A stretch of 64,000 bases of DNA from Psychrobacter vallis (GTDB taxonomy: Bacteria > Pseudomonadota > Gammaproteobacteria > Pseudomonadales > Moraxellaceae): NCBI RefSeq assembly GCF_904846715.1, contig NZ_CAJHBU010000016.1:1-64000 (forward strand), written 5' to 3'. Shown here piece by piece: positions 1-64,000 of this stretch. Both the position numbers and the translations under genes were made by a program. The notes beneath the pieces are model-generated. The model did not search any database, was not told where the DNA came from, and worked only from the letters and a program-made list of their open reading frames with translations. Each line of letters begins with the position of its first letter. Position 1 is the first letter of the stretch.

Positions 1-196
1 CAGAAGCTAACTTAATTAAGTCCCCTTGCTGTGGGTGTGTATTATATAGATTTACACATGGCTGTCAAATAGTATTTACTGTTTTTTAACGTATTTTGAA
101 TATTTTTATGAGCTATGCTGACAACCATATGTTTTTATTGGTTTTATACTTTATAAAAAACCAATATTTTTTAACAACAACTCTTAACTTAGCTAC

Positions 197-682
197 TTAC
201 TTACTGGCTAATGCTTTTTCGATATCCGCTTTGATTGCTTCAGGTTTGGTGGTTGGTGCATAACGATCGATAACTTGCCCATCACTGCCAATTAAAAATT
301 TGGTGAAATTCCATTTAATACCGTCGGTTAGCAAACCACCCTTTTGGTCTTTGAGCCATTTAAAAATTGGGTGAGCCTCTGCCCCGTTCACATCAACTTT
401 TGCCATCATTGGGAAGCTGACACCATAGTTCTTTTGGCAAAATGCACCAATCTCATCATTGCTACCCGGATCTTGGCTACCGAACTGATTGCAAGGAAAG
501 CCAATGACAACCAACCCTTGACTCTCATATTGTTTATGCAGCGCTTCTAGTCCTTCAAACTGTGGCGTAAACCCACATTTGCTTGCGGTATTGACGATTA
601 GCAACACCTTCCCTTCATATTCAGAAAATTCTTGCGTGTTGCCGTCCATGCGCTCAGCGGTAAAATCATAAATAATGCTCAT
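197..682 (-). CDS. Glutathione peroxidase family protein
   Basis: Thiol peroxidase of the glutathione peroxidase (BtuE/Gpo) family, reducing hydrogen and organic peroxides in the cytoplasm. The protein is about 161 residues, normal for bacterial members. Visible motifs are the peroxidatic cysteine region TASKCGFTPQ near residue 35, the glutamine-containing GFPCNQFGSQDPGS loop near residue 63, and the WNFTKFLI segment carrying the conserved Trp and Asn near residue 125. Two adjacent ATG codons are possible. The second (682) lies 6 bases after AAGGA, so I prefer it over 685. It lies just downstream of msrB on the same strand, which makes a small oxidative-stress pair, though 160 bases separate them. 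Family assignment is firm; the in vivo reductant (often thioredoxin in bacteria) is not shown by the sequence. Confidence 0.95.
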   Translation of the reverse strand: MSIIYDFTAERMDGNTQEFSEYEGKVLLIVNTASKCGFTPQFEGLEALHKQYESQGLVVIGFPCNQFGSQDPGSNDEIGAFCQKNYGVSFPMMAKVDVNGAEAHPIFKWLKDQKGGLLTDGIKWNFTKFLIGSDGQVIDRYAPTTKPEAIKADIEKALASK

Positions 683-845
683 CATTTATCCTTAAATTGA
701 TTGATGTCTTATGTTGTTTGATTGGCAACGCTACTTTTTTTAATAATATTAATATACAGCGCCAATAATAAAAAAGGAAGCCACATGTGCTTCCCTTCTC
801 TACTTCTAAAACTGTCTATGTCTAAGCTAAGAACCACGCTCAAAA

Positions 846-1271
846 CTATTTTTCAGATTTATCCAAATCGATAGATACGGAGTTGATGCAATAGCGCATG
901 CCTGTCGTTTCACGTGGTCCATCAGGGAAAACATGGCCTAGATGCGCGCCGCAGTTGCTACAGGTGACTTCTGTTCGAGTCATGCCAAGTGAATTATCGA
1001 CATGCTCTTCTATAGCACTGTTATCGATTCCTTGATCGAAACTTGGCCAACCACAGCTGGCATCGAATTTACTGCTTGAATCGAACAAACTGGCGCCGCA
1101 GCCTTTACAGCGATAAACGCCGTCATCGGTCGCATCGTTATAAACACCTGTAAATGGACGCTCTGTGCCCTTCTCACGCATCACATGGTATTCATCCGCG
1201 CTTAGGCGTTCTTTCCAATCAGCTTCGGTAAGTTGGCTGATTTCTTCTTGACTTAGTTGATTGTCTTGCAT
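846..1271 (-). CDS. msrB: Peptide-methionine (R)-S-oxide reductase MsrB
   Basis: Reduces methionine-R-sulfoxide in oxidised proteins. The 141-residue chain has the two zinc-binding CxxC pairs (CKGCG near residue 55 and CSNCG near residue 104) and the catalytic cysteine in the C-terminal motif GMRYCINS. The [10 protein letters not shown] segment typical of MsrB is also present. AAGGA lies 7 bases upstream of the ATG, supporting the start. It is a single-domain MsrB with no MsrA fusion. It sits upstream of the glutathione peroxidase on the same strand, consistent with a shared role in repair of oxidative damage. Confidence 0.97.
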
Positions 1272-1454
1272 GACTTATCCTTATTTAATTATGTATTATC
1301 TAAGCGGCAATGTTTGAGCAGCTAGCAAAATTTATCGTCATATTAATGTAAAAACGATGTGCTGTATCTGTTGGCTAGCTGTTCACTATTCAAGCCATAT
1401 ATTACAAGAATGGTACTGATGCACATTATCAGGAGTAGGTTATTACTTATATAA

Positions 1455-1471
1455 TGCAAGATATTCTTGCA
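1455..1471. promoter_or_regulatory. Palindromic operator candidate 1 upstream of the XRE-aminotransferase gene
   Basis: TGCAAGATATTCTTGCA is a perfect inverted repeat (7-bp arms, 3-bp centre) about 120 bases before the start codon of the HTH-containing gene. A TATAAT follows at 1478-1483. The size and symmetry fit a dimeric XRE repressor site. Binding by the downstream protein is inferred. Confidence 0.5.
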
Positions 1472-1523
1472 ATTAATTATAATTTAAAAAATCTTGTATT
1501 GTACCTTGTATTAAACTGATATA

Positions 1524-1540
1524 TGCAATAATATCTTGCA
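1524..1540. promoter_or_regulatory. Palindromic operator candidate 2 upstream of the XRE-aminotransferase gene
   Basis: TGCAATAATATCTTGCA repeats the TGCAA...TTGCA arms and 17-bp length of the site at 1455-1471. Further half-site-like CTTGTATT words lie between the two at 1493-1512. Two copies of one palindrome in one short promoter region suggest autoregulation by the XRE domain encoded at 1592. Confidence 0.5.
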
Positions 1541-1591
1541 TTAGCACTTTATCTAATACGAAATAATTGATTAAAAAAGGCTTGGATAAAC

Positions 1592-3271
1592 ATGGTCGAT
1601 GACAATAGTAAAGACACACAAGCGGAACGGTTGGTACAGTTACGCCGCGATAAAGGCTTTACTGCTGAACAACTGGCTCAAGCGATGACAGCAGCAGGTG
1701 CAAAGGTTAGTCGCGGGGCGATTTCTAATTGGGAGCGTGGAACAAACGGCATTGTTTCATCCAAACTACCCACACTAGCGCGTATTTTGGGCTGTAGCGA
1801 AGGCTATCTATTGCGAGGCGAGCTAAAAAACGATGTCAATGACCATACCCCTTCAACAAATAGCACTTCAATAAACGACACTGCACATAAGAACGAAAGT
1901 TTAAGTGCAGATTCGGTTATTCATATACTACCGCATGATGAAAATTCGCTTCAACCAAAAACATCCATTACAGCCTCTACAAAGACAGCTTCTGATAGTC
2001 GCAAAAACTCACAAGACAACCCGATGAGCGGTCACTCTATGAATGCATTAAAAAAATCTGATAAATTGCAAAATGTCTGCTACGACATTCGTGGCCCTCT
2101 ATTACAGACCGCTAATAGAATGGAGGCCGAAGGCAAACGCATATTAAAGCTTAACGTCGGTAATCCCGCACCTTTTGGTCTAGAAGCTCCTCATGAAATT
2201 TTGCGTGACGTGGCCATGAATTTGCCTGAGGCCACAGGATATTCGGATTCGCAAGGGATTTTTTCGGCGCGCAAGGCAGTATTGCAATATTACCAATCAA
2301 AAGGTTTGCTATCGGCAGTCGATGTCCGTGATGTCTATCTTGGTAATGGTGTCTCTGAGTTGATTGTCATGACCATGCAGGCGTTGATGAACGATGGTGA
2401 TGAAGTTCTGATTCCAATGCCAGACTACCCGCTTTGGACGGCAGCAGCCAATCTATCTGGTGGTACGGCTGTCCATTATCGCTGTAATGAAGCAGATAAC
2501 TGGCATCCTGATATCGAAGACATAAAGTCTAAAATTACCAGTAAAACCAAGGGCATTGTGGTAATTAATCCCAATAACCCGACAGGCGCACTTTATAGCG
2601 ATGACTTGCTACGACAAATTATTGATGTCGCTAAAGAGCATGATTTAATCATCATGGCTGATGAGATTTATGATCGCATTCTTTATGATGATACCGTACA
2701 CACGCCAATGAGCACCTTAACCGACGATGTCCTTGTGCTTTCATACAACGGCTTGTCAAAATCGCACCGTATTGCGGGATTTCGCGCAGGTTGGATGATG
2801 GTATCTGGTCGCAAGCAACATGCAGCGGACTTTATTGAAGGCTTGGATATGCTGGCATCCATGCGTTTGTGTTCTAATGTTCAAGGTCAGTATGCCATTC
2901 AAACAGCGATGGGTGGCTACCAAAGTATGAAAGATTTGACGTCGCAAAAAGGTCGTCTGTATAAGCAGCGTGAAATGGCGGTATCACGACTCAATGCGAT
3001 TAAAGGCATTTCTTGCACCATGCCGCAAGGCGCGTTTTACTGCTTCCCCAAAATGGATCCTGAGGTATACCCTATCGAAGATGATATGAGCTTTATGATG
3101 GATTTGCTGATTGAAGAGAACGTGTTAATGGTGCAAGGCACAGGGTTCAATTGGGATAAACCAGATCACTTTCGCTTGGTGTTCTTACCAAACCTGCATG
3201 ACTTAGAAAATGCGATGGATCGCTTAGACCGCTTCTTTGCCAAAAAACGTCAGCAATTTGGCACAAATTAA
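1592..3271 (+). CDS. alaA: XRE-family HTH regulator fused to AlaA-type aminotransferase
   Basis: A two-part protein of 559 residues. Residues about 10-75 form a Cro/C1 (XRE) helix-turn-helix domain, with signature segments QLAQAMTAAGAKVSRGAISN and WERGTNGI. A polar Ser/Thr/Asn-rich linker spans about 76-145. From about residue 150 the chain matches the fold-type I, PLP-dependent alanine aminotransferase AlaA (YfbQ), with LKLNVGNPAPFG, INPNNPTGA, MADEIYDRI and the PLP lysine in YNGLSKSHRIAGFR. AlaA transfers amino groups between alanine/pyruvate and glutamate/2-oxoglutarate. Stand-alone AlaA is about 405 residues, so the extra ~150 residues are the fusion. Internal ATGs at 2024 and 2039 could give a free enzyme, but I see no strong ribosome site there. 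Palindromes upstream suggest autoregulation. The enzyme family is sure; the link between DNA binding and metabolism is inference. Confidence 0.9.
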   Translation: MVDDNSKDTQAERLVQLRRDKGFTAEQLAQAMTAAGAKVSRGAISNWERGTNGIVSSKLPTLARILGCSEGYLLRGELKNDVNDHTPSTNSTSINDTAHKNESLSADSVIHILPHDENSLQPKTSITASTKTASDSRKNSQDNPMSGHSMNALKKSDKLQNVCYDIRGPLLQTANRMEAEGKRILKLNVGNPAPFGLEAPHEILRDVAMNLPEATGYSDSQGIFSARKAVLQYYQSKGLLSAVDVRDVYLGNGVSELIVMTMQALMNDGDEVLIPMPDYPLWTAAANLSGGTAVHYRCNEADNWHPDIEDIKSKITSKTKGIVVINPNNPTGALYSDDLLRQIIDVAKEHDLIIMADEIYDRILYDDTVHTPMSTLTDDVLVLSYNGLSKSHRIAGFRAGWMMVSGRKQHAADFIEGLDMLASMRLCSNVQGQYAIQTAMGGYQSMKDLTSQKGRLYKQREMAVSRLNAIKGISCTMPQGAFYCFPKMDPEVYPIEDDMSFMMDLLIEENVLMVQGTGFNWDKPDHFRLVFLPNLHDLENAMDRLDRFFAKKRQQFGTN

Positions 3272-3285
3272 ACCGTAATTTGATA

Positions 3286-3326
3286 GAAAAAAGCGCTGAT
3301 CGGCATGATACCGATAAGCGCTTTTT
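3286..3326 (+). terminator. Rho-independent terminator after the aminotransferase gene
   Basis: Hairpin AAAAAGCGCT-n-ATCGG ... CCGAT-n-AGCGCTTTTT with a T-run begins 15 bases past the stop. The flanking A-run also makes it usable for the opposing phosphate transporter transcript ending at 3391. Confidence 0.85.
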
Positions 3327-3390
3327 ATTGTTTTTAATGATACAACACAGTCTATTTGACTGTTTGAGCTGTATTAAAAATTAAACGGTC

Positions 3391-4998
3391 CTAAAAAATA
3401 TTGCTCAATATGACATAGCTGATTGCTGACATTGTTGCAGCCGCAGGAAGAGTAATAACCCATGCCAAACCGATCGGCTTCATAAGTGCCCAATTGGTAT
3501 CTCTATTGACAATACCAATGCCCAGTACTGCGCCTACTAAAGTATGCGTACTCGATACTGGCAGACCCAAAGTCGATGCGCCCATTACGACAGCAGCAGC
3601 AGCCAATTCAGCTGAAAATCCAGAAGCGGGATGCATTTTTGCCAAATTGGTACCGACGGTTTGAATCACCTCTTTACCAATGAACCAAAGACCGACGATC
3701 AGCGCCACACCAAAAGTCAACATCACAGCAGGAGGTACCGCAGCTTCTGACGCAATACTATTGGTACGAATCACATCCATAATCGCAGCAAAAGGACCGA
3801 CAGCGTTGGCAATATCATTTGCACCATGACTAAAAGCAAACGCTGACGCAGTAAATACTTGCATCCAGCTAAACATAATAAACGTCGCTTTGGTCAAGTC
3901 TTCTTTATGTTTCCCGCGGATACTTTTGGTATAAATAAACGTCGCCAACCACACCAGCGCCGCTATCATGCCCATGATTAAAAAGCCTTGTAACGTCGTC
4001 ATGCCACCATTAACGTTTTTAAGGCCTTTAAATACGACCAAAGAGGTCATCACCGCGCCGCCTGCAGCAGCAATAATAGGTACCCATTGCTTGAGTGCTT
4101 TTAGCGTATCAAGGTTACTACGCTCGTTCTCGATTTCATAAAGCTGTTTGTAATAATCAGTCTCTAAATCTTCAACGACGCAATCATCATCCTTATAGAT
4201 TTCTTGATCGCGTAACATCGCCGACGTATAAGCCAATTGTTCTGACTCGGTCATAGCGTCCAAAAACTCTTTGTGGTTTTGCTTTAGGGTTTTTTTGTCG
4301 CCTTTCAGGTTTGCAAGATGCGCCTCTGTCCTATCATTATACTCAATGATATTCTTTTTAATTTGTCCATACAGTAAATAGGCCAATACACCACCTAATA
4401 ATGGTGACAATACCCAAGAAATGACGATAGTGCCAATCGTGCCCCAATTGACGGTAGATAACGCCATTTCAGTACCACCTAACGTGATACCCAATACGAT
4501 AGAACTGCCGACGACCCCACCGATAATAGAATGCGTGGTCGATACTGGTAAACCCTTACGAGTGGCAATTAGCAACCAAAATGCGGCCGCAATAAGCGCT
4601 GAAAGCATGACATAAATAAACTGGTTGGGTGTCACCGATAGGCCATCTAAATCGACAATACCACTTCGAATGGTGTCTGTCACTTCACCACCTGCCAGCA
4701 CTGCGCCAGATACTTCAAATATCGCCGCGATACCCAGCGCTTGCGGGATAGTCAATGTGCCCGCACCCACTGACGTACCAAAAGAGTTGGCGACATCGTT
4801 ACCACCAATATTGAATGCCATAAAGACACCAAATGCGGTTGCCACAATAAATAGCGTCGTCTGTTGACGCATTGTGTAGTCTAGACCCCACCACAAAAAG
4901 TAGGCGGTCATCGCAATCAGTAAAATGGCAAAAAATAAATTTATTCTCATAGAGCCGACTGTTTTGGTTGACTCTGTAGAACTGCTGCTAATACCCAT
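3391..4998 (-). CDS. Inorganic phosphate transporter, PiT family
   Basis: Integral membrane low-affinity phosphate (metal-phosphate) symporter of 535 residues. Both halves carry the PiT signature: FNIGGNDVANSFGTSVG near residue 65 and FSHGANDIANAVGPF near residue 392, with the paired SVTPNQ/PVSSTH-type loops (LPVSTTHS and LPVSSTHT). About ten to twelve hydrophobic segments are visible. A charged cytoplasmic loop (about residues 215-295) splits the halves and is rich in Glu, Asp and Lys. It is longer than E. coli PitA mainly in this loop. The ATG at 4998 is used; a later Met at residue 17 is an alternative. It shares its strand with the polyphosphate kinase gene upstream, but a 614-base gap suggests its own promoter. 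Confidence 0.93.
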   Translation of the reverse strand: MGISSSSTESTKTVGSMRINLFFAILLIAMTAYFLWWGLDYTMRQQTTLFIVATAFGVFMAFNIGGNDVANSFGTSVGAGTLTIPQALGIAAIFEVSGAVLAGGEVTDTIRSGIVDLDGLSVTPNQFIYVMLSALIAAAFWLLIATRKGLPVSTTHSIIGGVVGSSIVLGITLGGTEMALSTVNWGTIGTIVISWVLSPLLGGVLAYLLYGQIKKNIIEYNDRTEAHLANLKGDKKTLKQNHKEFLDAMTESEQLAYTSAMLRDQEIYKDDDCVVEDLETDYYKQLYEIENERSNLDTLKALKQWVPIIAAAGGAVMTSLVVFKGLKNVNGGMTTLQGFLIMGMIAALVWLATFIYTKSIRGKHKEDLTKATFIMFSWMQVFTASAFAFSHGANDIANAVGPFAAIMDVIRTNSIASEAAVPPAVMLTFGVALIVGLWFIGKEVIQTVGTNLAKMHPASGFSAELAAAAVVMGASTLGLPVSSTHTLVGAVLGIGIVNRDTNWALMKPIGLAWVITLPAAATMSAISYVILSNIF

Positions 4999-5612
4999 AC
5001 GTTGATACGTCCTGCGTAAGCTGATTGAAATTATATGCGGTTGATGGCATTGCGTCGCTATCGATAATGTTTGTTATGGCATTTGACATTAAGATAACGT
5101 GAATAAAACGCGCAACGTGCTCTATAAATAGCGTGTTTTCTAATGACTGTTTTGATGCACTACCCTATCGCTTTGACGTTTGGCTTTACTTGACGATATT
5201 AAATAAGGTAAAACATCATTCCATAGATCACAAAGCCGCAAGTAATATTGCCAAATCATCTGATTACAGCATCTTGCGGCTTAGATTTTTATAGTGATAT
5301 CTTTGATATAAATAATGAGCACTGTCAAAATCTTGGTCGAAACGGTTAAGACATCTGCATCAAACAACCAAAATACTCTGCTTGCTGGGTACAGCCAAAT
5401 GCACAGCAGAGTCTATGACGCGCTATTATATTAAATATAAGCACATAATGCATGATGATATTACGAGATTTGTAACTGCCAGTGTATGACTCAGGCAATG
5501 TCATTATTCAACTGGCAATTATAGCCTTTTTTCATCACTTTTCTAGGGCGTGTCCTCATTTTAAAAATTTAAACAGCGCCAAAATTATAACGCGCAATAT
5601 ATGCTAGTTTCC
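4999..5612. other. 614-base spacer upstream of the Pi transporter
   Basis: No convincing ORF, tRNA or rRNA. It should hold the promoter of the leftward Pi transporter, but I found no clear Pho box. Around 5189-5215 there is a weak match to one end of the 145-bp repeat family (TTGACGATATTAAATAAG). TAGGGCGTGT at 5544 matches the tip of the MITE-like elements at 17967 and 59365. Confidence 0.6.
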
Positions 5613-7310
5613 CTATACTTCTGACAATTGCTCAATCGCATGATCCAAAATAGCCAATCGCGCTTGACGCTTTTCATTGGTCGCTATAACACACCAAGGC
5701 GCAGCTTTTGTATCAGTACGTGCCAGCATGTCAGCAGCTGACTGTACGTAATCTGACCACTTATCGCGGTTGCGCCAATCATCGTCAGTTAACTTAAATT
5801 GCTTATGCGGGGTCTCTTCGCGCGCTTTGAAACGTTTCAGCTGTTCTTTTTTATCGATGGCCAGCCAGTATTTGATGACGATTGTACCAGCTGCTGTGAG
5901 ATCCGCTTCAAAGCGATTGATTTCATCATAAGCACGTTGCCATGCCTCATCGTCAGCAAATCCTTCAACACGCTCAACCAAAACCCGCCCATACCACGTA
6001 CGATCAAAAATGGCGATACGGCTGACGCGATTTCTTTGTTCACTGGGTAATTTTGTCCAAAAACGCCACAGATAAGGGTGCTGTGATTCGTATAGCATCG
6101 GCGCACCAATATTATAAATTTGATATTCTCGTGGGTCGAGAGGCGCAACCAATCTTTTAATCGCGCCGCCCTTGCCAGCAGCATCCATTCCTTCAAATGC
6201 AAAAACAATATGACGACCTTGGCGGGCACGTAGGAGTTCAGCGAGGCGAGTTTGTTTTTCTGCCAACGCGGCACGATAGTCAGACTTATCTAGCTCTGAA
6301 TCATCGATATTTTTTAGGCGCTTAGGTATTTTGACAGCTTCGAATTTTTCGGGTTCGATTGCTTGATCCGGCGACTTATCAACGGCAGATTTCGCAGACT
6401 GTGGCTCATTTTTGGCAGAGTTATCAACAGTTGTTTTACTACTCACTAACGCGGTTTGCATGGCGTGCAGTACTTCGTGACAAAACTGTTCGGCAGCTTG
6501 CGACTTGTCTTCGCCATCAATGATGATCCAATCTTCCTGCTGTCTTAGCAGAGTCACTGCCACGTCATTAAATGTCTCGATGACTTTTTTGCTATTCCAA
6601 TCAATTTGATACAAGAACTGTGGATCTGCTTCGCTGTCATTTAGCCGCGCTTGTAGTGTATCAATATCGACATGAAACCAACATTTTAGTAATCTGGTTT
6701 GATTGGCGACCAGATCTTTTTCGAACTCTTTTAGCCTAATAAGTTGCTGCTGCAAATAATCTTGCCATGTTGTGATAGTAAGTTGATTGATGTTTTCATC
6801 ACTATCATTTTTTGACTGTTTACCTTTTACCTGATTATTGCCCTCTTCATTGTCTAACGTTGCCATACGCATGACGTTATAAAGCAAATCGGCATACCAG
6901 TTGCCAAAGTACACCATCACATCACCATGACGCGGCATAACCTTGGTATGTGCTTGCCAAATTGGCTGATAATCCAATGGACAATCACCAATGATCGCCT
7001 CAACTTTTAAAAGCCGAGGATCTACCCATTGGCGCAATTGTTTAACGGCTGTGCCCTTACCTGCCTGCTCCATACCATTGACGAGCACCAACAGCCCTGT
7101 GGGTTTGTTGGTAGTGGGCGGCGTCTGTTGGCGCGTGGCGCGTAGTGCATATTGGGCAGTGACCAATGCCAATCTCAGTGCATCCTTGTCCATAGAAAAC
7201 TGACTGATAGGATTGGGCGTTAATCGCTCCTCTATGATGTGCTGGCTAAACTGGGCACTGACTGACTGCGGTGCGGCTGGTTCCGTCGTATTGTTCTTTT
7301 TACTCATCAT
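5613..7310 (-). CDS. pap: Polyphosphate:AMP phosphotransferase (PPK2 class II, two tandem domains)
   Basis: Transfers a phosphate from polyphosphate to AMP, giving ADP, in the cytoplasm. The 565-residue protein has two PPK2 domains. The first (about residues 40-290) has a Walker A-like VNGMEQAGKGTAVKQ. The second (about 330-560) has FEGMDAAGKGGAIKR, a conserved FDRTWYGRVLVERVEG block and a Trp/Lys-rich lid region. The domains are joined by a Ser/Lys/Asp-rich linker (about 290-330). This duplicated form is known for PAP enzymes of Acinetobacter johnsonii and Pseudomonas. AGAGGAG lies 5-8 bases before the two possible ATGs. It precedes the Pi transporter, giving a phosphate/polyphosphate theme. 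The family is sure; AMP specificity follows from the two-domain class. Confidence 0.92.
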   Translation of the reverse strand: MMSKKNNTTEPAAPQSVSAQFSQHIIEERLTPNPISQFSMDKDALRLALVTAQYALRATRQQTPPTTNKPTGLLVLVNGMEQAGKGTAVKQLRQWVDPRLLKVEAIIGDCPLDYQPIWQAHTKVMPRHGDVMVYFGNWYADLLYNVMRMATLDNEEGNNQVKGKQSKNDSDENINQLTITTWQDYLQQQLIRLKEFEKDLVANQTRLLKCWFHVDIDTLQARLNDSEADPQFLYQIDWNSKKVIETFNDVAVTLLRQQEDWIIIDGEDKSQAAEQFCHEVLHAMQTALVSSKTTVDNSAKNEPQSAKSAVDKSPDQAIEPEKFEAVKIPKRLKNIDDSELDKSDYRAALAEKQTRLAELLRARQGRHIVFAFEGMDAAGKGGAIKRLVAPLDPREYQIYNIGAPMLYESQHPYLWRFWTKLPSEQRNRVSRIAIFDRTWYGRVLVERVEGFADDEAWQRAYDEINRFEADLTAAGTIVIKYWLAIDKKEQLKRFKAREETPHKQFKLTDDDWRNRDKWSDYVQSAADMLARTDTKAAPWCVIATNEKRQARLAILDHAIEQLSEV

Positions 7311-7557
7311 TGGACTCCTCTTATAATTGAAAACTCACCAGCTCAATCATAGCATTGGCCTCATTGAGTAAATAACGCTGCTATGTAACAGTTTGACGTT
7401 TGTATTCTGCTTTATTTTCTTTTAAGGTATTCACAATCTGAGAGGCACGCTTTGAGACATATTATTAAGCATCAATAGAAGCCTAACGCTCAGCACTACT
7501 TTGCTCGTCTGACTCTTGCTTCAGTTATAACTTTTACTTTTATAGAGGATTTTTACC

Positions 7558-8271
7558 ATGTCTGCTTTAGCCGATTTACAACAGCATTTGATACGTTTTT
7601 GGGCACTACCACATCATCAAGATGCTGCACTAAACACCAAGCTCAATGAAGTACAAGCATGGCAACAATCGCGACTCCAGCGTACTCATAGTGAGCTGTT
7701 TGAACAACCAAAGAATCAGCTGATGGCAGATTACTTTTTAACAAAACTGTATGGTGGTGAAGAGTTTAAATTGTTGGCCAAACAATTAGAACGCATTCTT
7801 CCAAAAGCCAAAAAGCTTGAACGGCTTGCTAAGGAATCAGCGTTAGAGGCCGGGAGTATGGGGATTCAAGCAGCAATTTTAGCGATTGAGTTGGATTTAC
7901 ATTTGGCAAGATGGCTGTTAGCTCAAGATTTGCCAGTAAACGAAGACAATATGCTGGCGGCGTATCGCGCGGTCGATGAAGCAGATGAGCGCCGCGTACA
8001 GATTGGCAACCTAAAAGAAGTCTGCTATCGCACCGACAAACACCTAAATTCCTTTATGCTCAAAAAAGCATTTGCCTTGGCTAAAGGCACCGCCTACCGT
8101 TATGACTTCAAACCCCTTTATGACTTTATTGATACAGGCTTTAAAGCCATGAAGCCCCTGAAAAGTGTGAGCAGCTTTATTGAACCGTTTTGTGAGCGTG
8201 AGCTTGAGATTATTGACCAAGTTCATGAGACGGATAATGGCGGTAAGCCAGTAGCGTTTGGTGTATCATAG
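7558..8271 (+). CDS. FFLEELY-motif protein of unknown function
   Basis: A 237-residue, mostly helical soluble protein. It carries MADYFLTKLYGGEEF (about residues 58-72), which corresponds to the eponymous motif of the FFLEELY-motif protein family found in Moraxellaceae and relatives. No signal peptide, membrane segment or known catalytic motif is visible. AGAGGA lies 8 bases before the ATG. It is followed 84 bases later by ubiE, so it may be cotranscribed with the ubiquinone genes. That adjacency is the only functional hint. No function should be assumed. Confidence 0.75.
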   Translation: MSALADLQQHLIRFWALPHHQDAALNTKLNEVQAWQQSRLQRTHSELFEQPKNQLMADYFLTKLYGGEEFKLLAKQLERILPKAKKLERLAKESALEAGSMGIQAAILAIELDLHLARWLLAQDLPVNEDNMLAAYRAVDEADERRVQIGNLKEVCYRTDKHLNSFMLKKAFALAKGTAYRYDFKPLYDFIDTGFKAMKPLKSVSSFIEPFCERELEIIDQVHETDNGGKPVAFGVS

Positions 8272-8355
8272 GACTAATGACGTGCTTAGCTACTATAACG
8301 GCCACTTTATGTGTCGCAAAAAGACAACCGCAAAAATAAATAATAGGATAATACT

Positions 8356-9513
8356 ATGACCGATACTGCAAATAATAATAACGCTCATCTTAACCAACAG
8401 CCTACTAGCAACGGTCATTTACAGGATAAATTGGTCAAAGACAGTATTGCCCACAGCCAAAATATCAGTGCCCAAGTGCGCCAAAGCCAAATACCCAATA
8501 CAGTTGTGTCCGAGACCGTAACAAAAAATAGTAGTAACCGCACTAACGATTTTACGCAAGTCCAAGACCTACCCACTGGAGCGCCACAAGGTCAACAAAA
8601 CACCATGCCAGTTAACAGCACGAGTCACAGCACTGCCAATCATACTGTAGATAGCAATGTAGACAATGGTAACAGCAGCAGCGCAAACCATGCCTCTACA
8701 CAGACCAAAAAGACAACCCTCTTTAATCAGCGTGACGATATTAATAACCCGCATACGCCTGATACCGATGGTAATGAAGAAACGCATTTTGGCTACAAAA
8801 CGGTCAACAAAGCTGAAAAACAAGCACGCGTGGCTGACGTTTTTACGTCCGTCGCCAAAAAATACGACATCATGAATGACTTGATGTCTTTTGGTATTCA
8901 TCGTCTGTGGAAACGCTATGCCATTAGTCTATCAGGCGTACGTACTGGTCAGCATGTGCTCGACATCGCTGGTGGCACGGGTGATTTGGCCAAAGTCTTT
9001 AGCCGTGAAGTTGGCAGAAACGGTCACGTAGTACTATCAGATATCAACGCAGCAATGCTAGAAGTGGGCCGTGAGCGCCTTATCAATGCTGGCTGTAACA
9101 ATGTAGATTTTGTATTGGCAAACGCTGAGACTTTAGCGCCTTTTGATGATGAAAGCTTCGATTTGGTCACCATTAGCTTTGGTTTACGTAATGTCACCGA
9201 CAAAGATGCGGCTCTAAAAGCCATGTACCGTGTGCTTAAGCCAGGTGGTCGTCTGTTGATTTTGGAATTTTCAAAACCCGTCTTTGAGCCATTATCAAAA
9301 GCCTATGATTTATACTCATTTACCGCGTTACCGATTATGGGTAAGCTGATTGCCAATGATTCCGAAAGTTATCAATATCTGGCTGAATCGATTCGTATGC
9401 ATCCAGATCAGCAAACGCTAAAACAAATGATGCAACAAGCGGGCTTTGAAAACTGTGATTATCATAACCTGACTGCTGGTATCGTCGCCGTACATCGTGG
9501 TTTTAAAGCTTAA
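8356..9513 (+). CDS. ubiE: Ubiquinone/menaquinone C-methyltransferase UbiE with long N-terminal extension
   Basis: SAM-dependent methyltransferase that methylates the demethoxy-quinol ring in ubiquinone synthesis (and demethylmenaquinol where present). From about residue 141 it matches Ubi[39 protein letters not shown], the SAM-binding loop [14 protein letters not shown], and [13 protein letters not shown]. The first ~140 residues are low-complexity, rich in Asn, Gln, Thr, Ser and His, and are absent from the usual ~250-residue enzyme. TAGGAT lies about 6 bases before the annotated ATG, so the extension is likely translated. First recognised gene of ubiE-ubiJ-ubiB. Confidence 0.93.
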
Positions 9514-9529
9514 AGCTACGATAATATGG

Positions 9530-9596
9530 ATATAGTCGATATTAAATAAAATGGATACACGACATTGTGGCGCGGGACTGGTACAAATTTGTCCCT
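9530..9596 (+). repeat. Truncated copy of the ~145-bp palindromic repeat, between ubiE and ubiJ
   Basis: Begins TATAGTCGATATTAAATAAA and continues to GCGGGACTGGTACAAATTTG. These words recur at 14131, 25285 and 38759. The central part and the right half are missing. It ends a few bases before the ubiJ reading frame, so it lies inside the presumed ubi operon. Confidence 0.75.
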
Positions 9597-9646
9597 AATA
9601 AACGATGCGCTTGTTAAAGGCGCTCAACTATATATGCGAGAGCCTT

Positions 9647-10342
9647 ATGCTAACTGTCTTACTTTTGGCTGGTGCCGAAAAACTGATTAACTTTGCTATT
9701 GCTAGTGATGAGATTACCAAAGCTGGTCTTGCACCGCTCGCGGGCAAAGTGTTACGACTGAATATGGCTATGCCTGAGGTGAATTTGGATATTCTGTTCA
9801 CCCATGAGCATTTGCGGTTTGAGCCAGTGACTACCGATAGCGTATTTGAGCCAAGCGGCCACATGGATGAGCGCCAAAAAGCCAGTATGGAACGCGCACG
9901 ACTTGGTCATAGCCGTCCCGACTGTGTCATCACCGTGGATAATCCCGCCCAACTACTCAATCTGATGCGCGGCGGCGCTGGTAATTTACCGATTGCTGGT
10001 GACTACAAAGTATTAATGCAGCTTAAACAACTGATAGCAGGCTTTGATCCGGATGTCGCAGGTCAGCTTGAACCACTGATTGGTAAGCCCATGGCGAGCC
10101 AGTTACATCTGCTCATATCACAGCTCAAAGGCAGCTGGCGACACAGTGCCAAACGTGCATTTGATGACGTCAGTGACTGGGCCAATGAGGTAACCGGTAA
10201 CGGTATTCCTGATCCTGTGGAAGCAGCGGAAGTTAATGATCTTAAACAGCAACTGCTAAAACTTCGCACTGATATCGAACGTGAAGAAGCCAGACTGGCC
10301 GCTATCAAAGATGAGCAAGCTCACTTACTCAATAACCGTTAA
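9647..10342 (+). CDS. ubiJ: Ubiquinone biosynthesis accessory factor UbiJ
   Basis: SCP2-like lipid-binding accessory protein of the Ubi complex, thought to hold hydrophobic ubiquinone intermediates. The chain is about 231 residues from the ATG at 9647 (245 from the in-frame ATG at 9605). I prefer 9647 because GAGAG precedes it and the protein then begins with the family's hydrophobic LTVLLLAGAEKLINFAI helix. The central region is the SCP2 domain. The C-terminus is a charged coiled coil, LKQQLLKLRTDIEREEARLA. It lies between ubiE and ubiB, the standard gammaproteobacterial order, which strongly supports the call. The stop codon is inside a long hairpin (10325-10370). Confidence 0.88.
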   Translation: MLTVLLLAGAEKLINFAIASDEITKAGLAPLAGKVLRLNMAMPEVNLDILFTHEHLRFEPVTTDSVFEPSGHMDERQKASMERARLGHSRPDCVITVDNPAQLLNLMRGGAGNLPIAGDYKVLMQLKQLIAGFDPDVAGQLEPLIGKPMASQLHLLISQLKGSWRHSAKRAFDDVSDWANEVTGNGIPDPVEAAEVNDLKQQLLKLRTDIEREEARLAAIKDEQAHLLNNR

Positions 10343-10370
10343 TCAACAATTTTTAACGGTTATTGAGTAA
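10325..10370 (+). other. 17-bp perfect hairpin overlapping the ubiJ stop codon
   Basis: Arms TTACTCAATAACCGTTA (10325-10341) and TAACGGTTATTGAGTAA (10354-10370) pair perfectly around a 12-base loop. There is no T-run after it, so it is not a typical intrinsic terminator. It may stabilise or partly attenuate the ubiE-ubiJ message before ubiB. Confidence 0.8.
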
Positions 10371-10433
10371 AATCATCTATAAATACGCACTGCCCTGTCC
10401 TATGTCCGACTTTATTTAGAGTACCTAGACCTT

Positions 10434-12095
10434 ATGCTATTATCTCATCGCGCCCGTTTACTTGAGCTTTGGCGTATCGCCGCAACCTACCGAATTGACA
10501 CGCATCTCTCTATCGAAGAAGCGCCGCAGCTGCAACCTTTAGCGCGCATGATCCGTTTACATCCAGCAGCTTGGGGCAAAGCGCATCAACCAAACGCCAT
10601 CAAATATGCGCTCGAAGACATGGGTACGCTGTTTTTGAAACTGGGACAGCTGCTCTCTACGCGTCGTGATTTGGTGCCACCTGAAATTATTGCCCAATTG
10701 GTTCAACTACAAGATAAGGTAAAACCTTTTGACTCTAATGTTGCCATTGCGCAAATACAAGATCCTAAACACGGTCTTGGTCAGTCGATTGGTACTTTAT
10801 TTGCACGCTTCGATGTAAAGCCTTTGGCCGCCGCCTCGATTGCGCAAGTGCATACCGCAGCCTTTCATGATGGCCGTGAAGTGGTGATAAAAGTAGTACG
10901 TCCTGATATTCGCACTACCATCGTTGCTGACTTTGAGCTATTACGTGAGTTGGCCAATTGGGCATCTGCTCGTATTGAAGCAGCACGCGCCATCTATATC
11001 ATCGATATTGTCGAAGATTATCGCCAAGTAATGCTCAATGAGCTGGATTTGACGCTCGAAGCGGACAATACCACGCAAATGCGCAATAACTTTTTAGGCT
11101 CTGCATTAATGTATGTGCCTGAGGTCTATGATGCTGCCAAAAACGTGATGGTTATGGAGCGTATTCAAGGTGTGCCTATCTCACAAGTGGAGATATTCGA
11201 TAAACTTGGCTATGACCGTGCCACACTGGCCAAAAAAGGACTAACGATATTTTTTACTCAAGTCTTTCGCGACAACTTTTTTCATGCGGATATGCATCCG
11301 GGTAATGTCTTTGTAGAGACCCCGCCCGTCAAAACATTAAGTGCTGACATTGCAGCGACAGATTTAGGTCATGAACCCCGCTATATCGGTCTTGACTGCG
11401 CCATCATGGGTACACTATCCAAAGACGATCAACTTATCGTAGCGCGTATGCTCTTGGCTGTTATGAATAATAACTTCACCGCGATGGTTGATATTGTGAG
11501 CCGTGCGGGATGGATACCACCCAATACCGACAAGCACGCGCTGATGCGTGATATGAAACGCACGGTCGGTCCAATGCTACAAAAATCCATTAACGACATC
11601 GATTTTGCGGGTGTCTTGATGCAGATTTTAGATATTGCGCGTCGCCATCACATGAGCATTCCCCCGCAATTAATGCTACTCCTTAAAACTTTGGTGCATG
11701 TTGAAGGACTCGGACGCGATTTATATCCCGATCTAGACATTTGGTCACTGGCCAAACCCATCTTAAGCAGTTGGATCAAAGAACAACTAGACCCGATGCG
11801 TAACTTGCAACAGTTACGTCAGCAGTTACCAGAAATTCTGTTATCAACCACGGATATTCCCAAACTGCTAGATCAAGGGTTACAAAGCCTTGCCTCACAA
11901 GGATCAAGACAAGACAGTCAACTGCGTGAGATACAGCAAATACGTGCTGATATGCTTAACGACCGTCGCCGCGATTGGCTGGCACTTGCAGGCTTTGCCG
12001 TTTTCATCGCTATTGCAACACAGGTTGTCGGCTGGCTCTCGCCTATCTTTTATGTATTGGCTATTTTGGTTGTCATTTGGCGGATTTTAGCTTAA
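10434..12095 (+). CDS. ubiB: Ubiquinone biosynthesis regulatory protein kinase-like UbiB
   Basis: Atypical kinase-like ATPase (ABC1/ADCK family) needed for ubiquinone synthesis, anchored to the inner membrane. The 553-residue chain shows the KxGQ motif in FLKLGQLLSTRRDLVPP near residue 65, the alanine-rich loop PLAAASIAQVHTAAF, the catalytic HADMHPGN near residue 285, and LDCAIMG at the metal site. Two hydrophobic C-terminal helices (about 515-552) form the membrane anchor. Between HADMHPGN and LDCAIMG it has a loop some 14 residues longer than I recall for E. coli UbiB. The gene follows ubiJ by 91 bases, past the hairpin. Confidence 0.96.
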   Translation: MLLSHRARLLELWRIAATYRIDTHLSIEEAPQLQPLARMIRLHPAAWGKAHQPNAIKYALEDMGTLFLKLGQLLSTRRDLVPPEIIAQLVQLQDKVKPFDSNVAIAQIQDPKHGLGQSIGTLFARFDVKPLAAASIAQVHTAAFHDGREVVIKVVRPDIRTTIVADFELLRELANWASARIEAARAIYIIDIVEDYRQVMLNELDLTLEADNTTQMRNNFLGSALMYVPEVYDAAKNVMVMERIQGVPISQVEIFDKLGYDRATLAKKGLTIFFTQVFRDNFFHADMHPGNVFVETPPVKTLSADIAATDLGHEPRYIGLDCAIMGTLSKDDQLIVARMLLAVMNNNFTAMVDIVSRAGWIPPNTDKHALMRDMKRTVGPMLQKSINDIDFAGVLMQILDIARRHHMSIPPQLMLLLKTLVHVEGLGRDLYPDLDIWSLAKPILSSWIKEQLDPMRNLQQLRQQLPEILLSTTDIPKLLDQGLQSLASQGSRQDSQLREIQQIRADMLNDRRRDWLALAGFAVFIAIATQVVGWLSPIFYVLAILVVIWRILA

Positions 12096-12118
12096 ACGGC
12101 TAACGTCATTTATTGTTC

Positions 12119-12262
12119 TATAGCCAATCAACTATAAAACACGTGCAGTGCTACTAGGATAAATTTTCGTAACTTGTATATGTGCAGGCATAACAAGCAA
12201 GAAAAAGTCATCTGAGCAGCACGTTATAATGGCTGTGCCTTTTTTATTTAGAATCAACTATA
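12119..12262 (-). repeat. Diverged inverted copy of the ~145-bp palindromic repeat
   Basis: Reads on the minus strand like the copy at 14131. Its right end here is TTTTTATTTAGAATCAACTA (reverse complement of the TAGTCGAT..CTAAATAAAA end). Its left end begins TATAGCCAATCAACTATAAA, and the core has AACAAGCAAGAAAAAGT. It lies between the convergent ubiB and ruvB genes. Confidence 0.65.
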
Positions 12263-12300
12263 AATATCAGATCTTTATGAAAACCTACCATCACTTATAG

Positions 12301-13284
12301 TCAAAGCATTTGATCGATTGCCATCTGTGTCAATACACGCCCACGAGCCGTACGAAGCACATAACCTTGCTGAATAAGATACGGCTCAATCACGTCCTCA
12401 AGTGTACCGCGATCTTCGGCCATCGCAGCGGCGACCGCTTCAACGCCTGCAGGACCACCATCAAAACGCTCTTGTAAAATTTCAATGTAGCGTCTATCCA
12501 AGTGATCGAGACCACGTCTGTCAACGGCTAGCATGTCTAGCGCACTACCAGCAATTGCACCGTTGATACTGCCGTCACCTCTGACTTCGGCATAATCACG
12601 CACACGGCGTAATAAACGATTGGCAATCCTTGGTGTACCACGAGCACGGCGGGCAATCTCAACCGCCCCATCCTCACTCATCGGTACACGCATCAAGCGT
12701 GCAGCGCGGCTGACGATCGTCGTCAAATCAGCAATATTATAAAACTCAAGGCGCTGAACAATACCAAAACGATCGCGTAATGGGGAGGTCAATAGCCCTG
12801 CTCTCGTCGTTGCCGCCACCAAAGTAAATGGTGGTAGATCAAGCTTGATAGAGCGCGCGGCAGGCCCTTCACCAATCATAATATCCAGCTGAAAATCTTC
12901 CATGGCTGGATAAAGTATCTCTTCAATAACCGAGCTTAAACGATGAATCTCGTCGATAAATAGCACATCACCTGCTTCTAAATTGGTTAGCATCGCTGCC
13001 AAATCGCCCGGACGCTCAAGGACAGGACCCGACGTTGAACGCAGATTGCCACCCATTTCACGAGCGATAATATTGGCAAGTGTCGTCTTACCCAAACCCG
13101 GCGGCCCAAAAATAAGCGTATGATCCAACGGTTCATTACGACCCCGTGCAGCCCCAATAAACACTTCCATCTGCTCACGTACTACTGGCTGGCCAATATA
13201 TTCCGCTAGTAATGCTGGTCGGATATTGGCATCTGGCGCATCACTTGCTCCTTCTAGCGGATTAATTAAACGATCTTGCATCAT
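12301..13284 (-). CDS. ruvB: Holliday junction branch migration helicase RuvB
   Basis: Hexameric AAA+ motor that drives Holliday junction branch migration with RuvA. Visible are Walker [14 protein letters not shown], Walker [10 protein letters not shown], sensor/arginine-finger blocks [17 protein letters not shown] and [17 protein letters not shown], and the C-terminal winged helix ending near [10 protein letters not shown]. The reading frame is open to 13332, but homology begins at [12 protein letters not shown], so I start at 13284, giving about 327 residues. No strong ribosome site is visible for any of the starts. ruvA is upstream on the same strand, but a hairpin terminator separates them, so they are not a simple operon here. 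Confidence 0.95.
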
Positions 13285-13377
13285 AAGTTTTATCATTATA
13301 TTAAAAAATTGAGTACTAAATAGCATAACCAAACGCTACGCATAAGTCATGCAAAACATCATAAAGCTTGCGGCGAA

Positions 13378-13412
13378 ACAAAAACAAGCGACATATAATG
13401 TCGCTTGTTTTT
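13378..13412 (-). terminator. Terminator between ruvA and ruvB
   Basis: Arms AACAAGCGACAT / ATGTCGCTTGTT pair perfectly around 3 bases. On the minus strand a T-rich stretch (TTGTTT) follows, placing it just after the ruvA stop. The other side also has a T-run. Confidence 0.8.
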
Positions 13413-13439
13413 AATCGCTGTTATTGTATAAAAATACTG

Positions 13440-14066
13440 CTACTTAAAACTTTGAAACTGTTGCAAAGTGGCTTTTAACAAGCCTTGCGTATCGGCAAAG
13501 ACTTCGCCATTACTTTTCGCCGCTTTGATGGCTTGCTGTGCTTCTTTTTCTTTATAACCCAAGCTAATCAATGCACCCTCTACCTCAGCGATAATATTGC
13601 CTTCGTCTGATACGGCTACGGACTGATGCGTCAATTCTAAAGACGTATTATCAACGTCGATATTTTTAAGCTTGTCTTTTAGTTCAATCAATAAACGTTG
13701 GGCTGTTTTTTTACCAATACCCGGAATACGGGTCAAAGCGGTTTCTGACTCCTGCTCAACATGCATCTTAAGCTCGGCCCCTGACATCGCTGACAGCATC
13801 GCTAGTGCCATTTTTGCCCCTACGCCGTTGATTTTTATCAATTGACGAAAGACATCACGCTCTTTACGATCGATAAAACCATAGAGCAACTGCGCATCTT
13901 CACGAACATGAAAATGCGTCCAAATGCTGGCTTGCTCATTCAGGTGGAGTTGGCAAAATGAAGGCAATGGCAGCTCAACATCATAACCCACACCAGAAGT
14001 AGTCATGATACAGGCTGTCGGCACCATCAAATACTGCACCTGTCCGGTAATCAATCCAATCATCAC
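13440..14066 (-). CDS. ruvA: Holliday junction DNA-binding protein RuvA
   Basis: Tetrameric junction-binding partner of RuvB. The 208-residue chain begins MIGLITGQV, the OB-fold domain, followed by helix-hairpin-helix motifs around INGVGAKMALAML and IPGIGKKTAQRLLIELKDK (near residues 80-130). A C-terminal domain III contacts RuvB (ALISLGYKEKEAQQAIKAA). AGAGG lies 9 bases before the first of two adjacent ATGs. A repeat-family copy lies upstream between it and the aldolase gene. Confidence 0.97.
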   Translation of the reverse strand: MMIGLITGQVQYLMVPTACIMTTSGVGYDVELPLPSFCQLHLNEQASIWTHFHVREDAQLLYGFIDRKERDVFRQLIKINGVGAKMALAMLSAMSGAELKMHVEQESETALTRIPGIGKKTAQRLLIELKDKLKNIDVDNTSLELTHQSVAVSDEGNIIAEVEGALISLGYKEKEAQQAIKAAKSNGEVFADTQGLLKATLQQFQSFK

Positions 14067-14130
14067 TTACTACCTCTTATAAGGGCTATTATAGAAATAC
14101 AATCCACTGTCACTTCAGGATTCATGACCG

Positions 14131-14277
14131 TATAGTCGATGCTAAATAAAACAGATACATTATATTGCAATGCTGAACTGGAATACATTTTTCTCGCTTG
14201 CTGTGCCTTCGCAGACAGAGACTACAAAAAATTTATTCCAGTCCCGCTGTATCATTCTTTATAGTGAACCCACTATA
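14131..14277 (+). repeat. Full copy of the ~145-bp palindromic repeat family
   Basis: Starts TATAGTCGATGCTAAATAAA and ends TATAGTGAACCCACTATA, so the ends are themselves related inverted words. The core AACTGGAATA ... TATTCCAGT forms a long imperfect stem enclosing TTCTCGCTTGCTGTGCC and GCAGACAGAG. It lies between ruvA and the aldolase gene. Confidence 0.85.
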
Positions 14278-14304
14278 TTAACGGCTATTTTTTACCAGTG
14301 TCAT

Positions 14305-15342
14305 TTACTGATAAAATGCAACCATACCTTCGAGGCTGATTGGGCGAATCTTATGCGCTTGACCAGCAGAACCAAAGGCTTCAAAACGATTGGTACAGAT
14401 ATCAGACATCGCGACCATAGACGCTTTGAAATATTTACGTGGATCAAACTCACTTGGGTTCTTTGTAAGAAACTCACGGATAGCACCTGTCGACGCTAGA
14501 CGCAGATCAGTGTCGATATTGACTTTACGTACGCCGTGTTTGATCGCTTCAACGATTTGCTCAACTGGCACACCATAAGTCTCACCAATATCACCGCCAT
14601 TCTCATTGATGACTTTTAGCCATTCTTGCGGTACTGATGACGAGCCATGCATTACAAGGTGGGTGTTCGGAATACGCGCATGAATCTCTTTTACCCGCTC
14701 AATAGATAAAATATCACCCGTTGGTGGACGCGTAAATTTATAAGCGCCGTGGCTTGTGCCAATCGCAATGGCCAACGCATCGACGTTGGTGTCTTTTACG
14801 AATTGTTCGGCTTCGTCAGCGCTGGTCAATAATTGCTCATGATCCAATACACCTTCTGCACCAGAACCGTCTTCTTCGCCTGCCATTCCTGTTTCAAGAC
14901 TACCCAAACAACCGATTTCACCTTCTACAGAAACACCGCACGCATGTGCCATTTTGACAACTTCGCGAGTAACGCTGGCATTATAATCATAGTCCATTGG
15001 TGTTTTACCATCTTCACCAAGTGAGCCATCCATCATGACTGATGAAAAACCCAGCTGAATGGAGCGCTGGCAAATAGCTGGTGACATACCATGGTCTTGA
15101 TGCATCACTACTGGAATATGTGGCCATTCTTCGATGGCAGCAATAATCAGATGACGCAAAAATGCTGACCCTGCATAACTACGCGCGCCAGCACTGGCTT
15201 GAACAATGACAGGTGAGTCACAGGCGTCGGCCGCCATCATGATTGCACGCATCTGCTCTAAGTTATTGACGTTAAAGGCAGGGACACCGTAGCTGTGCTC
15301 GGCGGCATGATCTAGAAGTTGACGTAACGATATTAAAGCCAT
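14305..15342 (-). CDS. fba: Class II fructose-bisphosphate aldolase
   Basis: Zinc-dependent reversible cleavage of fructose-1,6-bisphosphate to dihydroxyacetone phosphate and glyceraldehyde-3-phosphate. The 345-residue chain has [15 protein letters not shown] near the N-terminus, the zinc-site [12 protein letters not shown] near residue 80, [12 protein letters not shown], the second zinc ligand region [13 protein letters not shown], and HGSSSVP. The length and SHGAYKF pattern fit the Calvin-cycle-type class II group (about 345-354 residues) rather than E. coli FbaA. GAGAG precedes the ATG. pgk is upstream on the same strand with a lipoprotein gene between, echoing the common pgk-fba linkage. 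Confidence 0.95.
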
Positions 15343-15683
15343 AAGACGCTCTCTGATTAAATTTTGAATATGATATTAAGAAATCATTCTTAAAAATACG
15401 ATGTTGCAACAATTGCCCTAAAATCCTAGCCTTATATAGCCAGACCAGCGAAAAACCGGTGTTTTTTATCGTAATTATTACGCCGTGATTATAGCAAAAA
15501 TTGTCACCGCTTCGTAGCGCTTAGCCGACTATTTATTTCTTTGCTTAATTTATAAAAAATATGGTCGGTTTTTATCAATCTATTTGGTAGGACTTATCGC
15601 ATATACAGGTTTATTATAAATACCCATAAACCAAATACCTTATTGTCTTTGATTTGCCTGTGCTAGATGAATGTTTTAAATAC
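15343..15683. other. Upstream region of the aldolase gene
   Basis: About 340 bases without a gene. It contains the AT-rich palindrome-like AAAAACCGGTGTTTTTT at 15454-15470 and must carry the fba promoter, but I cannot assign -35/-10 boxes with confidence. Confidence 0.5.
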
Positions 15684-15714
15684 AAAAAAGCCTTGGCTAT
15701 TACCAAAGCTTTTT
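15684..15714 (-). terminator. Terminator after the Ala-rich lipoprotein gene
   Basis: On the minus strand AAAAAGCTTTGG-taatag-CCAAGGCTTTTTT forms a stem with one mismatch followed by a T-run, 65 bases after the stop. Confidence 0.8.
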
Positions 15715-15779
15715 AAATATTTTGAGGGCTTATAAAGCAATTAGTATTTATAACCAATGCCTAAAATTAAAACTGCTAA

Positions 15780-16166
15780 TTAGTACTGTTGCTCTGCTTC
15801 TACTGCATTTTCACTGGCTTTATTCTCAACAGCAGATGCGCCATCGGCAACCACTTCAGCAGTATTGGCAACGGCTTCATTTGCGCCTACCACAACCGCT
15901 TCACCAGTATTTGCTAGTGCATCAGTAGCATTAGCACCGGCAGTTTCAGCGCCTTCGGCAACTTCAGTGCCAGCATTTTGAGCAGCAACTTCTGCTTCAG
16001 CAGCGGCAGCTTCGGTTTCAGCAGCAGCGGCTTCAGTATTGGCAGCAGCATCATCGCCTGCAGATTCAACAGCAGCTTCAGTGTTCTCTTCTGTCTGTTG
16101 GCTACATGCAGTAACTGCAAAAGTGCCAGCAAGTACGCTAGCAAGTAATAAATGACGTTTTAACAT
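15780..16166 (-). CDS. Small alanine/glutamate-rich predicted lipoprotein
   Basis: About 128 residues from the ATG at 16166, which has CGAGAGGT upstream; the longer reading frame to 16247 has no support. The N-terminus MLKRHLLLASVLAGTFAVTA is a lipoprotein signal peptide with lipobox VTAC, cleaved before the Cys. The mature protein is extremely rich in Ala, Glu, Thr, Val and Asn, with repeated EAAAAETEAAAAEAE-like and GxEAVANTAEV-like units. It is likely helical or disordered and anchored in the outer membrane. Base composition is skewed by the repeats. It stands alone between pgk and fba with its own terminator. Possible roles include a spacer or envelope-structural lipoprotein, but nothing in the sequence shows function. 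Confidence 0.8.
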   Translation of the reverse strand: MLKRHLLLASVLAGTFAVTACSQQTEENTEAAVESAGDDAAANTEAAAAETEAAAAEAEVAAQNAGTEVAEGAETAGANATDALANTGEAVVVGANEAVANTAEVVADGASAVENKASENAVEAEQQY

Positions 16167-16425
16167 AATAAACCTCTCGTAAATAAAGCATGTCAAAATA
16201 CATGGTTGCGCTATTTTATAGAGTGCAAATAAGACATGCAATAACAATTTTCAGTTTAGAAACAAATAATTACTACTTAAGAGTCCATCACGAGGTGAGC
16301 TTATATACTCATAAACTTGTTGATTTTAATCTCAGCAGTCATGACCTCGTTTTTGTAGCCTACCTTAGATATTAAATGGTGGTTGTATTTCTAATGTTAC
16401 CAAATGTCTAAGTATCATGAAACTA

Positions 16426-17640
16426 TCACGCATCAATCTGTAGGGCTGCAACCGCTGGTAGCACCTTACCTTCTACAAATTCTAAGAATGCACCGCCACC
16501 TGTTGACATATAGCTTACCCCATCCGCAACTTGATATTTATCAATTGCCGCCAAGGTATCACCGCCACCCGCAATCGAAAAACCTTCACTGTCTTTGACA
16601 GCCTCCGCCAATATTTGCGTACCACTGCCAAAAGCATCTACTTCAAAAACACCTACCGGCCCATTCCACAAGATGGTTTTTGCATGGCTCACTGCATCGG
16701 CAAGCTGCTGTGCACTTTCAGGCGCGATGTCTAATATCATGTCATTGTCGCCAATCGCATCAACAGATTTGATGGTAGCAGTGGCTTGCTGTAGTGAACC
16801 AATAAAATCATCAAAATTGATGTCATTTTTATCTGCTACGACAACATATTCAGGCAATAAAATCTCAGTTTTGCTCATAATCTCACGAGCAGTATCAAGC
16901 AAATCCGCTTCATATAAGGAAGCACCCACACTATGACCTTGTGCGGCTAAAAAAGTATTGGCAATGCCACCGCCAACGATAATTTGGCTGCATACTTCTG
17001 CCAAACTATGAAGTACTTCTAACTTTGTCGATACTTTCGATCCACCAACGATAGCCAACATGGGCTGTGCTGGCGTTTCAAGCGCCAAACTCAAAGCATC
17101 CAATTCGGCGGCTAGCAAAGGTCCGGCGCATACCGTTTTACCTGCTTGACGCATGGCTTGAGTGACGCCTTCAGTTGACGCTTGCGCACGGTGTGCTGTA
17201 CCAAAAGCATCCATTACAAACACATCGCACAAATCTGCATATAGTTTCGATAAAGTGGCATCATTTTTCTTTTCACCGATGTTGAAACGTACGTTCTCTA
17301 ACAAGACAACTTCACCAGCTTTAATCGACACGCCTTGCGTCAAATAGTCACGATTGAGATTGACTGGAGTAGACAGTTGTGAGCCGAGCTTATCAGTCAA
17401 ATAGTCAGCCACAGGTGCCAACGAATATACGGCTTCAGGCGCTCCCTCAGTGGGACGTCCTAAATGCGAGCAAACGATGACGGCAGCACCTTTTTCTAGT
17501 GCTAGCTTAATGGTAGGCAAACTTGCTTGCAAGCGAGCATCGCTCGTAACCTTACTGTTTTTGATAGGCACGTTTAAATCTTCTCGAATCAATACTACTT
17601 TATCCGTTAAGTTCAGCTCACTCATACGCAAAAAATTCAT
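16426..17640 (-). CDS. pgk: Phosphoglycerate kinase
   Basis: Interconverts 1,3-bisphosphoglycerate and 3-phosphoglycerate with ADP/ATP in the cytoplasm. The 404-residue chain has the expected [18 protein letters not shown] near the N-terminus, [37 protein letters not shown], the hinge WNGPVGVFE, and [11 protein letters not shown] with the C-terminal [19 protein letters not shown] lies 6 bases before ATG 17640, so the start with [10 protein letters not shown] is supported. Divergent from the DksA-like gene across a 696-base gap containing a MITE-like element. No obvious terminator follows before the lipoprotein promoter region. Confidence 0.97.
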
Positions 17641-17966
17641 TACCTGCTCCTATGGATCAATCTGTTGGTTAATTTACGGTTACTATTATTACTGAAGAAT
17701 TGTTATAAAAAGATGGCGATCAATTGCTATTTATTGGCTGTGTTTTATCGATTTGTCTTGCTGCACGTTAAATCCACTGTATTCAATAGGCGTAGTAAGC
17801 AAAAATTAACGGCGGTGTATTCTACCAGCTTTTTGGCAGTTGCTCATAGAGAACCTCTCTGGATTTGACTATCATAATTTAATGAACGCAACAGCATAAT
17901 TTAATGAACGCAACAGATTAACACCACATTGCAAGCGAAAAACTTTCGGACCGATTCGAAGACAAA
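17641..17966. other. Spacer upstream of pgk with a tandem duplication
   Basis: No ORF of interest. It should carry the pgk promoter. It includes the 22-bp tandem duplication (17873-17916) listed separately. Confidence 0.5.
17873..17916. repeat. Perfect 22-bp tandem duplication
   Basis: CATAATTTAATGAACGCAAC plus AG occurs twice back to back (17873-17894 and 17895-17916) with no mismatch, 50 bases before the MITE-like element. It looks like a recent slippage or repair event. Confidence 0.9.
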
Positions 17967-18250
17967 TTAGGGCGTGTTGAGCATTCGACCATGGCACTGA
18001 CAGAGACTATTTTTTTAGGCAATTCGAAGGTAAAAATAGTAAGTATAGTTATTCTATACGGCTATTTTTAACAATGAAGCGGCAAAAAAGAGTCCTGTCC
18101 CCTGTTTTTATGATTGGGGCTGATGCTAAAACTGCCCCATACGGTGTTGCAAGCCTCGCTAAGGTATTAACATTATCATCGACTTGCGCCTTGTCTGGAA
18201 CAATTTTAGCAATCAGCAGTGCCTATTTGTGAATATCAAACACGCCCTAA
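17967..18250 (+). mobile_element. MITE-like non-coding element, copy A
   Basis: 284 bases bounded by TTAGGGCGTGTTGAGCATTC at the left and the reverse complement of TTAGGGCGTGTTTGATATTC at the right. It has no substantial ORF. The whole element is repeated in inverse orientation at 59365-59634 with about 85-90 percent identity by eye. If the mobile part is GGGCGTGTT...ACGCCC it is flanked by TA on both sides, as for elements that target TA. Copy A has about a dozen extra bases (CTGTTTTTATGATTGGGG versus TTTCAGG). No transposase is present in the window, so mobility in trans is inferred. Confidence 0.8.
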
Positions 18251-18336
18251 ATATCAGTAACACTTTGTGGTGGTACTCATCAGTTAGCCTCTTTAAAATA
18301 GAACCGTTAACAATAAAAATTCATTAGGAGAATACA

Positions 18337-18666
18337 ATGAGTATCGATCTAAATGCTGCTAAGCAAAGTTTATTAAAACTGAAAGATGAATACGAAACTC
18401 GAATCGACAAAATCGAAGATCATATTCAAAACCCACAAGACGATCTGAATGAGCATTGGGAGGATCAAGCGATTTCTTATCGTCAGAACGACATGCGCAA
18501 GAACCTTATGGGTGAAGCACGTCAAAGCTTAGTTCACGTCGAGAATGCCTTAAGCCGCATTGAAAATGGCACTTATGGTGCGTGTGAAGTATGCGGCGAA
18601 AAAATCGAAGAGCAACGCCTAGAAGCACTTCCTTATGCGACCTTATGTATGGATCATGCGGCATAG
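18337..18666 (+). CDS. DksA/TraR-type zinc-finger protein
   Basis: A 109-residue protein of the TraR/DksA family, which can bind the secondary channel of RNA polymerase. The N-terminal half is a predicted coiled coil (KLKDEYETRIDKIEDHIQNP). The C-terminal finger is CEVCGEKIEEQR followed by LEALPYATLCMDH, i.e. Cys-x2-Cys-x17-Cys-x2-His; the usual fourth cysteine is histidine. TAGGAG lies 7 bases before the ATG. It is shorter than E. coli DksA (151 residues), so it is probably a paralogue and not the main DksA. Acidic residues DD at 34-35 (PQDDLNEHWED) could mark the coiled-coil tip. Promoter effects are inferred from the family only. Confidence 0.88.
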   Translation: MSIDLNAAKQSLLKLKDEYETRIDKIEDHIQNPQDDLNEHWEDQAISYRQNDMRKNLMGEARQSLVHVENALSRIENGTYGACEVCGEKIEEQRLEALPYATLCMDHAA

Positions 18667-18717
18667 TATGGCGGTCAGTCCTACTACTTTTAGGGTAGTC
18701 ATTATTCAGGTTTGCTA

Positions 18718-19386
18718 TTATAAAGCAGGCTTATTCCAATTGGAAAATGCCTGCTGCCATTGCTGACAGCGATTTGCGATGCGCTCTACTGGCAAATCCA
18801 TAATATCGCCAACGACCGCCACATACGTAATGGGCAAACCTACCAGCTCTGAGACGTTTTCTGCCGTCAGTCCCCCTATCACGCACATCGCTATACCCTG
18901 CTGACAACCTTGCATCAGCTGCGACCGAGAAACAATATCAGCGTTTGGCTTAGTTGTAGAAGTAAAAACAGCACCCATTGCCGCGTAACTTGCCCCATCA
19001 TTTTTCGCCTCAGCAACCAAATCCATATCACCGTGACAAGTGCGGCCGATGATCTGATCTGAGGCTAATTGCTGTTTAGCGTCACTAATATCGCCATCGG
19101 TTTGACCCAAATGCACACCAACGCCAAGCTTTTTTGCCAAATCAATGCCATCATTTATGACAACTGCCACGTTATGAGCTTTGGCCAAAGTAACTATTTT
19201 TAGCGCTTCTTCATAAAGTCTTGCTTCACCATCAGGCAATGTCAGTGTTTGTTTGCGCCTAACTTGTAATAACGCGATCAACCCTGTTGCCAATGCTGCC
19301 TCCAATTTCTGATAAAGAAGTGCAAATTCATCGTCATTGGTCAGTAAATATAGTCGCGGCATAGGAGAAGTCAATGATTGAATCAT
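18718..19386 (-). CDS. thiE: Thiamine phosphate synthase ThiE
   Basis: Couples HMP-pyrophosphate and thiazole phosphate to thiamine monophosphate. Visible family motifs are PRLYLLTNDDEF near the N-terminus, LLQVRRKQ, VVINDGIDLAKKLGVGVHLG, the Gly-rich IGRTCHGDMDL (usual form IG-S-H), YAAMGAVFTSTTKP and VIGGLTAENVSEL. The reading frame is open to 19548, but a rho-independent terminator lies at 19416-19443 inside that extension, and CAAGG sits 9 bases before the ATG at 19386. I therefore start there (about 222 residues, typical). It is downstream of the PBP7 gene but separated by that terminator. No TPP riboswitch-like structure is visible in the short leader. Confidence 0.92.
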   Translation of the reverse strand: MIQSLTSPMPRLYLLTNDDEFALLYQKLEAALATGLIALLQVRRKQTLTLPDGEARLYEEALKIVTLAKAHNVAVVINDGIDLAKKLGVGVHLGQTDGDISDAKQQLASDQIIGRTCHGDMDLVAEAKNDGASYAAMGAVFTSTTKPNADIVSRSQLMQGCQQGIAMCVIGGLTAENVSELVGLPITYVAVVGDIMDLPVERIANRCQQWQQAFSNWNKPAL

Positions 19387-19415
19387 GTTATGCATCCTTG
19401 ATTTCAACAAAATAA

Positions 19416-19443
19416 AAAGGCTGTTATATAACATAACAGCCTC
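19416..19443 (-). terminator. Terminator between the PBP7-type peptidase gene and thiE
   Basis: On the minus strand AGGCTGTTAT-GTTAT-ATAACAGCCT is followed by TTTTTATT. It ends the peptidase message and rules out the long N-terminal extension of thiE. Confidence 0.9.
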
Positions 19444-19501
19444 TTTATAAATGCTTACTTTTTTATAAATACTACTTTTTATAAAAATTTGAGCAATAAG
19501 C

Positions 19502-20584
19502 TTACACTGTGCGGCGAGTCGCCAAACTGTTGAGAATGTTTTTTGCATCGCCCCAACGCGTGGCTGAGCTGTTCGCTCCTAATATGACAATAATAGCTGG
19601 GCGATTATTCACACGCGTTTCCATTACCACACAACGGCCTGCTTCATTGATGAAGCCTGTTTTTGAAATACCAATTGGATAAGCACCATCACGAACTAGG
19701 CTACTGGTATTATTGGCTTTATAAGTACGATTACCACTAGAGTAATTAGAAACATAAAAGTCATAATTTTTGGTGGTAGAAAAACGACGAATCACATCGT
19801 AATTACCAGCAGCACGTACCATTTTTACCAAGTCTTTCGATGAAGCCACGTTACGCTTATCAAGACCCGTTGGATCACCAAAGAAAGCCGTGGTCATACC
19901 CAAATCTTGAGCTTTGCGGTTCATCGCACGCATAAAGGCGCTATAGCCACCTGGATAGTTACGGGCAAGACTCTTCGCTGCTGGGTTTTCTGACTTCATT
20001 AATGCCATTAACAGCATTTCAGCACGATTGAGACGGTCGCCTGATTTGAGGTTTGAGCTGGCACGCTTAGGGCCGACAAAATCCTCTGGATCAAGTGTAA
20101 GCTCTTCACGCATATCGAGACCAGCATCCAACACAACCATCGCCGTCATTACTTTGCTAATACTGGCCATAGGACGGGCAATATCAGCGTCTTTTTCGTA
20201 AATAGATTCACCCGTTTCGGCATCAATAACCGCGACACTACGCGAATCCACACTGATTGGAATCATGTCACTACTACCGAATGCGCCGCGGTAAGTCGTA
20301 TTATAGCGATTACTACTATTGTTACTGCTACTACCGAAATTATTGGCATTAGTGATGGTGGTCGTACCATAGCCGCTATCCACTTTTTTGATAGCAGAGC
20401 CATTGGATTTGTACATAATATTGCGGGCTTCAGACAAACTATCAGCACCGCCCCAACTCATACGGGCACTAGAGCCAGTATCAGTGCTACCATTAATAGT
20501 AAGTGCGGCTTGTGCAACACTGCCCAAACTCAATGAAATCATAGCAGCGATCAATTGCTGTTTGGTTAATGGTAGTTGCTTCAT
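19502..20584 (-). CDS. pbpG: D-alanyl-D-alanine endopeptidase / serine hydrolase (PBP7 type, S11)
   Basis: Periplasmic low-molecular-weight penicillin-binding protein acting on peptidoglycan cross-links. From the ATG at 20584 (AGGAGG 7 bases upstream) the protein begins MKQLPLTKQQLIAAMISLSL with a cleavable signal ending near AQA. A Ser/Asn/Gly-rich segment follows (about 30-100). Then come the S11 active-site motifs: SISK in MASISKVMTAM, SEN in MKSENPAAKSL, and KTG in ISKTGFINEAGRC. Total length is about 360 residues; the poly-Ser/Asn linker makes it longer than E. coli PBP7 (about 310). It is divergent from the response-regulator gene at 20998. Endopeptidase versus carboxypeptidase activity cannot be told from sequence alone. 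Confidence 0.88.
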   Translation of the reverse strand: MKQLPLTKQQLIAAMISLSLGSVAQAALTINGSTDTGSSARMSWGGADSLSEARNIMYKSNGSAIKKVDSGYGTTTITNANNFGSSSNNSSNRYNTTYRGAFGSSDMIPISVDSRSVAVIDAETGESIYEKDADIARPMASISKVMTAMVVLDAGLDMREELTLDPEDFVGPKRASSNLKSGDRLNRAEMLLMALMKSENPAAKSLARNYPGGYSAFMRAMNRKAQDLGMTTAFFGDPTGLDKRNVASSKDLVKMVRAAGNYDVIRRFSTTKNYDFYVSNYSSGNRTYKANNTSSLVRDGAYPIGISKTGFINEAGRCVVMETRVNNRPAIIVILGANSSATRWGDAKNILNSLATRRTV

Positions 20585-20587
20585 CAT

Positions 20588-20997
20588 TATGCCTCCTGCT
20601 GTCGTTATCACGCCAATGACCTACTGTCTGACGCCATGAACGTACGTAGCGTTTATGGATGTGTTTGTAAGTACTCGTATAGAGTTTTTATATTTTTAGT
20701 GTATCATGGTTTAGATTTAAGTCTAAGGTATCAAGCTGATTTAATGGTTTATTTTGGACTCATTCAAATTTTGCTACAACCACTTTATATTACAGAAACA
20801 TTAATTCACATTTTAGCAATATATCTTAACTCTATGAGCACTCATCATCCGCTTTTTGTTATATAAAGTCATGATATCTGTATAATATAGTAGCAATATT
20901 TTACATTGATAAAAATTAAAAACTCAAGCGATGTAGACGTATTTTCCCTATCCTGTTGGCAAAACCTTCATTCTGACAAATAATAAAGAGTTTAGTT
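20588..20997. other. Divergent spacer between pbpG and the LuxR-type regulator gene
   Basis: About 410 AT-rich bases, no ORF. TATAAT at 20881-20886 with TTGTTA at 20856 (19-base spacing) is a weak promoter candidate for the rightward signalling operon. Confidence 0.4.
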
Positions 20998-21633
20998 ATG
21001 ATTAAAGTATTGGTAGTAGATGATCATGATTTGGTACGAATGGGTATTAGCCGTATGTTATCAGACAGTGCTGACATCGAAGTGATTGGCGAAGCAGACA
21101 GCGGTGATATGGCCATTAAGCTGGCCAAACAATTGCGCCCTGATGTAGTTTTACTGGATGTTAATATGCCTAATATTGGCGGACTTGAAGCCACCAAACG
21201 CTTGGTTCAATTAGATATGGGTATCAAGATATTAGCAGTCAGCAGTATGTCAGCGCAGCCTTATCCTTCAATGCTTATAAAAGCAGGTGTTAACGGCTAT
21301 ATCACTAAAGGGACTCCGCTTGATGAGATGATCATAGCTGTCAAAAAAGTCTATCAAGGCAGTCGTTATTTTAGTCAAGATGTCGCCGAACAGTTGGCTG
21401 ATGTTTTGTTATCAGATAATGCCAGCTCACCTTTTAATTTATTAAGTGATCGCGAAAAACAAGTAGCCATGATGGTGGTTAATTGTCAAAGCCCGCAGCA
21501 AATCGCAGACCAGTTATTTGTCAGTGTCAAAACCATCAATACTTATCGCTACCGTATTTATGAAAAGGTCGGTGTGGATAGTGATGTCAAATTGACCCAT
21601 CTGGCGATTCGTCATGGTCTGATTCAACCGTAA
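20998..21633 (+). CDS. LuxR/NarL-type response regulator, GacA/UvrY-like
   Basis: A 211-residue response regulator. The receiver domain (about 1-120) has the acidic pair VVDDHD at 8-9, the phospho-accepting Asp54 in VVLLDVNMPNIGG, Ser in AVSSM near 82, and Lys near 104 (YITKGTP). The C-terminal NarL/LuxR helix-turn-helix (about 146-205) has LSDREKQVAMMVV and VSVKTINTYRYRIYEK. Overall it resembles GacA/UvrY/SirA. The next gene, a PilS-like kinase, starts only 36 bases after the stop, so the regulator is probably cotranscribed with pilS-pilR. Whether it takes phosphate from that kinase or from a GacS elsewhere is unknown. Confidence 0.9.
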   Translation: MIKVLVVDDHDLVRMGISRMLSDSADIEVIGEADSGDMAIKLAKQLRPDVVLLDVNMPNIGGLEATKRLVQLDMGIKILAVSSMSAQPYPSMLIKAGVNGYITKGTPLDEMIIAVKKVYQGSRYFSQDVAEQLADVLLSDNASSPFNLLSDREKQVAMMVVNCQSPQQIADQLFVSVKTINTYRYRIYEKVGVDSDVKLTHLAIRHGLIQP

Positions 21634-21669
21634 TTTTTTTAGCAACTCTCCTTGTATTACGGTCAACTT

Positions 21670-23460
21670 ATGAAGCCTGCTCCTCGAATTCTCGCTATCC
21701 TTTCTCATTATTTACACCGCGATGATACCTTAGCCCTGCCGCAATTGCGTCGCTTAGGACTGATTTACAGCAGCTACCGCTTCATCGTCAGCTTATTCTC
21801 TATGCTGATAGTCTATATTAGCGCGCGCTCTGATATTAGTCCGACGTTACCGAGCTTTTTGCAACAAACGGTTCTGAGTTTTTATGTATTACTGAGCTTA
21901 ATTTTACTCGGATTGTTTTACGTCGTCTCTAAACAGATGCGCCGGCAGCTGGCTTTTGGCTTGGCATTAGACGTCATTATTCTCAGTTTACTGCTTTATA
22001 CAGCGGGCGCTCCTGACTTACAGTTGACCATGCTATATATGGTCGTGGTAGCAGCCAGCTTTATGCTTTTGCATGGTTCACAAGCATTAATCATCACCCT
22101 ACTTGCTATCATTTTCGTTATTTACCAGCAATTTTTTTATGCCATTGCCAATAGTATGAGCTTGGCCAATTTGGGGGATGCACTGCTCATGTCAGCCAGC
22201 TTTTTGGCAATTGGTTGCTTGAGTTGGTCTATTTCACAGCGGTTGGTACAACTTGAAAAGGTGGCAGCCAGTCATGCCAAAGAAGTTGAACGACTGAATG
22301 TCATCAATCAAGAAGTCATTACGCAAATGATTAATGGCGTCATCGTCATCGATGAGCAACGTATCGTCTTAGCAAACCTTGCGGCGCATCAATTACTCAG
22401 CGTTTCAGCTAACCCATCGGTATCGTTGCATCCTACCTTTATAGATATAGAAGATGCGCAGAATACTCACCGCAACGCGCTCTTATCTCACTTTCAGCAG
22501 CAGCTCAGCAAACAGCACGCCCAGCTATTCAAAGCTTGCTTGTCAGTGGCGGCTGGTCAATCGCGCGCCTTTATTTATGACTTACCTGCGGTAGCAAACG
22601 CCTCAATATTTGGTAAATTACGTGTACAAATCATTCCATTAAAAGACAACAGTAAATTAATACTGCTAGAAGATTTACGCCGTGAGCAAGCCAATGCGCA
22701 ACAATTAAAATTGGCGTCTTTGGGGCAATTGACAGCCAGTATCGCTCATGAAATAAGAAACCCATTGGCAGCCATCTCACAAGCCAGTCAACTACTGATG
22801 GAAGATGTAGTAGAAAGCAATATAGAGAAGTCGGCGGATGACAGCATGGTGGCGAACACTGCAAATAATGATGAGACAGGCAATCATGAACTTTATAAAA
22901 TGATATTTTCACAAACGAAGCGTGTAAACCGTATTATTGAAGACGTTTTAAAACTGTCTCGCCAGCAAACCGCAAATCAGCAGTCAATTGTCTTGGCTGA
23001 ATGGATGCCAACGTTTTTAGAAAACTACTTTAGAGAACACGACGTTTTTCTACACGTAAAAACACAACCGACCATATCATTCGATACTCACCAATTAGAG
23101 CAAGTCTTAATCAATTTAATTAACAATGGCTTGCGTTATAGTAGCTACGCCCACCCTCATGCTTATGTGGAAATCGAGATTTATTGTGCTGATAACGATG
23201 TTATAATTGATATTCTAGACGGTGGTACTGGTGTTGGCTTCGAGGATTTACAACATTTGTTCAATCCGTTTTTTACAACGGATCAATCAGGCACAGGGTT
23301 AGGATTGTATTTATCGCAAGCCTTTTGTGAAGCCAATCAAGCACGTCTGCTCTATATACCTGAGCATACAAAAACTTGCTTTCGCTTGATAGCACCTGCT
23401 GTCAACTCTGACACAAGTATAAATATAGCAGAAAGCAACTTTAATGAACGCTTTTTGTAA
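21670..23460 (+). CDS. pilS: Sensor histidine kinase, PilS-like
   Basis: Membrane histidine kinase of about 596 residues from the ATG at 21670; the frame opens at a TTG at 21652. Six hydrophobic segments occupy about residues 25-195, as in PilS. A PAS-like region (about 215-320) follows. Then comes the HisKA H-box ASIAHEIRNPLAAISQASQL with the phospho-acceptor His near residue 358. The ATP-binding domain has N-box QVLINLINNGLRYS, G1 ILDGGTGVGF and G2 SGTGLGLYLSQAF. A 25-residue Ser/Asn/Asp-rich insert follows the H-box. No strong ribosome site is seen, suggesting translation coupled to the upstream regulator. PilS senses pilin levels in Pseudomonas; no pilA lies in this window. Confidence 0.87.
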   Translation: MKPAPRILAILSHYLHRDDTLALPQLRRLGLIYSSYRFIVSLFSMLIVYISARSDISPTLPSFLQQTVLSFYVLLSLILLGLFYVVSKQMRRQLAFGLALDVIILSLLLYTAGAPDLQLTMLYMVVVAASFMLLHGSQALIITLLAIIFVIYQQFFYAIANSMSLANLGDALLMSASFLAIGCLSWSISQRLVQLEKVAASHAKEVERLNVINQEVITQMINGVIVIDEQRIVLANLAAHQLLSVSANPSVSLHPTFIDIEDAQNTHRNALLSHFQQQLSKQHAQLFKACLSVAAGQSRAFIYDLPAVANASIFGKLRVQIIPLKDNSKLILLEDLRREQANAQQLKLASLGQLTASIAHEIRNPLAAISQASQLLMEDVVESNIEKSADDSMVANTANNDETGNHELYKMIFSQTKRVNRIIEDVLKLSRQQTANQQSIVLAEWMPTFLENYFREHDVFLHVKTQPTISFDTHQLEQVLINLINNGLRYSSYAHPHAYVEIEIYCADNDVIIDILDGGTGVGFEDLQHLFNPFFTTDQSGTGLGLYLSQAFCEANQARLLYIPEHTKTCFRLIAPAVNSDTSINIAESNFNERFL

Positions 23461-23550
23461 ATAACACGTCCGCCCTATATTAAATCTTCTGCTAATAAAT
23501 TCTGCTGATTTTTTGATATTTTACAGCTATTGAATTCGATGAGATGATGT

Positions 23551-25263
23551 ATGACAACAACCGCGCTAGTCGTTGATGACGAAGTGGATCTATGCCGATT
23601 GATGCAAATTACCTTGACCAAAATGGGCATCAAAAGTGATGTGGCTTATACGTTGGCACAAGCAAGATCATTCTGGCAAAAAAATGATTATGACTTTTGC
23701 TTAACTGATTTGAAGTTACCTGATGGATCAGGATTGGAGTTGGTAAAAGAAGTGAGCAATAGCTCTCATACTCCCATAGCTGTGATTACAGCGCATGGTA
23801 GTATGGATTTGGCTATTGAGGCGCTAAAGCTCGGGGCTTTTGATTTCGTCAACAAACCACTTGAGTTACCACGTCTGCGTCAGTTGGTAGAGAACGCCTT
23901 AAAGGTCATTCATCAAGACAATGAAGCAAAAACCACACCTGAATGCTCCCCTGAGCAAAAACTGTTAGACAGCCGATTGATTGGTGACTCGGCCGTGATG
24001 CACCCGCTCAAACATACGATTTTAAAATTGGCACGCTCACAAGCACCTGTGTTTTTATCAGGTGCTTCAGGTACGGGTAAGGAAGTGGTTTCTAGGTTGA
24101 TTCATGATTTAAGCCCACGCAGAGATGGCAGCTTTGTGCCAGTCAACTGTGGGGCGATACCCTCGGAGCTGATGGAGTCAGAGTTTTTTGGTCATAAAAA
24201 AGGCAGCTTTACCGGTGCTGTGGCTGATAAACAAGGCTTGTTTCAACAGGCCAATGGCGGGACGTTGTTTTTGGATGAAGTGGCAGACCTACCTTTGGCG
24301 ATGCAAGTTAAATTACTACGTGCTATCCAAGAAAAAACGGTGAGAGCCATTGGTGATACCAAAGAAACTCCTGTTGATATTCGGATCTTATCCGCCACCC
24401 ATAAAAACCTGAATCAGTTGGTGGAAGATGGTGCGTTCAGACAAGATTTGTATTACCGTATCAATGTGATTGAATTAAAGCTGCCAACGCTTAATGCGCG
24501 CCGTGACGACATACCCGTTTTGGCTGAGCATTTTTTGGCCATGATTACGAGTGAATGGCAATTAGAAACGCCCCCATCCTTGACCATAGAGGCTTATGAG
24601 CGCTTGCAAAACCATAACTTCGCTGGTAACGTCCGTGAGCTACGCAATGTACTGGAGCGCGCCGTGACTTTAGCGGAAACGTCACTCATCGACGTGAACC
24701 ACTTAGGCCTTCCTGATATTGAAGAGGATGTGAATCATGAAATTAATATTTTTAAAGATCAGAGTAAACCTACCGCCATTAATAATACGCAACAATCTGA
24801 CCAAAAAACAGAAGATCAAATCCTCCCTCAATCGATAGGAAGTCAAGCAACGACTATCCAGCCTACGAATGAAATAACGCCTGAAAAACCTAAGCAGGTG
24901 ACGACTAACTTACATCCGTATCGCACTCATACTCAGCACTATCCGTCAATGACACAGCGACCAGCAGCCAATAGTATAGAAGACTCAGTCAACCTAAACG
25001 CTCATGACGGCTCAGGAACTAGTGAGACTAATCAGCAACTGGCAAACGAAAAGGTAAATCATAGCAATTTAACCGACAGTGAATTGCCACTTCGAGGGTT
25101 AGAGCACTATTTACAAGAACAAGAGCGACAGCTGATTATTACCGCGCTGAAACAAACTGGCTGGAATAAAACTCATGCAGCCAAACTGTTAGGAACAACT
25201 TTTCGCTCTTTACGCTATCGTATGAAAAAATTAGAAATCGATGAAGATCAATCTGAACCGTAA
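23551..25263 (+). CDS. pilR: Sigma54-dependent response regulator, PilR-like
   Basis: NtrC-family activator of 570 residues. The receiver has VVDDEVD at 7-13 and phospho-Asp53 in CLTDLKLPDGSG. The AAA+ domain has Walker A LSGASGTGKEVVSRL near 170 (Ala where Glu is usual), the sigma54-contact loop KKGSFTGA near 218, Walker B GGTLFLDEVADLP, and the arginine finger block FRQDLYYRINV. A Fis-type HTH ends the chain (TGWNKTHAAKLLGTTFRSLR). Between the AAA+ domain and the HTH is a polar, Gln/Asn/Thr-rich linker of roughly 110-120 residues, making it much longer than the ~446-residue P. aeruginosa PilR. In Pseudomonas PilR drives pilA from a sigma54 promoter; here the target is unknown. Confidence 0.88.
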   Translation: MTTTALVVDDEVDLCRLMQITLTKMGIKSDVAYTLAQARSFWQKNDYDFCLTDLKLPDGSGLELVKEVSNSSHTPIAVITAHGSMDLAIEALKLGAFDFVNKPLELPRLRQLVENALKVIHQDNEAKTTPECSPEQKLLDSRLIGDSAVMHPLKHTILKLARSQAPVFLSGASGTGKEVVSRLIHDLSPRRDGSFVPVNCGAIPSELMESEFFGHKKGSFTGAVADKQGLFQQANGGTLFLDEVADLPLAMQVKLLRAIQEKTVRAIGDTKETPVDIRILSATHKNLNQLVEDGAFRQDLYYRINVIELKLPTLNARRDDIPVLAEHFLAMITSEWQLETPPSLTIEAYERLQNHNFAGNVRELRNVLERAVTLAETSLIDVNHLGLPDIEEDVNHEINIFKDQSKPTAINNTQQSDQKTEDQILPQSIGSQATTIQPTNEITPEKPKQVTTNLHPYRTHTQHYPSMTQRPAANSIEDSVNLNAHDGSGTSETNQQLANEKVNHSNLTDSELPLRGLEHYLQEQERQLIITALKQTGWNKTHAAKLLGTTFRSLRYRMKKLEIDEDQSEP

Positions 25264-25284
25264 TATCAAAAAGTTATTTTGCTT

Positions 25285-25430
25285 TATATGGCAGATACCA
25301 AATAAAATGGACGCGCAATATCATAACGTGGGACTGGTAAAAATTTTTCTTGCTTGCTGTGCCTGCCCAGACAAAGGCTACAAAAATTTGTACCAGTTCT
25401 GCTGTATCTCTTTTAGATTGACCTAACTAT
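25285..25430 (+). repeat. Full copy of the ~145-bp palindromic repeat between convergent pilR and ctpA
   Basis: Left end TATATGGCAGATACCAAATA, core GGGACTGGTAAAAATTTTTC, TTGCTTGCTGTGCC, CAGACAAAGGCTACAAAAAT, TTTGTACCAGTTCTGCTGTA. The core folds into a long stem, ACTGGTA / TACCAGT. No other terminator is seen in this convergent gap, so it may serve that role. Confidence 0.85.
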
Positions 25431-25480
25431 CGTTAATATAATATAAAATAAATACGCGATATTATGCGGTTAAGCCGCCG

Positions 25481-26995
25481 CTACTTAATCGCCTTGCTGT
25501 CTATCATCTTATCTTCTTTAACAGATTTTCGGACAAAACGAATGCCCGAATCAAGCGCTCGCTTTTGTAGTAAATCGAGCGCCTGCTGCTCCCATGTACT
25601 TTCACTACCAGATAAAGTCACATTTGGCTTTACACCAATGCCATCTATTTTTTTACCTGATGCGGTCATATAGTGAGCCACGGTTAGCTTGACTGCTTGC
25701 TCATCGTTCAGCGGTATAACCGACTGTACAGATCCCTTACCGTAGCTGACTTCACCCACGATAAGAGCCCGTTTTTGTGCTTGCAAGCTGCTGGCCAAAA
25801 CCTCTGCCGCTGATGCCGAATAACGATTTTGTAGAACAACTATAGGTAAGGATTTGAGTATCGCATTACCATGAGTTTGCAATACACGTGATTCATTTTG
25901 ACGCGCTTGTACTTGTACCACATCGGTATCGCTCATGAATAAACTGGCGACGCTCACCGCCGATGTTAATACGCCACCTGGATTATCACGCATGTCCAAC
26001 AAAATACCTGACACAGGTGCATTGAGGTTAATCAAACCGTCTAAGAGCTTTTCACGACTGTTGTTTTGAAAAGCGGGTAACTTGATAATAGCCATACCAT
26101 TAACAAGCTTTGTCTCGACGATTTGAGGGTGGCTATTATTACGCTGTAAAGTGGTGGTATGTTTGCGGCGACCCGCTGTAGAAGTCACAATATCCACTTG
26201 CGTACCAGCAATGCCAGTCAATAGTTGTTCGATATCATTGCGGCCTTCCTCTTCACTTAATTTGAAATCACCAACCTGATGAAGGTAATCTCCCACATCG
26301 ATGCCTTTTCTGTCCGCAGGTGAGTCATTCTTGACTTCTGTGATCACCCAATATCCAGCTTCTGGCTGATAAGTGACCTTGATACCGACATCACCGACAT
26401 CACCTTCCGTAAAAGCGCGCAGGTTTTCATAGGCATCTGCATCTAAAAATTCAGCATGACTGTCGAGCTTGGTCAACATACCGCTCATGGCATTATTGAA
26501 TAGCTCTTCATCATTGACCGTATCAACATATTCACGGCGAACCAAATCCACGGCGGCGACAAATGTCTTGAGAGTCTCTGGAGAGATAGCATTCAATGAG
26601 ACTTGAGCGACCTCAGGTGGAATGCTGGTATCAAACTCACTTGGATCGTCAGTTAATGCGCTGGCATCTGCAACGCTGTCTATTGAGTCATCAGCTTCGT
26701 CTGCCGCATCTAACATATCAGCAACATCCGCTAAACCATCCATATCGTTTGCTGCTATATTATCGGCATTTAGACTGATAAGTTGGAGACTTGCCGTAGG
26801 GCTATCGCTAGTACGATTGGTAGATACTTCTGCTGCTTGTGCATGAATAAGAACCGCACTCAATCCAAACAAACCTAGCGTCGTCAATGCACACCTAAAA
26901 AAATTAGGCGCTGTGGACACCTTTATCGCTCTGTTGCTAAATCGCTTAGACACAGACGAGCGCGTAAAATAGATAGGAGGCATAAGAGAACTCAT
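25481..26995 (-). CDS. Carboxyl-terminal processing peptidase (S41A family)
   Basis: Periplasmic serine protease of 504 residues. The N-terminus has a basic stretch followed by a hydrophobic signal (FFRCALTTLGLFGLSAVLIH, cleavage after AQA). An Asp/Ala-rich low-complexity segment runs about 60-125. A PDZ domain (about 195-285) contains VGIKVTYQPEAGYWVI and SPADRKGIDVGDYL. The protease core has LDMRDNPGGVLTSAV. The nucleophile Ser is in NRYSASAAEVLASS near residue 392 and the general-base Lys in VSYGKGSVQSVIPL near 419. CtpA-type enzymes trim or degrade envelope proteins, often with a lipoprotein TPR partner, which is not seen here. gpmI is just upstream (33 bases), so the two may share a transcript. 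The start is uncertain (Met1 or Met5), with no clear ribosome site. Confidence 0.92.
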   Translation of the reverse strand: MSSLMPPIYFTRSSVSKRFSNRAIKVSTAPNFFRCALTTLGLFGLSAVLIHAQAAEVSTNRTSDSPTASLQLISLNADNIAANDMDGLADVADMLDAADEADDSIDSVADASALTDDPSEFDTSIPPEVAQVSLNAISPETLKTFVAAVDLVRREYVDTVNDEELFNNAMSGMLTKLDSHAEFLDADAYENLRAFTEGDVGDVGIKVTYQPEAGYWVITEVKNDSPADRKGIDVGDYLHQVGDFKLSEEEGRNDIEQLLTGIAGTQVDIVTSTAGRRKHTTTLQRNNSHPQIVETKLVNGMAIIKLPAFQNNSREKLLDGLINLNAPVSGILLDMRDNPGGVLTSAVSVASLFMSDTDVVQVQARQNESRVLQTHGNAILKSLPIVVLQNRYSASAAEVLASSLQAQKRALIVGEVSYGKGSVQSVIPLNDEQAVKLTVAHYMTASGKKIDGIGVKPNVTLSGSESTWEQQALDLLQKRALDSGIRFVRKSVKEDKMIDSKAIK

Positions 26996-27028
26996 TCAAA
27001 TAGTAAGATGGATAAGGTTATAGCTGAC

Positions 27029-28687
27029 TTATGGTGCTGGCACTAATAAACTTTCGCCTGTCATTTCAGTGGGCGCTTCAATATTCATCAATGCCAAAAT
27101 AGTCGGAGCGATATCGCTCAATTTACCGCCACTGCGTACGTTTGGTTTTTGCTCACCAATATAAATTAAGGGAACGTGTTCAGTGGTATGCTGAGTATGT
27201 ACTTGCCCACTTTCATAGTCTTGCATCTGCTCACAATTGCCATGATCGGCTGTAATGAGCATATGACCACCAGCGGCTCGTACCGCTGACTCTACGCGAC
27301 CAACACACACATCTAACGCTTCTACGGCTTGCACAGCGGCATCAAATATACCTGTATGTCCAACCATATCACCATTGGCATAGTTTACCACTAGCACATC
27401 GTATTTACCTGACTCAATAGCGGCGACCAATTTATCAGTCACTTCAGGAGCGCTCATTTCAGGCTGTAGATCATAAGTTGCGACATCTGGAGATGGCACC
27501 AAAATGCGTGTCTCGCCCTCATACTCTGCTTCACGACCACCACTAAAGAAAAACGTCACATGGGCATATTTTTCAGTTTCAGCGATACGCAGTTGGGTTT
27601 TACCTTTATTCTGCAGATATTCACCAAGGGTGTTGGTCAATGATGTTGGATAATAAGCAATGCTGGTTTTGGGGCTGTCAGCCAATACATCAGAATATTT
27701 CGTCAACATGACAAAAGCGGCAAGTTTTGGCTGCTTTTGACGTGCAAACCCAGAAAACTCATGATCTGGTAAGACAAACGCTTGGGCAAGCTCACGAGCA
27801 CGGTCAGCACGGAAGTTCATAAAAATGAGTGCGTCATTGTCTTCAACGGTATATGGCACTTCATCACGTCCGATTACAGTCGTTGGACTAACAAACTCAT
27901 CGGTCTCACGCGCTTTATAAGCAGCTTGGACAGCACCATCAGCTCGTGTCGACAAACGATCAGCTTTGCCTTCAGTCATCAACTCGTAAGCTTTTTGTAC
28001 CCGATCCCAGCGATTGTCGCGATCCATCGCATAATAGCGGCCTATAATACTAGCAATCTGCACTCGACCAGTTTCATAATGAGCGTTGAGCTTATTGATG
28101 TAATCACGCAAACGATTGATGTATTTATCAGCAGATTTAGGCGGTGTGTCTCGTCCATCTAAGAAACAATGAACAAAGACGTTTTTGGCACCATGTACCA
28201 ACGCCGAGTGACACATTGCTTCGATATGGTCTTGATGCGAATGCACGCCACCATCTGATAGCAGCCCCATAATATGGACATTACCACCAAGTTCATTGGC
28301 AGCCTTTACAGCATTGACCAATGCTTCGTTTTTATAGAACTCACGATTGGCCAATTCGCTTGATATACGAGTCGAATCTTGATAAAGAACACGACCAGCA
28401 CCTAAATTCATGTGCCCAACTTCTGAATTACCAAACTGACCATCTGGTAACCCAACGTCCTCTCCTGAAGCGGATATCAGTCCATGCGGATATTGTTGAT
28501 AAATCTTATCCAAATTTGGCATATTGGCAGCTGCAATGGCATTGTCTTTGTCATCTTCGCGATGTCCAAAACCATCTAGTATCATTAAGACATGCGGCAC
28601 TTTTTTATTATTTTCGCTGTCCTGCTTATTATTAGATTGAGCCTGACTATTATCAATAGATGATGATTGCTGTTTATTATTAGACAT
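27029..28687 (-). CDS. gpmI: 2,3-bisphosphoglycerate-independent phosphoglycerate mutase
   Basis: Metal-dependent interconversion of 3- and 2-phosphoglycerate (alkaline phosphatase superfamily). The 552-residue protein has [13 protein letters not shown] (metal Asp), the phospho-Ser motif [17 protein letters not shown] near residue 92, [23 protein letters not shown], and C-terminal metal ligands [12 protein letters not shown] and [11 protein letters not shown]. The first ~28 residues are a Ser/Asn/Gln-rich tail not present in most homologues. GAGGAG lies 9 bases before the ATG. It closes the lower-glycolysis set with pgk and fba. It is followed closely by the Ctp protease gene. Confidence 0.97.
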
Positions 28688-28777
28688 GGATTACCGCTCC
28701 TCAAGTGAATGAACGCTTATAATGCTTTATTAGGATGTTGAAAGCCTTCTATATTAGCACACATCTTAAAATAGCTG

Positions 28778-28800
28778 AAAAACCCACCTTTTAAGTGGGT
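28778..28800 (-). terminator. Isolated hairpin terminator upstream of gpmI
   Basis: On the minus strand ACCCACTT...GGTGGGT is followed by TTTTTCAG. No leftward gene ends nearby; it lies 90 bases before the gpmI start. It may block read-through from antisense transcription of the 6S locus, or act in a gpmI leader. Confidence 0.55.
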
Positions 28801-28900
28801 AATCAAGTGTTCTTATACATTCATTTTATGAAAAGTAGAGTAAAGACCCAACACAATTCATACTAACTATTAAAGCCACGTATCAATCTCTAAATCAGAC

Positions 28901-28929
28901 TTGCAATCGTTGTAGTCATTGGTTAAGAT
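28901..28929 (+). promoter_or_regulatory. Sigma70 promoter of the 6S RNA gene
   Basis: TTGCAA (28901-28906) and TAAGAT (28924-28929) are separated by exactly 17 bases. The predicted start near 28936 coincides with the base of the 6S RNA closing stem. Confidence 0.75.
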
Positions 28930-28935
28930 AAATGT

Positions 28936-29124
28936 ATTCTGAAGTGTTGGCTAGTAGATGTTTATTCCCTGAGCCGATAATGCTTTACCAGGATGTGGTA
29001 CCTACTGTCTCATTGTGTATGCCTGCACCGCTTGCGGTGTATCAGGAAACCTGCCGAGATAGTGACGCATCCGCCCTGAACTTCACGGTTCATGGGTCAC
29101 CATCTTACGGCGGCACTTCGGTTG
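28936..29124 (+). ncRNA. ssrS: 6S RNA
   Basis: Small RNA that binds sigma70-RNA polymerase by mimicking an open promoter, acting in stationary phase. I recognised CCCTGAGCCGATAATGCTTT (28967 on) and the 3' arm with GGTTCATGGGTCACCATCTT and ACGGCGGCACTTCGG, which parallel the E. coli 6S segments CCCTGAGCCGATA and GGTTCAAGGGTTACA / CGGCGGCA. The ends pair: CTGAAGTG (28939-28946) with CACTTCGG (29114-29121). A good sigma70 promoter lies upstream. Length is about 189, as expected (E. coli 184). It is convergent with fxsA, unlike E. coli where ygfA follows. A covariance-model search would settle the exact ends. Confidence 0.88.
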
Positions 29125-29209
29125 TTATATTCGGTTAGTAATTGCTTTGTTTATATTCAGTAGGTTCACTTCTAACTATTTAGTTTATAAAAAATTAATT
29201 ATAACCACT

Positions 29210-29248
29210 AAAAAGCCCCTCTCGTCGATGACGCGAAGGGCTTTTTTT
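29210..29248. terminator. Bidirectional terminator between the 6S RNA gene and fxsA
   Basis: AAAAGCCCctctcGTCG..CGCgaaGGGCTTTTTTT forms a hairpin with T-runs on both strands, between two convergent units. Confidence 0.8.
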
Positions 29249-29271
29249 ATGCCTAATCAATTCTGTGGTAA

Positions 29272-29904
29272 TTACTCATCATTGGCAGATTTTGTAATCT
29301 TTTTCACATCTTTAGGGATGTTTTTGGCAGTGCCATCAACGGTTGTATGCTGTTTGAAGACATCACCGAAAGGATTTCGTTGCTGCTGCCCAAATGGGTT
29401 TTGACCATTCATACCACCTGCACCGCCAAATGGATTTTGCCCGCCCACACCACCAGCGCCGCCGAATGGATTTTGACCACCGCCCATTTGACCACCCATC
29501 TGCTTAGCCATCATTTCCATCATTTTTTGCTGATTGTTCATGACATAGTTATTGGCGACATCTTTTAGTTTCTTTTGTACTGGTGGCAGTACGACCAATA
29601 GCGCGATTAAATCGCTAAGCACGCCAGGGATAAGCAGTAGAATACCTGCGGCAGCCATTGCCACACTTTTTATCATGGTTGATTCTTGCGGACGCATCGC
29701 AGGGTTCATCATACCGCCAGCTTTCATTTGTTGCGCCATTGGATTGAGCGCCGCCATACCTTTACGTATGAGTGAAATACCGATGACAGCAGCGATAATA
29801 AACCAAATAAATACTAGCCAGCCACTTATGAACTGCGCAAGCAAATACCACAGCAGCATCTCGATAATAAACCAAACGATGGCAATACCAACTATCTGAC
29901 CCAT
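29272..29904 (-). CDS. fxsA: FxsA family membrane protein
   Basis: Small inner-membrane protein related to FxsA (suppressor of F exclusion of phage T7). From the ATG at 29904 (AGGAAGA upstream) it begins MGQIVGIAIVWFIIEMLLWY and has about 210 residues with three to four hydrophobic helices in the first 110. The glycine-rich segment AAAGILLLIPGVLSDLIALL is characteristic of the family. The C-terminal third is a Gly/Asn/Gln/Met-rich tail with repeated GGAGG-NGQNPFGG-like units, longer and more repetitive than in E. coli (158 residues). Convergent with the 6S RNA gene, divergent from ruvC. Confidence 0.88.
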   Translation of the reverse strand: MGQIVGIAIVWFIIEMLLWYLLAQFISGWLVFIWFIIAAVIGISLIRKGMAALNPMAQQMKAGGMMNPAMRPQESTMIKSVAMAAAGILLLIPGVLSDLIALLVVLPPVQKKLKDVANNYVMNNQQKMMEMMAKQMGGQMGGGQNPFGGAGGVGGQNPFGGAGGMNGQNPFGQQQRNPFGDVFKQHTTVDGTAKNIPKDVKKITKSANDE

Positions 29905-30057
29905 GAAGTGTCTTCCTATAAAATAAAAACTAAAAAATGAAGCGCCATGCAAATTAAAATGGCTAACATATGATGTATATGGGGATTGATTGCTATACTA
30001 TCAAACTTACGGCTAATTTTTAAGCCATAAAACAAAATGTAAGCAAGACGGAATACT

Positions 30058-30642
30058 ATGGCAATTATTATCGGGATTGATCCGGGTTCGCGTATGACAG
30101 GTTATGGCATCGTTCAACAAACGGGCGATAAACTGACCTATATCGATGCGGGTACGATTCGTACGGATACCAAAGAGATGCCAGAACGCCTGAAGAGGAT
30201 TTTTAATGGCTTAACGCGTATCACTCAGCATCATCTAAAATATGCAGATGAGCCAATTTATACAGCGATTGAGCAAGTGTTTATGGCAGAAAACCCTGAC
30301 TCTGCACTTAAGCTGGGGCAAGCACGGGGCGCGGCTATTGCTGCTATGGTCGCATTGGATTTGGAGGTATCAGAATATACCGCACGTCAAATCAAACAAG
30401 CCGTGTGTGGTTATGGCGCTGCCGCTAAAGAGCAAGTACAAGAAATGGTTTGTCGGATATTGTCACTAGATTTTGTGCCACAACAAGATGCTGCCGATGG
30501 TCTTGCTTGCGCAATATGTCACGCGCACTCCAGCCATTCAATGAATAAGTTGATACTGAACAGCGCCATGCGTGGACGCGGTGCTTCTAAGAAAAAAGGT
30601 CGTTGGCGTTTGACTGAAGAAGATCTTGGTAATTTGCGTTAA
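30058..30642 (+). CDS. ruvC: Holliday junction resolvase RuvC
   Basis: Dimeric endonuclease that cuts Holliday junctions after RuvAB migration. The 194-residue chain has the RNase H-fold acidic residues: Asp7 in [13 protein letters not shown], Glu in [11 protein letters not shown] near 72, and the C-terminal [14 protein letters not shown] with catalytic Asp near 145. A basic C-terminal tail ([20 protein letters not shown]) extends it by about 20 residues over E. coli RuvC. It is about 16 kb from ruvA/ruvB, so the E. coli-like ruvC-ruvA-ruvB linkage is broken. Confidence 0.97.
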
Positions 30643-30655
30643 TTTTAACAGCCAT

Positions 30656-30685
30656 AAAAAAACACGCATCTGTTTGCGCGTGTTT
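30656..30685 (-). terminator. Terminator after the META lipoprotein gene
   Basis: AACACGC/GCGTGTT hairpin; on the minus strand it runs into TTTTTTTA, about 50 bases beyond the lipoprotein stop. It may also slow rightward ruvC transcripts. Confidence 0.7.
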
Positions 30686-30734
30686 AGGGGAAGTACTATT
30701 TAATTATGATAGAGCATATGTGACGGACGCCACC

Positions 30735-31682
30735 TTAACGGCTCTCTTCTACTATTGAGCTTTCAATCACAGCATCTAATACATAAGCATACGCTTCGCC
30801 TGAAGCATCAGCTTCCATCATTTTATTGTCTAACGGGTAACGCTGTAGACGTAATACCTCTTCATGCTTACCATCATGTTGATACCCTTCGATCATACCT
30901 GTGAATGGTGCCCAGTCGCCTTCGCTGACTTTTATACCTTGATCATCATAAGTCACAGGCTTAACTTGTAGACACGCCTGTGGTCCATCATCTAAGCACG
31001 GTATCATTTCAGCATTGACTGCCCAAAATACCGTTTCACCTTTGCTATTATATTTAGCTTGCGCCGTAATCCTACCTTCCCACACTAAGGTAATACTATC
31101 ATTAGTCACTTGCGTCAATATTGGCCTATCATCTTTAGATGGGTCACTTTCCACTAACGCCAACTGACTGTCACCTTGCATTAGCTTGCTTAGACTATTT
31201 TCGGCCATATCCAGATCGCCACACGACATCTTAGTGCTCATGCTGTCTTCAATCGTCAAAGTCGCCTCTTGTAATTGATAAGAAGCACTTATAATATTGC
31301 AGCCAACACTATAATTTAAGGTGTTTTGACCTTGATACTCATTGAACGTCAAAGTTACTTGATCTTTAATTGCCATAAGCTTATTTAATGACTGAGCTTT
31401 ATCACCCGTTACAGAGTTCAGCGTCCAACGGTAACGCGAAAGCGCGTTGATCCTTGCTTTTTCAGGACTGACATCATCTGCTCTTTCCCTATCAACGATA
31501 GCATCCGTACCAGACGCCATCGCACTATTATCTGTTTCGGTATTAAAACTATTCGCGACTTCTTGTACATTCTGCTCATTTGAGGAAAAAGAATCTTGGC
31601 AAGCGCTTAACGCAAGCACTGCTAACAGCATACTTGGATATATACTTGATCTAACGAACAACACTCTAAAAGATAATGTCAT
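30735..31682 (-). CDS. META-domain predicted lipoprotein
   Basis: Envelope lipoprotein of about 315 residues. Start chosen at 31682 because AAGG is 10 bases upstream; the ATG at 31691 is too close to it. The signal MLLAVLALSAC has a lipobox LSAC. Residues about 70-185 form a META (HslJ-like) domain with RYRWTLNSVTG, VTLTFNEYQGQNTLNYSVGC and MSTKMSCGDLDMAENSLSKL. The C-terminal part (about 190-315), with KYNSKGETVFWAVNAEMIPC and the paired cysteines in PCLDDGPQACL, resembles the COG3650-type predicted lipoprotein domain. HslJ relates to novobiocin/heat response in E. coli; the role here is unknown. Confidence 0.8.
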   Translation of the reverse strand: MTLSFRVLFVRSSIYPSMLLAVLALSACQDSFSSNEQNVQEVANSFNTETDNSAMASGTDAIVDRERADDVSPEKARINALSRYRWTLNSVTGDKAQSLNKLMAIKDQVTLTFNEYQGQNTLNYSVGCNIISASYQLQEATLTIEDSMSTKMSCGDLDMAENSLSKLMQGDSQLALVESDPSKDDRPILTQVTNDSITLVWEGRITAQAKYNSKGETVFWAVNAEMIPCLDDGPQACLQVKPVTYDDQGIKVSEGDWAPFTGMIEGYQHDGKHEEVLRLQRYPLDNKMMEADASGEAYAYVLDAVIESSIVEESR

Positions 31683-31744
31683 AACAGTCATGCCTTGTGG
31701 TTACACTTTTCTAAATTACCGCTTTTTTTATCACCCAAAAAGTA

Positions 31745-31773
31745 TTTATTAGGCTTTTATAAAGCCTAATAAA
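31745..31773 (-). terminator. Perfect palindrome downstream of the GST gene
   Basis: TTTATTAGGCTTT / AAAGCCTAATAAA with a 3-base loop, 13-bp perfect stem. On the minus strand TACTTTTTGG follows, so it can end the GST transcript. It could also stop the other direction. Confidence 0.65.
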
Positions 31774-31875
31774 TCGACCACTATAGCGCTGCTGTTTATT
31801 GCTATTGTAACAAAATGTTTAATTTTATAGATTCATAGTAACGGCATTTTTTACATGCTTGAAAAACCTACTTTT

Positions 31876-32538
31876 TTATTCTTCTTTACTAGCGGGCTTA
31901 GCTTTTGCCATATTTTGAATACTAAAACGCTCATTCATCATTTGATAAAAACGGGCAAGATTTTTGCCTTGCTCATTAGGATTTACTTTCAGTATTTTGC
32001 CAAAATCCAGACCCAAATAAAGCACGATGTCCGCAAAACTTAACTGCTCACCCACCAAATACTCATGACCTTCCAATACAGTTTCGAAATAAGCCAAGGC
32101 TTTATCAGCACGTGCGATAGACGGTGCGACAAATTCTGGTACTTGTTCAACTCGCTGAGCTTTAGACGGATGGCTATGTTGAAATGCCAGCATAAAATTA
32201 TATAGCACTTCAAACTCGGCAATGCGTCGCATCGAACAAACCTGCGCACGTTGTATCACATCATTGCCCATCACAGAACGCTCGCCATAAACGCGATCAA
32301 GATATTCGCACACTGCCTGTGAGTCATTAAGTATCGTGCCATCACCCAATTTCAACACTGGCACGGTCTGCATCGGATTCATTTTGGTAAATTCATCTGA
32401 CATCTGCTCATTGGTCGCAAAGTCGATATCTACCACATCGATATCATCCATATCATCGACATCGATTCCTTTTGATGCCAATAAGATAAGGGCTTTACGT
32501 GGATTGGGGGCGGTGCGGGTTATATATAGTTTTTTCAT
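31876..32538 (-). CDS. Glutathione S-transferase family protein
   Basis: Cytosolic GST of 220 residues. The N-terminal thioredoxin-like domain (about 1-85) has LYITRTAPNPRKALILLASK and the cis-Pro and glutathione gamma-Glu site MQTVPVLKLGDGTILNDSQA. The helical C-terminal domain has YLVGEQLSFADIVLYLGLDF near residue 150. AAGGAG lies 6 bases before the ATG. The substrate is unknown. A monocistronic unit upstream of the peroxiredoxin gene on the same strand is likely, since the peroxiredoxin has its own terminator. Confidence 0.92.
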   Translation of the reverse strand: MKKLYITRTAPNPRKALILLASKGIDVDDMDDIDVVDIDFATNEQMSDEFTKMNPMQTVPVLKLGDGTILNDSQAVCEYLDRVYGERSVMGNDVIQRAQVCSMRRIAEFEVLYNFMLAFQHSHPSKAQRVEQVPEFVAPSIARADKALAYFETVLEGHEYLVGEQLSFADIVLYLGLDFGKILKVNPNEQGKNLARFYQMMNERFSIQNMAKAKPASKEE

Positions 32539-32721
32539 GATAAACTCCTTGTAAGATGGGTTAAAAAGCGACTCAGCGCTGTTGAGATTTTATAATGGCT
32601 AAAAGGCATTGATGATTTTGACCAAACCATAACCTTTATTCTAGGTCAGATCGCTCGACCTGCTCTACTCATCATAGCAAAGTCTTACCGAGCTTGCCGC
32701 TCTAATAAAAAGCTGAATAGT

Positions 32722-32757
32722 AAAAAGCCCCATAACATTAAGTTATAGGGCTTTTTA
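32722..32757 (-). terminator. Terminator after the peroxiredoxin gene
   Basis: AAAAAGCCCcATAAC-attaa-GTTATaGGGCTTTTT, T-runs on both sides, 30 bases beyond the stop. Confidence 0.88.
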
Positions 32758-32786
32758 TTTTTAGTGACTCATCACATACGTTCCGA

Positions 32787-33425
32787 TTATTTATTAGGAG
32801 CTGGTGTCGTACGTAAATAAGGTTTAATTTCTGTATGGCCTTTAGGATACTTAGCGGCGATATCTTCATTTTTCACACTGGGTGGAATGATAACGTCATC
32901 ACCGTCTTTCCAATCCACTGGCGTTGCAACGTTATATTCATCAGACAATTGTAGCGCGTCAATAACGCGGATGATTTCATCAAAGTTACGACCACAGCTA
33001 GCAGGATACGTGAGCGTCAGACGAATCTTCTTATTTGGATCAATAATAAAGACACTACGGACGGTATGCGTACTGTCTGCATTTGGATGCATCATGTCAT
33101 AAAGTTCAGCGACTTCTTTATTGGGATCAGCAATGATTGGGAAGTTCATTTCAGTTCCCTGCGTCTCACCGATGTCTTTTGCCCAAGCATGATGATCTTC
33201 TAAGCCGTCAACAGAGATACAAATTGGCTTGACATGACGCTTTTGAAATTCGCCATTGAGTGCTGCTGCTCGACCAAGCTCAGTCGTACATACTGGCGTA
33301 AAGTCTGCCGGATGTGAGAAAAAAACCACCCAGTTATCCGCTGCCCACTCATGGAAATTGATATCGCCTTCTGTGGTTGTGGCATTGAAATCGGGTGCAG
33401 TATCACCTAAACGTAAATGTGCCAT
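32787..33425 (-). CDS. Peroxiredoxin, 1-Cys (Prx6) type
   Basis: Thiol peroxidase of the Prx6 subfamily, about 212 residues from the ATG at 33425 (AAGGA 7 bases upstream; the frame is open to 33455). The motif HPADFTPVCTTELGRAA holds the peroxidatic Cys near residue 46. RLTLTYPASCGRNFDEIIRV and the long C-terminal extension (VDWKDGDDVIIPPSV) typify the Prx6/PrxA group. A second Cys in PASCGRN is not at a classical resolving position. It probably uses glutathione or thioredoxin; the donor is not shown. Confidence 0.94.
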   Translation of the reverse strand: MAHLRLGDTAPDFNATTTEGDINFHEWAADNWVVFFSHPADFTPVCTTELGRAAALNGEFQKRHVKPICISVDGLEDHHAWAKDIGETQGTEMNFPIIADPNKEVAELYDMMHPNADSTHTVRSVFIIDPNKKIRLTLTYPASCGRNFDEIIRVIDALQLSDEYNVATPVDWKDGDDVIIPPSVKNEDIAAKYPKGHTEIKPYLRTTPAPNK

Positions 33426-33614
33426 GCTGTATTCCTTAGCTATGTTGATGAGCACTGATATAAAAGGTATTCATGCGCTCTATTATTATCATCGATATAC
33501 TTATCTACTAAAAACACTATGAAGCATATCAGTAAAAACTGACTTTATCTTAACAAACTGGTTATGAATGTCTTGTGACGGATTGTAATGCGATCACCAA
33601 GAGATTATATAAAA

Positions 33615-34205
33615 TTACTTATTAGATACCGATCTATATTGCGACAGATAATGCTGAATTTCACTCTTTTGTGGATGATTCTGTAGCCACAAAGCAAAGC
33701 GCTCTACTGTCTCAAAATCATCGCCCAGTTTTTGCTGATAAAGCTTATTAAAGGTTTGCTCACGGTCTTGATTACGCAATTGCTGCTGCCATGGCTCACT
33801 CATTACAGCTGTCAGCTTATCTTGCATCTTCAAATATTTGAGTAGAGGCCATTCACCGCGATCAAGCCATACATCATCACAAGTGTGGCAGACGTTGATA
33901 GTGTTCTTATGCTCATTATTGATGCGATACTTGAGCATAAATTTGCGGCAGCGCTGACACACCAGTGCGTTGTCGGTGTTTTTTAACTCGCTTGCATCAA
34001 ACGTCTTTGATGATTGTTTATCTGATTCTGCCGCTTCGCTGTCCTCGCTTGTTTTGTGAGCAGCATGGCTCTCTAGCCATGAGCGGTACGTCAACAAATC
34101 AAGATAAATGCCCTGACATTTTTTACAAGACAACGCCGGTAAGGTGTCGTCTAACTTCGTAGGTAAAAGGGGTTCTGCTGTACAGTGATAACAATGCAAA
34201 CTCAT
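33615..34205 (-). CDS. Zinc-ribbon (zf-TFIIB type) protein
   Basis: A 196-residue soluble protein with two zinc ribbons. The first is CYHCTAEPLL plus SCKKCQGIYLDLLTYRSWLE (residues about 5-50). The second is CQRCRKFMLKYRI plus VCHTCDDVWLDRGEWPLLKY (about 85-130). The YLD-x5-W and WLDRGEW elements are the zf-TFIIB family signature. The C-terminus is charged and helical. AGGAG lies 8 bases before the ATG. Function unknown; such proteins are often annotated only by the domain. It is monocistronic, with no functional neighbours in common. Confidence 0.82.
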   Translation of the reverse strand: MSLHCYHCTAEPLLPTKLDDTLPALSCKKCQGIYLDLLTYRSWLESHAAHKTSEDSEAAESDKQSSKTFDASELKNTDNALVCQRCRKFMLKYRINNEHKNTINVCHTCDDVWLDRGEWPLLKYLKMQDKLTAVMSEPWQQQLRNQDREQTFNKLYQQKLGDDFETVERFALWLQNHPQKSEIQHYLSQYRSVSNK

Positions 34206-34483
34206 TATGCTCTCCTTTGAGCCTTTGATAATAGGTAGAGTTGGGTAATTAAATGTCAGGTCAGATTATGGTTTTTATATTGAGCCGACTGACTATGCGT
34301 TTGTTAAGTGGATTAAACTGTGCTTGTTTGTAGGTCATGTCTCCTTTTTCTATACTTTCAATAACGGCTAATTTAAAGCTTAAGGTGTAATATTTTTAAC
34401 TACAATTAACGCTTTTATTTGCTATGTTTGACATAATATCGTCCTAAATGTGCCAACTTATTATAGGACGAAACATTGTTCAC
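34206..34483. other. Spacer between glnS terminator and zinc-ribbon gene
   Basis: About 280 bases of AT-rich sequence without an ORF. It should contain the promoter of the leftward zinc-ribbon gene. GTCCTA..TAGGAC words (34441-34470) could form a weak hairpin. Confidence 0.4.
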
Positions 34484-34520
34484 AAAAAAGCCCATCCCTA
34501 GCGTACTAGAAACGGGCTTA
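34484..34520 (-). terminator. Terminator after glnS
   Basis: AAGCCC..CTAG-cgta-CTAG..GGGCTT hairpin, followed on the minus strand by TTTTTTGTG, about 80 bases beyond the glnS stop. Confidence 0.8.
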
Positions 34521-34597
34521 TTTGCAAACTACTATTGTTCAGTATTATTTCAAAACATCATTTTTAGCAGTGATGTCCTTAATATATTGAACCAGAA

Positions 34598-36325
34598 TTA
34601 AGCCGGCTTGTAGCTATCACGCAAGCTGACGATTTGGCTAAACACTGGCTTGTCGCTAGTATGATCTGCTGCATCAGAGATGAAATAACCTTCACGCTCA
34701 AACTGGAAGCGCGTGCCAGCATCTGCATTGACTAAAGATGGCTCGACCACTGCGTTTAGCTCAGTTAACGAGTTAGGGTTTAGCGCTTGATGCACATCAG
34801 CGACGCTACTTGGGTCTTCGACGCTAAATAGCTGCTCATACATGCGTACTATCGCAGGGATACCTTGGCTCGCCGATACCCAATGAATCACGCCTTTAAC
34901 CTTGCGGCCTTCAGGGTTGTTCCCCAAAGTAGCAGGATCAATTGTCGCTTTTAGCTCAACGACATTGCCGCTGTCATCAGTAATATGCTCAGTTACCGCC
35001 AACACATAAGTATTACGCAAACGAATTTCTGGCTTTTCTGGTGATAGACGCTTGTAGCCTGCTGGTGGTTCAATCTCGTAATCACCTTGATCGATATACA
35101 AAGTTTCGGTAAATGGAATCTCACGCTCGCCCATATCGACGTTTGGATGGTTCGGCTGAGTCAACCACAAGGTTTGCGCGGTATCATCAAAACGCGCATT
35201 GACGCTATCAGCTTTTTGGGACTCCCAGCTACTTACTGCTTCCGTAAAATTAGTAATGGTTACTTTTAATGGCTTTAATACTGCCATGCCGCGCCCAGTT
35301 GTCGTCTCTAACGACTGACGGACACTAAACTCTAATAAGCGAAAATCAACCACGCTATCTGCTTTGGTCACGCCCACACGCTCACAAAAATCACGTAAAC
35401 CTTCTGCTGTATAACCGCGGCGACGCATGCCAGCAACGGTCGGCATACGTGGATCATCCCAACCGCTGACGATACCCTCATCTACCAGCTGCTTGAGCTT
35501 ACGCTTGCTAGTCAATGTGTGATCAACATTTAAGCGGCTAAACTCATACTGATGCGGCGGCACGTCAAAGCCAATTTTTTCGATAACCCAGTCATAAAAT
35601 GGACGATGGTCTTCAAACTCAAGCGTACACAATGAATGAGTAATGCCTTCGATAGCATCAGAGAGGGGATGCGCAAAATCATACATCGGATAGACGCACC
35701 ATTTGTCACCCGTTTGATGGTGCGCTTGATGCATAACGCGGTAAATAACAGGATCACGCAGATTCATGTTTGGGCTGGCCATATCGATCTTGGCTCGCAA
35801 CACCGCTTTGCCTTCAGCGTATTTACCCGCTTTCATATCGTTAAAGAGCGCTAGATTTTCTGCGACACTGGCATCACGCTGCGGAGACGGCTTTCCTGCC
35901 TCATTAAACGAGCCACGGTTTTCTTTAATCTGCTCAGGCGTTTGCAAATCGACATACGCATCGCCTTGCTCAATCAACTGTATTGCCCATGCATGTAGCT
36001 GATCAAAATAACTTGAAGCATGGTAAGCCTCGCCTGCCCACTCAAAACCGAGCCATTTCACATCATTTTCAATATTATCAATGAAATCTTGCTTTTCTGC
36101 GGTTGGGTTGGTGTCATCAAAACGCAGATTACACACACCGCCGAATTCTTTTGCCACCCCAAAGTTTAGGCAGATAGACTTTACGTGACCTAAGTGCAAG
36201 TAACCATTAGGCTCAGGTGGAAAACGCGTTACAATTTGCTGGTATTTTTGCGCATTGACATCGTCACGAATGATATTACGAATAAAATCGTTTTTTTGTG
36301 CATTGTTGCTTGAGTGCTCACTCAT
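34598..36325 (-). CDS. glnS: Glutaminyl-tRNA synthetase
   Basis: Class I aminoacyl-tRNA synthetase charging tRNA-Gln. The 575-residue protein has the HIGH region RFPPEPNGYLHLGHVKSICL near residue 35-53, FDDTNPTAEKQDF, the anticodon/acceptor-linked YDFAHPLSDAIEGITHSLCT near 220, and the KMSKS-equivalent TLTSKRKLKQLV near 272. The C-terminal beta-barrel anticodon-binding domains occupy about 345-560. AGGAG lies 9 bases before the ATG. Direct Gln-tRNA charging indicates that this organism does not need the GatCAB route for Gln. Monocistronic with its own terminator. Confidence 0.97.
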   Translation of the reverse strand: MSEHSSNNAQKNDFIRNIIRDDVNAQKYQQIVTRFPPEPNGYLHLGHVKSICLNFGVAKEFGGVCNLRFDDTNPTAEKQDFIDNIENDVKWLGFEWAGEAYHASSYFDQLHAWAIQLIEQGDAYVDLQTPEQIKENRGSFNEAGKPSPQRDASVAENLALFNDMKAGKYAEGKAVLRAKIDMASPNMNLRDPVIYRVMHQAHHQTGDKWCVYPMYDFAHPLSDAIEGITHSLCTLEFEDHRPFYDWVIEKIGFDVPPHQYEFSRLNVDHTLTSKRKLKQLVDEGIVSGWDDPRMPTVAGMRRRGYTAEGLRDFCERVGVTKADSVVDFRLLEFSVRQSLETTTGRGMAVLKPLKVTITNFTEAVSSWESQKADSVNARFDDTAQTLWLTQPNHPNVDMGEREIPFTETLYIDQGDYEIEPPAGYKRLSPEKPEIRLRNTYVLAVTEHITDDSGNVVELKATIDPATLGNNPEGRKVKGVIHWVSASQGIPAIVRMYEQLFSVEDPSSVADVHQALNPNSLTELNAVVEPSLVNADAGTRFQFEREGYFISDAADHTSDKPVFSQIVSLRDSYKPA

Positions 36326-36607
36326 CGGGCATTGCTCCTAACGCAAATTGTCGGTTCATAATGCGTGCCATCACGCATCATAAAACATTCAAACTAAAGT
36401 ATGAAAATAGAACTAAGATAGTGCGATCGCATTATCAAAAATGGGTAAAGTTGCGTTATTCTATCAGCTTTTGCAAACGCATTAACAGCCTGATACATGA
36501 CATAGGATAAAAAAGCCGTTAGACTACCCATGACTTTTTATCAACCAACTTTTTATCAACCACTTAACAGCGTCGTTTTAGGCGCTGCAATTAAAAAGGA
36601 ACATCAC

Positions 36608-37123
36608 ATGGTAGACATGCCACCAGTAGTAGAGCTTAACACCAATATGGGTGCAATCGTTATCGAACTTAACGAAGAAAAAGCCCCAAAAACCGTAGAG
36701 AACTTTTTGAACTACGTAAAATCTGGTCAATATGACGGTACGATTTTCCATCGCATCATTGACGGCTTTATGATTCAAGGCGGCGGAATGGACGCTGAGA
36801 TGAATGAAAAGCCAACCAATGCTCCAGTTGAGAACGAAGCTGACAACGGTCTAAAGAATGACAAAGGTACGATTGCTATGGCACGTACTCAAGATCCACA
36901 TTCAGCGACTAGCCAGTTTTTTATTAACGTAAAAGACAATGACTTCCTAAACCATTCTGGCAAAAACATGCAAGGTTGGGGTTACACCGTATTTGGTAAA
37001 GTCACTAGCGGTATGGACGTTATCGAAAAAATGCGCGGCGTACCAACGGGTCGTTTCGGTATGCATGCTGATGTACCAAAAGAGCCTGTTGTTATCACTT
37101 CAGCGACTATCGTTTCTGAATAA
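36608..37123 (+). CDS. ppiB: Peptidyl-prolyl cis-trans isomerase, cyclophilin type
   Basis: Cytoplasmic cyclophilin accelerating proline isomerisation. It has about 171 residues from the ATG at 36608, which has AAAAAGGA 7 bases upstream; the frame is open to 36530 but that extension is spurious. Motifs are [17 protein letters not shown] (catalytic Arg and Phe), [20 protein letters not shown], and [20 protein letters not shown] followed by [15 protein letters not shown]. No signal peptide, so PpiB rather than PpiA. lpxH follows 78 bases later on the same strand, a pairing seen in other gammaproteobacteria. Confidence 0.95.
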
Positions 37124-37201
37124 TGGTAAATTAGTGAGCATTACTCAATAAAATTTATTAAGCGACGTTCACTATACTATAAGTCACAAGGACAAAAATA
37201 A

Positions 37202-38056
37202 ATGCAAAGTTTTACTCATTTAATCACGACCCGCCCTCATGAAGTGCGACAGGTATTGATTAGTGATTTGCATTTATCGCCGCAAGAGCCTGCCTTAGTG
37301 CAGGCTTTTTTGGCACTGCTCGATGATTGCCTTGCTCTTCCTGCACTCAAGCGTCTATACATCTTAGGCGATTGGTTCGAGGTATGGCTGGGTGATGATA
37401 TGTATCTATCCCTATTAAAAGAGAAAAGACTAGAAGATGAGCGTCAAGCGCATTGGCTAACACCGCTTATCGTTAAGTTAAAAAAACTGCGAGTCGCTGG
37501 CTGTGAGATTTTAGTCATGCATGGCAACCGTGATTTTTTATTAGGTCAGCCATTTTGTAATCTATTTGGCGGCGAGCTTATTTATGAGCCATATAACTTA
37601 ATTGTCGGTCAACAAAACTATCGTTTAGAGCACGGTGATGCACTATGTACTGATGATAAAAAGTATCAGTTTTTTCGTAAAATAATGCGCAACTCTCTAA
37701 CTCAGTGGTATTTACTGAATAAGCCACTAGAAAAACGCTTGGCTATTGCCGATAGAATGCGGCAAAAAAGCCAGAAAAACAATGCCAATAAAGCAGCGCA
37801 TATTATGGATGTGAATGATGTGGCGGTGCGTCAAGCAATCACTGCTAGCGATGCACTATTGCATGGACATACCCATCGTCCAGACATTCATCAAGCTACC
37901 ACTGATAAAAAACGCTACGTGCTTGGCGATTGGCGATTGCTCGATAAAAACAAACGTCAACCAAAAGTGAGTGCGGTAATTGGTGCGGTGACTGAAAACG
38001 ATGACGATGATGATGCGGAATTTAGTTTGGTTGAGTTTACTTGTAATATGATCTAA
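37202..38056 (+). CDS. lpxH: UDP-2,3-diacylglucosamine diphosphatase LpxH
   Basis: Mn-dependent hydrolase making lipid X in lipid A synthesis, at the inner-membrane surface. The 284-residue chain has the calcineurin-like motifs LISDLHLSPQEPALV, ILGDWFEVWLGDD, MHGNRDFLLGQ, the LEHGDALCTDDKKYQ block and LLHGHTHRPDIHQ. It is about 40 residues longer than E. coli LpxH: extra N-terminal residues and an acidic C-terminal tail with NDDDDDAEFSLVEF. AAGGA lies 9 bases before the ATG. Downstream of ppiB, convergent with orn. A shared bidirectional terminator follows. Confidence 0.94.
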   Translation: MQSFTHLITTRPHEVRQVLISDLHLSPQEPALVQAFLALLDDCLALPALKRLYILGDWFEVWLGDDMYLSLLKEKRLEDERQAHWLTPLIVKLKKLRVAGCEILVMHGNRDFLLGQPFCNLFGGELIYEPYNLIVGQQNYRLEHGDALCTDDKKYQFFRKIMRNSLTQWYLLNKPLEKRLAIADRMRQKSQKNNANKAAHIMDVNDVAVRQAITASDALLHGHTHRPDIHQATTDKKRYVLGDWRLLDKNKRQPKVSAVIGAVTENDDDDDAEFSLVEFTCNMI

Positions 38057-38072
38057 TGAAGCTTGTGTTATT

Positions 38073-38108
38073 AAAAAAGGGTCTGTCGCATACGCAACAG
38101 ACCCTTTT
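38073..38108. terminator. Bidirectional terminator between lpxH and orn
   Basis: AAAAGGGTCTGT / ACAGACCCTTTT, 12-bp perfect stem with 10-base loop, T-runs on both strands. Confidence 0.92.
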
Positions 38109-38130
38109 ATTTTTAATATAGAAGCTTACT

Positions 38131-38718
38131 TTAAGGCATTAATTGAAAGAAATGCTGACGATAATGCTTAAGTTCACGAATAGAATCACGAATGTCATCT
38201 AATGCTAAATGGCTGCCACCTTTTTCAAAGTTTCGCAAGATATCAGGACGCCAGCGGAAACACAGCTCCTTAATTGACGACACATCAAGATTGCGATAAT
38301 GAAAGAATTTTTCAAGTTCTGGCATTTGGCGCGCCATAAAACGGCGATCTTGACAGATTGAGTTGCCGCACATTGGCGACTTGCCACTATCGACCCATTT
38401 ATTCAAAAATTTGATGGTCTCAGCTTCGGCTTCAGCCAAGGTGACGGTACTACGGCGTACACGATCCACCAACCCTGACTGTCCATGCTGCTTGGTATTC
38501 CAATCATCCATTTTGTTTAACGTTTGATCCGATACTTTTATGGCAAACACCGGCCCTTCGGCAAGTACGTTCAAATCTTCATCAGTGACCACGGTAGCAA
38601 TCTCGATAATCTCATCAGTTAAGGTATCAAGTCCGGTCATTTCTAGGTCAATCCATATCAGCCCTTTTTTGCCTTGATTTTTGATTTTGATCTTGTTGGG
38701 ATGATCGCCGGTAGTCAT
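38131..38718 (-). CDS. orn: Oligoribonuclease
   Basis: 3'-5' exoribonuclease that finishes RNA decay by degrading di- to penta-ribonucleotides, and also pGpG. The 195-residue chain has the DEDDh exonuclease motifs: [20 protein letters not shown] (Exo I), [20 protein letters not shown] (Exo II), and [20 protein letters not shown] (Exo III with His and Asp). AGGAT lies 5-6 bases before the ATG. Divergent from rsgA across a repeat copy, as in the common orn/rsgA gene neighbourhood of gammaproteobacteria. Confidence 0.97.
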
Positions 38719-38758
38719 AAAATATCCTAATAATGGTTGAGCTGCTTTTATTTAAAAT

Positions 38759-38900
38759 TAACGATACTGAGTAAAGTAGATATATAAAATTATGATACGA
38801 GACTGGCACAAATTTTTCTTGCTTGCTGTGCCGTTGCAGACAGAGGCTACAAAAAATTTATCCCAGTCTCGCTGTATCCCTTTATATTGGCTTAGCTATA
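38759..38900 (+). repeat. Full copy of the ~145-bp palindromic repeat between orn and rsgA
   Basis: Core GAGACTGGCACAAATTTTTC and AAAAAATTTATCCCAGTCTC pair as a long imperfect stem around TTGCTTGCTGTGCCGTTGCA and GACAGAGGCTAC. The same core words recur at 14131 and 25285. It lies in the divergent promoter region of orn and rsgA. Confidence 0.85.
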
Positions 38901-39041
38901 TATTACTACGCACCTGCTTGCTTATCTTACTTTAAAAATCCAAATTATTACAAAACCACTGTCTGGTACAGACGCTTTAGGCTGTATGTTAGCAAATTTT
39001 CACGCTACACTTAGCAATATTTTTTTAATAGGTCAAAACCC

Positions 39042-40145
39042 ATGGCATTAATTCGGCAACGCAAGCTGACCAAACAACAGATTCGTCGCATCGACAAACA
39101 ACAGCTGGCAAGTCAAGACAGCATCGATGAGAGTTTGATGGATGGCGTGGTCATGGCGCATTATGGCAAGCAACTAGAAGTACAAGTCACCAGCTTACCA
39201 GCCGTCATACCGATGCAACCGGAGTTTGCGCCCGATGACCCTGAACCATTTTGGCAAACATTGGCACTGGGCGATATTTGGCGTTGTCATGTGCGTACCA
39301 ACTTGCCAATGCTGGCCGCTGGCGATCAAGTGCGCTGGAACGCCGACTCTAACACAGGTTTTGGCCGTATCGAATCAGTCAAACCGCGCACCTCTCTCAT
39401 TTCACGTCCAGATCGTTATCATAAGCTCAAACCTGTGGCTGCCAATGTCGATATTCTGGCTATTGTGTTTGCGCCGTTGCCTGCCGCTGCCCCCACCTTG
39501 ATCGATCGTTACTTGGTCGTTTGTCATCATGCTGGTGTAAAGCCGCTATTGGTACTCAATAAGACCGATCTGCTAGCACAAGAAAATGGCGTTGATACCA
39601 ACGAGCTGTTGGCACAATATGCTGCCCTTGGCTATGAGAGCGTGTTGACCTCGGTAGACTGTCCCGAAAATATCGCTGATAGTGATGAGCAAGAAGGTCT
39701 GGATGAGCTAAAACGCTATATAGACAAAAAGCTGGTTATCTTTGCTGGTCAGTCTGGCGTTGGCAAAAGCAGTTTAATCAATGCCCTATTGCCAGCATCT
39801 GGTCAAAGTGTGAATATCATTTCTGAGAACTCTAAGCTTGGTCAGCACACGACGACGACTAGCCGTTTGCTACCCTTCAATCCAGCCGATTTAACCCAAG
39901 GCGGCATCGTCGATACACCAGGTATTCGTGAGTATGGCATTTGGCATTTGACTCCTGATGATATTATCTCAGGCTTCGTTGAACTTGCGCCACTAGCAGG
40001 TGACTGCCAATTCCGCGACTGTCGCCATACTCATAACAGTAAAGGCTGCGCATTATGGCAAGCAGTTGCTGACGGTGAGGTATTGCAGCGCCGTGTTGAA
40101 AATCTCGTCATCCTAAGAGAAGAGGCTGATACTAAACCTTATTAA
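39042..40145 (+). CDS. rsgA: Ribosome small subunit-dependent GTPase RsgA
   Basis: Circularly permuted GTPase aiding late 30S maturation. The 367-residue chain has an N-terminal OB fold (about 30-120). The GTPase motifs are in permuted order: G4 LVLNKTDLLAQ near 171, G1 FAGQSGVGKSSLINALLP near 235, G2/G3 GQHTTTTSRLL and GGIVDTPGIREYG near 290. A C-terminal zinc site follows (CQFRDCRHTHNSKGCALWQA, near 322). The N-terminal Arg/Lys/Gln-rich segment is ordinary. Divergent from orn. Confidence 0.96.
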   Translation: MALIRQRKLTKQQIRRIDKQQLASQDSIDESLMDGVVMAHYGKQLEVQVTSLPAVIPMQPEFAPDDPEPFWQTLALGDIWRCHVRTNLPMLAAGDQVRWNADSNTGFGRIESVKPRTSLISRPDRYHKLKPVAANVDILAIVFAPLPAAAPTLIDRYLVVCHHAGVKPLLVLNKTDLLAQENGVDTNELLAQYAALGYESVLTSVDCPENIADSDEQEGLDELKRYIDKKLVIFAGQSGVGKSSLINALLPASGQSVNIISENSKLGQHTTTTSRLLPFNPADLTQGGIVDTPGIREYGIWHLTPDDIISGFVELAPLAGDCQFRDCRHTHNSKGCALWQAVADGEVLQRRVENLVILREEADTKPY

Positions 40146-40288
40146 GCACTGCCTTATTAACCGTTACGCACTAGGTTGACCATCGCACGTTTACTATGGG
40201 TGGTCTAATCGGTATAATAGCGCCTTGTTCAATATCGTTAGGCTGTTTTCTCAGGCTAACAGAACACTTATTTTTTTGGAGGTATGGT

Positions 40289-40744
40289 TTGGATCGTGCG
40301 CTGGAATTTGTGGGCAACCACCCGTTTTTATTTGGTATATTAGCCGTACTTGCCGTGCTATTTTTTACTATTGAAAACAAACGTAGTGGCAGAAAAATAT
40401 CACCTAATACCTTAGGTATGATGGTCAACTCGCAAAATGCGCAGCTTATCGATATTCGCGCCAAAAAGAAATTTGAATCAGGGTATATTCAAGGCAGCCG
40501 CAACATACCTTTCACTGAACTCAAAGACCGCATAGAAGAAATCCGTGCGATTGAACAGCCAGTGATTATCATCTGTGATATGGGCGTACAAGCAGGCGCT
40601 GCCATTCAAATGATTGGTAAAGACAGTGTTTATCGCTTGGAAGGCGGTATTGGTGGCTGGCAAGGGGCTGGCATGCCATTGGTTGGGTTAAAAGACACCA
40701 CGCCTAAAAAGAAAAGCAAAGCGAAACCGAGTCTGCACAAGTAA
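40289..40744 (+). CDS. Membrane-anchored rhodanese-like protein (YibN type), TTG start
   Basis: Single-domain rhodanese with an N-terminal membrane helix, about 151 residues. The frame is open from 40196, but the best initiation site is a TTG at 40289 with GGAGG exactly 6 bases upstream. This gives (M)DRALEFVGNHPFLFGILAV, with the transmembrane segment at residues 11-28. The rhodanese core has LIDIRAKKKFESGYIQGSRN and the active-site loop IIICDMGVQAGAAIQ with Cys near residue 95. The sequence matches YibN-like proteins, whose gene sits near grxC and secB in E. coli, and here too the next genes are grxC and secB. Sulfur-transfer activity is inferred from the Cys loop. Confidence 0.85.
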   Translation: MDRALEFVGNHPFLFGILAVLAVLFFTIENKRSGRKISPNTLGMMVNSQNAQLIDIRAKKKFESGYIQGSRNIPFTELKDRIEEIRAIEQPVIIICDMGVQAGAAIQMIGKDSVYRLEGGIGGWQGAGMPLVGLKDTTPKKKSKAKPSLHK

Positions 40745-40798
40745 TTCAACGCGATGTTAAGCCAATATTAATTGATGTCTGATTTATACTGGCGAACC

Positions 40799-40830
40799 AA
40801 AAGACACCTCTTTGTTAGGTGTCTTTTTTT
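40799..40830 (+). terminator. Terminator after the rhodanese gene
   Basis: AAAAGACACCT-ctttgtt-AGGTGTCTTTTTTT: strong stem and seven T residues. Confidence 0.9.
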
Positions 40831-41036
40831 GTGGGGCATTTATTACACTGTCAAACCTTTTATCGCTAAGCAACTTGAATTTACAACGCTTATCCCCACT
40901 TTAGTAGGAAGCATCATCAAATACACTTTCAATTTACTGGTTGGTAACGGATTATAATAATTTTTATTCAATGATTGCTTATAATACTCTTTATAATAAA
41001 ACGGTTACCTTCTACACCTATAAATAAGGATTTATC

Positions 41037-41300
41037 ATGACTGTATCTGTTAAAGTTTACACGACCCCTATCTGCCCATACTGCTCAAATGCCAAACAAC
41101 TGCTTAAAACCAAAGGCGTTGATTATGAAGAAATCGGCATGCATGACATGAGCAGCGAAGAGCGCCAAGCATTAATGAAAAAAACCAATAACTACCGCAC
41201 TGTGCCACAAATCTTTGTTGGTGAAACCTTTGTTGGCGGTTTTGACGAGCTTAACCAAATGAATCAACAAGGCAAACTAGACGAGCTATTGGCTGGTTAG
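41037..41300 (+). CDS. grxC: Glutaredoxin 3
   Basis: Small dithiol glutaredoxin, 87 residues, reducing protein disulfides and glutathione mixed disulfides in the cytoplasm. The active site is TTPICPYCSNAKQLL (Cys-Pro-Tyr-Cys). The TVPQIFVG cis-Pro motif and GGFDELNQMNQQGKLD follow. AAGGA lies about 8 bases before the ATG. It sits between the rhodanese gene and secB, the conserved yibN-grxC-secB order. Its own promoter probably lies in the 290-base gap after the terminator. Confidence 0.97.
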   Translation: MTVSVKVYTTPICPYCSNAKQLLKTKGVDYEEIGMHDMSSEERQALMKKTNNYRTVPQIFVGETFVGGFDELNQMNQQGKLDELLAG

Positions 41301-41468
41301 TCTGCTACCTTTTGTCTCTGTCTGTCTTTGCCTGTGCAATGATAGACAGCGATAAAGATAAAAGAGAGTAATAAGAACATCAAGATTTTGTTTCGATTTA
41401 TATTACAATGCATTTTTATTAAAATAACAGTTTTCCCAATCATTTGATTTAACTTTAGAGGAATTATC

Positions 41469-41921
41469 ATGGCTGAAGAACAAGCTCAACCACAGTTGGC
41501 ATTAGAACGCATTTATGTAAAAGACATGTCACTTGAAGTCCCAGGCGCTGGCGTATTCACCAAAGAGTGGAACCCAGAGCTTGATATCAACCTATCTAGC
41601 AACGCTGAAAAGCTGGATGATGAGCATTACCAAATCGTCTTAACCGTAAGTGTTACCGCTAAAAACGCTGACGAAGCGGCATTTATCGCTGAAGTTCATC
41701 AAGCAGGTATTTTTTTATTAAAAGACATTCCAGAAGATCAAATCGGTCAAATTCTAGGCGCATACTGCCCGAATGTATTGTTCCCATATGCTCGTGAAGT
41801 CATCAGCGACATCGTAACACGTGGTAGCTTCCCGCAATTGTTGCTAGCACCTGTTAATTTTGATCAAGCTTACGCGCAAAGTCAGCAACAAGCACAAGTT
41901 GATGCTCAAGGTAATGCATAA
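41469..41921 (+). CDS. secB: Protein-export chaperone SecB
   Basis: Tetrameric cytoplasmic chaperone keeping precursors unfolded for SecA. The 150-residue chain has the typical [18 protein letters not shown] start, [20 protein letters not shown], and [20 protein letters not shown] followed by [22 protein letters not shown] lies about 8 bases upstream of the ATG. Follows grxC by 168 bases. Confidence 0.98.
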
Positions 41922-41957
41922 GCGTTAACTTGCTAAAGCGTCAGTATGGCTTTATTT

Positions 41958-41995
41958 AAAAACCGTTTATTTCATGAGAAGTAAACGGTTTTTTT
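41958..41995 (+). terminator. Terminator after secB
   Basis: AAAAACCGTTTA / TAAACGGTTTTT, 12-bp stem and T-run, 37 bases after the stop. Confidence 0.92.
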
Positions 41996-42062
41996 ATGTC
42001 GATTGCACCGCTTTCTTTAATGCAGTGAATGATAAGAGAGGTTTGTTTTTACCATAGAACAC

Positions 42063-42094
42063 AAAAAACCCCGACTATATAAAGCCGAGGTCTT
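42063..42094 (-). terminator. Terminator after adk
   Basis: On the minus strand ACCTCGGCTttataTAGTCGGGGT is followed by TTTTTTGTG; the stem has mismatches but a clear T-run. Confidence 0.7.
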
Positions 42095-42127
42095 AGTTTT
42101 ATAAGAACAGAGGGTTTATTAAAGCGA

Positions 42128-42829
<702 letters not shown>

Positions 42830-43004
42830 TTAGGGATTGGTTGTTTGCCAAGCTACCTTACCTTGTGACCTTGCAAACCTCAAGTATTTTCCTTATTGCT
42901 GTGCTAAGTTGCTATGACTTAGCTGTTCATACAAGGCTGTTGCGCGCTGCTGTATCTGGCAACAGCGCTCAAGGCTTAGGAGCTGATAGAGACGGATAAC
43001 CATA

Positions 43005-44285
43005 CTATGGAATTTGCTGATTGATTTCCACATTGACCTGATTTTGGTCAGCGTTAATTACAACAGGGTTACCTGACAGATCTCCCGACTCTGCGCTTGC
43101 AGTGCCACTATGGCTGATACGAGCAATAACTGCCAACTGGATTTTATCGGCTCGAGCAGACGCTAGAGTACGCTCAGGCATCATCGCATCAAGATCACTT
43201 AGGCTAATAACTGCTTCGCCTTGCTTAATAATGCTAATTGGTAAACGTTTGGCGGCAAATGGTGGGCCACCGTTCACATCACGTATTGCCACAAACAATA
43301 CATCATCGGCTTTTACTAATGGCAATAGACTGGCGTTAATCCTTACGGTCACCTCAACGCCTTCAGACGCTTGCTGCTGCTGAGCAGTCACATTGGCACT
43401 TAACTCATCTAAACTCGCCAATGCTTGTGAATGATCGCCAGGTTTCGCAGCAATACTGGCACGTAAGCGCTTGATCCAGCCTTGTGCTTGCTCAAAATTA
43501 TTACTGCGTGCCTCACCCATTGCCATGAGCATTTGCGCGCCTTCATGCTGTGGGTTCTTGGCCAAGACATCCTGTAGCACTCGGCGGCTACTGTCATCTA
43601 ACTGACCTTTATTAGCAAAGAAGCTAATCTGTGCATAGGTAGTCGCAATTTCTTCGTTATCCGGCGATAAACGATAGGCACGTGATAAGGCTTCTAGTGC
43701 CGAATCGGTCGCTTCTAACGATAAAAACAGCTCCGATAGACGCATCCAGCGATTGGGGTCATCGGCGTGACGATACACATTGGTCTGCATCGCACTAATC
43801 AGTTGCGTACCATCTTCGATCGCCCACGCTGGCGGCTGATCAATTTTGCCTGTCAATAAATCATCGGCAACTTGACCCACTTTGTCTTCGCTTGCCCAAA
43901 GCTCAAACACTGGTGTGCGATCACCAACCATCAGATACGCCATCGCCGTCAATACAGGTACCCAAACCATAATAATCAATCGACTTTTAATACCAGGCGT
44001 GACCATAGGCGTGACTTCACGCTGCGCATCTAAAAGCTGACGCTCAAGCTCAAGCTTTTGATTTTGGTAGTGACTGTCATCAATAGTGCCACTGTCTTTA
44101 TCCGTTTTTAGCTCTGCTAGACGCTCACGGAACACAGCAACATTGATATCTAATAGTTGATTGTCAACGGGTTTATGTTGCGAGCGCGAGGCTCGCAGCC
44201 ATGGCATGATAGTAATAACAGCAAGTATTAAAGCCACAAGTAAGCTTAGAGCAATAAATAAGCCAGCAGTAGAAAATAGGGTCAT
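43005..44285 (-). CDS. ccmI: c-type cytochrome biogenesis protein CcmI
   Basis: Membrane-anchored chaperone that presents apocytochrome c to the CcmF/H haem ligase. The 426-residue chain has two N-terminal transmembrane helices: about residues 5-30 (LFIALSLLVALILAVITI) and 100-120 (IIMVWVPVLTAMAYLMVG). A basic/acidic cytoplasmic loop (LDAQREV region) lies between them. A TPR-rich periplasmic part (about 165-290) has LSLEATDSALEALSRAYRLS and IATTYAQISFFA. A C-terminal beta domain with VRINASLLPLVKADDVLFVA resembles the CcmI/CcmH C-terminal domain. Overlaps ccmH by 4 bases (ATGA), so translationally coupled, and is last in ccmF-G-H-I. Confidence 0.9.
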   Translation of the reverse strand: MTLFSTAGLFIALSLLVALILAVITIMPWLRASRSQHKPVDNQLLDINVAVFRERLAELKTDKDSGTIDDSHYQNQKLELERQLLDAQREVTPMVTPGIKSRLIIMVWVPVLTAMAYLMVGDRTPVFELWASEDKVGQVADDLLTGKIDQPPAWAIEDGTQLISAMQTNVYRHADDPNRWMRLSELFLSLEATDSALEALSRAYRLSPDNEEIATTYAQISFFANKGQLDDSSRRVLQDVLAKNPQHEGAQMLMAMGEARSNNFEQAQGWIKRLRASIAAKPGDHSQALASLDELSANVTAQQQQASEGVEVTVRINASLLPLVKADDVLFVAIRDVNGGPPFAAKRLPISIIKQGEAVISLSDLDAMMPERTLASARADKIQLAVIARISHSGTASAESGDLSGNPVVINADQNQVNVEINQQIP

Positions 44286-44851
44286 TTTTTGTCCTCAAGG
44301 CTTGTGATTTCATGATCGTTTTTTTTGTCATTATCAGCGCGTGATAAGAGACGATCAAGTTCCGCTTGTTCGGCAACAGACAGGGCAGCAGTGTTATTGT
44401 CTACTTTTACCCCACTCTCACCACTGGCCACAAGCTGACGCCGTTTGCTTTGCCAAAACCATCCTATCAGCAAGACAATGAGCAGCAATGGTGGGAAAAA
44501 CCATAAAATCCACGTGGATGGACGCACAGGTGGCTTATAACTAATAAAGTCGCCATAACGCTCTTGCATATAAGCACGAATCTCGCCATCACTACGGCCA
44601 TCTTTTACCAAATCATAGGTTTTTTGCTTTAAATCTTGTGCAATTGGAGCATCAGATCCAGCTAGATTCTGATTTTGACATTTTGGGCAGCGCAGCTCTT
44701 CAATGAGACCACGATACTGAGCTTCTTGTTGTACAGAGTCAAAATCATAGACATCAATTGCAGCATAGCTTGCCGCACTTAATAGACAGGCCATAATTAA
44801 GCCTGCTAGCTGTATGGTAAAGGTCTTTATTTGATTGGCTATCATTGGCAC
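44282..44851 (-). CDS. ccmH: Cytochrome c-type biogenesis protein CcmH
   Basis: Periplasm-facing thiol reductase of the haem-ligation complex, reducing the CxxCH motif of apocytochromes. The 189-residue protein has a signal-anchor (LAGLIMACLLSAASYAAIDV), the redox motif EELRCPKCQNQNLAGSDAPI near residue 52, YMQERYGDFISYKPPVRPST, and a transmembrane helix WILWFFPPLLLIVLLIGWFW near 110-130. The C-terminal tail is charged and longer than in minimal CcmH. Overlaps ccmG by 10 bases and ccmI by 4. Confidence 0.95.
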   Translation of the reverse strand: MPMIANQIKTFTIQLAGLIMACLLSAASYAAIDVYDFDSVQQEAQYRGLIEELRCPKCQNQNLAGSDAPIAQDLKQKTYDLVKDGRSDGEIRAYMQERYGDFISYKPPVRPSTWILWFFPPLLLIVLLIGWFWQSKRRQLVASGESGVKVDNNTAALSVAEQAELDRLLSRADNDKKNDHEITSLEDKK

Positions 44852-45501
44852 GCCTCCGCAACTTGACTCGTATCTGGACTGACGTTGTTGTTACTGGCCT
44901 CATTAAGTACCATCAAGCAAGGCGCAATACGACTTTGCCAGTTACTTTCGTTAACCTCACCAATAATATGCTGACGAATAACCCCGTCACCATCAACAAC
45001 GAAGGTTTCAGGTGCGCCCGTTAGACCTAAGTCTAGAGCAAACTGGCCAGATAAATCCTGAATAGACATGGAAAAGGGATCACCGCCTCGGTTCAAATAT
45101 CCCAAGGCATCACCAATCTCGTCTTTGTAATTGACACCCACCAAATTGACACCGCGCTCTTCTAACTGCATCAAAAAAGGATGCTCAATGATACAAGTCG
45201 GACACCAAGAACCCCAGATGTTCATCAAAAAAGGCTTATCAGGCAAATTATCATTAGTCATGATACGGCTAGTGTCTGACAACAAAGGGAGCTCAAAAGC
45301 TGGCACTGGACGCTCAAGCGCCGTATTGGTCACGATGTCCGTTGGCTTACCCAACCGCATATATAGCATGATGATCAAGCCAATAAAAACAATCAGCGGA
45401 ATTAAAAACCACAACTTAAGCTGCTTTTTTTTCATGGTTTTAGTGCCGCTTATTTTATCTTGCTTGTCATTCTGATCAGGGCCATTGTTTGATGTACTCA
45501 T
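44842..45501 (-). CDS. ccmG: Thiol:disulfide interchange protein CcmG (DsbE)
   Basis: Membrane-tethered periplasmic thioredoxin that keeps apocytochrome or CcmH thiols reduced. The 219-residue chain has a Lys-rich cytoplasmic start, a transmembrane segment (LWFLIPLIVFIGLIIMLYM, residues about 29-47), then FELPLLSDTSRIMT, the active-site LMNIWGSWCPTCIIEHPFL (Cys-Pro-Thr-Cys) near residue 95, and TGAPETFVVDGDGVI. The ATG is 1 base after the ccmF stop, with AGGGGGGC inside ccmF as the ribosome site. The longer N- and C-termini are mild differences from E. coli DsbE (185 residues). Confidence 0.95.
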   Translation of the reverse strand: MSTSNNGPDQNDKQDKISGTKTMKKKQLKLWFLIPLIVFIGLIIMLYMRLGKPTDIVTNTALERPVPAFELPLLSDTSRIMTNDNLPDKPFLMNIWGSWCPTCIIEHPFLMQLEERGVNLVGVNYKDEIGDALGYLNRGGDPFSMSIQDLSGQFALDLGLTGAPETFVVDGDGVIRQHIIGEVNESNWQSRIAPCLMVLNEASNNNVSPDTSQVAEACQ

Positions 45502-45502
45502 A

Positions 45503-47533
45503 TCATTTGCCCCCTATCTTTGATGCTGGCATATCCAAATCGGTAGCCGCGCTAATGCCTGACTTTTTAGGGACAACTTGTGCAAGCGTCTTAGTCTTTT
45601 TAATACGATACCGATTATCAAGTATGCTCAGCAGTGCACCGAACGCCATAATAAGCGCGCCAAGCCATATCCAGCGAATCAGCGGTTTGACATAGATACG
45701 AAACGCCCATTCATTGCTGTCTTCGGCAATCGGCTCACCAAGCGCGACGTACACATCACGCATGAGACTGGCATCAATCGCCGCTTCTGTCATCGGCATC
45801 ATGCTGATAATATAATTACGTTTTTCAGGGTACAAGGTAGTCACAACTTGACCGTCTTTGCTTATTTCTACTTCCGCTTGTGTGGCATCAAAATTACTGC
45901 CTTTAACTTCACGAAAGTCTTTAACAACAAAGTCATAACCTTGGACATTGACACTGTCATTGGGGCCCAGTGCCACATCACGCTCAATGCTCAACGTAGT
46001 GGTAAATGCAACACCAATAACCGCAATAATCACGCCGATATGGGCGGTTTGCTGACCCCAATAGCTCAGACGTAACTGACGTAAACCTTTCAGGCGACTC
46101 GGTGCATTTTTGGTTTTGTCAGTAAAATCAACAACCATCCATAAGAGCACCCAAAAACTGACCGCCAGAGTCACACCAATATTGAGCATCGCAGACGGAC
46201 TAACGAAATACGTGATAATTGCTGCTAATACAAGGCTGCTTACAGCAATGACCATACCAACACCCAATAGCGGACGACTGTCTTTTTTCCAGCGAATATT
46301 GGAACCCATACCCATCGCTATTAATAGCAACCACGTCAATGGGACAAACAATGCATTGAAATAAGGAGGGCCGACGGACACCTGACCCAAATTAAAGGCA
46401 TCTGCAATAACAGGATAGAGCGTGCCGAGTAATACGACCAACGTTGAAATCAAAATAATAACGTTATTAATGACTAAAAACGACTCGCGTGAGATCAATT
46501 GATACTGACTCTCGACCGTCAAACGCCAGCCACGTACAGCAAACATCAATAGCCCACCACCAATAATCACACCCAAAATGATGAGGATGACAAGACCACG
46601 CGTTGGGTCAGCAGCAAACGAATGTACTGAGGTAATAACACCTGAACGTACTAAGAACGTGCCTAATAGACTAAGAGCAAAAGCAAAAATCGCTAGCATG
46701 ATCGTCCACGCTTTAAAGACCCCGCGTTTTTCAGTGACCGCAAGCGAATGTAGCAACGCCGTACCAGCCAACCATGGCATCAATGAAGCGTTCTCTACTG
46801 GATCCCAAAACCACCAACCGCCCCAGCCAAGCTCATAATAAGCCCACCAAGAGCCAAGCGCGATACCAACCGTTAAGAATCCCCAAGCAGCCAACGCCCA
46901 TGGACGCGACCAACGTGTCCACACGGCATCTAAACGACCTTCCCATAGTGCGGCCATACAAAAAGCAAAGGGCACAACCAAGCCCACATAACCCATATAG
47001 AGCATGGGCGGATGAATAATCAAACCGAAATCTTGTAGAACAGGGTTTAGATCCGCACCATCTACAGGCAAATTAGGTAAGGTACGATCAAATGGCGATG
47101 AGGTAAAGATAAGCATCGCCAGCATCATCATTTGCACGCCAGCTAAAATCACCAGTACCCGTGCACGCATAGACAAGGGTAAACCACGGCTGAAATAAGA
47201 AACCAGCGCACACCAAGTCGCCATAATGGTCATCCAAAGCAACAATGACCCTTCATGACCGCCCCAAGTCGCCGACAACTTATAATACCAAGGCAGCAAG
47301 GTGTTGGAGTGCTGCGAGACATAGACGAGGCTAAAGTCATTATAGTAAAAGCCCGCCATCAATGCCGCAAACGATATACTCATTGCTGCAAACTGTGCCC
47401 ATGCCAGACTTGGTGCCAGACGCTGCCAAGCAACGTGATCGCGCATAACACCAATGGTCGGTAATACTACCTGCAAAATCGCCAACATAAAGGCGGCTAG
47501 CAAGGCAAAATAACCCAATTCTGTGATTAACAT
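45503..47533 (-). CDS. ccmF: Haem lyase CcmF
   Basis: Large inner-membrane component of the cytochrome c haem ligase. The 676-residue chain has about 15 hydrophobic segments. The tryptophan-rich WWD haem-handling motif is WGGWWFWDPVENASLMPWLA near residue 235. Conserved periplasmic histidines include HEGSLLLW, IIHPPMLYMGYVG and HSLAVTEKRG. The C-terminal DUF-type periplasmic domain (about 500-620) precedes the last helix. AAGG lies 9 bases before the ATG. It leads the leftward ccmF-G-H-I cluster; ccmABCDE are not in this window. Confidence 0.97.
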   Translation of the reverse strand: MLITELGYFALLAAFMLAILQVVLPTIGVMRDHVAWQRLAPSLAWAQFAAMSISFAALMAGFYYNDFSLVYVSQHSNTLLPWYYKLSATWGGHEGSLLLWMTIMATWCALVSYFSRGLPLSMRARVLVILAGVQMMMLAMLIFTSSPFDRTLPNLPVDGADLNPVLQDFGLIIHPPMLYMGYVGLVVPFAFCMAALWEGRLDAVWTRWSRPWALAAWGFLTVGIALGSWWAYYELGWGGWWFWDPVENASLMPWLAGTALLHSLAVTEKRGVFKAWTIMLAIFAFALSLLGTFLVRSGVITSVHSFAADPTRGLVILIILGVIIGGGLLMFAVRGWRLTVESQYQLISRESFLVINNVIILISTLVVLLGTLYPVIADAFNLGQVSVGPPYFNALFVPLTWLLLIAMGMGSNIRWKKDSRPLLGVGMVIAVSSLVLAAIITYFVSPSAMLNIGVTLAVSFWVLLWMVVDFTDKTKNAPSRLKGLRQLRLSYWGQQTAHIGVIIAVIGVAFTTTLSIERDVALGPNDSVNVQGYDFVVKDFREVKGSNFDATQAEVEISKDGQVVTTLYPEKRNYIISMMPMTEAAIDASLMRDVYVALGEPIAEDSNEWAFRIYVKPLIRWIWLGALIMAFGALLSILDNRYRIKKTKTLAQVVPKKSGISAATDLDMPASKIGGK

Positions 47534-47749
47534 ACGGTCTAACCTTGTTTACCTTGATACGGTCATTGTTTATTTTATACGTTGAACTTTTAGGATGTTC
47601 AAAAGAGTCCAGTATTCGTAATTACTACGATTCACACTAGTATCGATCTCAGTCGGTAACGCTTACAGCATGGTACATTAGCGTCAACTTGTCACATTTT
47701 TGTATCTACTCTGTATGCGGTATGTATAAAGCGCGCAAAATCGTCTTTA

Positions 47750-49084
47750 TTATTGAATTGCTGGAAAAAACACCAAAACCAAATGCAACCAGCCTGCCAA
47801 AAATCCCGTTAAACCACCCAAAACAATCAAGGTCATTTCATCTTCGCGGAAAGCAGGACGTAACAGGTTTTGAAACTCATTTGGCGTCAGCGCCCGAATC
47901 CGATCCCGGAACAGACCAAATATTTTACTGGCGCGACTTTCATTGAGTTCAGGATCACGTAATGGCACCATCGTTGCGACAATTGACTTATCAATAATAG
48001 TGTTCTTCAGTTGACCATACTCACGGCGACCCAAGCCTACACGCAATGTGGTGCTAATCACTGGCGACTCTAGCACTTTATACAGATGTGATTTCATCAA
48101 CTCACGCGTTTGTGCAGCACGGTCGCCATACATCATCTCATTCATGATATTTTCAAGCGTTACCAAATCTTTTACGACAATCTCAGCGAACACCTCAGAC
48201 ACTTCCTCTTGACGCTTCATAAAGCCCCCTTGCAGGCGATATTGTGCGATATGGGGTAGCTGTAATTTGATAAAAGGAAAGCCACTTTGTACCGTAAAAA
48301 ACTTCAAATACGGTATAAAACGCGGCTCTACTGGGTTAAACACCATCCAAATAGCAATCCAATTGGTGAGAAACCCCCAAATCGCTGCAAAAAATGGCAC
48401 TGTCCAATGCTGCGGCACCAGCAAAAATATAAACATTTGGATAATACCAAAGATCAAACCAATCAAAGCACTGATATGCCAAATAAAATCGATCTCTTTT
48501 TGCCCTACTTTTAAAAACATATTAACCATCAAACGACGATCACTTTCCATCGTATTGACAATCATTTTACGCATATCAACCAAATTTTCGACATTATGAG
48601 TCAAGTCAGTCACCAAAGACTGCATAATATTGGGTAATTCTTGGTGTGCTTGGGCGTAGATACGGCGTTTTAGCGCATAAGGCAAATTGCCCCACAGCGC
48701 GGGCGAATGATCCAGCATGATTTCATCGATCAGTGGCTCAAGGTTTTTGTCCACCGTATCAGTGATGAATATCGCCATTTGCTCAGGCTCCATCGCCTTA
48801 AAAAACTCATCAAGCGAGCCGAGCTTTGATAGCGTCTGATCAACGATAACGCCGGATATTTTACCAGCCTTACGTGGGACGATACCTTGCCAGCCTATAC
48901 CCGGTAATCCAAAAAACGGGAAATTCGGAATACGAATACCCCGAAACTTAATCGGATAAAACAGCATTTTGAGCGCCATCCACACGTGTATCCATGTGAC
49001 AAATGCTGTCACCGGTGGAATGGTCAGCATGGCAAAAAATTCTGGGTGCTCAGCTATCGTCTGCCACAATGAAGTTGCATCCAT
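47750..49084 (-). CDS. DUF445 family membrane protein
   Basis: Conserved membrane protein of unknown function, about 444 residues. The N-terminus has a hydrophobic segment (FFAMLTIPPVTAFVTWIHVW). The centre has a hydrophobic pair (HISALIGLIFGIIQMFIFLL and TVPFFAAIWGFLTNWIAIWM). The C-terminus has TLIVLGGLTGFLAGWLHLVL. The segments NWIAIWMVFNPVEPRFIPYL and FRGIRIPNFPFFGLPGIGWQ repeat the glycine/asparagine-rich pattern (TNWIA...F.P) of DUF445 proteins. ATG at 49084 is preferred over the GTG codon at 49087; AGGGA is 11 bases upstream. Divergent from mrdA. No function is assigned. Confidence 0.82.
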   Translation of the reverse strand: MDATSLWQTIAEHPEFFAMLTIPPVTAFVTWIHVWMALKMLFYPIKFRGIRIPNFPFFGLPGIGWQGIVPRKAGKISGVIVDQTLSKLGSLDEFFKAMEPEQMAIFITDTVDKNLEPLIDEIMLDHSPALWGNLPYALKRRIYAQAHQELPNIMQSLVTDLTHNVENLVDMRKMIVNTMESDRRLMVNMFLKVGQKEIDFIWHISALIGLIFGIIQMFIFLLVPQHWTVPFFAAIWGFLTNWIAIWMVFNPVEPRFIPYLKFFTVQSGFPFIKLQLPHIAQYRLQGGFMKRQEEVSEVFAEIVVKDLVTLENIMNEMMYGDRAAQTRELMKSHLYKVLESPVISTTLRVGLGRREYGQLKNTIIDKSIVATMVPLRDPELNESRASKIFGLFRDRIRALTPNEFQNLLRPAFREDEMTLIVLGGLTGFLAGWLHLVLVFFPAIQ

Positions 49085-49578
49085 CACTTATCTTGTCCCT
49101 GCCAGATTGATTGTTGTTGCTAATGCACGGCCCTTAGCAAATGAAAACGCATCATAGAACACGCTCTGCCCATAATTGTGTCTATAAAATAAAAAAATGA
49201 CTGTAGAATAAATCGCCTGATTTTAGCATACTTGATGGTCATTAGCACACGTAGACCCTAGGCAAGTTGTGACTAGAGATGACACGTTTTGGCATGCATC
49301 TTCATTGATAAAAACCTTAATATGACCTACCAGCCCCATGGCGAATGACAGCGGCAAAATAAATGGCTGACTACTGCGTCCTCTCATTTGTTCTGTTATA
49401 ATTTACGATAAAATTCCAGCAAGTATTGGTATGCAAGTAAATGCAGTGTCATTTTAAATCGTATCAACCTATGTGATTGAAATCCTTTGTATTATCCTTT
49501 ATGCTCACCGCGCTTTGAACGAACCCGCCCATTTATCCTTTTTTATTGACTCACTGACCGTTTGGGCTCTGACTTTAT
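49085..49578. other. Divergent spacer between the DUF445 gene and mrdA
   Basis: About 490 bases without an ORF. TGTTATAAT at 49394-49402 is an extended -10 element on the plus strand. With no good -35 it is a moderate candidate for the mrdA promoter (start near 49409, giving a leader of about 170 bases). Confidence 0.45.
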
Positions 49579-51552
49579 ATGAATAAACCGCTAACTCCCG
49601 ATACCGAACAGGTCAACAGTGTTTTTACCAATCGTATTATTATCTTTGGGATTTTAATATTCATTGGTTTGGGTGGCTTGATAATGCGTTATGGTTACTT
49701 GCAAGTCTACGCCCACGATAAATACACGACACAGGCAGACAACAATCGTATCAAACTGATCTCTGCCCCACCAAGTCGTGGCTATATTTACGATCGCAAT
49801 GGCATCATATTGGCAGACAATCAGCCTGTCTTTACAGCGATGTTAAGTCCTGACGAAGTTGAAAATCCCGAACGCACATTACGTTTGCTTGCACCTATTT
49901 TTGAGCTAACAGACGAAGACATCACAGATATCTTGGCGCGTCTGAGTAAAAGTAAAAACGATCCTGTGACTGTCAAGATTGATTTAACGGAAGCGCAATT
50001 GGCGCAGTTTAGTGAGCGCAAACCTTTCTTTCGCGGTGTGACCATTCAAAGCAAACTGACGCGTGCTTACCCTTATGACGAGCTATTTGCACACGTCATT
50101 GGTTATGTCGGCCGTATCAATGACAAAGAAACCAAACGCATTGATAAAGATCGCTACGCTGGAACCGATCTCATCGGTAAGATTGGTATCGAAGACTACT
50201 ACGAAGACATACTATTGGGACAACCGGGTTACCAATCGGTAGAAACCGATGCTCATGGCAATATTTTGCGGCAATTAGATACCAAACCCCCGATCTCAGG
50301 CAATGACATTACGTTGAGCTTGGATTACGGCTTACAAACGATAGCCCAACAGCAGCTTGATGGACGCCGCGGCGCGATTGTCGCAATCGATCCTAGAAAC
50401 GGTGATGTGCTGGCATTCGTCAGCAACCCAAGCTATGACCCCAACCCTTTTATCTCAGGCATCTCTTTTAAAGACTATGGGGCGCTACGAGAAGATCTCG
50501 ATCAGCCATTATATAATAGAGCGTTACAAGGAACCTATCCGCCTGGCTCTACCATCAAACCATTTGAAGGTTTAGGTGCCATTCATTATGGTTTGCGCAA
50601 CTGGGACACCACCATCTATGACCCTGGCTATTTTAGCTTACCGGGAGACACACATCGGTTCCGCGACTGGAAGCGCGGCGGGCACGGTACGGTAGACTTA
50701 AAAAAATCCATCGTGATGTCAGTTGATACTTACTATTATAAATTGGCTTATGAGATGGGCATTCAGCGCCTGCATGATTGGATGATACGTTTTGGTTTTG
50801 GTGAAGCGACAGGCATTGACTTACCGAACGAAAAATCAGGCATCATGCCGTCACCGAAATGGAAAAAAGACACTTACGATAAAGATTGGCTACCCGGCGA
50901 AACCATTTCGGTCAGTATTGGTCAAGGCTATTTCTTGGCCACACCACTACAGATTGCCAACGCTACAGCCATGACCGCTAACAAAGGTCATCATATTACT
51001 CCGCATTTGTTAAAAAGCAGCGATGGCGCAGCAGCAGTAAAAGTCATCACCAAGCCCGACGGTAAAATTGACTATAATGGCAAAGCATCTGACTGGACTC
51101 GCATGCACAATGCCATGGAAGAAACGGTAGAAAATGGTACTGGACGCGGCATTTATACGCCAAACTATCGCATCGCTGGTAAAACAGGTACTGCGCAGGT
51201 CAAGTCTATTGCACAAGGCAAACGCTATGATAAATCAGCGATAGACCAGCGTCACTGGGATCATGCTTGGTTCAACGGTTTTGCGCCAGTAGAAGATCCT
51301 CAAATCGCCCTTGCCGTATTGGTCGAAAACGGAGGCGGTGGTAGTGCTGTTGCTGCTCCGATTGGCCGCGCTTTATTTGATTACTGGGTAGTACAACGCA
51401 AAAAAGACCCTATTTTGCCACCCTCTGCTGATCAATTAAAAGTCATCAAACGCCAAAAAGCTTTTGAAAAGCTCATGCGTGATGCCTTACGTGAAAAAGA
51501 GGAAAAGGCGTTGGAAGCTCAAGACGCCGCCACTACAGCGACATCTGAATAA
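49579..51552 (+). CDS. mrdA: Peptidoglycan transpeptidase PBP2 (elongasome)
   Basis: Inner-membrane transpeptidase of the Rod system that makes lateral wall. The 657-residue chain has a transmembrane helix (IIIFGILIFIGLGGLIMRYG, about 18-37), the pedestal with PSRGYIYDRNGIILADNQPV, and the transpeptidase motifs: GTYPPGSTIKPFEGLGA with Ser near 322, SVD in IVMSVDTYYYKLAYEMG near 380, and KTG in IAGKTGTAQVKS near 534. The C-terminal tail is charged and Ala-rich (EKEEKALEAQDAATTA). No good ribosome site. rodA does not follow; rsmD does, 23 bases later. Confidence 0.96.
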   Translation: MNKPLTPDTEQVNSVFTNRIIIFGILIFIGLGGLIMRYGYLQVYAHDKYTTQADNNRIKLISAPPSRGYIYDRNGIILADNQPVFTAMLSPDEVENPERTLRLLAPIFELTDEDITDILARLSKSKNDPVTVKIDLTEAQLAQFSERKPFFRGVTIQSKLTRAYPYDELFAHVIGYVGRINDKETKRIDKDRYAGTDLIGKIGIEDYYEDILLGQPGYQSVETDAHGNILRQLDTKPPISGNDITLSLDYGLQTIAQQQLDGRRGAIVAIDPRNGDVLAFVSNPSYDPNPFISGISFKDYGALREDLDQPLYNRALQGTYPPGSTIKPFEGLGAIHYGLRNWDTTIYDPGYFSLPGDTHRFRDWKRGGHGTVDLKKSIVMSVDTYYYKLAYEMGIQRLHDWMIRFGFGEATGIDLPNEKSGIMPSPKWKKDTYDKDWLPGETISVSIGQGYFLATPLQIANATAMTANKGHHITPHLLKSSDGAAAVKVITKPDGKIDYNGKASDWTRMHNAMEETVENGTGRGIYTPNYRIAGKTGTAQVKSIAQGKRYDKSAIDQRHWDHAWFNGFAPVEDPQIALAVLVENGGGGSAVAAPIGRALFDYWVVQRKKDPILPPSADQLKVIKRQKAFEKLMRDALREKEEKALEAQDAATTATSE

Positions 51553-51575
51553 ACATACCGTTAACGAGACATACC

Positions 51576-52262
51576 ATGAAAAAATCACCGAATGGTCGCC
51601 AGTCTAAAAACAATAATCAGCTCAAAAATGTAGCCGCTGGTGATGTGCGCATTATCGGCGGCCAGTTTAAACGCCGTATTGTCAAATTTGTCGATGCAGA
51701 GGGTTTACGCCCCACACCAGATCGCTTACGAGAAACGTTATTTAACTGGTTATTGGCTGATATCCATGGTGCTCACGTACTCGATAGCTGTGCAGGTAGT
51801 GGTGTGTTAGGGTTTGAAGCATTGTCACGCGGCGCGGCGCACGCGACTTTTATCGAATTGAACCCTGCACAAAGCACCATGCTACACCAAAGCGCAGAGC
51901 AGTTACGTATCAGTTCAACTACTTACCAAATTGTTCAAGGTACAGCCGAGCAAGTACTAATTCAAAATCAGCTGACTCAGCGTCATTTTGATGTTGTATT
52001 CATCGATCCACCTTATGCCGAAGACTTATGGCAACCTATTTTAACCGCATTGATTACCCAGTCATTGATTGACACAAACACGCTGATTTATTTGGAAGCG
52101 GATAAAGATTTGGCACCACAACTTAAGCAGTTGGAAGAGACGCTTAATAAAAATCTAGAAACTCAATTAGGTAATGTTCAGCAAATAATCCGCTTTGAAT
52201 GTCTAAAACAAACCAAAGTCGGTCAAGTTGTCGCTGGACTTTATCGGCTATCATCGTCATAA
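51576..52262 (+). CDS. rsmD: 16S rRNA (guanine966-N2)-methyltransferase RsmD
   Basis: Methylates G966 of 16S rRNA in the 30S subunit. The 228-residue chain has RIIGGQFKRRIVKF and GLRPTPDRLRETLFNWL typical of the family, the SAM motif VLDSCAGSGVLGFEALSRGA near residue 70, and the catalytic VVFIDPPYAEDLW near 140 (DPPY). The first ~20 residues are a basic, Asn/Gln-rich extension. The start follows mrdA by 23 bases, so the pair is likely cotranscribed, an uncommon pairing. Confidence 0.94.
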   Translation: MKKSPNGRQSKNNNQLKNVAAGDVRIIGGQFKRRIVKFVDAEGLRPTPDRLRETLFNWLLADIHGAHVLDSCAGSGVLGFEALSRGAAHATFIELNPAQSTMLHQSAEQLRISSTTYQIVQGTAEQVLIQNQLTQRHFDVVFIDPPYAEDLWQPILTALITQSLIDTNTLIYLEADKDLAPQLKQLEETLNKNLETQLGNVQQIIRFECLKQTKVGQVVAGLYRLSSS

Positions 52263-52373
52263 TTGTCGGGTTAATGAAAGCTATTAACGACTTTTACAAA
52301 TGTTTAGAACCGCTAAAAACTGGCCGACGCTGCAGTTTAATGTATATAAGGCGAAAATAAACCCCAATGCAGC

Positions 52374-52402
52374 TTGCAAGCGTAGGCGCTACTGCTTATA
52401 AT
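52374..52402 (+). promoter_or_regulatory. Strong sigma70 promoter of rplM-rpsI
   Basis: TTGCAA (52374-52379), 17-base spacer, TATAAT (52397-52402). The leader to the rplM ATG is about 63 bases. Confidence 0.8.
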
Positions 52403-52416
52403 GTGCAGTCTGTTTT

Positions 52417-52447
52417 TTGAGAGCCCCGTTCCCAGCTAAACTCTCAA
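52417..52447 (+). promoter_or_regulatory. Leader hairpin of the L13-S9 operon
   Basis: TTGAGAG (52417-52423) pairs with CTCTCAA (52441-52447) around a 17-base loop CCCCGTTCCCAGCTAAA, within the short rplM leader. It may be an autoregulatory site for L13/S9; this is inferred from position only. Confidence 0.45.
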
Positions 52448-52472
52448 CGAATTCTAATTTTAAGGTTTTATC

Positions 52473-52901
52473 ATGAAAACACTTAGTGCAAAACCAGCTG
52501 AAGTGACCCATGACTGGTATGTCGTAGATGCTGACGGCAAAACCCTTGGTCGCTTAGCCACTCAAATCGCTAGTCGCTTACGTGGCAAGCATAAGCCTTC
52601 TTTTACGCCGCACGTAGACACTGGTGATTTTATTGTCGTCATTAATGCTGACAAAATCACGGTAACGGGTAAAAAAGCACAAGACAAAAAGTACTATCGT
52701 CACAGTGGCTACCCAGGTGGTATTAAAGAAACTAACTTCAGTAAACTGCTTGCACATAAGCCTGAAGATGTTCTACACAAAGCAGTTAAGGGTATGCTTC
52801 CAAAAGGCCCTCTTGGCTATGCGATGATCAAGAAGCTAAAACTTTATGCGGGTACTGAACATCCACATGAAGCACAGCAACCTAAAGCACTAGACATCTA
52901 A
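52473..52901 (+). CDS. rplM: 50S ribosomal protein L13
   Basis: Ribosomal large-subunit protein, 142 residues as expected. Motifs: [60 protein letters not shown] and the C-terminal [28 protein letters not shown] precedes the ATG. It forms the conserved operon with rpsI, 10 bases downstream, under a near-consensus promoter. Confidence 0.99.
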
Positions 52902-52911
52902 GGATACACTT

Positions 52912-53298
52912 ATGGAACGCAATTACGGAACTGGTCGTCGTAAGACTTCTACTGCTCGTGTCTTTTTATCAAAAGGTACTGGTAGTATCGTTGTAAACGG
53001 CAAGCCACTTGATGAATACTTCAGCCGCGAAACGTCACGCATGGTTGTTCGTCAGCCTCTAGAACTACTAGACTCTGCTAACGCATATGATTTGTATGTG
53101 ACGGTTGCAGGCGGTGGTATTAGTGGTCAAGCGGGCGCAATCCGCCACGGTATTACACGTGCATTAATCGAAGCTGACGAAACGCTAAAACCTGCTCTAA
53201 AAGCAGCTGGCTTCGTTACTCGTGATTCACGTCAAGTTGAACGTAAGAAACTGGGTCTACGTAAAGCACGTAAACGTCCACAGTTCTCAAAACGTTAA
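52912..53298 (+). CDS. rpsI: 30S ribosomal protein S9
   Basis: Ribosomal small-subunit protein, 128 residues. It begins [20 protein letters not shown] and contains [20 protein letters not shown]. It ends in the P-site-contacting basic tail [14 protein letters not shown], whose terminal SKR is typical. AAGGA lies 7 bases before the ATG. It is followed by a strong terminator. Confidence 0.99.
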
Positions 53299-53381
53299 TC
53301 AAAGCTCTCTCTTATTTTTTTGCTGCTGTTGGCTTTTTCTCGGAGCCGCAGTATCAGCCTTAAATAAGCGTGTAGATTTGC

Positions 53382-53420
53382 AAAACCTTATAAGCTGGTC
53401 ACAGCTTGTAAGGTTTTTTT
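53382..53420 (+). terminator. Terminator after rpsI
   Basis: AAAACCTTAtAAGCT / AGCTTgTAAGGTTTT plus T-run; 15-bp stem with one mismatch. Confidence 0.92.
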
Positions 53421-53486
53421 GTGGTTATTTATTAAGCCTCTCATCATTAGACACTTCTCAACGACTGTAACTTCATGGAATCTATA

Positions 53487-53559
53487 TATAGTTGATCCTA
53501 AATAAAAAAGGTACAACAATGATAACGCAATATATTTATTTTATAGTGAATTGACTGTA
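53487..53559 (+). repeat. Internally deleted copy of the ~145-bp repeat family
   Basis: Left end TATAGTTGATCCTAAATAAA and right end TATAGTGAATTGACTGTA match the two ends of the copy at 14131, but the central palindromic core is absent, leaving about 73 bases. Confidence 0.75.
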
Positions 53560-53800
53560 GGCTGGATTTTTCAAAAACAAGCTTGCAAACAGACTGCCTC
53601 TACCCCATCATAATACCAACCCCAACACCAAAAAATATGACTTGCTGTGTCAGGCTCATTTAGCCCATTGAGGGTAGTACTGACATTTGTTTTCCTTGCT
53701 ACGCAAATTTTTGCCAATGGTATAACGGTTTAAATCATTAGCCTCCATGCTATAAGGTAGCTGCAACTCGATGCCATCTATAGTGCTGCAAAAGGATATT

Positions 53801-54901
53801 ATGAAAGCGCCCGAACAATACGATCCCAGTAAACCCTCCTCAAAGATTGATATGCCAGCACCGACTCACACGCAGCATAGCAATGCCGTTAAATCGCCTG
53901 CAATACCTGAGGGCACACCCACGATTACGCAAACCCATAAACGCACAGCACGAGCGGATAAGAAACCTTTTCAGTGGCATTTTTTATTGCCAAAATATTG
54001 GGGGATCTGGCTGACGTTTCTGATGTTTTTACCCATGATATATCTGCCACTACGTTGGCAGTTTTGGCTCGGGCGTAAACTCGGTATATTGATCTACAAT
54101 ATTGCAGGCTCACGTCGCCGTGATACCTTAATCAACCTCAAGCTAGCCTTTCCAGAAAAAGCAGAAGCCGAGCGAGAGTTGATGGCAAAACAAGTTTTTG
54201 TCAATCAAGGGATTGGCGTGTTCGAAACTTTGTGTGCTTGGTTTCGCCCCAATGTATTTACCCGTACGGTTTCGATCTCAGGGTTACAGCATCTCATTAA
54301 TGCTCAAAATGACAACCGTCCCGTTATTTTGTTGGGGGCACATTACACAATGCTTGATCTGGGTGGTTTATTTTGTACCCAATTCTTCCCTTTAGATTGT
54401 ATGTATCGCACACAGAATAATCCACTGCTCGACTGGTTTATTTATAACGGTCGCACCAACATTTTTGGCAAGCAAATTTCTAGCCGCGATATGCGTAGCC
54501 TAGTTAGCTCCATCAAAGCTGGACACGTCATTTGGTACTCACCTGATCAAGACTATGGGCTAAAGCAAGGCGTCATGGCACCATTTTTTGGTGTGCAGGC
54601 TGCCACGATTACCGCCTCACGGCGCATGGCAAAATTGGGCAATAAAAATCACCCACCCGTTGTTATGGCACTACATACTTATCGGCAGACACCAGACAAT
54701 CTACCGCGCGGTAAGCGCCCGCACTACCATTTAACGATTACGCCAGAGCTAGAGAACTATCCAAGCCATGATGAAGTCGCTGATGCTATCCGTGTCAATG
54801 AAGTACTAGAAGGACTCATTCGTATTGATCCTACTCAGTGGATGTGGTTTCATCGCCGTTTTAAACATGGGCCAAGCGGACGTACCGATATCTATAAGTA
54901 G
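53801..54901 (+). CDS. lpxL: Lipid A biosynthesis lauroyl/acyl acyltransferase (LpxL/HtrB family)
   Basis: Late acyltransferase adding a secondary acyl chain to Kdo2-lipid A at the inner membrane. About 366 residues from the ATG at 53801, which has AAAGGA 4-5 bases upstream; the frame is open from 53771. The first ~60 residues are a Pro/Thr-rich polar extension. Then come KYWGIWLTFLMFLPMIYLPL (membrane-associating helix), the HxxxxD catalytic motif in LLGAHYTMLDLGGLF near residue 180, SPDQDYGLKQGVMAPFFGV, and WMWFHRRFKHGPSGR at the C-terminus. Acyl specificity (LpxL versus LpxM type) cannot be decided here. Confidence 0.9.
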   Translation: MKAPEQYDPSKPSSKIDMPAPTHTQHSNAVKSPAIPEGTPTITQTHKRTARADKKPFQWHFLLPKYWGIWLTFLMFLPMIYLPLRWQFWLGRKLGILIYNIAGSRRRDTLINLKLAFPEKAEAERELMAKQVFVNQGIGVFETLCAWFRPNVFTRTVSISGLQHLINAQNDNRPVILLGAHYTMLDLGGLFCTQFFPLDCMYRTQNNPLLDWFIYNGRTNIFGKQISSRDMRSLVSSIKAGHVIWYSPDQDYGLKQGVMAPFFGVQAATITASRRMAKLGNKNHPPVVMALHTYRQTPDNLPRGKRPHYHLTITPELENYPSHDEVADAIRVNEVLEGLIRIDPTQWMWFHRRFKHGPSGRTDIYK

Positions 54902-55010
54902 GCCTTTATTCTCAAAAATACTGATAAAGTTTGCTATACTTTACGATTAGTATTTTGCCCCTTTTATCATGTATTTATAATAATTTGATACACAAAATAA
55001 CGGATTTTTC

Positions 55011-56096
55011 ATGAGTAATAACAGCACTTCTAACAACCAGACTCCTGACAACTCAACCGAAGCCAAGCGTATCTTAACGGGTATAAAACCTACAGGCATT
55101 CCACATTTGGGCAATTACGTTGGTGCGATTCGTCCAGCGATTGAGTCTATTCAAAATAGTGATCATGAAGCGTTTTTCTTTTTGGCAGATTATCATGGCA
55201 TTATTGGCTGCTATGATCCTGCTATCATTCATGAGTCAACTAAGGCCATTGCCGCTACTTGGATTGCGTGCGGTCTCGATCCTGAGCGGGTAACGTTCTA
55301 TCGCCAGTCTGATGTACCTGAAATTCCAGAATTGGCATGGATTTTGAATTGCTCATGCGCCAAAGGGTTAATGAACCGCGCCCATGCTTATAAGGCCGCA
55401 GTTGATATCAATACAGAAAAAACCGATGTCGATCCTGACCAAGGTGTCACGATGGGTCTGTTTGGCTATCCTGTACTGATGGCGGCTGATATCTTGATGT
55501 TTAATGCAACTCACGTGCCTGTTGGCCGCGATCAAGTACAGCACATTGAGATGGCGCGTGATATTGCTGGTACGTTTAACCATCGTTATAAAACGCTGTT
55601 CACGCTCCCATCAGCTGTCGTGGATACTGACATACCGCTGTTGACAGGGCTTGATGGTCGCAAAATGAGTAAAAGCTACAGCAACACCATTCCGTTATTT
55701 GGTGAACCTAATCCACAAGTCAGTCCTGAAAAACAGATGCATAAAGCTATCATGAAGATTGTCACCAACTCTCAGTTGCCTGATGAGCCAAAAGATCCTG
55801 ATGACTCTGCACTCTTTGAGATTTATAAAGCCTTTGCCACTCCCGAAGAGATCGCGGATATGCGTGCGCGATATGCGTCAGGAATTGGCTGGGGAGATGC
55901 CAAGCAAGCCTTGTTTGATAAAATCAATGATGAGATTGCCCCATTCCGTGCACGTTATGAAGAACTGATGGCCAATCCAAAAGAGCTGGAAGAAATCTTA
56001 CAAATGGGAGCAGAAAAAGCCCGTCGCCATAGCCGTAAACAGTTGGATAAGACCCGCCGCGCTATTGGTATCCGTCCACTTGCTAAACTTAAATAA
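55011..56096 (+). CDS. trpS: Tryptophanyl-tRNA synthetase
   Basis: Class Ic aminoacyl-tRNA synthetase, 361 residues. The HIGH-like motif is [20 protein letters not shown] near residue 24. The Trp-pocket segments include [20 protein letters not shown] and [25 protein letters not shown] is at [16 protein letters not shown] near residue 216. A Ser/Asn/Thr-rich 15-residue N-terminal tail precedes the core. Followed 27 bases later by a small methyltransferase gene. Confidence 0.98.
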
Positions 56097-56123
56097 TAGA
56101 AAGAGTATTGGCGGATATTGTTA

Positions 56124-56735
56124 ATGACAACGCACAAAAGCTTCGAACCTGATTATTTTCTGTCCTACTGTCAATCTTTGTATGATACTGACAAAGTGTA
56201 CGATACTGAACAAACGAATCGATTTGATCGTCATCGTCATGTAGAGCCAGATTCTGCTGAGTTTCTGGCCGGCATTGCTATAATGAGAAACGCTAATAAA
56301 GTACTAGAAATTGGTACTTCAACGGGATTTTCTACCTTATGGCTTGCTTATGGTTTACGTTACCAGTCTGACATTAATTTTATCTCATTAGATATAGATA
56401 AAAGTCGAAGTGATACTGCTAAGAAGCATCTAAAAGCTGTGGGTTTATCGAGTTTGGTCGACGTAAAAGTACAAGATGCATTCGATTTTTTAAATCAAAA
56501 TAGTGAGATTTTTGATTTGATTTTCTTAGATGCAGAGCGTCAGTTTTATTGCGATTATATCGAACAGTTACATAAAGCCTTAAGCCTTGGTAGTGTTCTT
56601 ATCGTAGATAATGTCCTCTCTCATGATGATGAGGTTCGTGAGTTCTTAGCAGCATTTAAAAATAATTCCCGTTATATCTGTCGTACTTTAGATATTGGTG
56701 CAGGCTTATTTATGGCAGTATGTCAGGAACCTTAA
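56124..56735 (+). CDS. O-methyltransferase-like SAM-dependent methyltransferase
   Basis: A 203-residue class I methyltransferase. The frame starts at TTG 56118, but ATG 56124 is preferred. The SAM loop VLEIGTSTGFSTLWLAYGL is near residue 60, an acidic ribose-binding FISLDIDKSRSDTA near 92, and FDLIFLDAERQFYCDYIEQL near 132. These match the O-methyltransferase group that includes YrrM/TrmR-like proteins. Codon use looks more AT-rich than in trpS or scpA on either side. Its stop lies 16 bases inside the first possible scpA start, so the genes may be coupled. The substrate (catechol-like, tRNA or other) is unknown. Confidence 0.75.
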   Translation: MTTHKSFEPDYFLSYCQSLYDTDKVYDTEQTNRFDRHRHVEPDSAEFLAGIAIMRNANKVLEIGTSTGFSTLWLAYGLRYQSDINFISLDIDKSRSDTAKKHLKAVGLSSLVDVKVQDAFDFLNQNSEIFDLIFLDAERQFYCDYIEQLHKALSLGSVLIVDNVLSHDDEVREFLAAFKNNSRYICRTLDIGAGLFMAVCQEP

Positions 56736-57577
56736 GTACTATGGATATATTTGATACTGCTGCCATCCGCATTTACCAAACCCCCGTACAGCATTTGCCA
56801 GAAGATCTTTATGTGCCGCCGCAAGCGTTTGCGATTTGGTTAGAACAATTTGCTGGGCCATTGGATTTTTTATTGTATTTGGTCAAAAAAAACAACGTTG
56901 ATTTGACACAGATGCCGATATTGCCGATCACTGAGCAATACTTGTCTTATATTGGCGAGCTGGACACAGAGCATTTTGAATTGGCAGGTGATTACTTACT
57001 GATGGCATCAACGTTGATTGCGATCAAAACTGAGTTGTTATTACCTAAGCCAGAAACACCTACCGATGAACGCGATCCAAAGGCAGAGTTAATTGAACGT
57101 TTGGAAGAATATGCACAAATCAAAGCGGCCAGCCAACGTTTAAACAATTTGGTACGTCTAGAGCGCGATGTGTTTTTGGCGATGGTGAGTATACCTAATC
57201 AAGACGCTATGAGTGCTGAAATGCCCAGTTACTCTCCAAACTTATTGCTTGATAGCTTGTTTAAAATGCAGCTGCAGCCAGACTATCAGATGCATACCAT
57301 TAACGTCGATGCCGTACCACTTGCTGATCGTATCGCCAGCATCAGTCGGCAGCTCAGCACTGCTGGTTCGCGCTCTTTTTATCAGCTACTGGACAAAGCG
57401 CAAGGCAAAATCGGTGTGGTGGTCAGTTTCGTTGCTGTGCTTGAGTTGATGAAGCGGCATCTGATTGGTGTGGTACCTACTGAAGCAGACAGCAGCACCA
57501 CATCTGACACTAATGGTACAGATCAACTCAGTTCAAACTATGACATTCCACCATTGACATTACAATGGCTGGTTTAA
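56720..57577 (+). CDS. scpA: Segregation and condensation protein ScpA
   Basis: Kleisin subunit of the SMC-ScpA-ScpB condensin. The 285-residue chain has AIWLEQFAGPLDFLLYLVKK near residue 33, VDLTQMPILPITEQYLSYIG, the LAGDYLLMASTLIAIKTELL helix, DERDPKAELIERLEEYAQIK, and a C-terminal winged-helix part (GKIGVVVSFVAVLELMKRHL). The first ATG (56720) overlaps the upstream gene by 16 bases; ATG 56741 with AGGAA 12 bases upstream is an alternative. scpB follows 70 bases later. No smc or mukBEF gene is in the window; ScpAB presence predicts an SMC elsewhere. Confidence 0.94.
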   Translation: MSGTLSTMDIFDTAAIRIYQTPVQHLPEDLYVPPQAFAIWLEQFAGPLDFLLYLVKKNNVDLTQMPILPITEQYLSYIGELDTEHFELAGDYLLMASTLIAIKTELLLPKPETPTDERDPKAELIERLEEYAQIKAASQRLNNLVRLERDVFLAMVSIPNQDAMSAEMPSYSPNLLLDSLFKMQLQPDYQMHTINVDAVPLADRIASISRQLSTAGSRSFYQLLDKAQGKIGVVVSFVAVLELMKRHLIGVVPTEADSSTTSDTNGTDQLSSNYDIPPLTLQWLV

Positions 57578-57647
57578 CAACGACCAAATAAGTTCAATAA
57601 CTTAGGCGTTATTGCAAACGTAATATTTAAAAAAGAGCACATTTCTC

Positions 57648-58262
57648 ATGGTAGATGTTGATGACACAAGACAAGATGATAACGCACAAAAACCAATATC
57701 AGCAACTGTACCACCATTGACTGATGAACAGCAGCAGTCTCTTGAAAACATAAGCAAACATATTGAAGTGCTATTGCATGCCTCCGAAACACCATTGACT
57801 GCGAATGTACTCAAACAGCATTTGTCTTTGTCCAGCAAAGAGCTAAACCAGGCTTTAACACTATTGCAAGCACGCTTGGATACGGGCGTGTTAAGTTTGC
57901 ACGAGACTGCCAGTGGTTATCGCTTACAAATCACAGACCGTTATAGCCCATTGATCCAGCGTGTCTTTCCGCAGCGTCAAGAACGCCTCAGCCAAGCATT
58001 ACTCGAGACATTGAGTGTTATCGCCTACAAACAACCCGTGACACGTAGTGATATAGAGCAAGTACGCGGTGTGACACTATCTAGCAACCTATTACGGCAA
58101 CTGTTCGATAAAGGTTGGATCGTCGAAAAAGGTTACAAAGATACTTTAGGCCGCCCTGCACTATTGCACACCACCGCCCAATTCTTAGATGCATTTGGAT
58201 TGACACATTTAGATGAATTACCACCAATGCCAGATATAAAAGCCATTCAAGCCCTGTCTTAG
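57648..58262 (+). CDS. scpB: Segregation and condensation protein ScpB
   Basis: Winged-helix partner of ScpA, 204 residues. It has LENISKHIEVLLHASETPLT near residue 30 (first winged helix), LHETASGYRLQITDRYSPLI, LSQALLETLSVIAYKQPVTR near 120, and VTLSSNLLRQLFDKGWIVEK near 143 and GRPALLHTTAQFLDAFGL, all characteristic. It ends with a short Leu/Pro tail. Downstream of scpA in the usual order and followed by a strong terminator. Confidence 0.96.
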   Translation: MVDVDDTRQDDNAQKPISATVPPLTDEQQQSLENISKHIEVLLHASETPLTANVLKQHLSLSSKELNQALTLLQARLDTGVLSLHETASGYRLQITDRYSPLIQRVFPQRQERLSQALLETLSVIAYKQPVTRSDIEQVRGVTLSSNLLRQLFDKGWIVEKGYKDTLGRPALLHTTAQFLDAFGLTHLDELPPMPDIKAIQALS

Positions 58263-58268
58263 CCTCAT

Positions 58269-58304
58269 AAAAAAGGACAGACCTTAAGGGGTCTGTCCTT
58301 TTTT
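58269..58304 (+). terminator. Terminator after scpB
   Basis: AAAAAGGACAGACC-ttaagg-GGTCTGTCCTTTTT: 14-bp perfect stem with T-run on both strands. Confidence 0.93.
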
Positions 58305-58320
58305 ATTAAAACAATCTACA

Positions 58321-58394
58321 TATAATCAGTTTGGAATAAAACAGATACGTTGTATTCCAACGCTGAACTGGTATATCGTTTTTATACTAAACTT
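58321..58394 (+). repeat. Degenerate shortened copy of the ~145-bp repeat family
   Basis: TATAATCAGTTTGGAATAAA, ACAGATACGTTGTATTCCAA and CGCTGAACTGGTATA follow the left half of the copy at 14131 (ACAGATACATTATATTGCAA, TGCTGAACTGGAATA), then break off. It lies between convergent scpB and lolA. Confidence 0.65.
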
Positions 58395-58405
58395 ACTAAA
58401 ACGTA

Positions 58406-59092
58406 TTACTGGTTAATCACATCGACACCTTTAGGCGGAGTAAACTTAAACTGGCTACTATTAATGCTTGGGTTTAGTTTGATATTGCTAAACTTGATCG
58501 ATGTGGTCTGACCTAGACTGTCATTTAATACCATCATCACAGGCTTGCCACCACTAAAGCTCATTGATAAGCTTTTAAAGCTGGCGCTGTCTGATTTTGG
58601 ATAAAGCACATAGTAGTTTTTGTTGGCATATGGCTGAGTAATTTTAAAATTTTGATCAATTCTACTTGGATCACCTGATAATAAAAGTGCAGGGGTATTA
58701 CCAACTTGACTGTCGACATTTTGCTTAGTTGCTTGCTCTAGATCTTTATCGTAAATCCACATGGAGTTGCCATTAGCAACGATCAGCTGCTGTGATGGTG
58801 ATTTTGTTTCCCAGCGGAAGTTATTTGGACGTTGTACACTCATACTACCTGTAAAACTACCACTGCTTGCGCCTTTAGTCGTCTGACTAAAATTGGCAGT
58901 CATACTTTTGGTATTGGTTAGCAATTTATTCAAACGTTTGGCAGCGGTTAAGTTGTCAGCAGGTGCTGCTGTCGCAGACTGGGTCAGTGCTATCATAGGC
59001 GCTGCAACACCAAGCGATGTCATCAATACACCTGTTAAAGCGCCACTCATTATTTTTTGTTTTAGGGTGGTCTGTTTGGTTAATAAAGTCAT
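58406..59092 (-). CDS. lolA: Outer-membrane lipoprotein carrier protein LolA
   Basis: Periplasmic carrier shuttling lipoproteins from LolCDE to LolB. About 228 residues from ATG 59092 (AGAGG 7 bases upstream; the frame is open to 59143). The N-terminal signal MSGALTGVLMTSLGVAAPMI-like segment is followed by ATAAPADN cleavage candidates. Mature features: LNKLLTNTKSMTANFSQTTK, the GSMSVQRPNNFRWET strand (conserved Arg-Pro-x-x-F-R-W), and SMWIYDKDLEQATKQNV. It ends with FTPPKGVDVINQ, also typical. It stands alone, convergent with scpB. Confidence 0.95.
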   Translation of the reverse strand: MTLLTKQTTLKQKIMSGALTGVLMTSLGVAAPMIALTQSATAAPADNLTAAKRLNKLLTNTKSMTANFSQTTKGASSGSFTGSMSVQRPNNFRWETKSPSQQLIVANGNSMWIYDKDLEQATKQNVDSQVGNTPALLLSGDPSRIDQNFKITQPYANKNYYVLYPKSDSASFKSLSMSFSGGKPVMMVLNDSLGQTTSIKFSNIKLNPSINSSQFKFTPPKGVDVINQ

Positions 59093-59364
59093 CATTAATC
59101 CTCTCTCAAAATGCATAATCGCTGAAAAAATAAAATATATCATTAAAATTCTTGTTGTCTATTATTGCTTAATGCACCAACATCAAACTGGTGTCAATAA
59201 GTAAGGAGGACAGTGTGCCAGTTTTTTCATTACGCGCCTAGTCATGATTTGCAATCATTACTACGCATGCCATACACGCTTGTAACCAATAAAGTTACAA
59301 GGCATTCTGCGTCATACTTCTTTTGATATTTTGGTGTATTTAAGGAAGACTGTGATGCAGTGTA
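59093..59364. other. Spacer upstream of lolA
   Basis: About 270 bases between lolA and the MITE-like copy B. No ORF of note; it should contain the leftward lolA promoter. I cannot assign boxes with confidence. Confidence 0.4.
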
Positions 59365-59634
59365 TTAGGGCGTGTTGAATATTCACAAATAGGCACTGCT
59401 GATTACTAAAACTGTTCCAGACAAGGCGCAAGTCGACGATAATGTTAATGCCTTAACTAGACTTGCAACGCCGTATGGGGCAGTTTTAGCATCAGCCTGA
59501 AAGGACAGGACTCTTTTTTGCCGCTTCATTGCTAAAAATAGACGTATAGAATAACTAGACTTACTATTTTACCTTCGAATCGCCTAAGAAACAGTCTTCG
59601 TCAGTGCCATGGTCGAATGTTCAACACGCCCTAA
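59365..59634 (-). mobile_element. MITE-like non-coding element, copy B (inverted relative to copy A)
   Basis: 270 bases bounded by TTAGGGCGTGTTGAATATTC and the reverse complement of TTAGGGCGTGTTGAACATTC. Read on the minus strand it parallels 17967-18250 almost base by base: CGACCATGGCACTGAC, GGCAAAAAAGAGTCCTGTCC, GCTGATGCTAAAACTGCCCC and AATCAGCAGTGCCTATTTGT are shared. It lies between lolA and rpmA. No ORF or transposase inside. Confidence 0.82.
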
Positions 59635-59643
59635 ACAATAGAT

Positions 59644-59683
59644 AAAAAAAGTCCCTACTACCACACGGTAATAGGGACTTTTT
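59644..59683 (-). terminator. Terminator after rpmA
   Basis: AAAAAGTCCCTA-c-TACC / GGTA-a-TAGGGACTTTTT hairpin, T-run on the minus strand, 50 bases beyond the rpmA stop. Confidence 0.9.
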
Positions 59684-59732
59684 ATTCATCAAATTATTTC
59701 ATTAAAAGAAGTGAAATAATATAGATGGGCAA

Positions 59733-59990
59733 TTATGCGTTTTCAACCGTCACATAACGACGGTTAAACTTGCCTTTGGTCGCAAACTTTACAACACCAT
59801 CATTCAGTGCAAATAAAGTATGGTCACGACCCATGCCAACGCCTTCGCCTGCATGGAACTCTGTACCACGTTGACGAACGATGATGTTACCAGCTGTGAT
59901 AGCTTGGCCACCAAAGATCTTTACGCCCAGCATTTTTGGGTTTGAATCACGACCGTTACGGCTCGAACCGGCAGCTTTTTTATGTGCCAT
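59733..59990 (-). CDS. rpmA: 50S ribosomal protein L27
   Basis: Large-subunit protein reaching the peptidyl-transferase centre, 85 residues. It starts [20 protein letters not shown] and contains [20 protein letters not shown] and [16 protein letters not shown]. No N-terminal cleavage extension as in Firmicutes. AAGGAG lies 7-8 bases before the ATG. Second gene of rplU-rpmA, 91 bases after rplU; a hairpin lies between. Confidence 0.99.
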
Positions 59991-60054
59991 GAGAAAATCT
60001 CCTTGTTAATGTGACTTACCGCTGATGCGATAACTCTTAAGCATTTAGTGCGCT

Positions 60055-60075
60055 ATTTAGCGAAAATCGCTAAAT
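60055..60075 (-). other. 9-bp perfect hairpin between rplU and rpmA
   Basis: ATTTAGCGA-aaa-TCGCTAAAT, without a T-run. It may be an RNA processing or stability element separating the L21 and L27 messages. Confidence 0.6.
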
Positions 60076-60081
60076 GGGTAA

Positions 60082-60393
60082 TTAGGCATTAATGGCTTTG
60101 ATTTTTAACAAGGTGTACCATTGGCGGTGACCTTGCTCTTTGTGATAATGCTTACGGCGGTTGTGCTTGATGATACGGATTTTTTCGCCGCGACCATGCT
60201 CAACAACTTCAACTTCTACGCTAGCACCATCAACGACAGGTTGACCGATTTTGACGTTATCGCCGTCAACAACCATCAATACGTCTTCAAATTTGATTGT
60301 TTCGCCTTTTTCTGCTTTTAGTAGTTCAACTTTAAGCAATTCATCGACGACTACGCGGTGCTGTTTACCACCAGTTTTAATTACTGCGTACAT
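60082..60393 (-). CDS. rplU: 50S ribosomal protein L21
   Basis: Large-subunit protein, 103 residues. It begins [20 protein letters not shown] and has the conserved [20 protein letters not shown] near the C-terminus. CGGAG lies 7 bases before the ATG. First gene of the rplU-rpmA operon, divergent from ispB, as commonly seen in gammaproteobacteria. Confidence 0.99.
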
Positions 60394-60973
60394 TGTATGA
60401 CTCCGTTTAACCCGTGTGCCGTGGCTGATATCATACCAACGCTTTTACGACGAACACGACAGGGAAAAATTAAAGGCAAGATTTTACGACTTTTTACTCA
60501 TAAAAGCAAGCTGTCTATCTTACTTGTTTGGCTGGTTTTGTAAGGGATTTATACTAACAACCCTCGTTCATATTGCTATGTATACTGCTGGTTATGAAGG
60601 TGCCACAAAGGACAGTTTCGATAAAAACCTGCAAAATAGTCACTACGAATGAGGGTTAAAGCCCAACGATGGCTATTATAGCTTATGTAATCAGTTACTT
60701 ACAGTCTTTTATTACCTTCTAAATTGACTATAAGGACATCAACTAGGTGAGGATTCATTTGGTTGCCATTGTAGCGGTTTTTTACTGCTCAAACCTCATT
60801 TTTGATACCTGATGCATCTAATATAAATAAAGACAACGACTCTGCTTTTGGCATGTTTTAACCAACAATTTAGCAGTATAGCTATGCTATTATAGATAAA
60901 ACGTTGCCTTACCTAGATATCAAGCCAAGGCTATAAAAAATTCTTTCTATTCTTATTAATATGACTATTTATT
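60394..60973. other. Divergent spacer between rplU and ispB
   Basis: About 580 bases, no credible gene. It includes the 99-base inverted-repeat-bounded segment at 60559-60657 (listed separately) and should hold the promoters of rplU and ispB. Confidence 0.5.
60559..60657. repeat. Short segment bounded by 13-bp imperfect inverted repeats
   Basis: AACCCTCGTTCAT (60559-60571) and ACGAATGAGGGTT (60645-60657) match in 11 of 13 positions as inverted repeats, enclosing 73 bases. It could be a tiny MITE-like remnant or a long-range hairpin in the rplU leader. Only one copy is seen here. Confidence 0.5.
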
Positions 60974-61999
60974 ATGACCAGCACTCCTTTAAATAATACC
61001 CATTCTCCCCTTCAATCAACGCACAGTTATGCTGATATTCAAAGTATTGTGGCTACTGATTTTGAGATTATGGATAAGCAAGTATTCGGTAGTCTTAATT
61101 CAAAAGTTAAACTGGTAATGAGCGTCTCGCAACATGTGATCAATGCGGGTGGTAAGCGGATGCGCCCACTGATTACTTTGTTATGTGCTCGTATGTTTGA
61201 TGATAATCCATCAGAAAAAGCCATGCACTTAGCAGCAATCACTGAAATGCTACACACAGCGACCTTGGTTCATGACGATGTCATTGATGAGTCTGGCCAG
61301 CGTCGTGGCAAGCCTACAGCCAACGCTACATGGGACAATGCCACAGCCGTGTTGGTTGGTGATTATCTGATTGCCCGTGCCTTTAATCTACTGGTTGGCT
61401 TTCAAAGCTTGCCGCTATTACAAGTGTTTTCAGATGGTACATGCGATATCGCTGAAGGTGAGGTATTGCAATTGCAACATCAGCACAATCCCACTGCAAC
61501 CGAAGATGACTACTTGCGTATTATCGATGGCAAAACGTCACGTTTATTTATGATGGCGACCCAAGGGGCAGCTATCTTACAAAATAGAACGGAACATATG
61601 CAGGCGCTGGGCGATTTTGGTCAACACTTTGGCAACGCTTTTCAGATCATTGATGATGTGCTTGATTACAGTGGTGATAGCGAACTCATGGGTAAAAATC
61701 TTGGTGATGACTTGGCAGAAGGTAAACCAACGTTGCCCACTATTAAAGCACTTGAACTATTAAAAGACAGTGATATTGAGGGCTATGAGCAACTACGTAT
61801 CGCCGTTCAAACGGGAAAAACACCACACGCTGAGCAACTCATCGAATTGGTACGCCGCTCAGGTTCGCTTGACTATTGTAAACAGCGCGCGTTAGAAGAA
61901 ACTAAATTGGCGCAACAAGCACTGAGTACTTTGCCTGATAACCGTTACCGTACAGGTTTATATCAGCTGACCGAACTTGCTAGCGCCCGCTTGCTATAA
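60974..61999 (+). CDS. ispB: Octaprenyl (polyprenyl) diphosphate synthase
   Basis: Makes the isoprenoid side chain of ubiquinone from IPP and FPP. The 341-residue chain has AGGKRMRPLITLLCARMF, the first Asp-rich motif LVHDDVIDESGQRRGKPT near residue 98, FQSLPLLQVFSDGTCDIAEG, DGKTSRLFMMATQGAA, and the second Asp-rich motif FQIIDDVLDYSGDSELMGKN near 223 followed by GDDLAEGKPTLPTI. The ~25-residue N-terminal tail is polar. Divergent from rplU. Chain length (C40 or C45) is not certain from sequence. Confidence 0.96.
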   Translation: MTSTPLNNTHSPLQSTHSYADIQSIVATDFEIMDKQVFGSLNSKVKLVMSVSQHVINAGGKRMRPLITLLCARMFDDNPSEKAMHLAAITEMLHTATLVHDDVIDESGQRRGKPTANATWDNATAVLVGDYLIARAFNLLVGFQSLPLLQVFSDGTCDIAEGEVLQLQHQHNPTATEDDYLRIIDGKTSRLFMMATQGAAILQNRTEHMQALGDFGQHFGNAFQIIDDVLDYSGDSELMGKNLGDDLAEGKPTLPTIKALELLKDSDIEGYEQLRIAVQTGKTPHAEQLIELVRRSGSLDYCKQRALEETKLAQQALSTLPDNRYRTGLYQLTELASARLL

Positions 62000-62639
62000 C
62001 ACAGCTGTCATTATCAACTGTTATTATTAATAAAATAATATTGAATGGCTATCGCTAAAGACTGTCACTTCAATGATCTGTTATTTTAATATACGTATTT
62101 AAGGGTTGCTAAAGTTGTTTTTTTGTATACAAAGCAATTTTAACAGGGTTTTAAGACCCTGTTAGTCATATGGTCTTGCTATTTTCACAAAAATTTACAA
62201 TCGCTTTCAATTGAGTGTTGTATGCCTGCGCCTTAGCTGGTATTACAGGCGACGCTTACTATAACGGCATTTCATGTATTCATAAAAACCAATATTACCT
62301 TTCTTTGCGATAAATACCATTTTTAATCACTTGACTGTGGGGTTACCCCTATAGTTTATAATAACTCATTAAATTTACTGGCCAACTTTGTGGTCTTGCC
62401 AGCATTTGAATAGCAAAAGTCCTTACACCACTATTCAACATATATATTGCTATCAAACGTTCTAGTAGAGATTTTTTGCTGAGTAAGCTGATTAATCACT
62501 CATTTGGTAAAGACCTCATTTAGCAAGTTAACGTATGGGTGTTTAGAGCAAATACTAATTTTTATATTCAATACGCTAAGATTTATTGATCAATTTTATA
62601 CTGTCATTATTTATTTTATACCTATTGCCGAGGACATTG
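62000..62639. other. 640-base spacer between ispB and the efflux adaptor gene
   Basis: AT-rich, no credible ORF. It holds the hairpin at 62141-62164 and a GCCTG...CAGGC inverted repeat at about 62224-62253. No adjacent TetR-type regulator gene is present, so the efflux promoter in this gap has no local regulator on this side. Confidence 0.5.
62141..62164 (+). other. 9-bp perfect hairpin downstream of ispB
   Basis: TAACAGGGT-tttaag-ACCCTGTTA, about 140 bases past the ispB stop. There is no T-run on either strand, so terminator function is doubtful. Confidence 0.5.
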
Positions 62640-64000
62640 ATGAAGCACTCTACTCTTGCGCTTGTAATAGCATCTGTACTATCTGGAGCTGTACTGGTTG
62701 GCTGTGACAAAAACGAGGACGCCGCTGGCGCAGATGCCGCACAGCAGCAGATGCCGCCTGCGGTTGTCAACGTCCAGACTGTCACCCTCGATACCGTACC
62801 TCAAGTACAAACTTTTTCTGGACGTACGACGGCTTATCAAACTGCCGACGTTCGCCCACAGGTTAACGGCGTTATTGACGAAGTACTATTCCGTGAGGGA
62901 AGTAACGTCCAAAAAGGCCAACCCCTTTATCGTATTAATACGGACAACTATGCGTCTTCTGTAACGAGTGGACAGGCCGCAGTGCAACAAGCACAGGCAA
63001 ACTATCAGACAGCGCAGGCAAATAACGCCAATGCAAAAGCTGAGCTAGCCAGCCGCCAAGCATTATTAGCACAAGCACAAAATGATCTGCAACGCTTGCA
63101 AGGCTTGGTCAGCATTGATGCCATCTCAAAGCAGCAATATGAGCAGGCACAAACGCAAGTACGTACCGCCCAAGCTGCGGTACAAAGCGCCGCGGCGGCT
63201 GTCGGACAGACACAGGCTGGTATAGAAAGTGCCCGTGCTGGCATCCAAACAGCGCAGGCCGGTTTGGATGCTAGTAACTTAGATCTTAACCGTACCATCG
63301 TCCGTGCCCCTCTTACTGGTCGCACGGATCGCTCTAGCGTAACTGCTGGTACACTCGTGAGCGCAGGTCAAGGTGATCCTTTGGTGACAATCTCCCGTTT
63401 AGATCCTATCTATGTCGATATCAGTCAATCATCATCTGAGCTATTAAAGCTGCGCCAACAAATAGCTGAAGGCACAGCACAGCCTGGCATGAATTCGGTT
63501 GAATTGATATTAGAAGATGGCTCGGTCTATCCTGTACGCGGCAGACTTGCTTTATCTGAAGCAAAGGTTGATGAGTCAACAGGTGCTGTGACCTTGCGTG
63601 CTGTCTTCCCGAACAGCAATAATATTTTGCTACCTGGCATGTATGTGACAGCCCGCTTGACCCAAAGCGTGATTACCAACGCTGCATTGGTACCGCAAAG
63701 TGCTGTTACCCGTACACCTAAAGGTGACACGCAAGTCTATATTGTTGATGCAAACAACAAAATCCAATTACGTCCAGTGACTATCAATGGCACTTATAAT
63801 GGACAATGGGTCGTCACTGATGGCTTGATAGCAGGTGATAAAGTAGTGGTGATTGGTGGTAGTAAGGTCAAACCTGACCAAGAGGTGGTTGTCAAACCAT
63901 TAGAAAACGCCAATCCAGCACCCTCTGCTCCTAATGCCAAAACGCCGCAGCAAGCTGCAAAAACAGTGGACAACAAGCCAGCTGGTAACGATGATTCTAA
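62640..64000 (+). CDS. Efflux RND transporter periplasmic adaptor (AcrA/MexA type), cut by window end
   Basis: Membrane-fusion lipoprotein linking an RND pump to an outer-membrane channel. The frame runs 453 codons from the ATG at 62640 (GAGG 7 bases upstream) to the window edge without a stop. The signal MKHSTLALVIASVLSGAVLV ends in lipobox VGC. Then come the lipoyl half VRPQVNGVIDEVLFREGSNV, a Gln/Ala-rich coiled-coil hairpin (about 105-205), the second lipoyl half LDLNRTIVRAPLTGRTDRSS, and beta-barrel and membrane-proximal segments (ISRLDPIYVDISQSSSELLK; VPQSAVTRTPKGDTQVYIVD). A Pro/Ala/Asn-rich tail begins near 430. The pump gene is expected just beyond the window. Substrates cannot be inferred. 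Confidence 0.93.
   Translation, partial: MKHSTLALVIASVLSGAVLVGCDKNEDAAGADAAQQQMPPAVVNVQTVTLDTVPQVQTFSGRTTAYQTADVRPQVNGVIDEVLFREGSNVQKGQPLYRINTDNYASSVTSGQAAVQQAQANYQTAQANNANAKAELASRQALLAQAQNDLQRLQGLVSIDAISKQQYEQAQTQVRTAQAAVQSAAAAVGQTQAGIESARAGIQTAQAGLDASNLDLNRTIVRAPLTGRTDRSSVTAGTLVSAGQGDPLVTISRLDPIYVDISQSSSELLKLRQQIAEGTAQPGMNSVELILEDGSVYPVRGRLALSEAKVDESTGAVTLRAVFPNSNNILLPGMYVTARLTQSVITNAALVPQSAVTRTPKGDTQVYIVDANNKIQLRPVTINGTYNGQWVVTDGLIAGDKVVVIGGSKVKPDQEVVVKPLENANPAPSAPNAKTPQQAAKTVDNKPAGNDDS

Follow-up and report, generated by a model that had tools for sequence, protein, structure and literature searches.

Dissimilar DNA-binding domains fused to the alanine aminotransferase AlaA in the Moraxellaceae, and the probable control of alaA by its own product

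Introduction

Why should a housekeeping aminotransferase carry a DNA-binding domain at its N-terminus, and what would that domain bind? The question is raised by a gene in a 64,000-nucleotide stretch of Psychrobacter vallis DNA ("the window" below). An earlier note, made from the letters of the window alone, had read this gene as an XRE helix-turn-helix (HTH) joined to a full-length AlaA-like enzyme with an intact pyridoxal phosphate (PLP) lysine in the sequence GLSKSHR, and had suggested that it might be a bifunctional enzyme-regulator with alanine/pyruvate or the PLP state as its signal. PutA and BirA are metabolic enzymes with a DNA-binding domain of their own that control their own genes, and they are usually treated as single cases. 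We found no published account of an AlaA-HTH fusion in the literature searched, which was short of most subscription papers and of all bioRxiv preprints.

Results

The fusion gene and its enzyme part

The gene and its parts are as follows:

1592-3271, + strand: XRE-AlaA fusion gene, a single open reading frame of 559 amino acids with an ATG start and no internal stop (Pfam)
1625-1822, + strand: Cro/C1-type HTH, residues 12-77, with the P22 c2 repressor fold (Pfam, AlphaFold2/Foldseek, dN/dS)
1823-2038, + strand: variable polar linker, residues 78-149 (dN/dS, no invariant columns)
2039-3268, + strand: AlaA enzyme, residues 150-559 (alignment to E. coli AlaA)
2759-2761, + strand: Lys390, the PLP lysine (E. 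coli Lys240), in GLSKSHR, invariant in 22 Psychrobacter sequences

The joining of the two parts described by the earlier note is borne out, since they lie in one 559-codon frame on which Pfam and the alignment to E. coli AlaA (PDB 4cvq) agree, and the PLP lysine is indeed present as Lys390. HTH_3 matches residues 16-73 with 24.7 bits (cut-off 23) and Aminotran_1_2 matches residues 184-545 (E 5.8e-59), while HTH_19 scores 29.9 bits in the whole protein, just under its cut-off of 30.2, and 33.0 bits, over it, with the N-terminus alone. AlphaFold2 models residues 1-85 as a five-helix domain (mean pLDDT 82.9). A Foldseek search of the PDB with this model placed the operator-bound P22 c2 repressor first (3jxb; E 1.2e-3, TM 0.89 normalised to target length), and nothing reached an E-value below 1e-3. 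Profile and fold together identify a Cro/C1 (XRE) DNA-binding domain. The full-length AlphaFold2 model is poor (mean pLDDT 51.5, from 22 similar sequences) and was used solely to note the low-confidence linker (pLDDT 24-30).

Among PDB entries the enzyme part comes closest to E. coli AlaA: residues 25-426 of 4cvq align with residues 148-550 of the fusion (E 2.4e-169, 567 bits). We mapped the E. coli numbering given in PMC4094517 onto the fusion, and Lys390, Tyr164, Ile166, Arg167, Gly168-Pro169, Tyr217 and Tyr279 are all invariant in 22 Psychrobacter sequences. The full-length alignment, the PLP lysine, the N-terminal plug Tyr-x-Ile-Arg-Gly-Pro and the equivalents of Tyr68 and Tyr129 mark the enzyme as AlaA; it is predicted from sequence to be an alanine-making glutamate-pyruvate aminotransferase of the AlaA type with its catalytic positions intact. 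It misses the cut-off of the NCBIfam alanine aminotransferase equivalog NF006230 (best model 348 bits, against 534), which we did not take as defining because the model apparently lacks specificity for AlaA of the E. coli kind. We also considered, and rejected, that the fusion might be a paralogue accompanying a free AlaA, as there is no second AlaA in the organism's own 3.2-Mb genome (remaining matches are at most 29% identical). An Rfam scan of positions 1-6000 gave no match.

Conservation and selection in Psychrobacter

The gene is present in all 105 Psychrobacter genomes searched (Psychrobacter is genus g1 in our coding, from the organism names of relatives), and the HTH was aligned or read in 104 of them: in 95 rows the alignment begins at or before query residue 10, and in the other 10 it begins past residue 100; nine of these ten were read, all with the HTH, the remaining one being G079. 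In 76 of 77 Psychrobacter sequences (one was left out that has no start codon within its stretch), 152 pairs of suitable distance gave a dN/dS of 0.025 in the HTH and 0.026 in AlaA, and of 0.535 in the linker between them. Invariant columns number 40 of 68 in the HTH region and 0 of 146 in the linker. Purifying selection is thus as strong on the HTH as on the enzyme, and on the dN/dS values we rejected the view that the HTH frame is an artefact.

Operator-like sites at the alaA promoter

The region upstream of the gene has these features:

1455-1471, no strand: putative operator 1, TGCAAGATATTCTTGCA, a perfect TGCAAG-N5-CTTGCA and the sole perfect match in the organism's own 3.2-Mb genome
1505-1511, + strand: putative operator half site CTTGTAT, with the -35 hexamer TTGTAT at 1506-1511
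1524-1540, no strand: putative operator 2, TGCAATAATATCTTGCA, a one-mismatch site with the -10 hexamer TAATAT at 1529-1534

Positions 1455-1540, which the earlier note had guessed to be the operator region, hold both operator-like sites and the half site, and the two hexamers are separated by 17 bp. The genome has 15 places that match at no more than one mismatch (1 perfect and 14 with one mismatch), of which the perfect one and one other make up the alaA promoter pair. Among de-duplicated promoters of genes with the XRE head, 69 of 77 have TGCAAG-N5-CTTGCA at one mismatch or fewer, against 0 of 91 of other classes; the pattern was composed after reading 27 promoters, so these class counts are partly in-sample, and they are non-independent since the species are related. 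The XRE-class promoters contain 118 sites, against 0.11 in shuffles. In 53 of the 77 a -10 box is embedded in the operator-like site, and 52 of these 53 have TTG 17 bp ahead of the TAATAT-type hexamer. The eight promoters with no site at this stringency comprise L118, with a perfect site farther upstream, L037, L150 and L156, with a two-mismatch site, and L038, L042, L151 and L152, with none even at two mismatches. Two-mismatch matching is uninformative in the 64-kb window, because its 5 matches there equal the chance level.

Perfect sites were found in 13 of 18 further genomes scanned. In 12 of the 13 a perfect site lies shortly before alaA, and 11 of the 13 have no other anywhere in the genome; nine of the 13 had not been read when the pattern was written, and eight of these nine have the site at alaA. 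G171 has two perfect sites, neither at alaA, and G145 has three extra ones elsewhere. Of the five scanned genomes with no perfect site, one (G112) belongs to a genus with a different head. A headless gene of genus g10 (L159) is also without the operator-like site. In M. catarrhalis, found after the pattern was set, the fusion has a perfect site upstream in one of two prophage records, the second record starting too near the gene to include the operator place. Conserved operator-like sites thus stand at the gene's own promoter, as expected under autogenous control, and computation identifies a dedicated operator-like site for the XRE head there.

The proposed alaA promoter was missing from the results of a scan for promoter consensus, which found promoter-like sites no more often than in shuffles. 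The scan gave instead a second promoter-like pair (TTATCA, 18, TATAAT) at positions 1426-1455 of the window, ending where operator 1 starts, and this may be the real alaA promoter or an additional one.

Four dissimilar heads on one enzyme

The earlier note had proposed a search for the architecture across the Moraxellaceae. Fusions were found there in several genera, with XRE as just one of four dissimilar heads: the N-termini that we read show that the extension of AlaA differs by genus. Seed profiles sorted 264 loci (repeat fetches of one gene being counted separately) into XRE (139), StbA-like (40), "GRSPR" (9), "MYFV" (6) and headless (70), with no double matches. The XRE head is found in Psychrobacter (g1), g7, g8, g10, g14 and g16, the StbA-like head in g9 and part of g15, the GRSPR head in g13 and the MYFV head in g11; AlaA is headless in g2-g6, g12, part of g15, one g10 locus and one unplaced MAG. 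By hhalign, with shallow alignments, the four heads have no similarity to one another (probability at most 0.1% in 6 pairs), and very remote kinship, above all of GRSPR to XRE, may still exist. Outside the Moraxellaceae none of 17 loci read has a DNA-binding head on AlaA. In a draw of 276 Gammaproteobacteria, AlaA was present at the limit used in 25, of which 23 lie outside the family; the N-termini read in 16 of these 23 have no head. One locus of this draw, L239, is one long GC-rich frame with no head-profile match.

By inference g15 is Acinetobacter, because its head recurs at 82% identity in A. baumannii records, and g10 is Moraxella, from the M. catarrhalis gene. The A. baumannii StbA-like fusion is annotated as one 476-aa aminotransferase. 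The StbA-like domain occurs in 110 of 158 g15 genomes; in 106 of the 110 it lies in an open frame of at least 477, which fits the fusion, and the fusion was read directly in 35 g15 genomes. The domain's frame is short or broken in two g15 genomes (G306 and G243), and two others (G175 and G288) gave free-standing copies alone.

Several single loci deserve record. In G243, a single-contig genome, the alaA match (L064) is split into three parts that do not share a frame, so this genome probably yields no fusion enzyme. G151, a one-contig, 100% complete g10 genome, has no AlaA match, though its genus otherwise has the XRE fusion. Psychrobacter sp. I-STPA10 has the fusion gene twice in one assembly (L132, L133). 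The first 2.2 kb of the Moraxella phage Mcat18 and Mcat15 records (L293, L294) include an unannotated alaA fusion gene at the start, which is probably host DNA at the prophage edge; the phage label is therefore not evidence of a phage-borne gene. A gpx-msrB-alaA locus with a StbA-like head lies at 26700-31882 of the 84.8-kb A. baumannii plasmid pTG29392_1 (L289), possibly a piece of chromosome mislabelled as plasmid.

Kinship and motifs of the other heads

The StbA-like head (class II), an HTH of plasmid type, is related to a known plasmid self-repressor. Its profile, made from 8 sequences, matches StbA of R388 in the PDB (7pc1, E 1.8e-10), while a single head sequence gave E 0.0044 to NF041290, under that model's cut-off. 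Its promoters have AAGCAA-N5-AAGCAA in 28 of 28 cases, against 1 of 140 others (0 of 24 headless g15 genes), and the commonest AGCA spacings in them are 11 (27 cases) and then 31 (15 cases). Homology to StbA and upstream direct repeats of 11-bp period together place these heads in the StbA family. R388 StbA binds 9-bp direct repeats with 2-bp spacing ahead of the operon that encodes it (PMC3098194) and represses its promoter 50-fold (PMC3937220). The exact array is absent upstream of the plasmid StbA-like relatives L287, L288 and L290; L287 and L288, free-standing on Acinetobacter plasmids, have related upstream 11-bp units, TGCAAATAGGA and AGCAAAAAGTT, and in L290, from a Psychrobacter plasmid, such units are not clear.

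The GRSPR-class promoters (g13) contain the palindrome ATAGGNAATANCCTAT in 6 of 6 cases, against 0 of 162 others, of which 4 match the looser pattern ATAGG-N6-CCTAT; like the XRE pattern, the StbA-like and GRSPR patterns were composed after reading promoters of those classes. A PDB profile search and PHROGs gave nothing useful for this head, so its DNA-binding nature is argued from the promoter palindrome and one relative, on a Bradyrhizobium plasmid, which adjoins an S24 peptidase gene and has GGAATAGGCCTAT upstream. We take a place beside an S24 peptidase gene to be the usual Cro-like gene position, and the GRSPR head is possibly a Cro-like DNA-binding domain. The MYFV head (g11) has weak library matches and relatives on small mobilizable plasmids. 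An unannotated free-standing relative lies near mobC on the mobilizable Aeromonas plasmid pAerXIII (IncQ2; L291). GACAG-type sites number 7 in four MYFV (class IV) promoters, 3 of them in one promoter, and this motif is only suggestive because such sites are few and present in other classes (9 in 15 extra-family promoters and 7 in 13 plain family genes).

Locus context and the apparent movement of heads with their operators

The neighbourhood of the gene is itself conserved:

846-1271, - strand: msrB, divergent neighbour
197-685, - strand: glutathione peroxidase gene (gpx)

One or both of these genes lie divergently upstream in 58 of the 66 relatives' loci listed, with every class represented. 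Neither was found upstream in the other eight (L037, L041, L042, L151, L156, L161, L181 and L186), of which L041 and L181 have too little sequence; g7 loci have gpx, with no msrB found. In two pairs of Acinetobacter loci, about 150 bp separate the enzyme from an upstream element common to the pair when there is no head, and about 430 bp when head and repeats are present, which looks like the joint arrival or departure of head and operator in a single piece.

In a tree of 105 AlaA rows, built by a quick method with SH-aLRT support only, the GRSPR and MYFV genes are single starred clades. The XRE head requires two changes, which a gain followed by the loss in L159 would fit (clade support 83), the StbA-like head requires ten, and all classes together require fourteen; the count is blind to gain versus loss, and resolution among the Acinetobacter rows is weak. 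An independent-pairs test found head and repeats together in 3 of 3 supported pairs, a non-significant result because just three pairs are usable. Where they could be compared, these observations suggest that head and operator come and go together.

A likely internal start and a probable second product

The junction between linker and enzyme has two further features:

2039, + strand: likely second start ATG (Met150), aligned with Met1 of E. coli AlaA
2021-2034, + strand: ribosome-binding-like stretch before ATG 2039 (anti-Shine-Dalgarno duplex -3.3 kcal/mol)

Of 102 distinct XRE-class N-termini, 82 have methionine at exactly the Met150 position, compared with a Met frequency of 1% in the linker, and a fixed-place Met is kept in 7 of 7 GRSPR, 4 of 4 MYFV and 22 of 31 StbA-like sequences; L042 and L136 have no Met near the enzyme. 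Met1 is ordered in the E. coli AlaA structure (PMC4094517), so retention of the Met might be structural. In 61 non-redundant XRE-class sequences the anti-Shine-Dalgarno pairing ahead of the internal Met is -3.67 kcal/mol, against -2.50 kcal/mol after synonymous recoding (Wilcoxon p 2e-8, a value that ignores relatedness of the sequences). Over all 100 usable XRE-class sequences it is -3.55, beside -3.24 at the first start, -3.42 at headless AlaA starts and -0.51 in linker controls. The corresponding values are -2.33 (controls -0.87) for StbA-like and -2.33 (controls 0.41) for MYFV genes, and the GRSPR class has no internal ribosome-binding signal (-2.24, linker control -2.16). The pairing in the window itself is unremarkable, being equalled by 18% of synonymous recodings. 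A free short AlaA is probably made alongside the long form by internal initiation. The earlier note had counted translation of homologues from an internal ATG (2024 or 2039) against its own reading; ATG 2039 is likely used, with the HTH kept alongside, and two products are likely.

Discussion

The above observations lead us to consider it likely that alaA is repressed by its own product, an enzyme-repressor fusion, binding being judged from sequence and repression (rather than activation) from the position of the sites and from the relatives of the heads. E. coli AlaA is a dimer, so that two XRE heads would be brought together and be able to grip the palindrome TGCAAG-N5-CTTGCA at the alaA promoter. 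The operator-like sites overlap the likely -35 and -10 hexamers of alaA, and binding there would block the gene's own promoter; operator position, conservation and co-occurrence with the head argue for such autogenous negative control. Free AlaA made from Met150 might mix with the long form and so tune repression. The enzyme-regulator reading of the earlier note is thereby sharpened: a Cro/C1 HTH sits on an AlaA with intact catalytic positions, and the gene is very probably self-regulating.

Three other accounts of the locus seem improbable to differing degrees. That the real protein begins at Met150, the upstream HTH frame being a leader or untranslated, could appeal to the retained Met150 and its ribosome-binding-like stretch, but it hardly survives the strength of selection on the HTH, the presence of the long frame in every Psychrobacter genome searched and the co-occurrence of operator and head. 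Equally hard to credit is a MocR-like regulator whose aminotransferase fold is a sensor that has lost enzyme function. The order of parts is the same in MocR proteins (PMC4944035), a DNA-binding head and then an aminotransferase fold, but the HTH here is of the Cro/C1 type and not winged GntR, the nearest solved relative is the enzyme AlaA itself, the mapped catalytic positions are kept, and this is the sole AlaA in the genome. Membership of the MocR family was rejected as well, Pfam giving HTH_3 and HTH_19 and no GntR on a five-helix P22 c2 fold; the aminotransferase-fold C-terminal domain of MocR proteins is present, though closest to a true enzyme. It is also unlikely, if somewhat less so, that the long protein acts mainly elsewhere, for example on the divergent msrB-gpx genes. 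The intergenic region is commonly shared with msrB or gpx, but the operator-like sites lie near alaA, around its likely promoter, and no msrB was found upstream in the g7 loci L147-L150, where three nevertheless have an operator-like site with one mismatch and the fourth one with two.

The harder question is what autogenous repression would respond to. Simple dosage control, in which the head gauges the amount of AlaA and the enzyme lends dimerisation and stability with no sensing, has nearly as much for it as against it. The heads have free-standing relatives that repress their own genes (StbA) or, in our reading, occupy the place of a Cro-like gene, several dissimilar heads serve, and perfect XRE operators are mostly at alaA alone; but dosage control leaves unexplained why AlaA, among all enzymes, was chosen repeatedly. 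True metabolite sensing, in which alanine, pyruvate, glutamate/2-oxoglutarate or the PLP/PMP ratio shifts the N-terminal arm and with it head pairing, so that repression tracks the alanine pool, is a substantial possibility that we lean against. The arm of E. coli AlaA plugs the active site and makes dimer contacts (PMC4094517), and the equivalents of Tyr15, Ile17, Arg18, Gly19-Pro20, Tyr68, Tyr129 and Lys240 are invariant. Occupancy by substrate or cofactor might alter head pairing because the arm shuts over the active site and itself belongs to the dimer interface. The long, variable and weakly constrained linker argues against tight mechanical coupling, the presence of four different heads and linkers on the same enzyme also counts against sensing, and ligand sensing by the fusion is speculative.

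The alaA enzyme seems to have been fused repeatedly to dissimilar DNA-binding domains that resemble those of phages and plasmids, and the heads would have been captured from mobile elements with their operators several times in the Moraxellaceae. A fuller reading, which we hold tentatively at a little under an even chance, is that whole self-repressor modules of mobile elements have landed time and again at alaA (domain and operator array gained or lost as one block ahead of the enzyme, in at least four dissimilar versions), with the native start and ribosome-binding site kept; repressor-enzyme and free enzyme would mix as dimers, and repression would read the enzyme level and possibly active-site occupancy.

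Comparison with known systems sets off what is particular here. The enzyme part resembles E. coli AlaA from end to end, including the PLP lysine, the plug residues and the dimer tyrosine, but E. coli AlaA has no DNA-binding head. MocR/GabR proteins share the plan of DNA-binding head, linker and aminotransferase fold; MocR joins a winged GntR head to an aspartate-aminotransferase-like domain, whereas the fusion joins a Cro/C1 head to the housekeeping enzyme itself. R388 StbA is homologous to the Acinetobacter-type head, and its 9-bp repeats with 2-bp spacing (PMC3098194) match the class II period of 11 bp; it differs in being a free-standing plasmid self-repressor and in the sequence of its repeats.

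P22 c2 and other XRE repressors have the same fold as the HTH in the window, and in the fusion the aminotransferase replaces their oligomerisation part. Phage XRE repressors have palindromic operators that overlap their own promoter. PutA and BirA differ in the enzyme, and the AlaA fusions show dissimilar heads within one family together with a retained internal start.

The multiplicity of heads, the fusion and the selection on the head are computational observations, and from them it appears that one housekeeping enzyme gained autoregulation several times within one family by way of dissimilar heads. Since head and operator seem to change together, the origin of self-regulating enzymes is directly testable by head swaps. 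The genera concerned are both environmental and clinical and include Psychrobacter, Moraxella and Acinetobacter (A. baumannii by name, other genomes by inference), and in them the supply of alanine may be under a control that is hidden behind the annotation "PLP-dependent aminotransferase".
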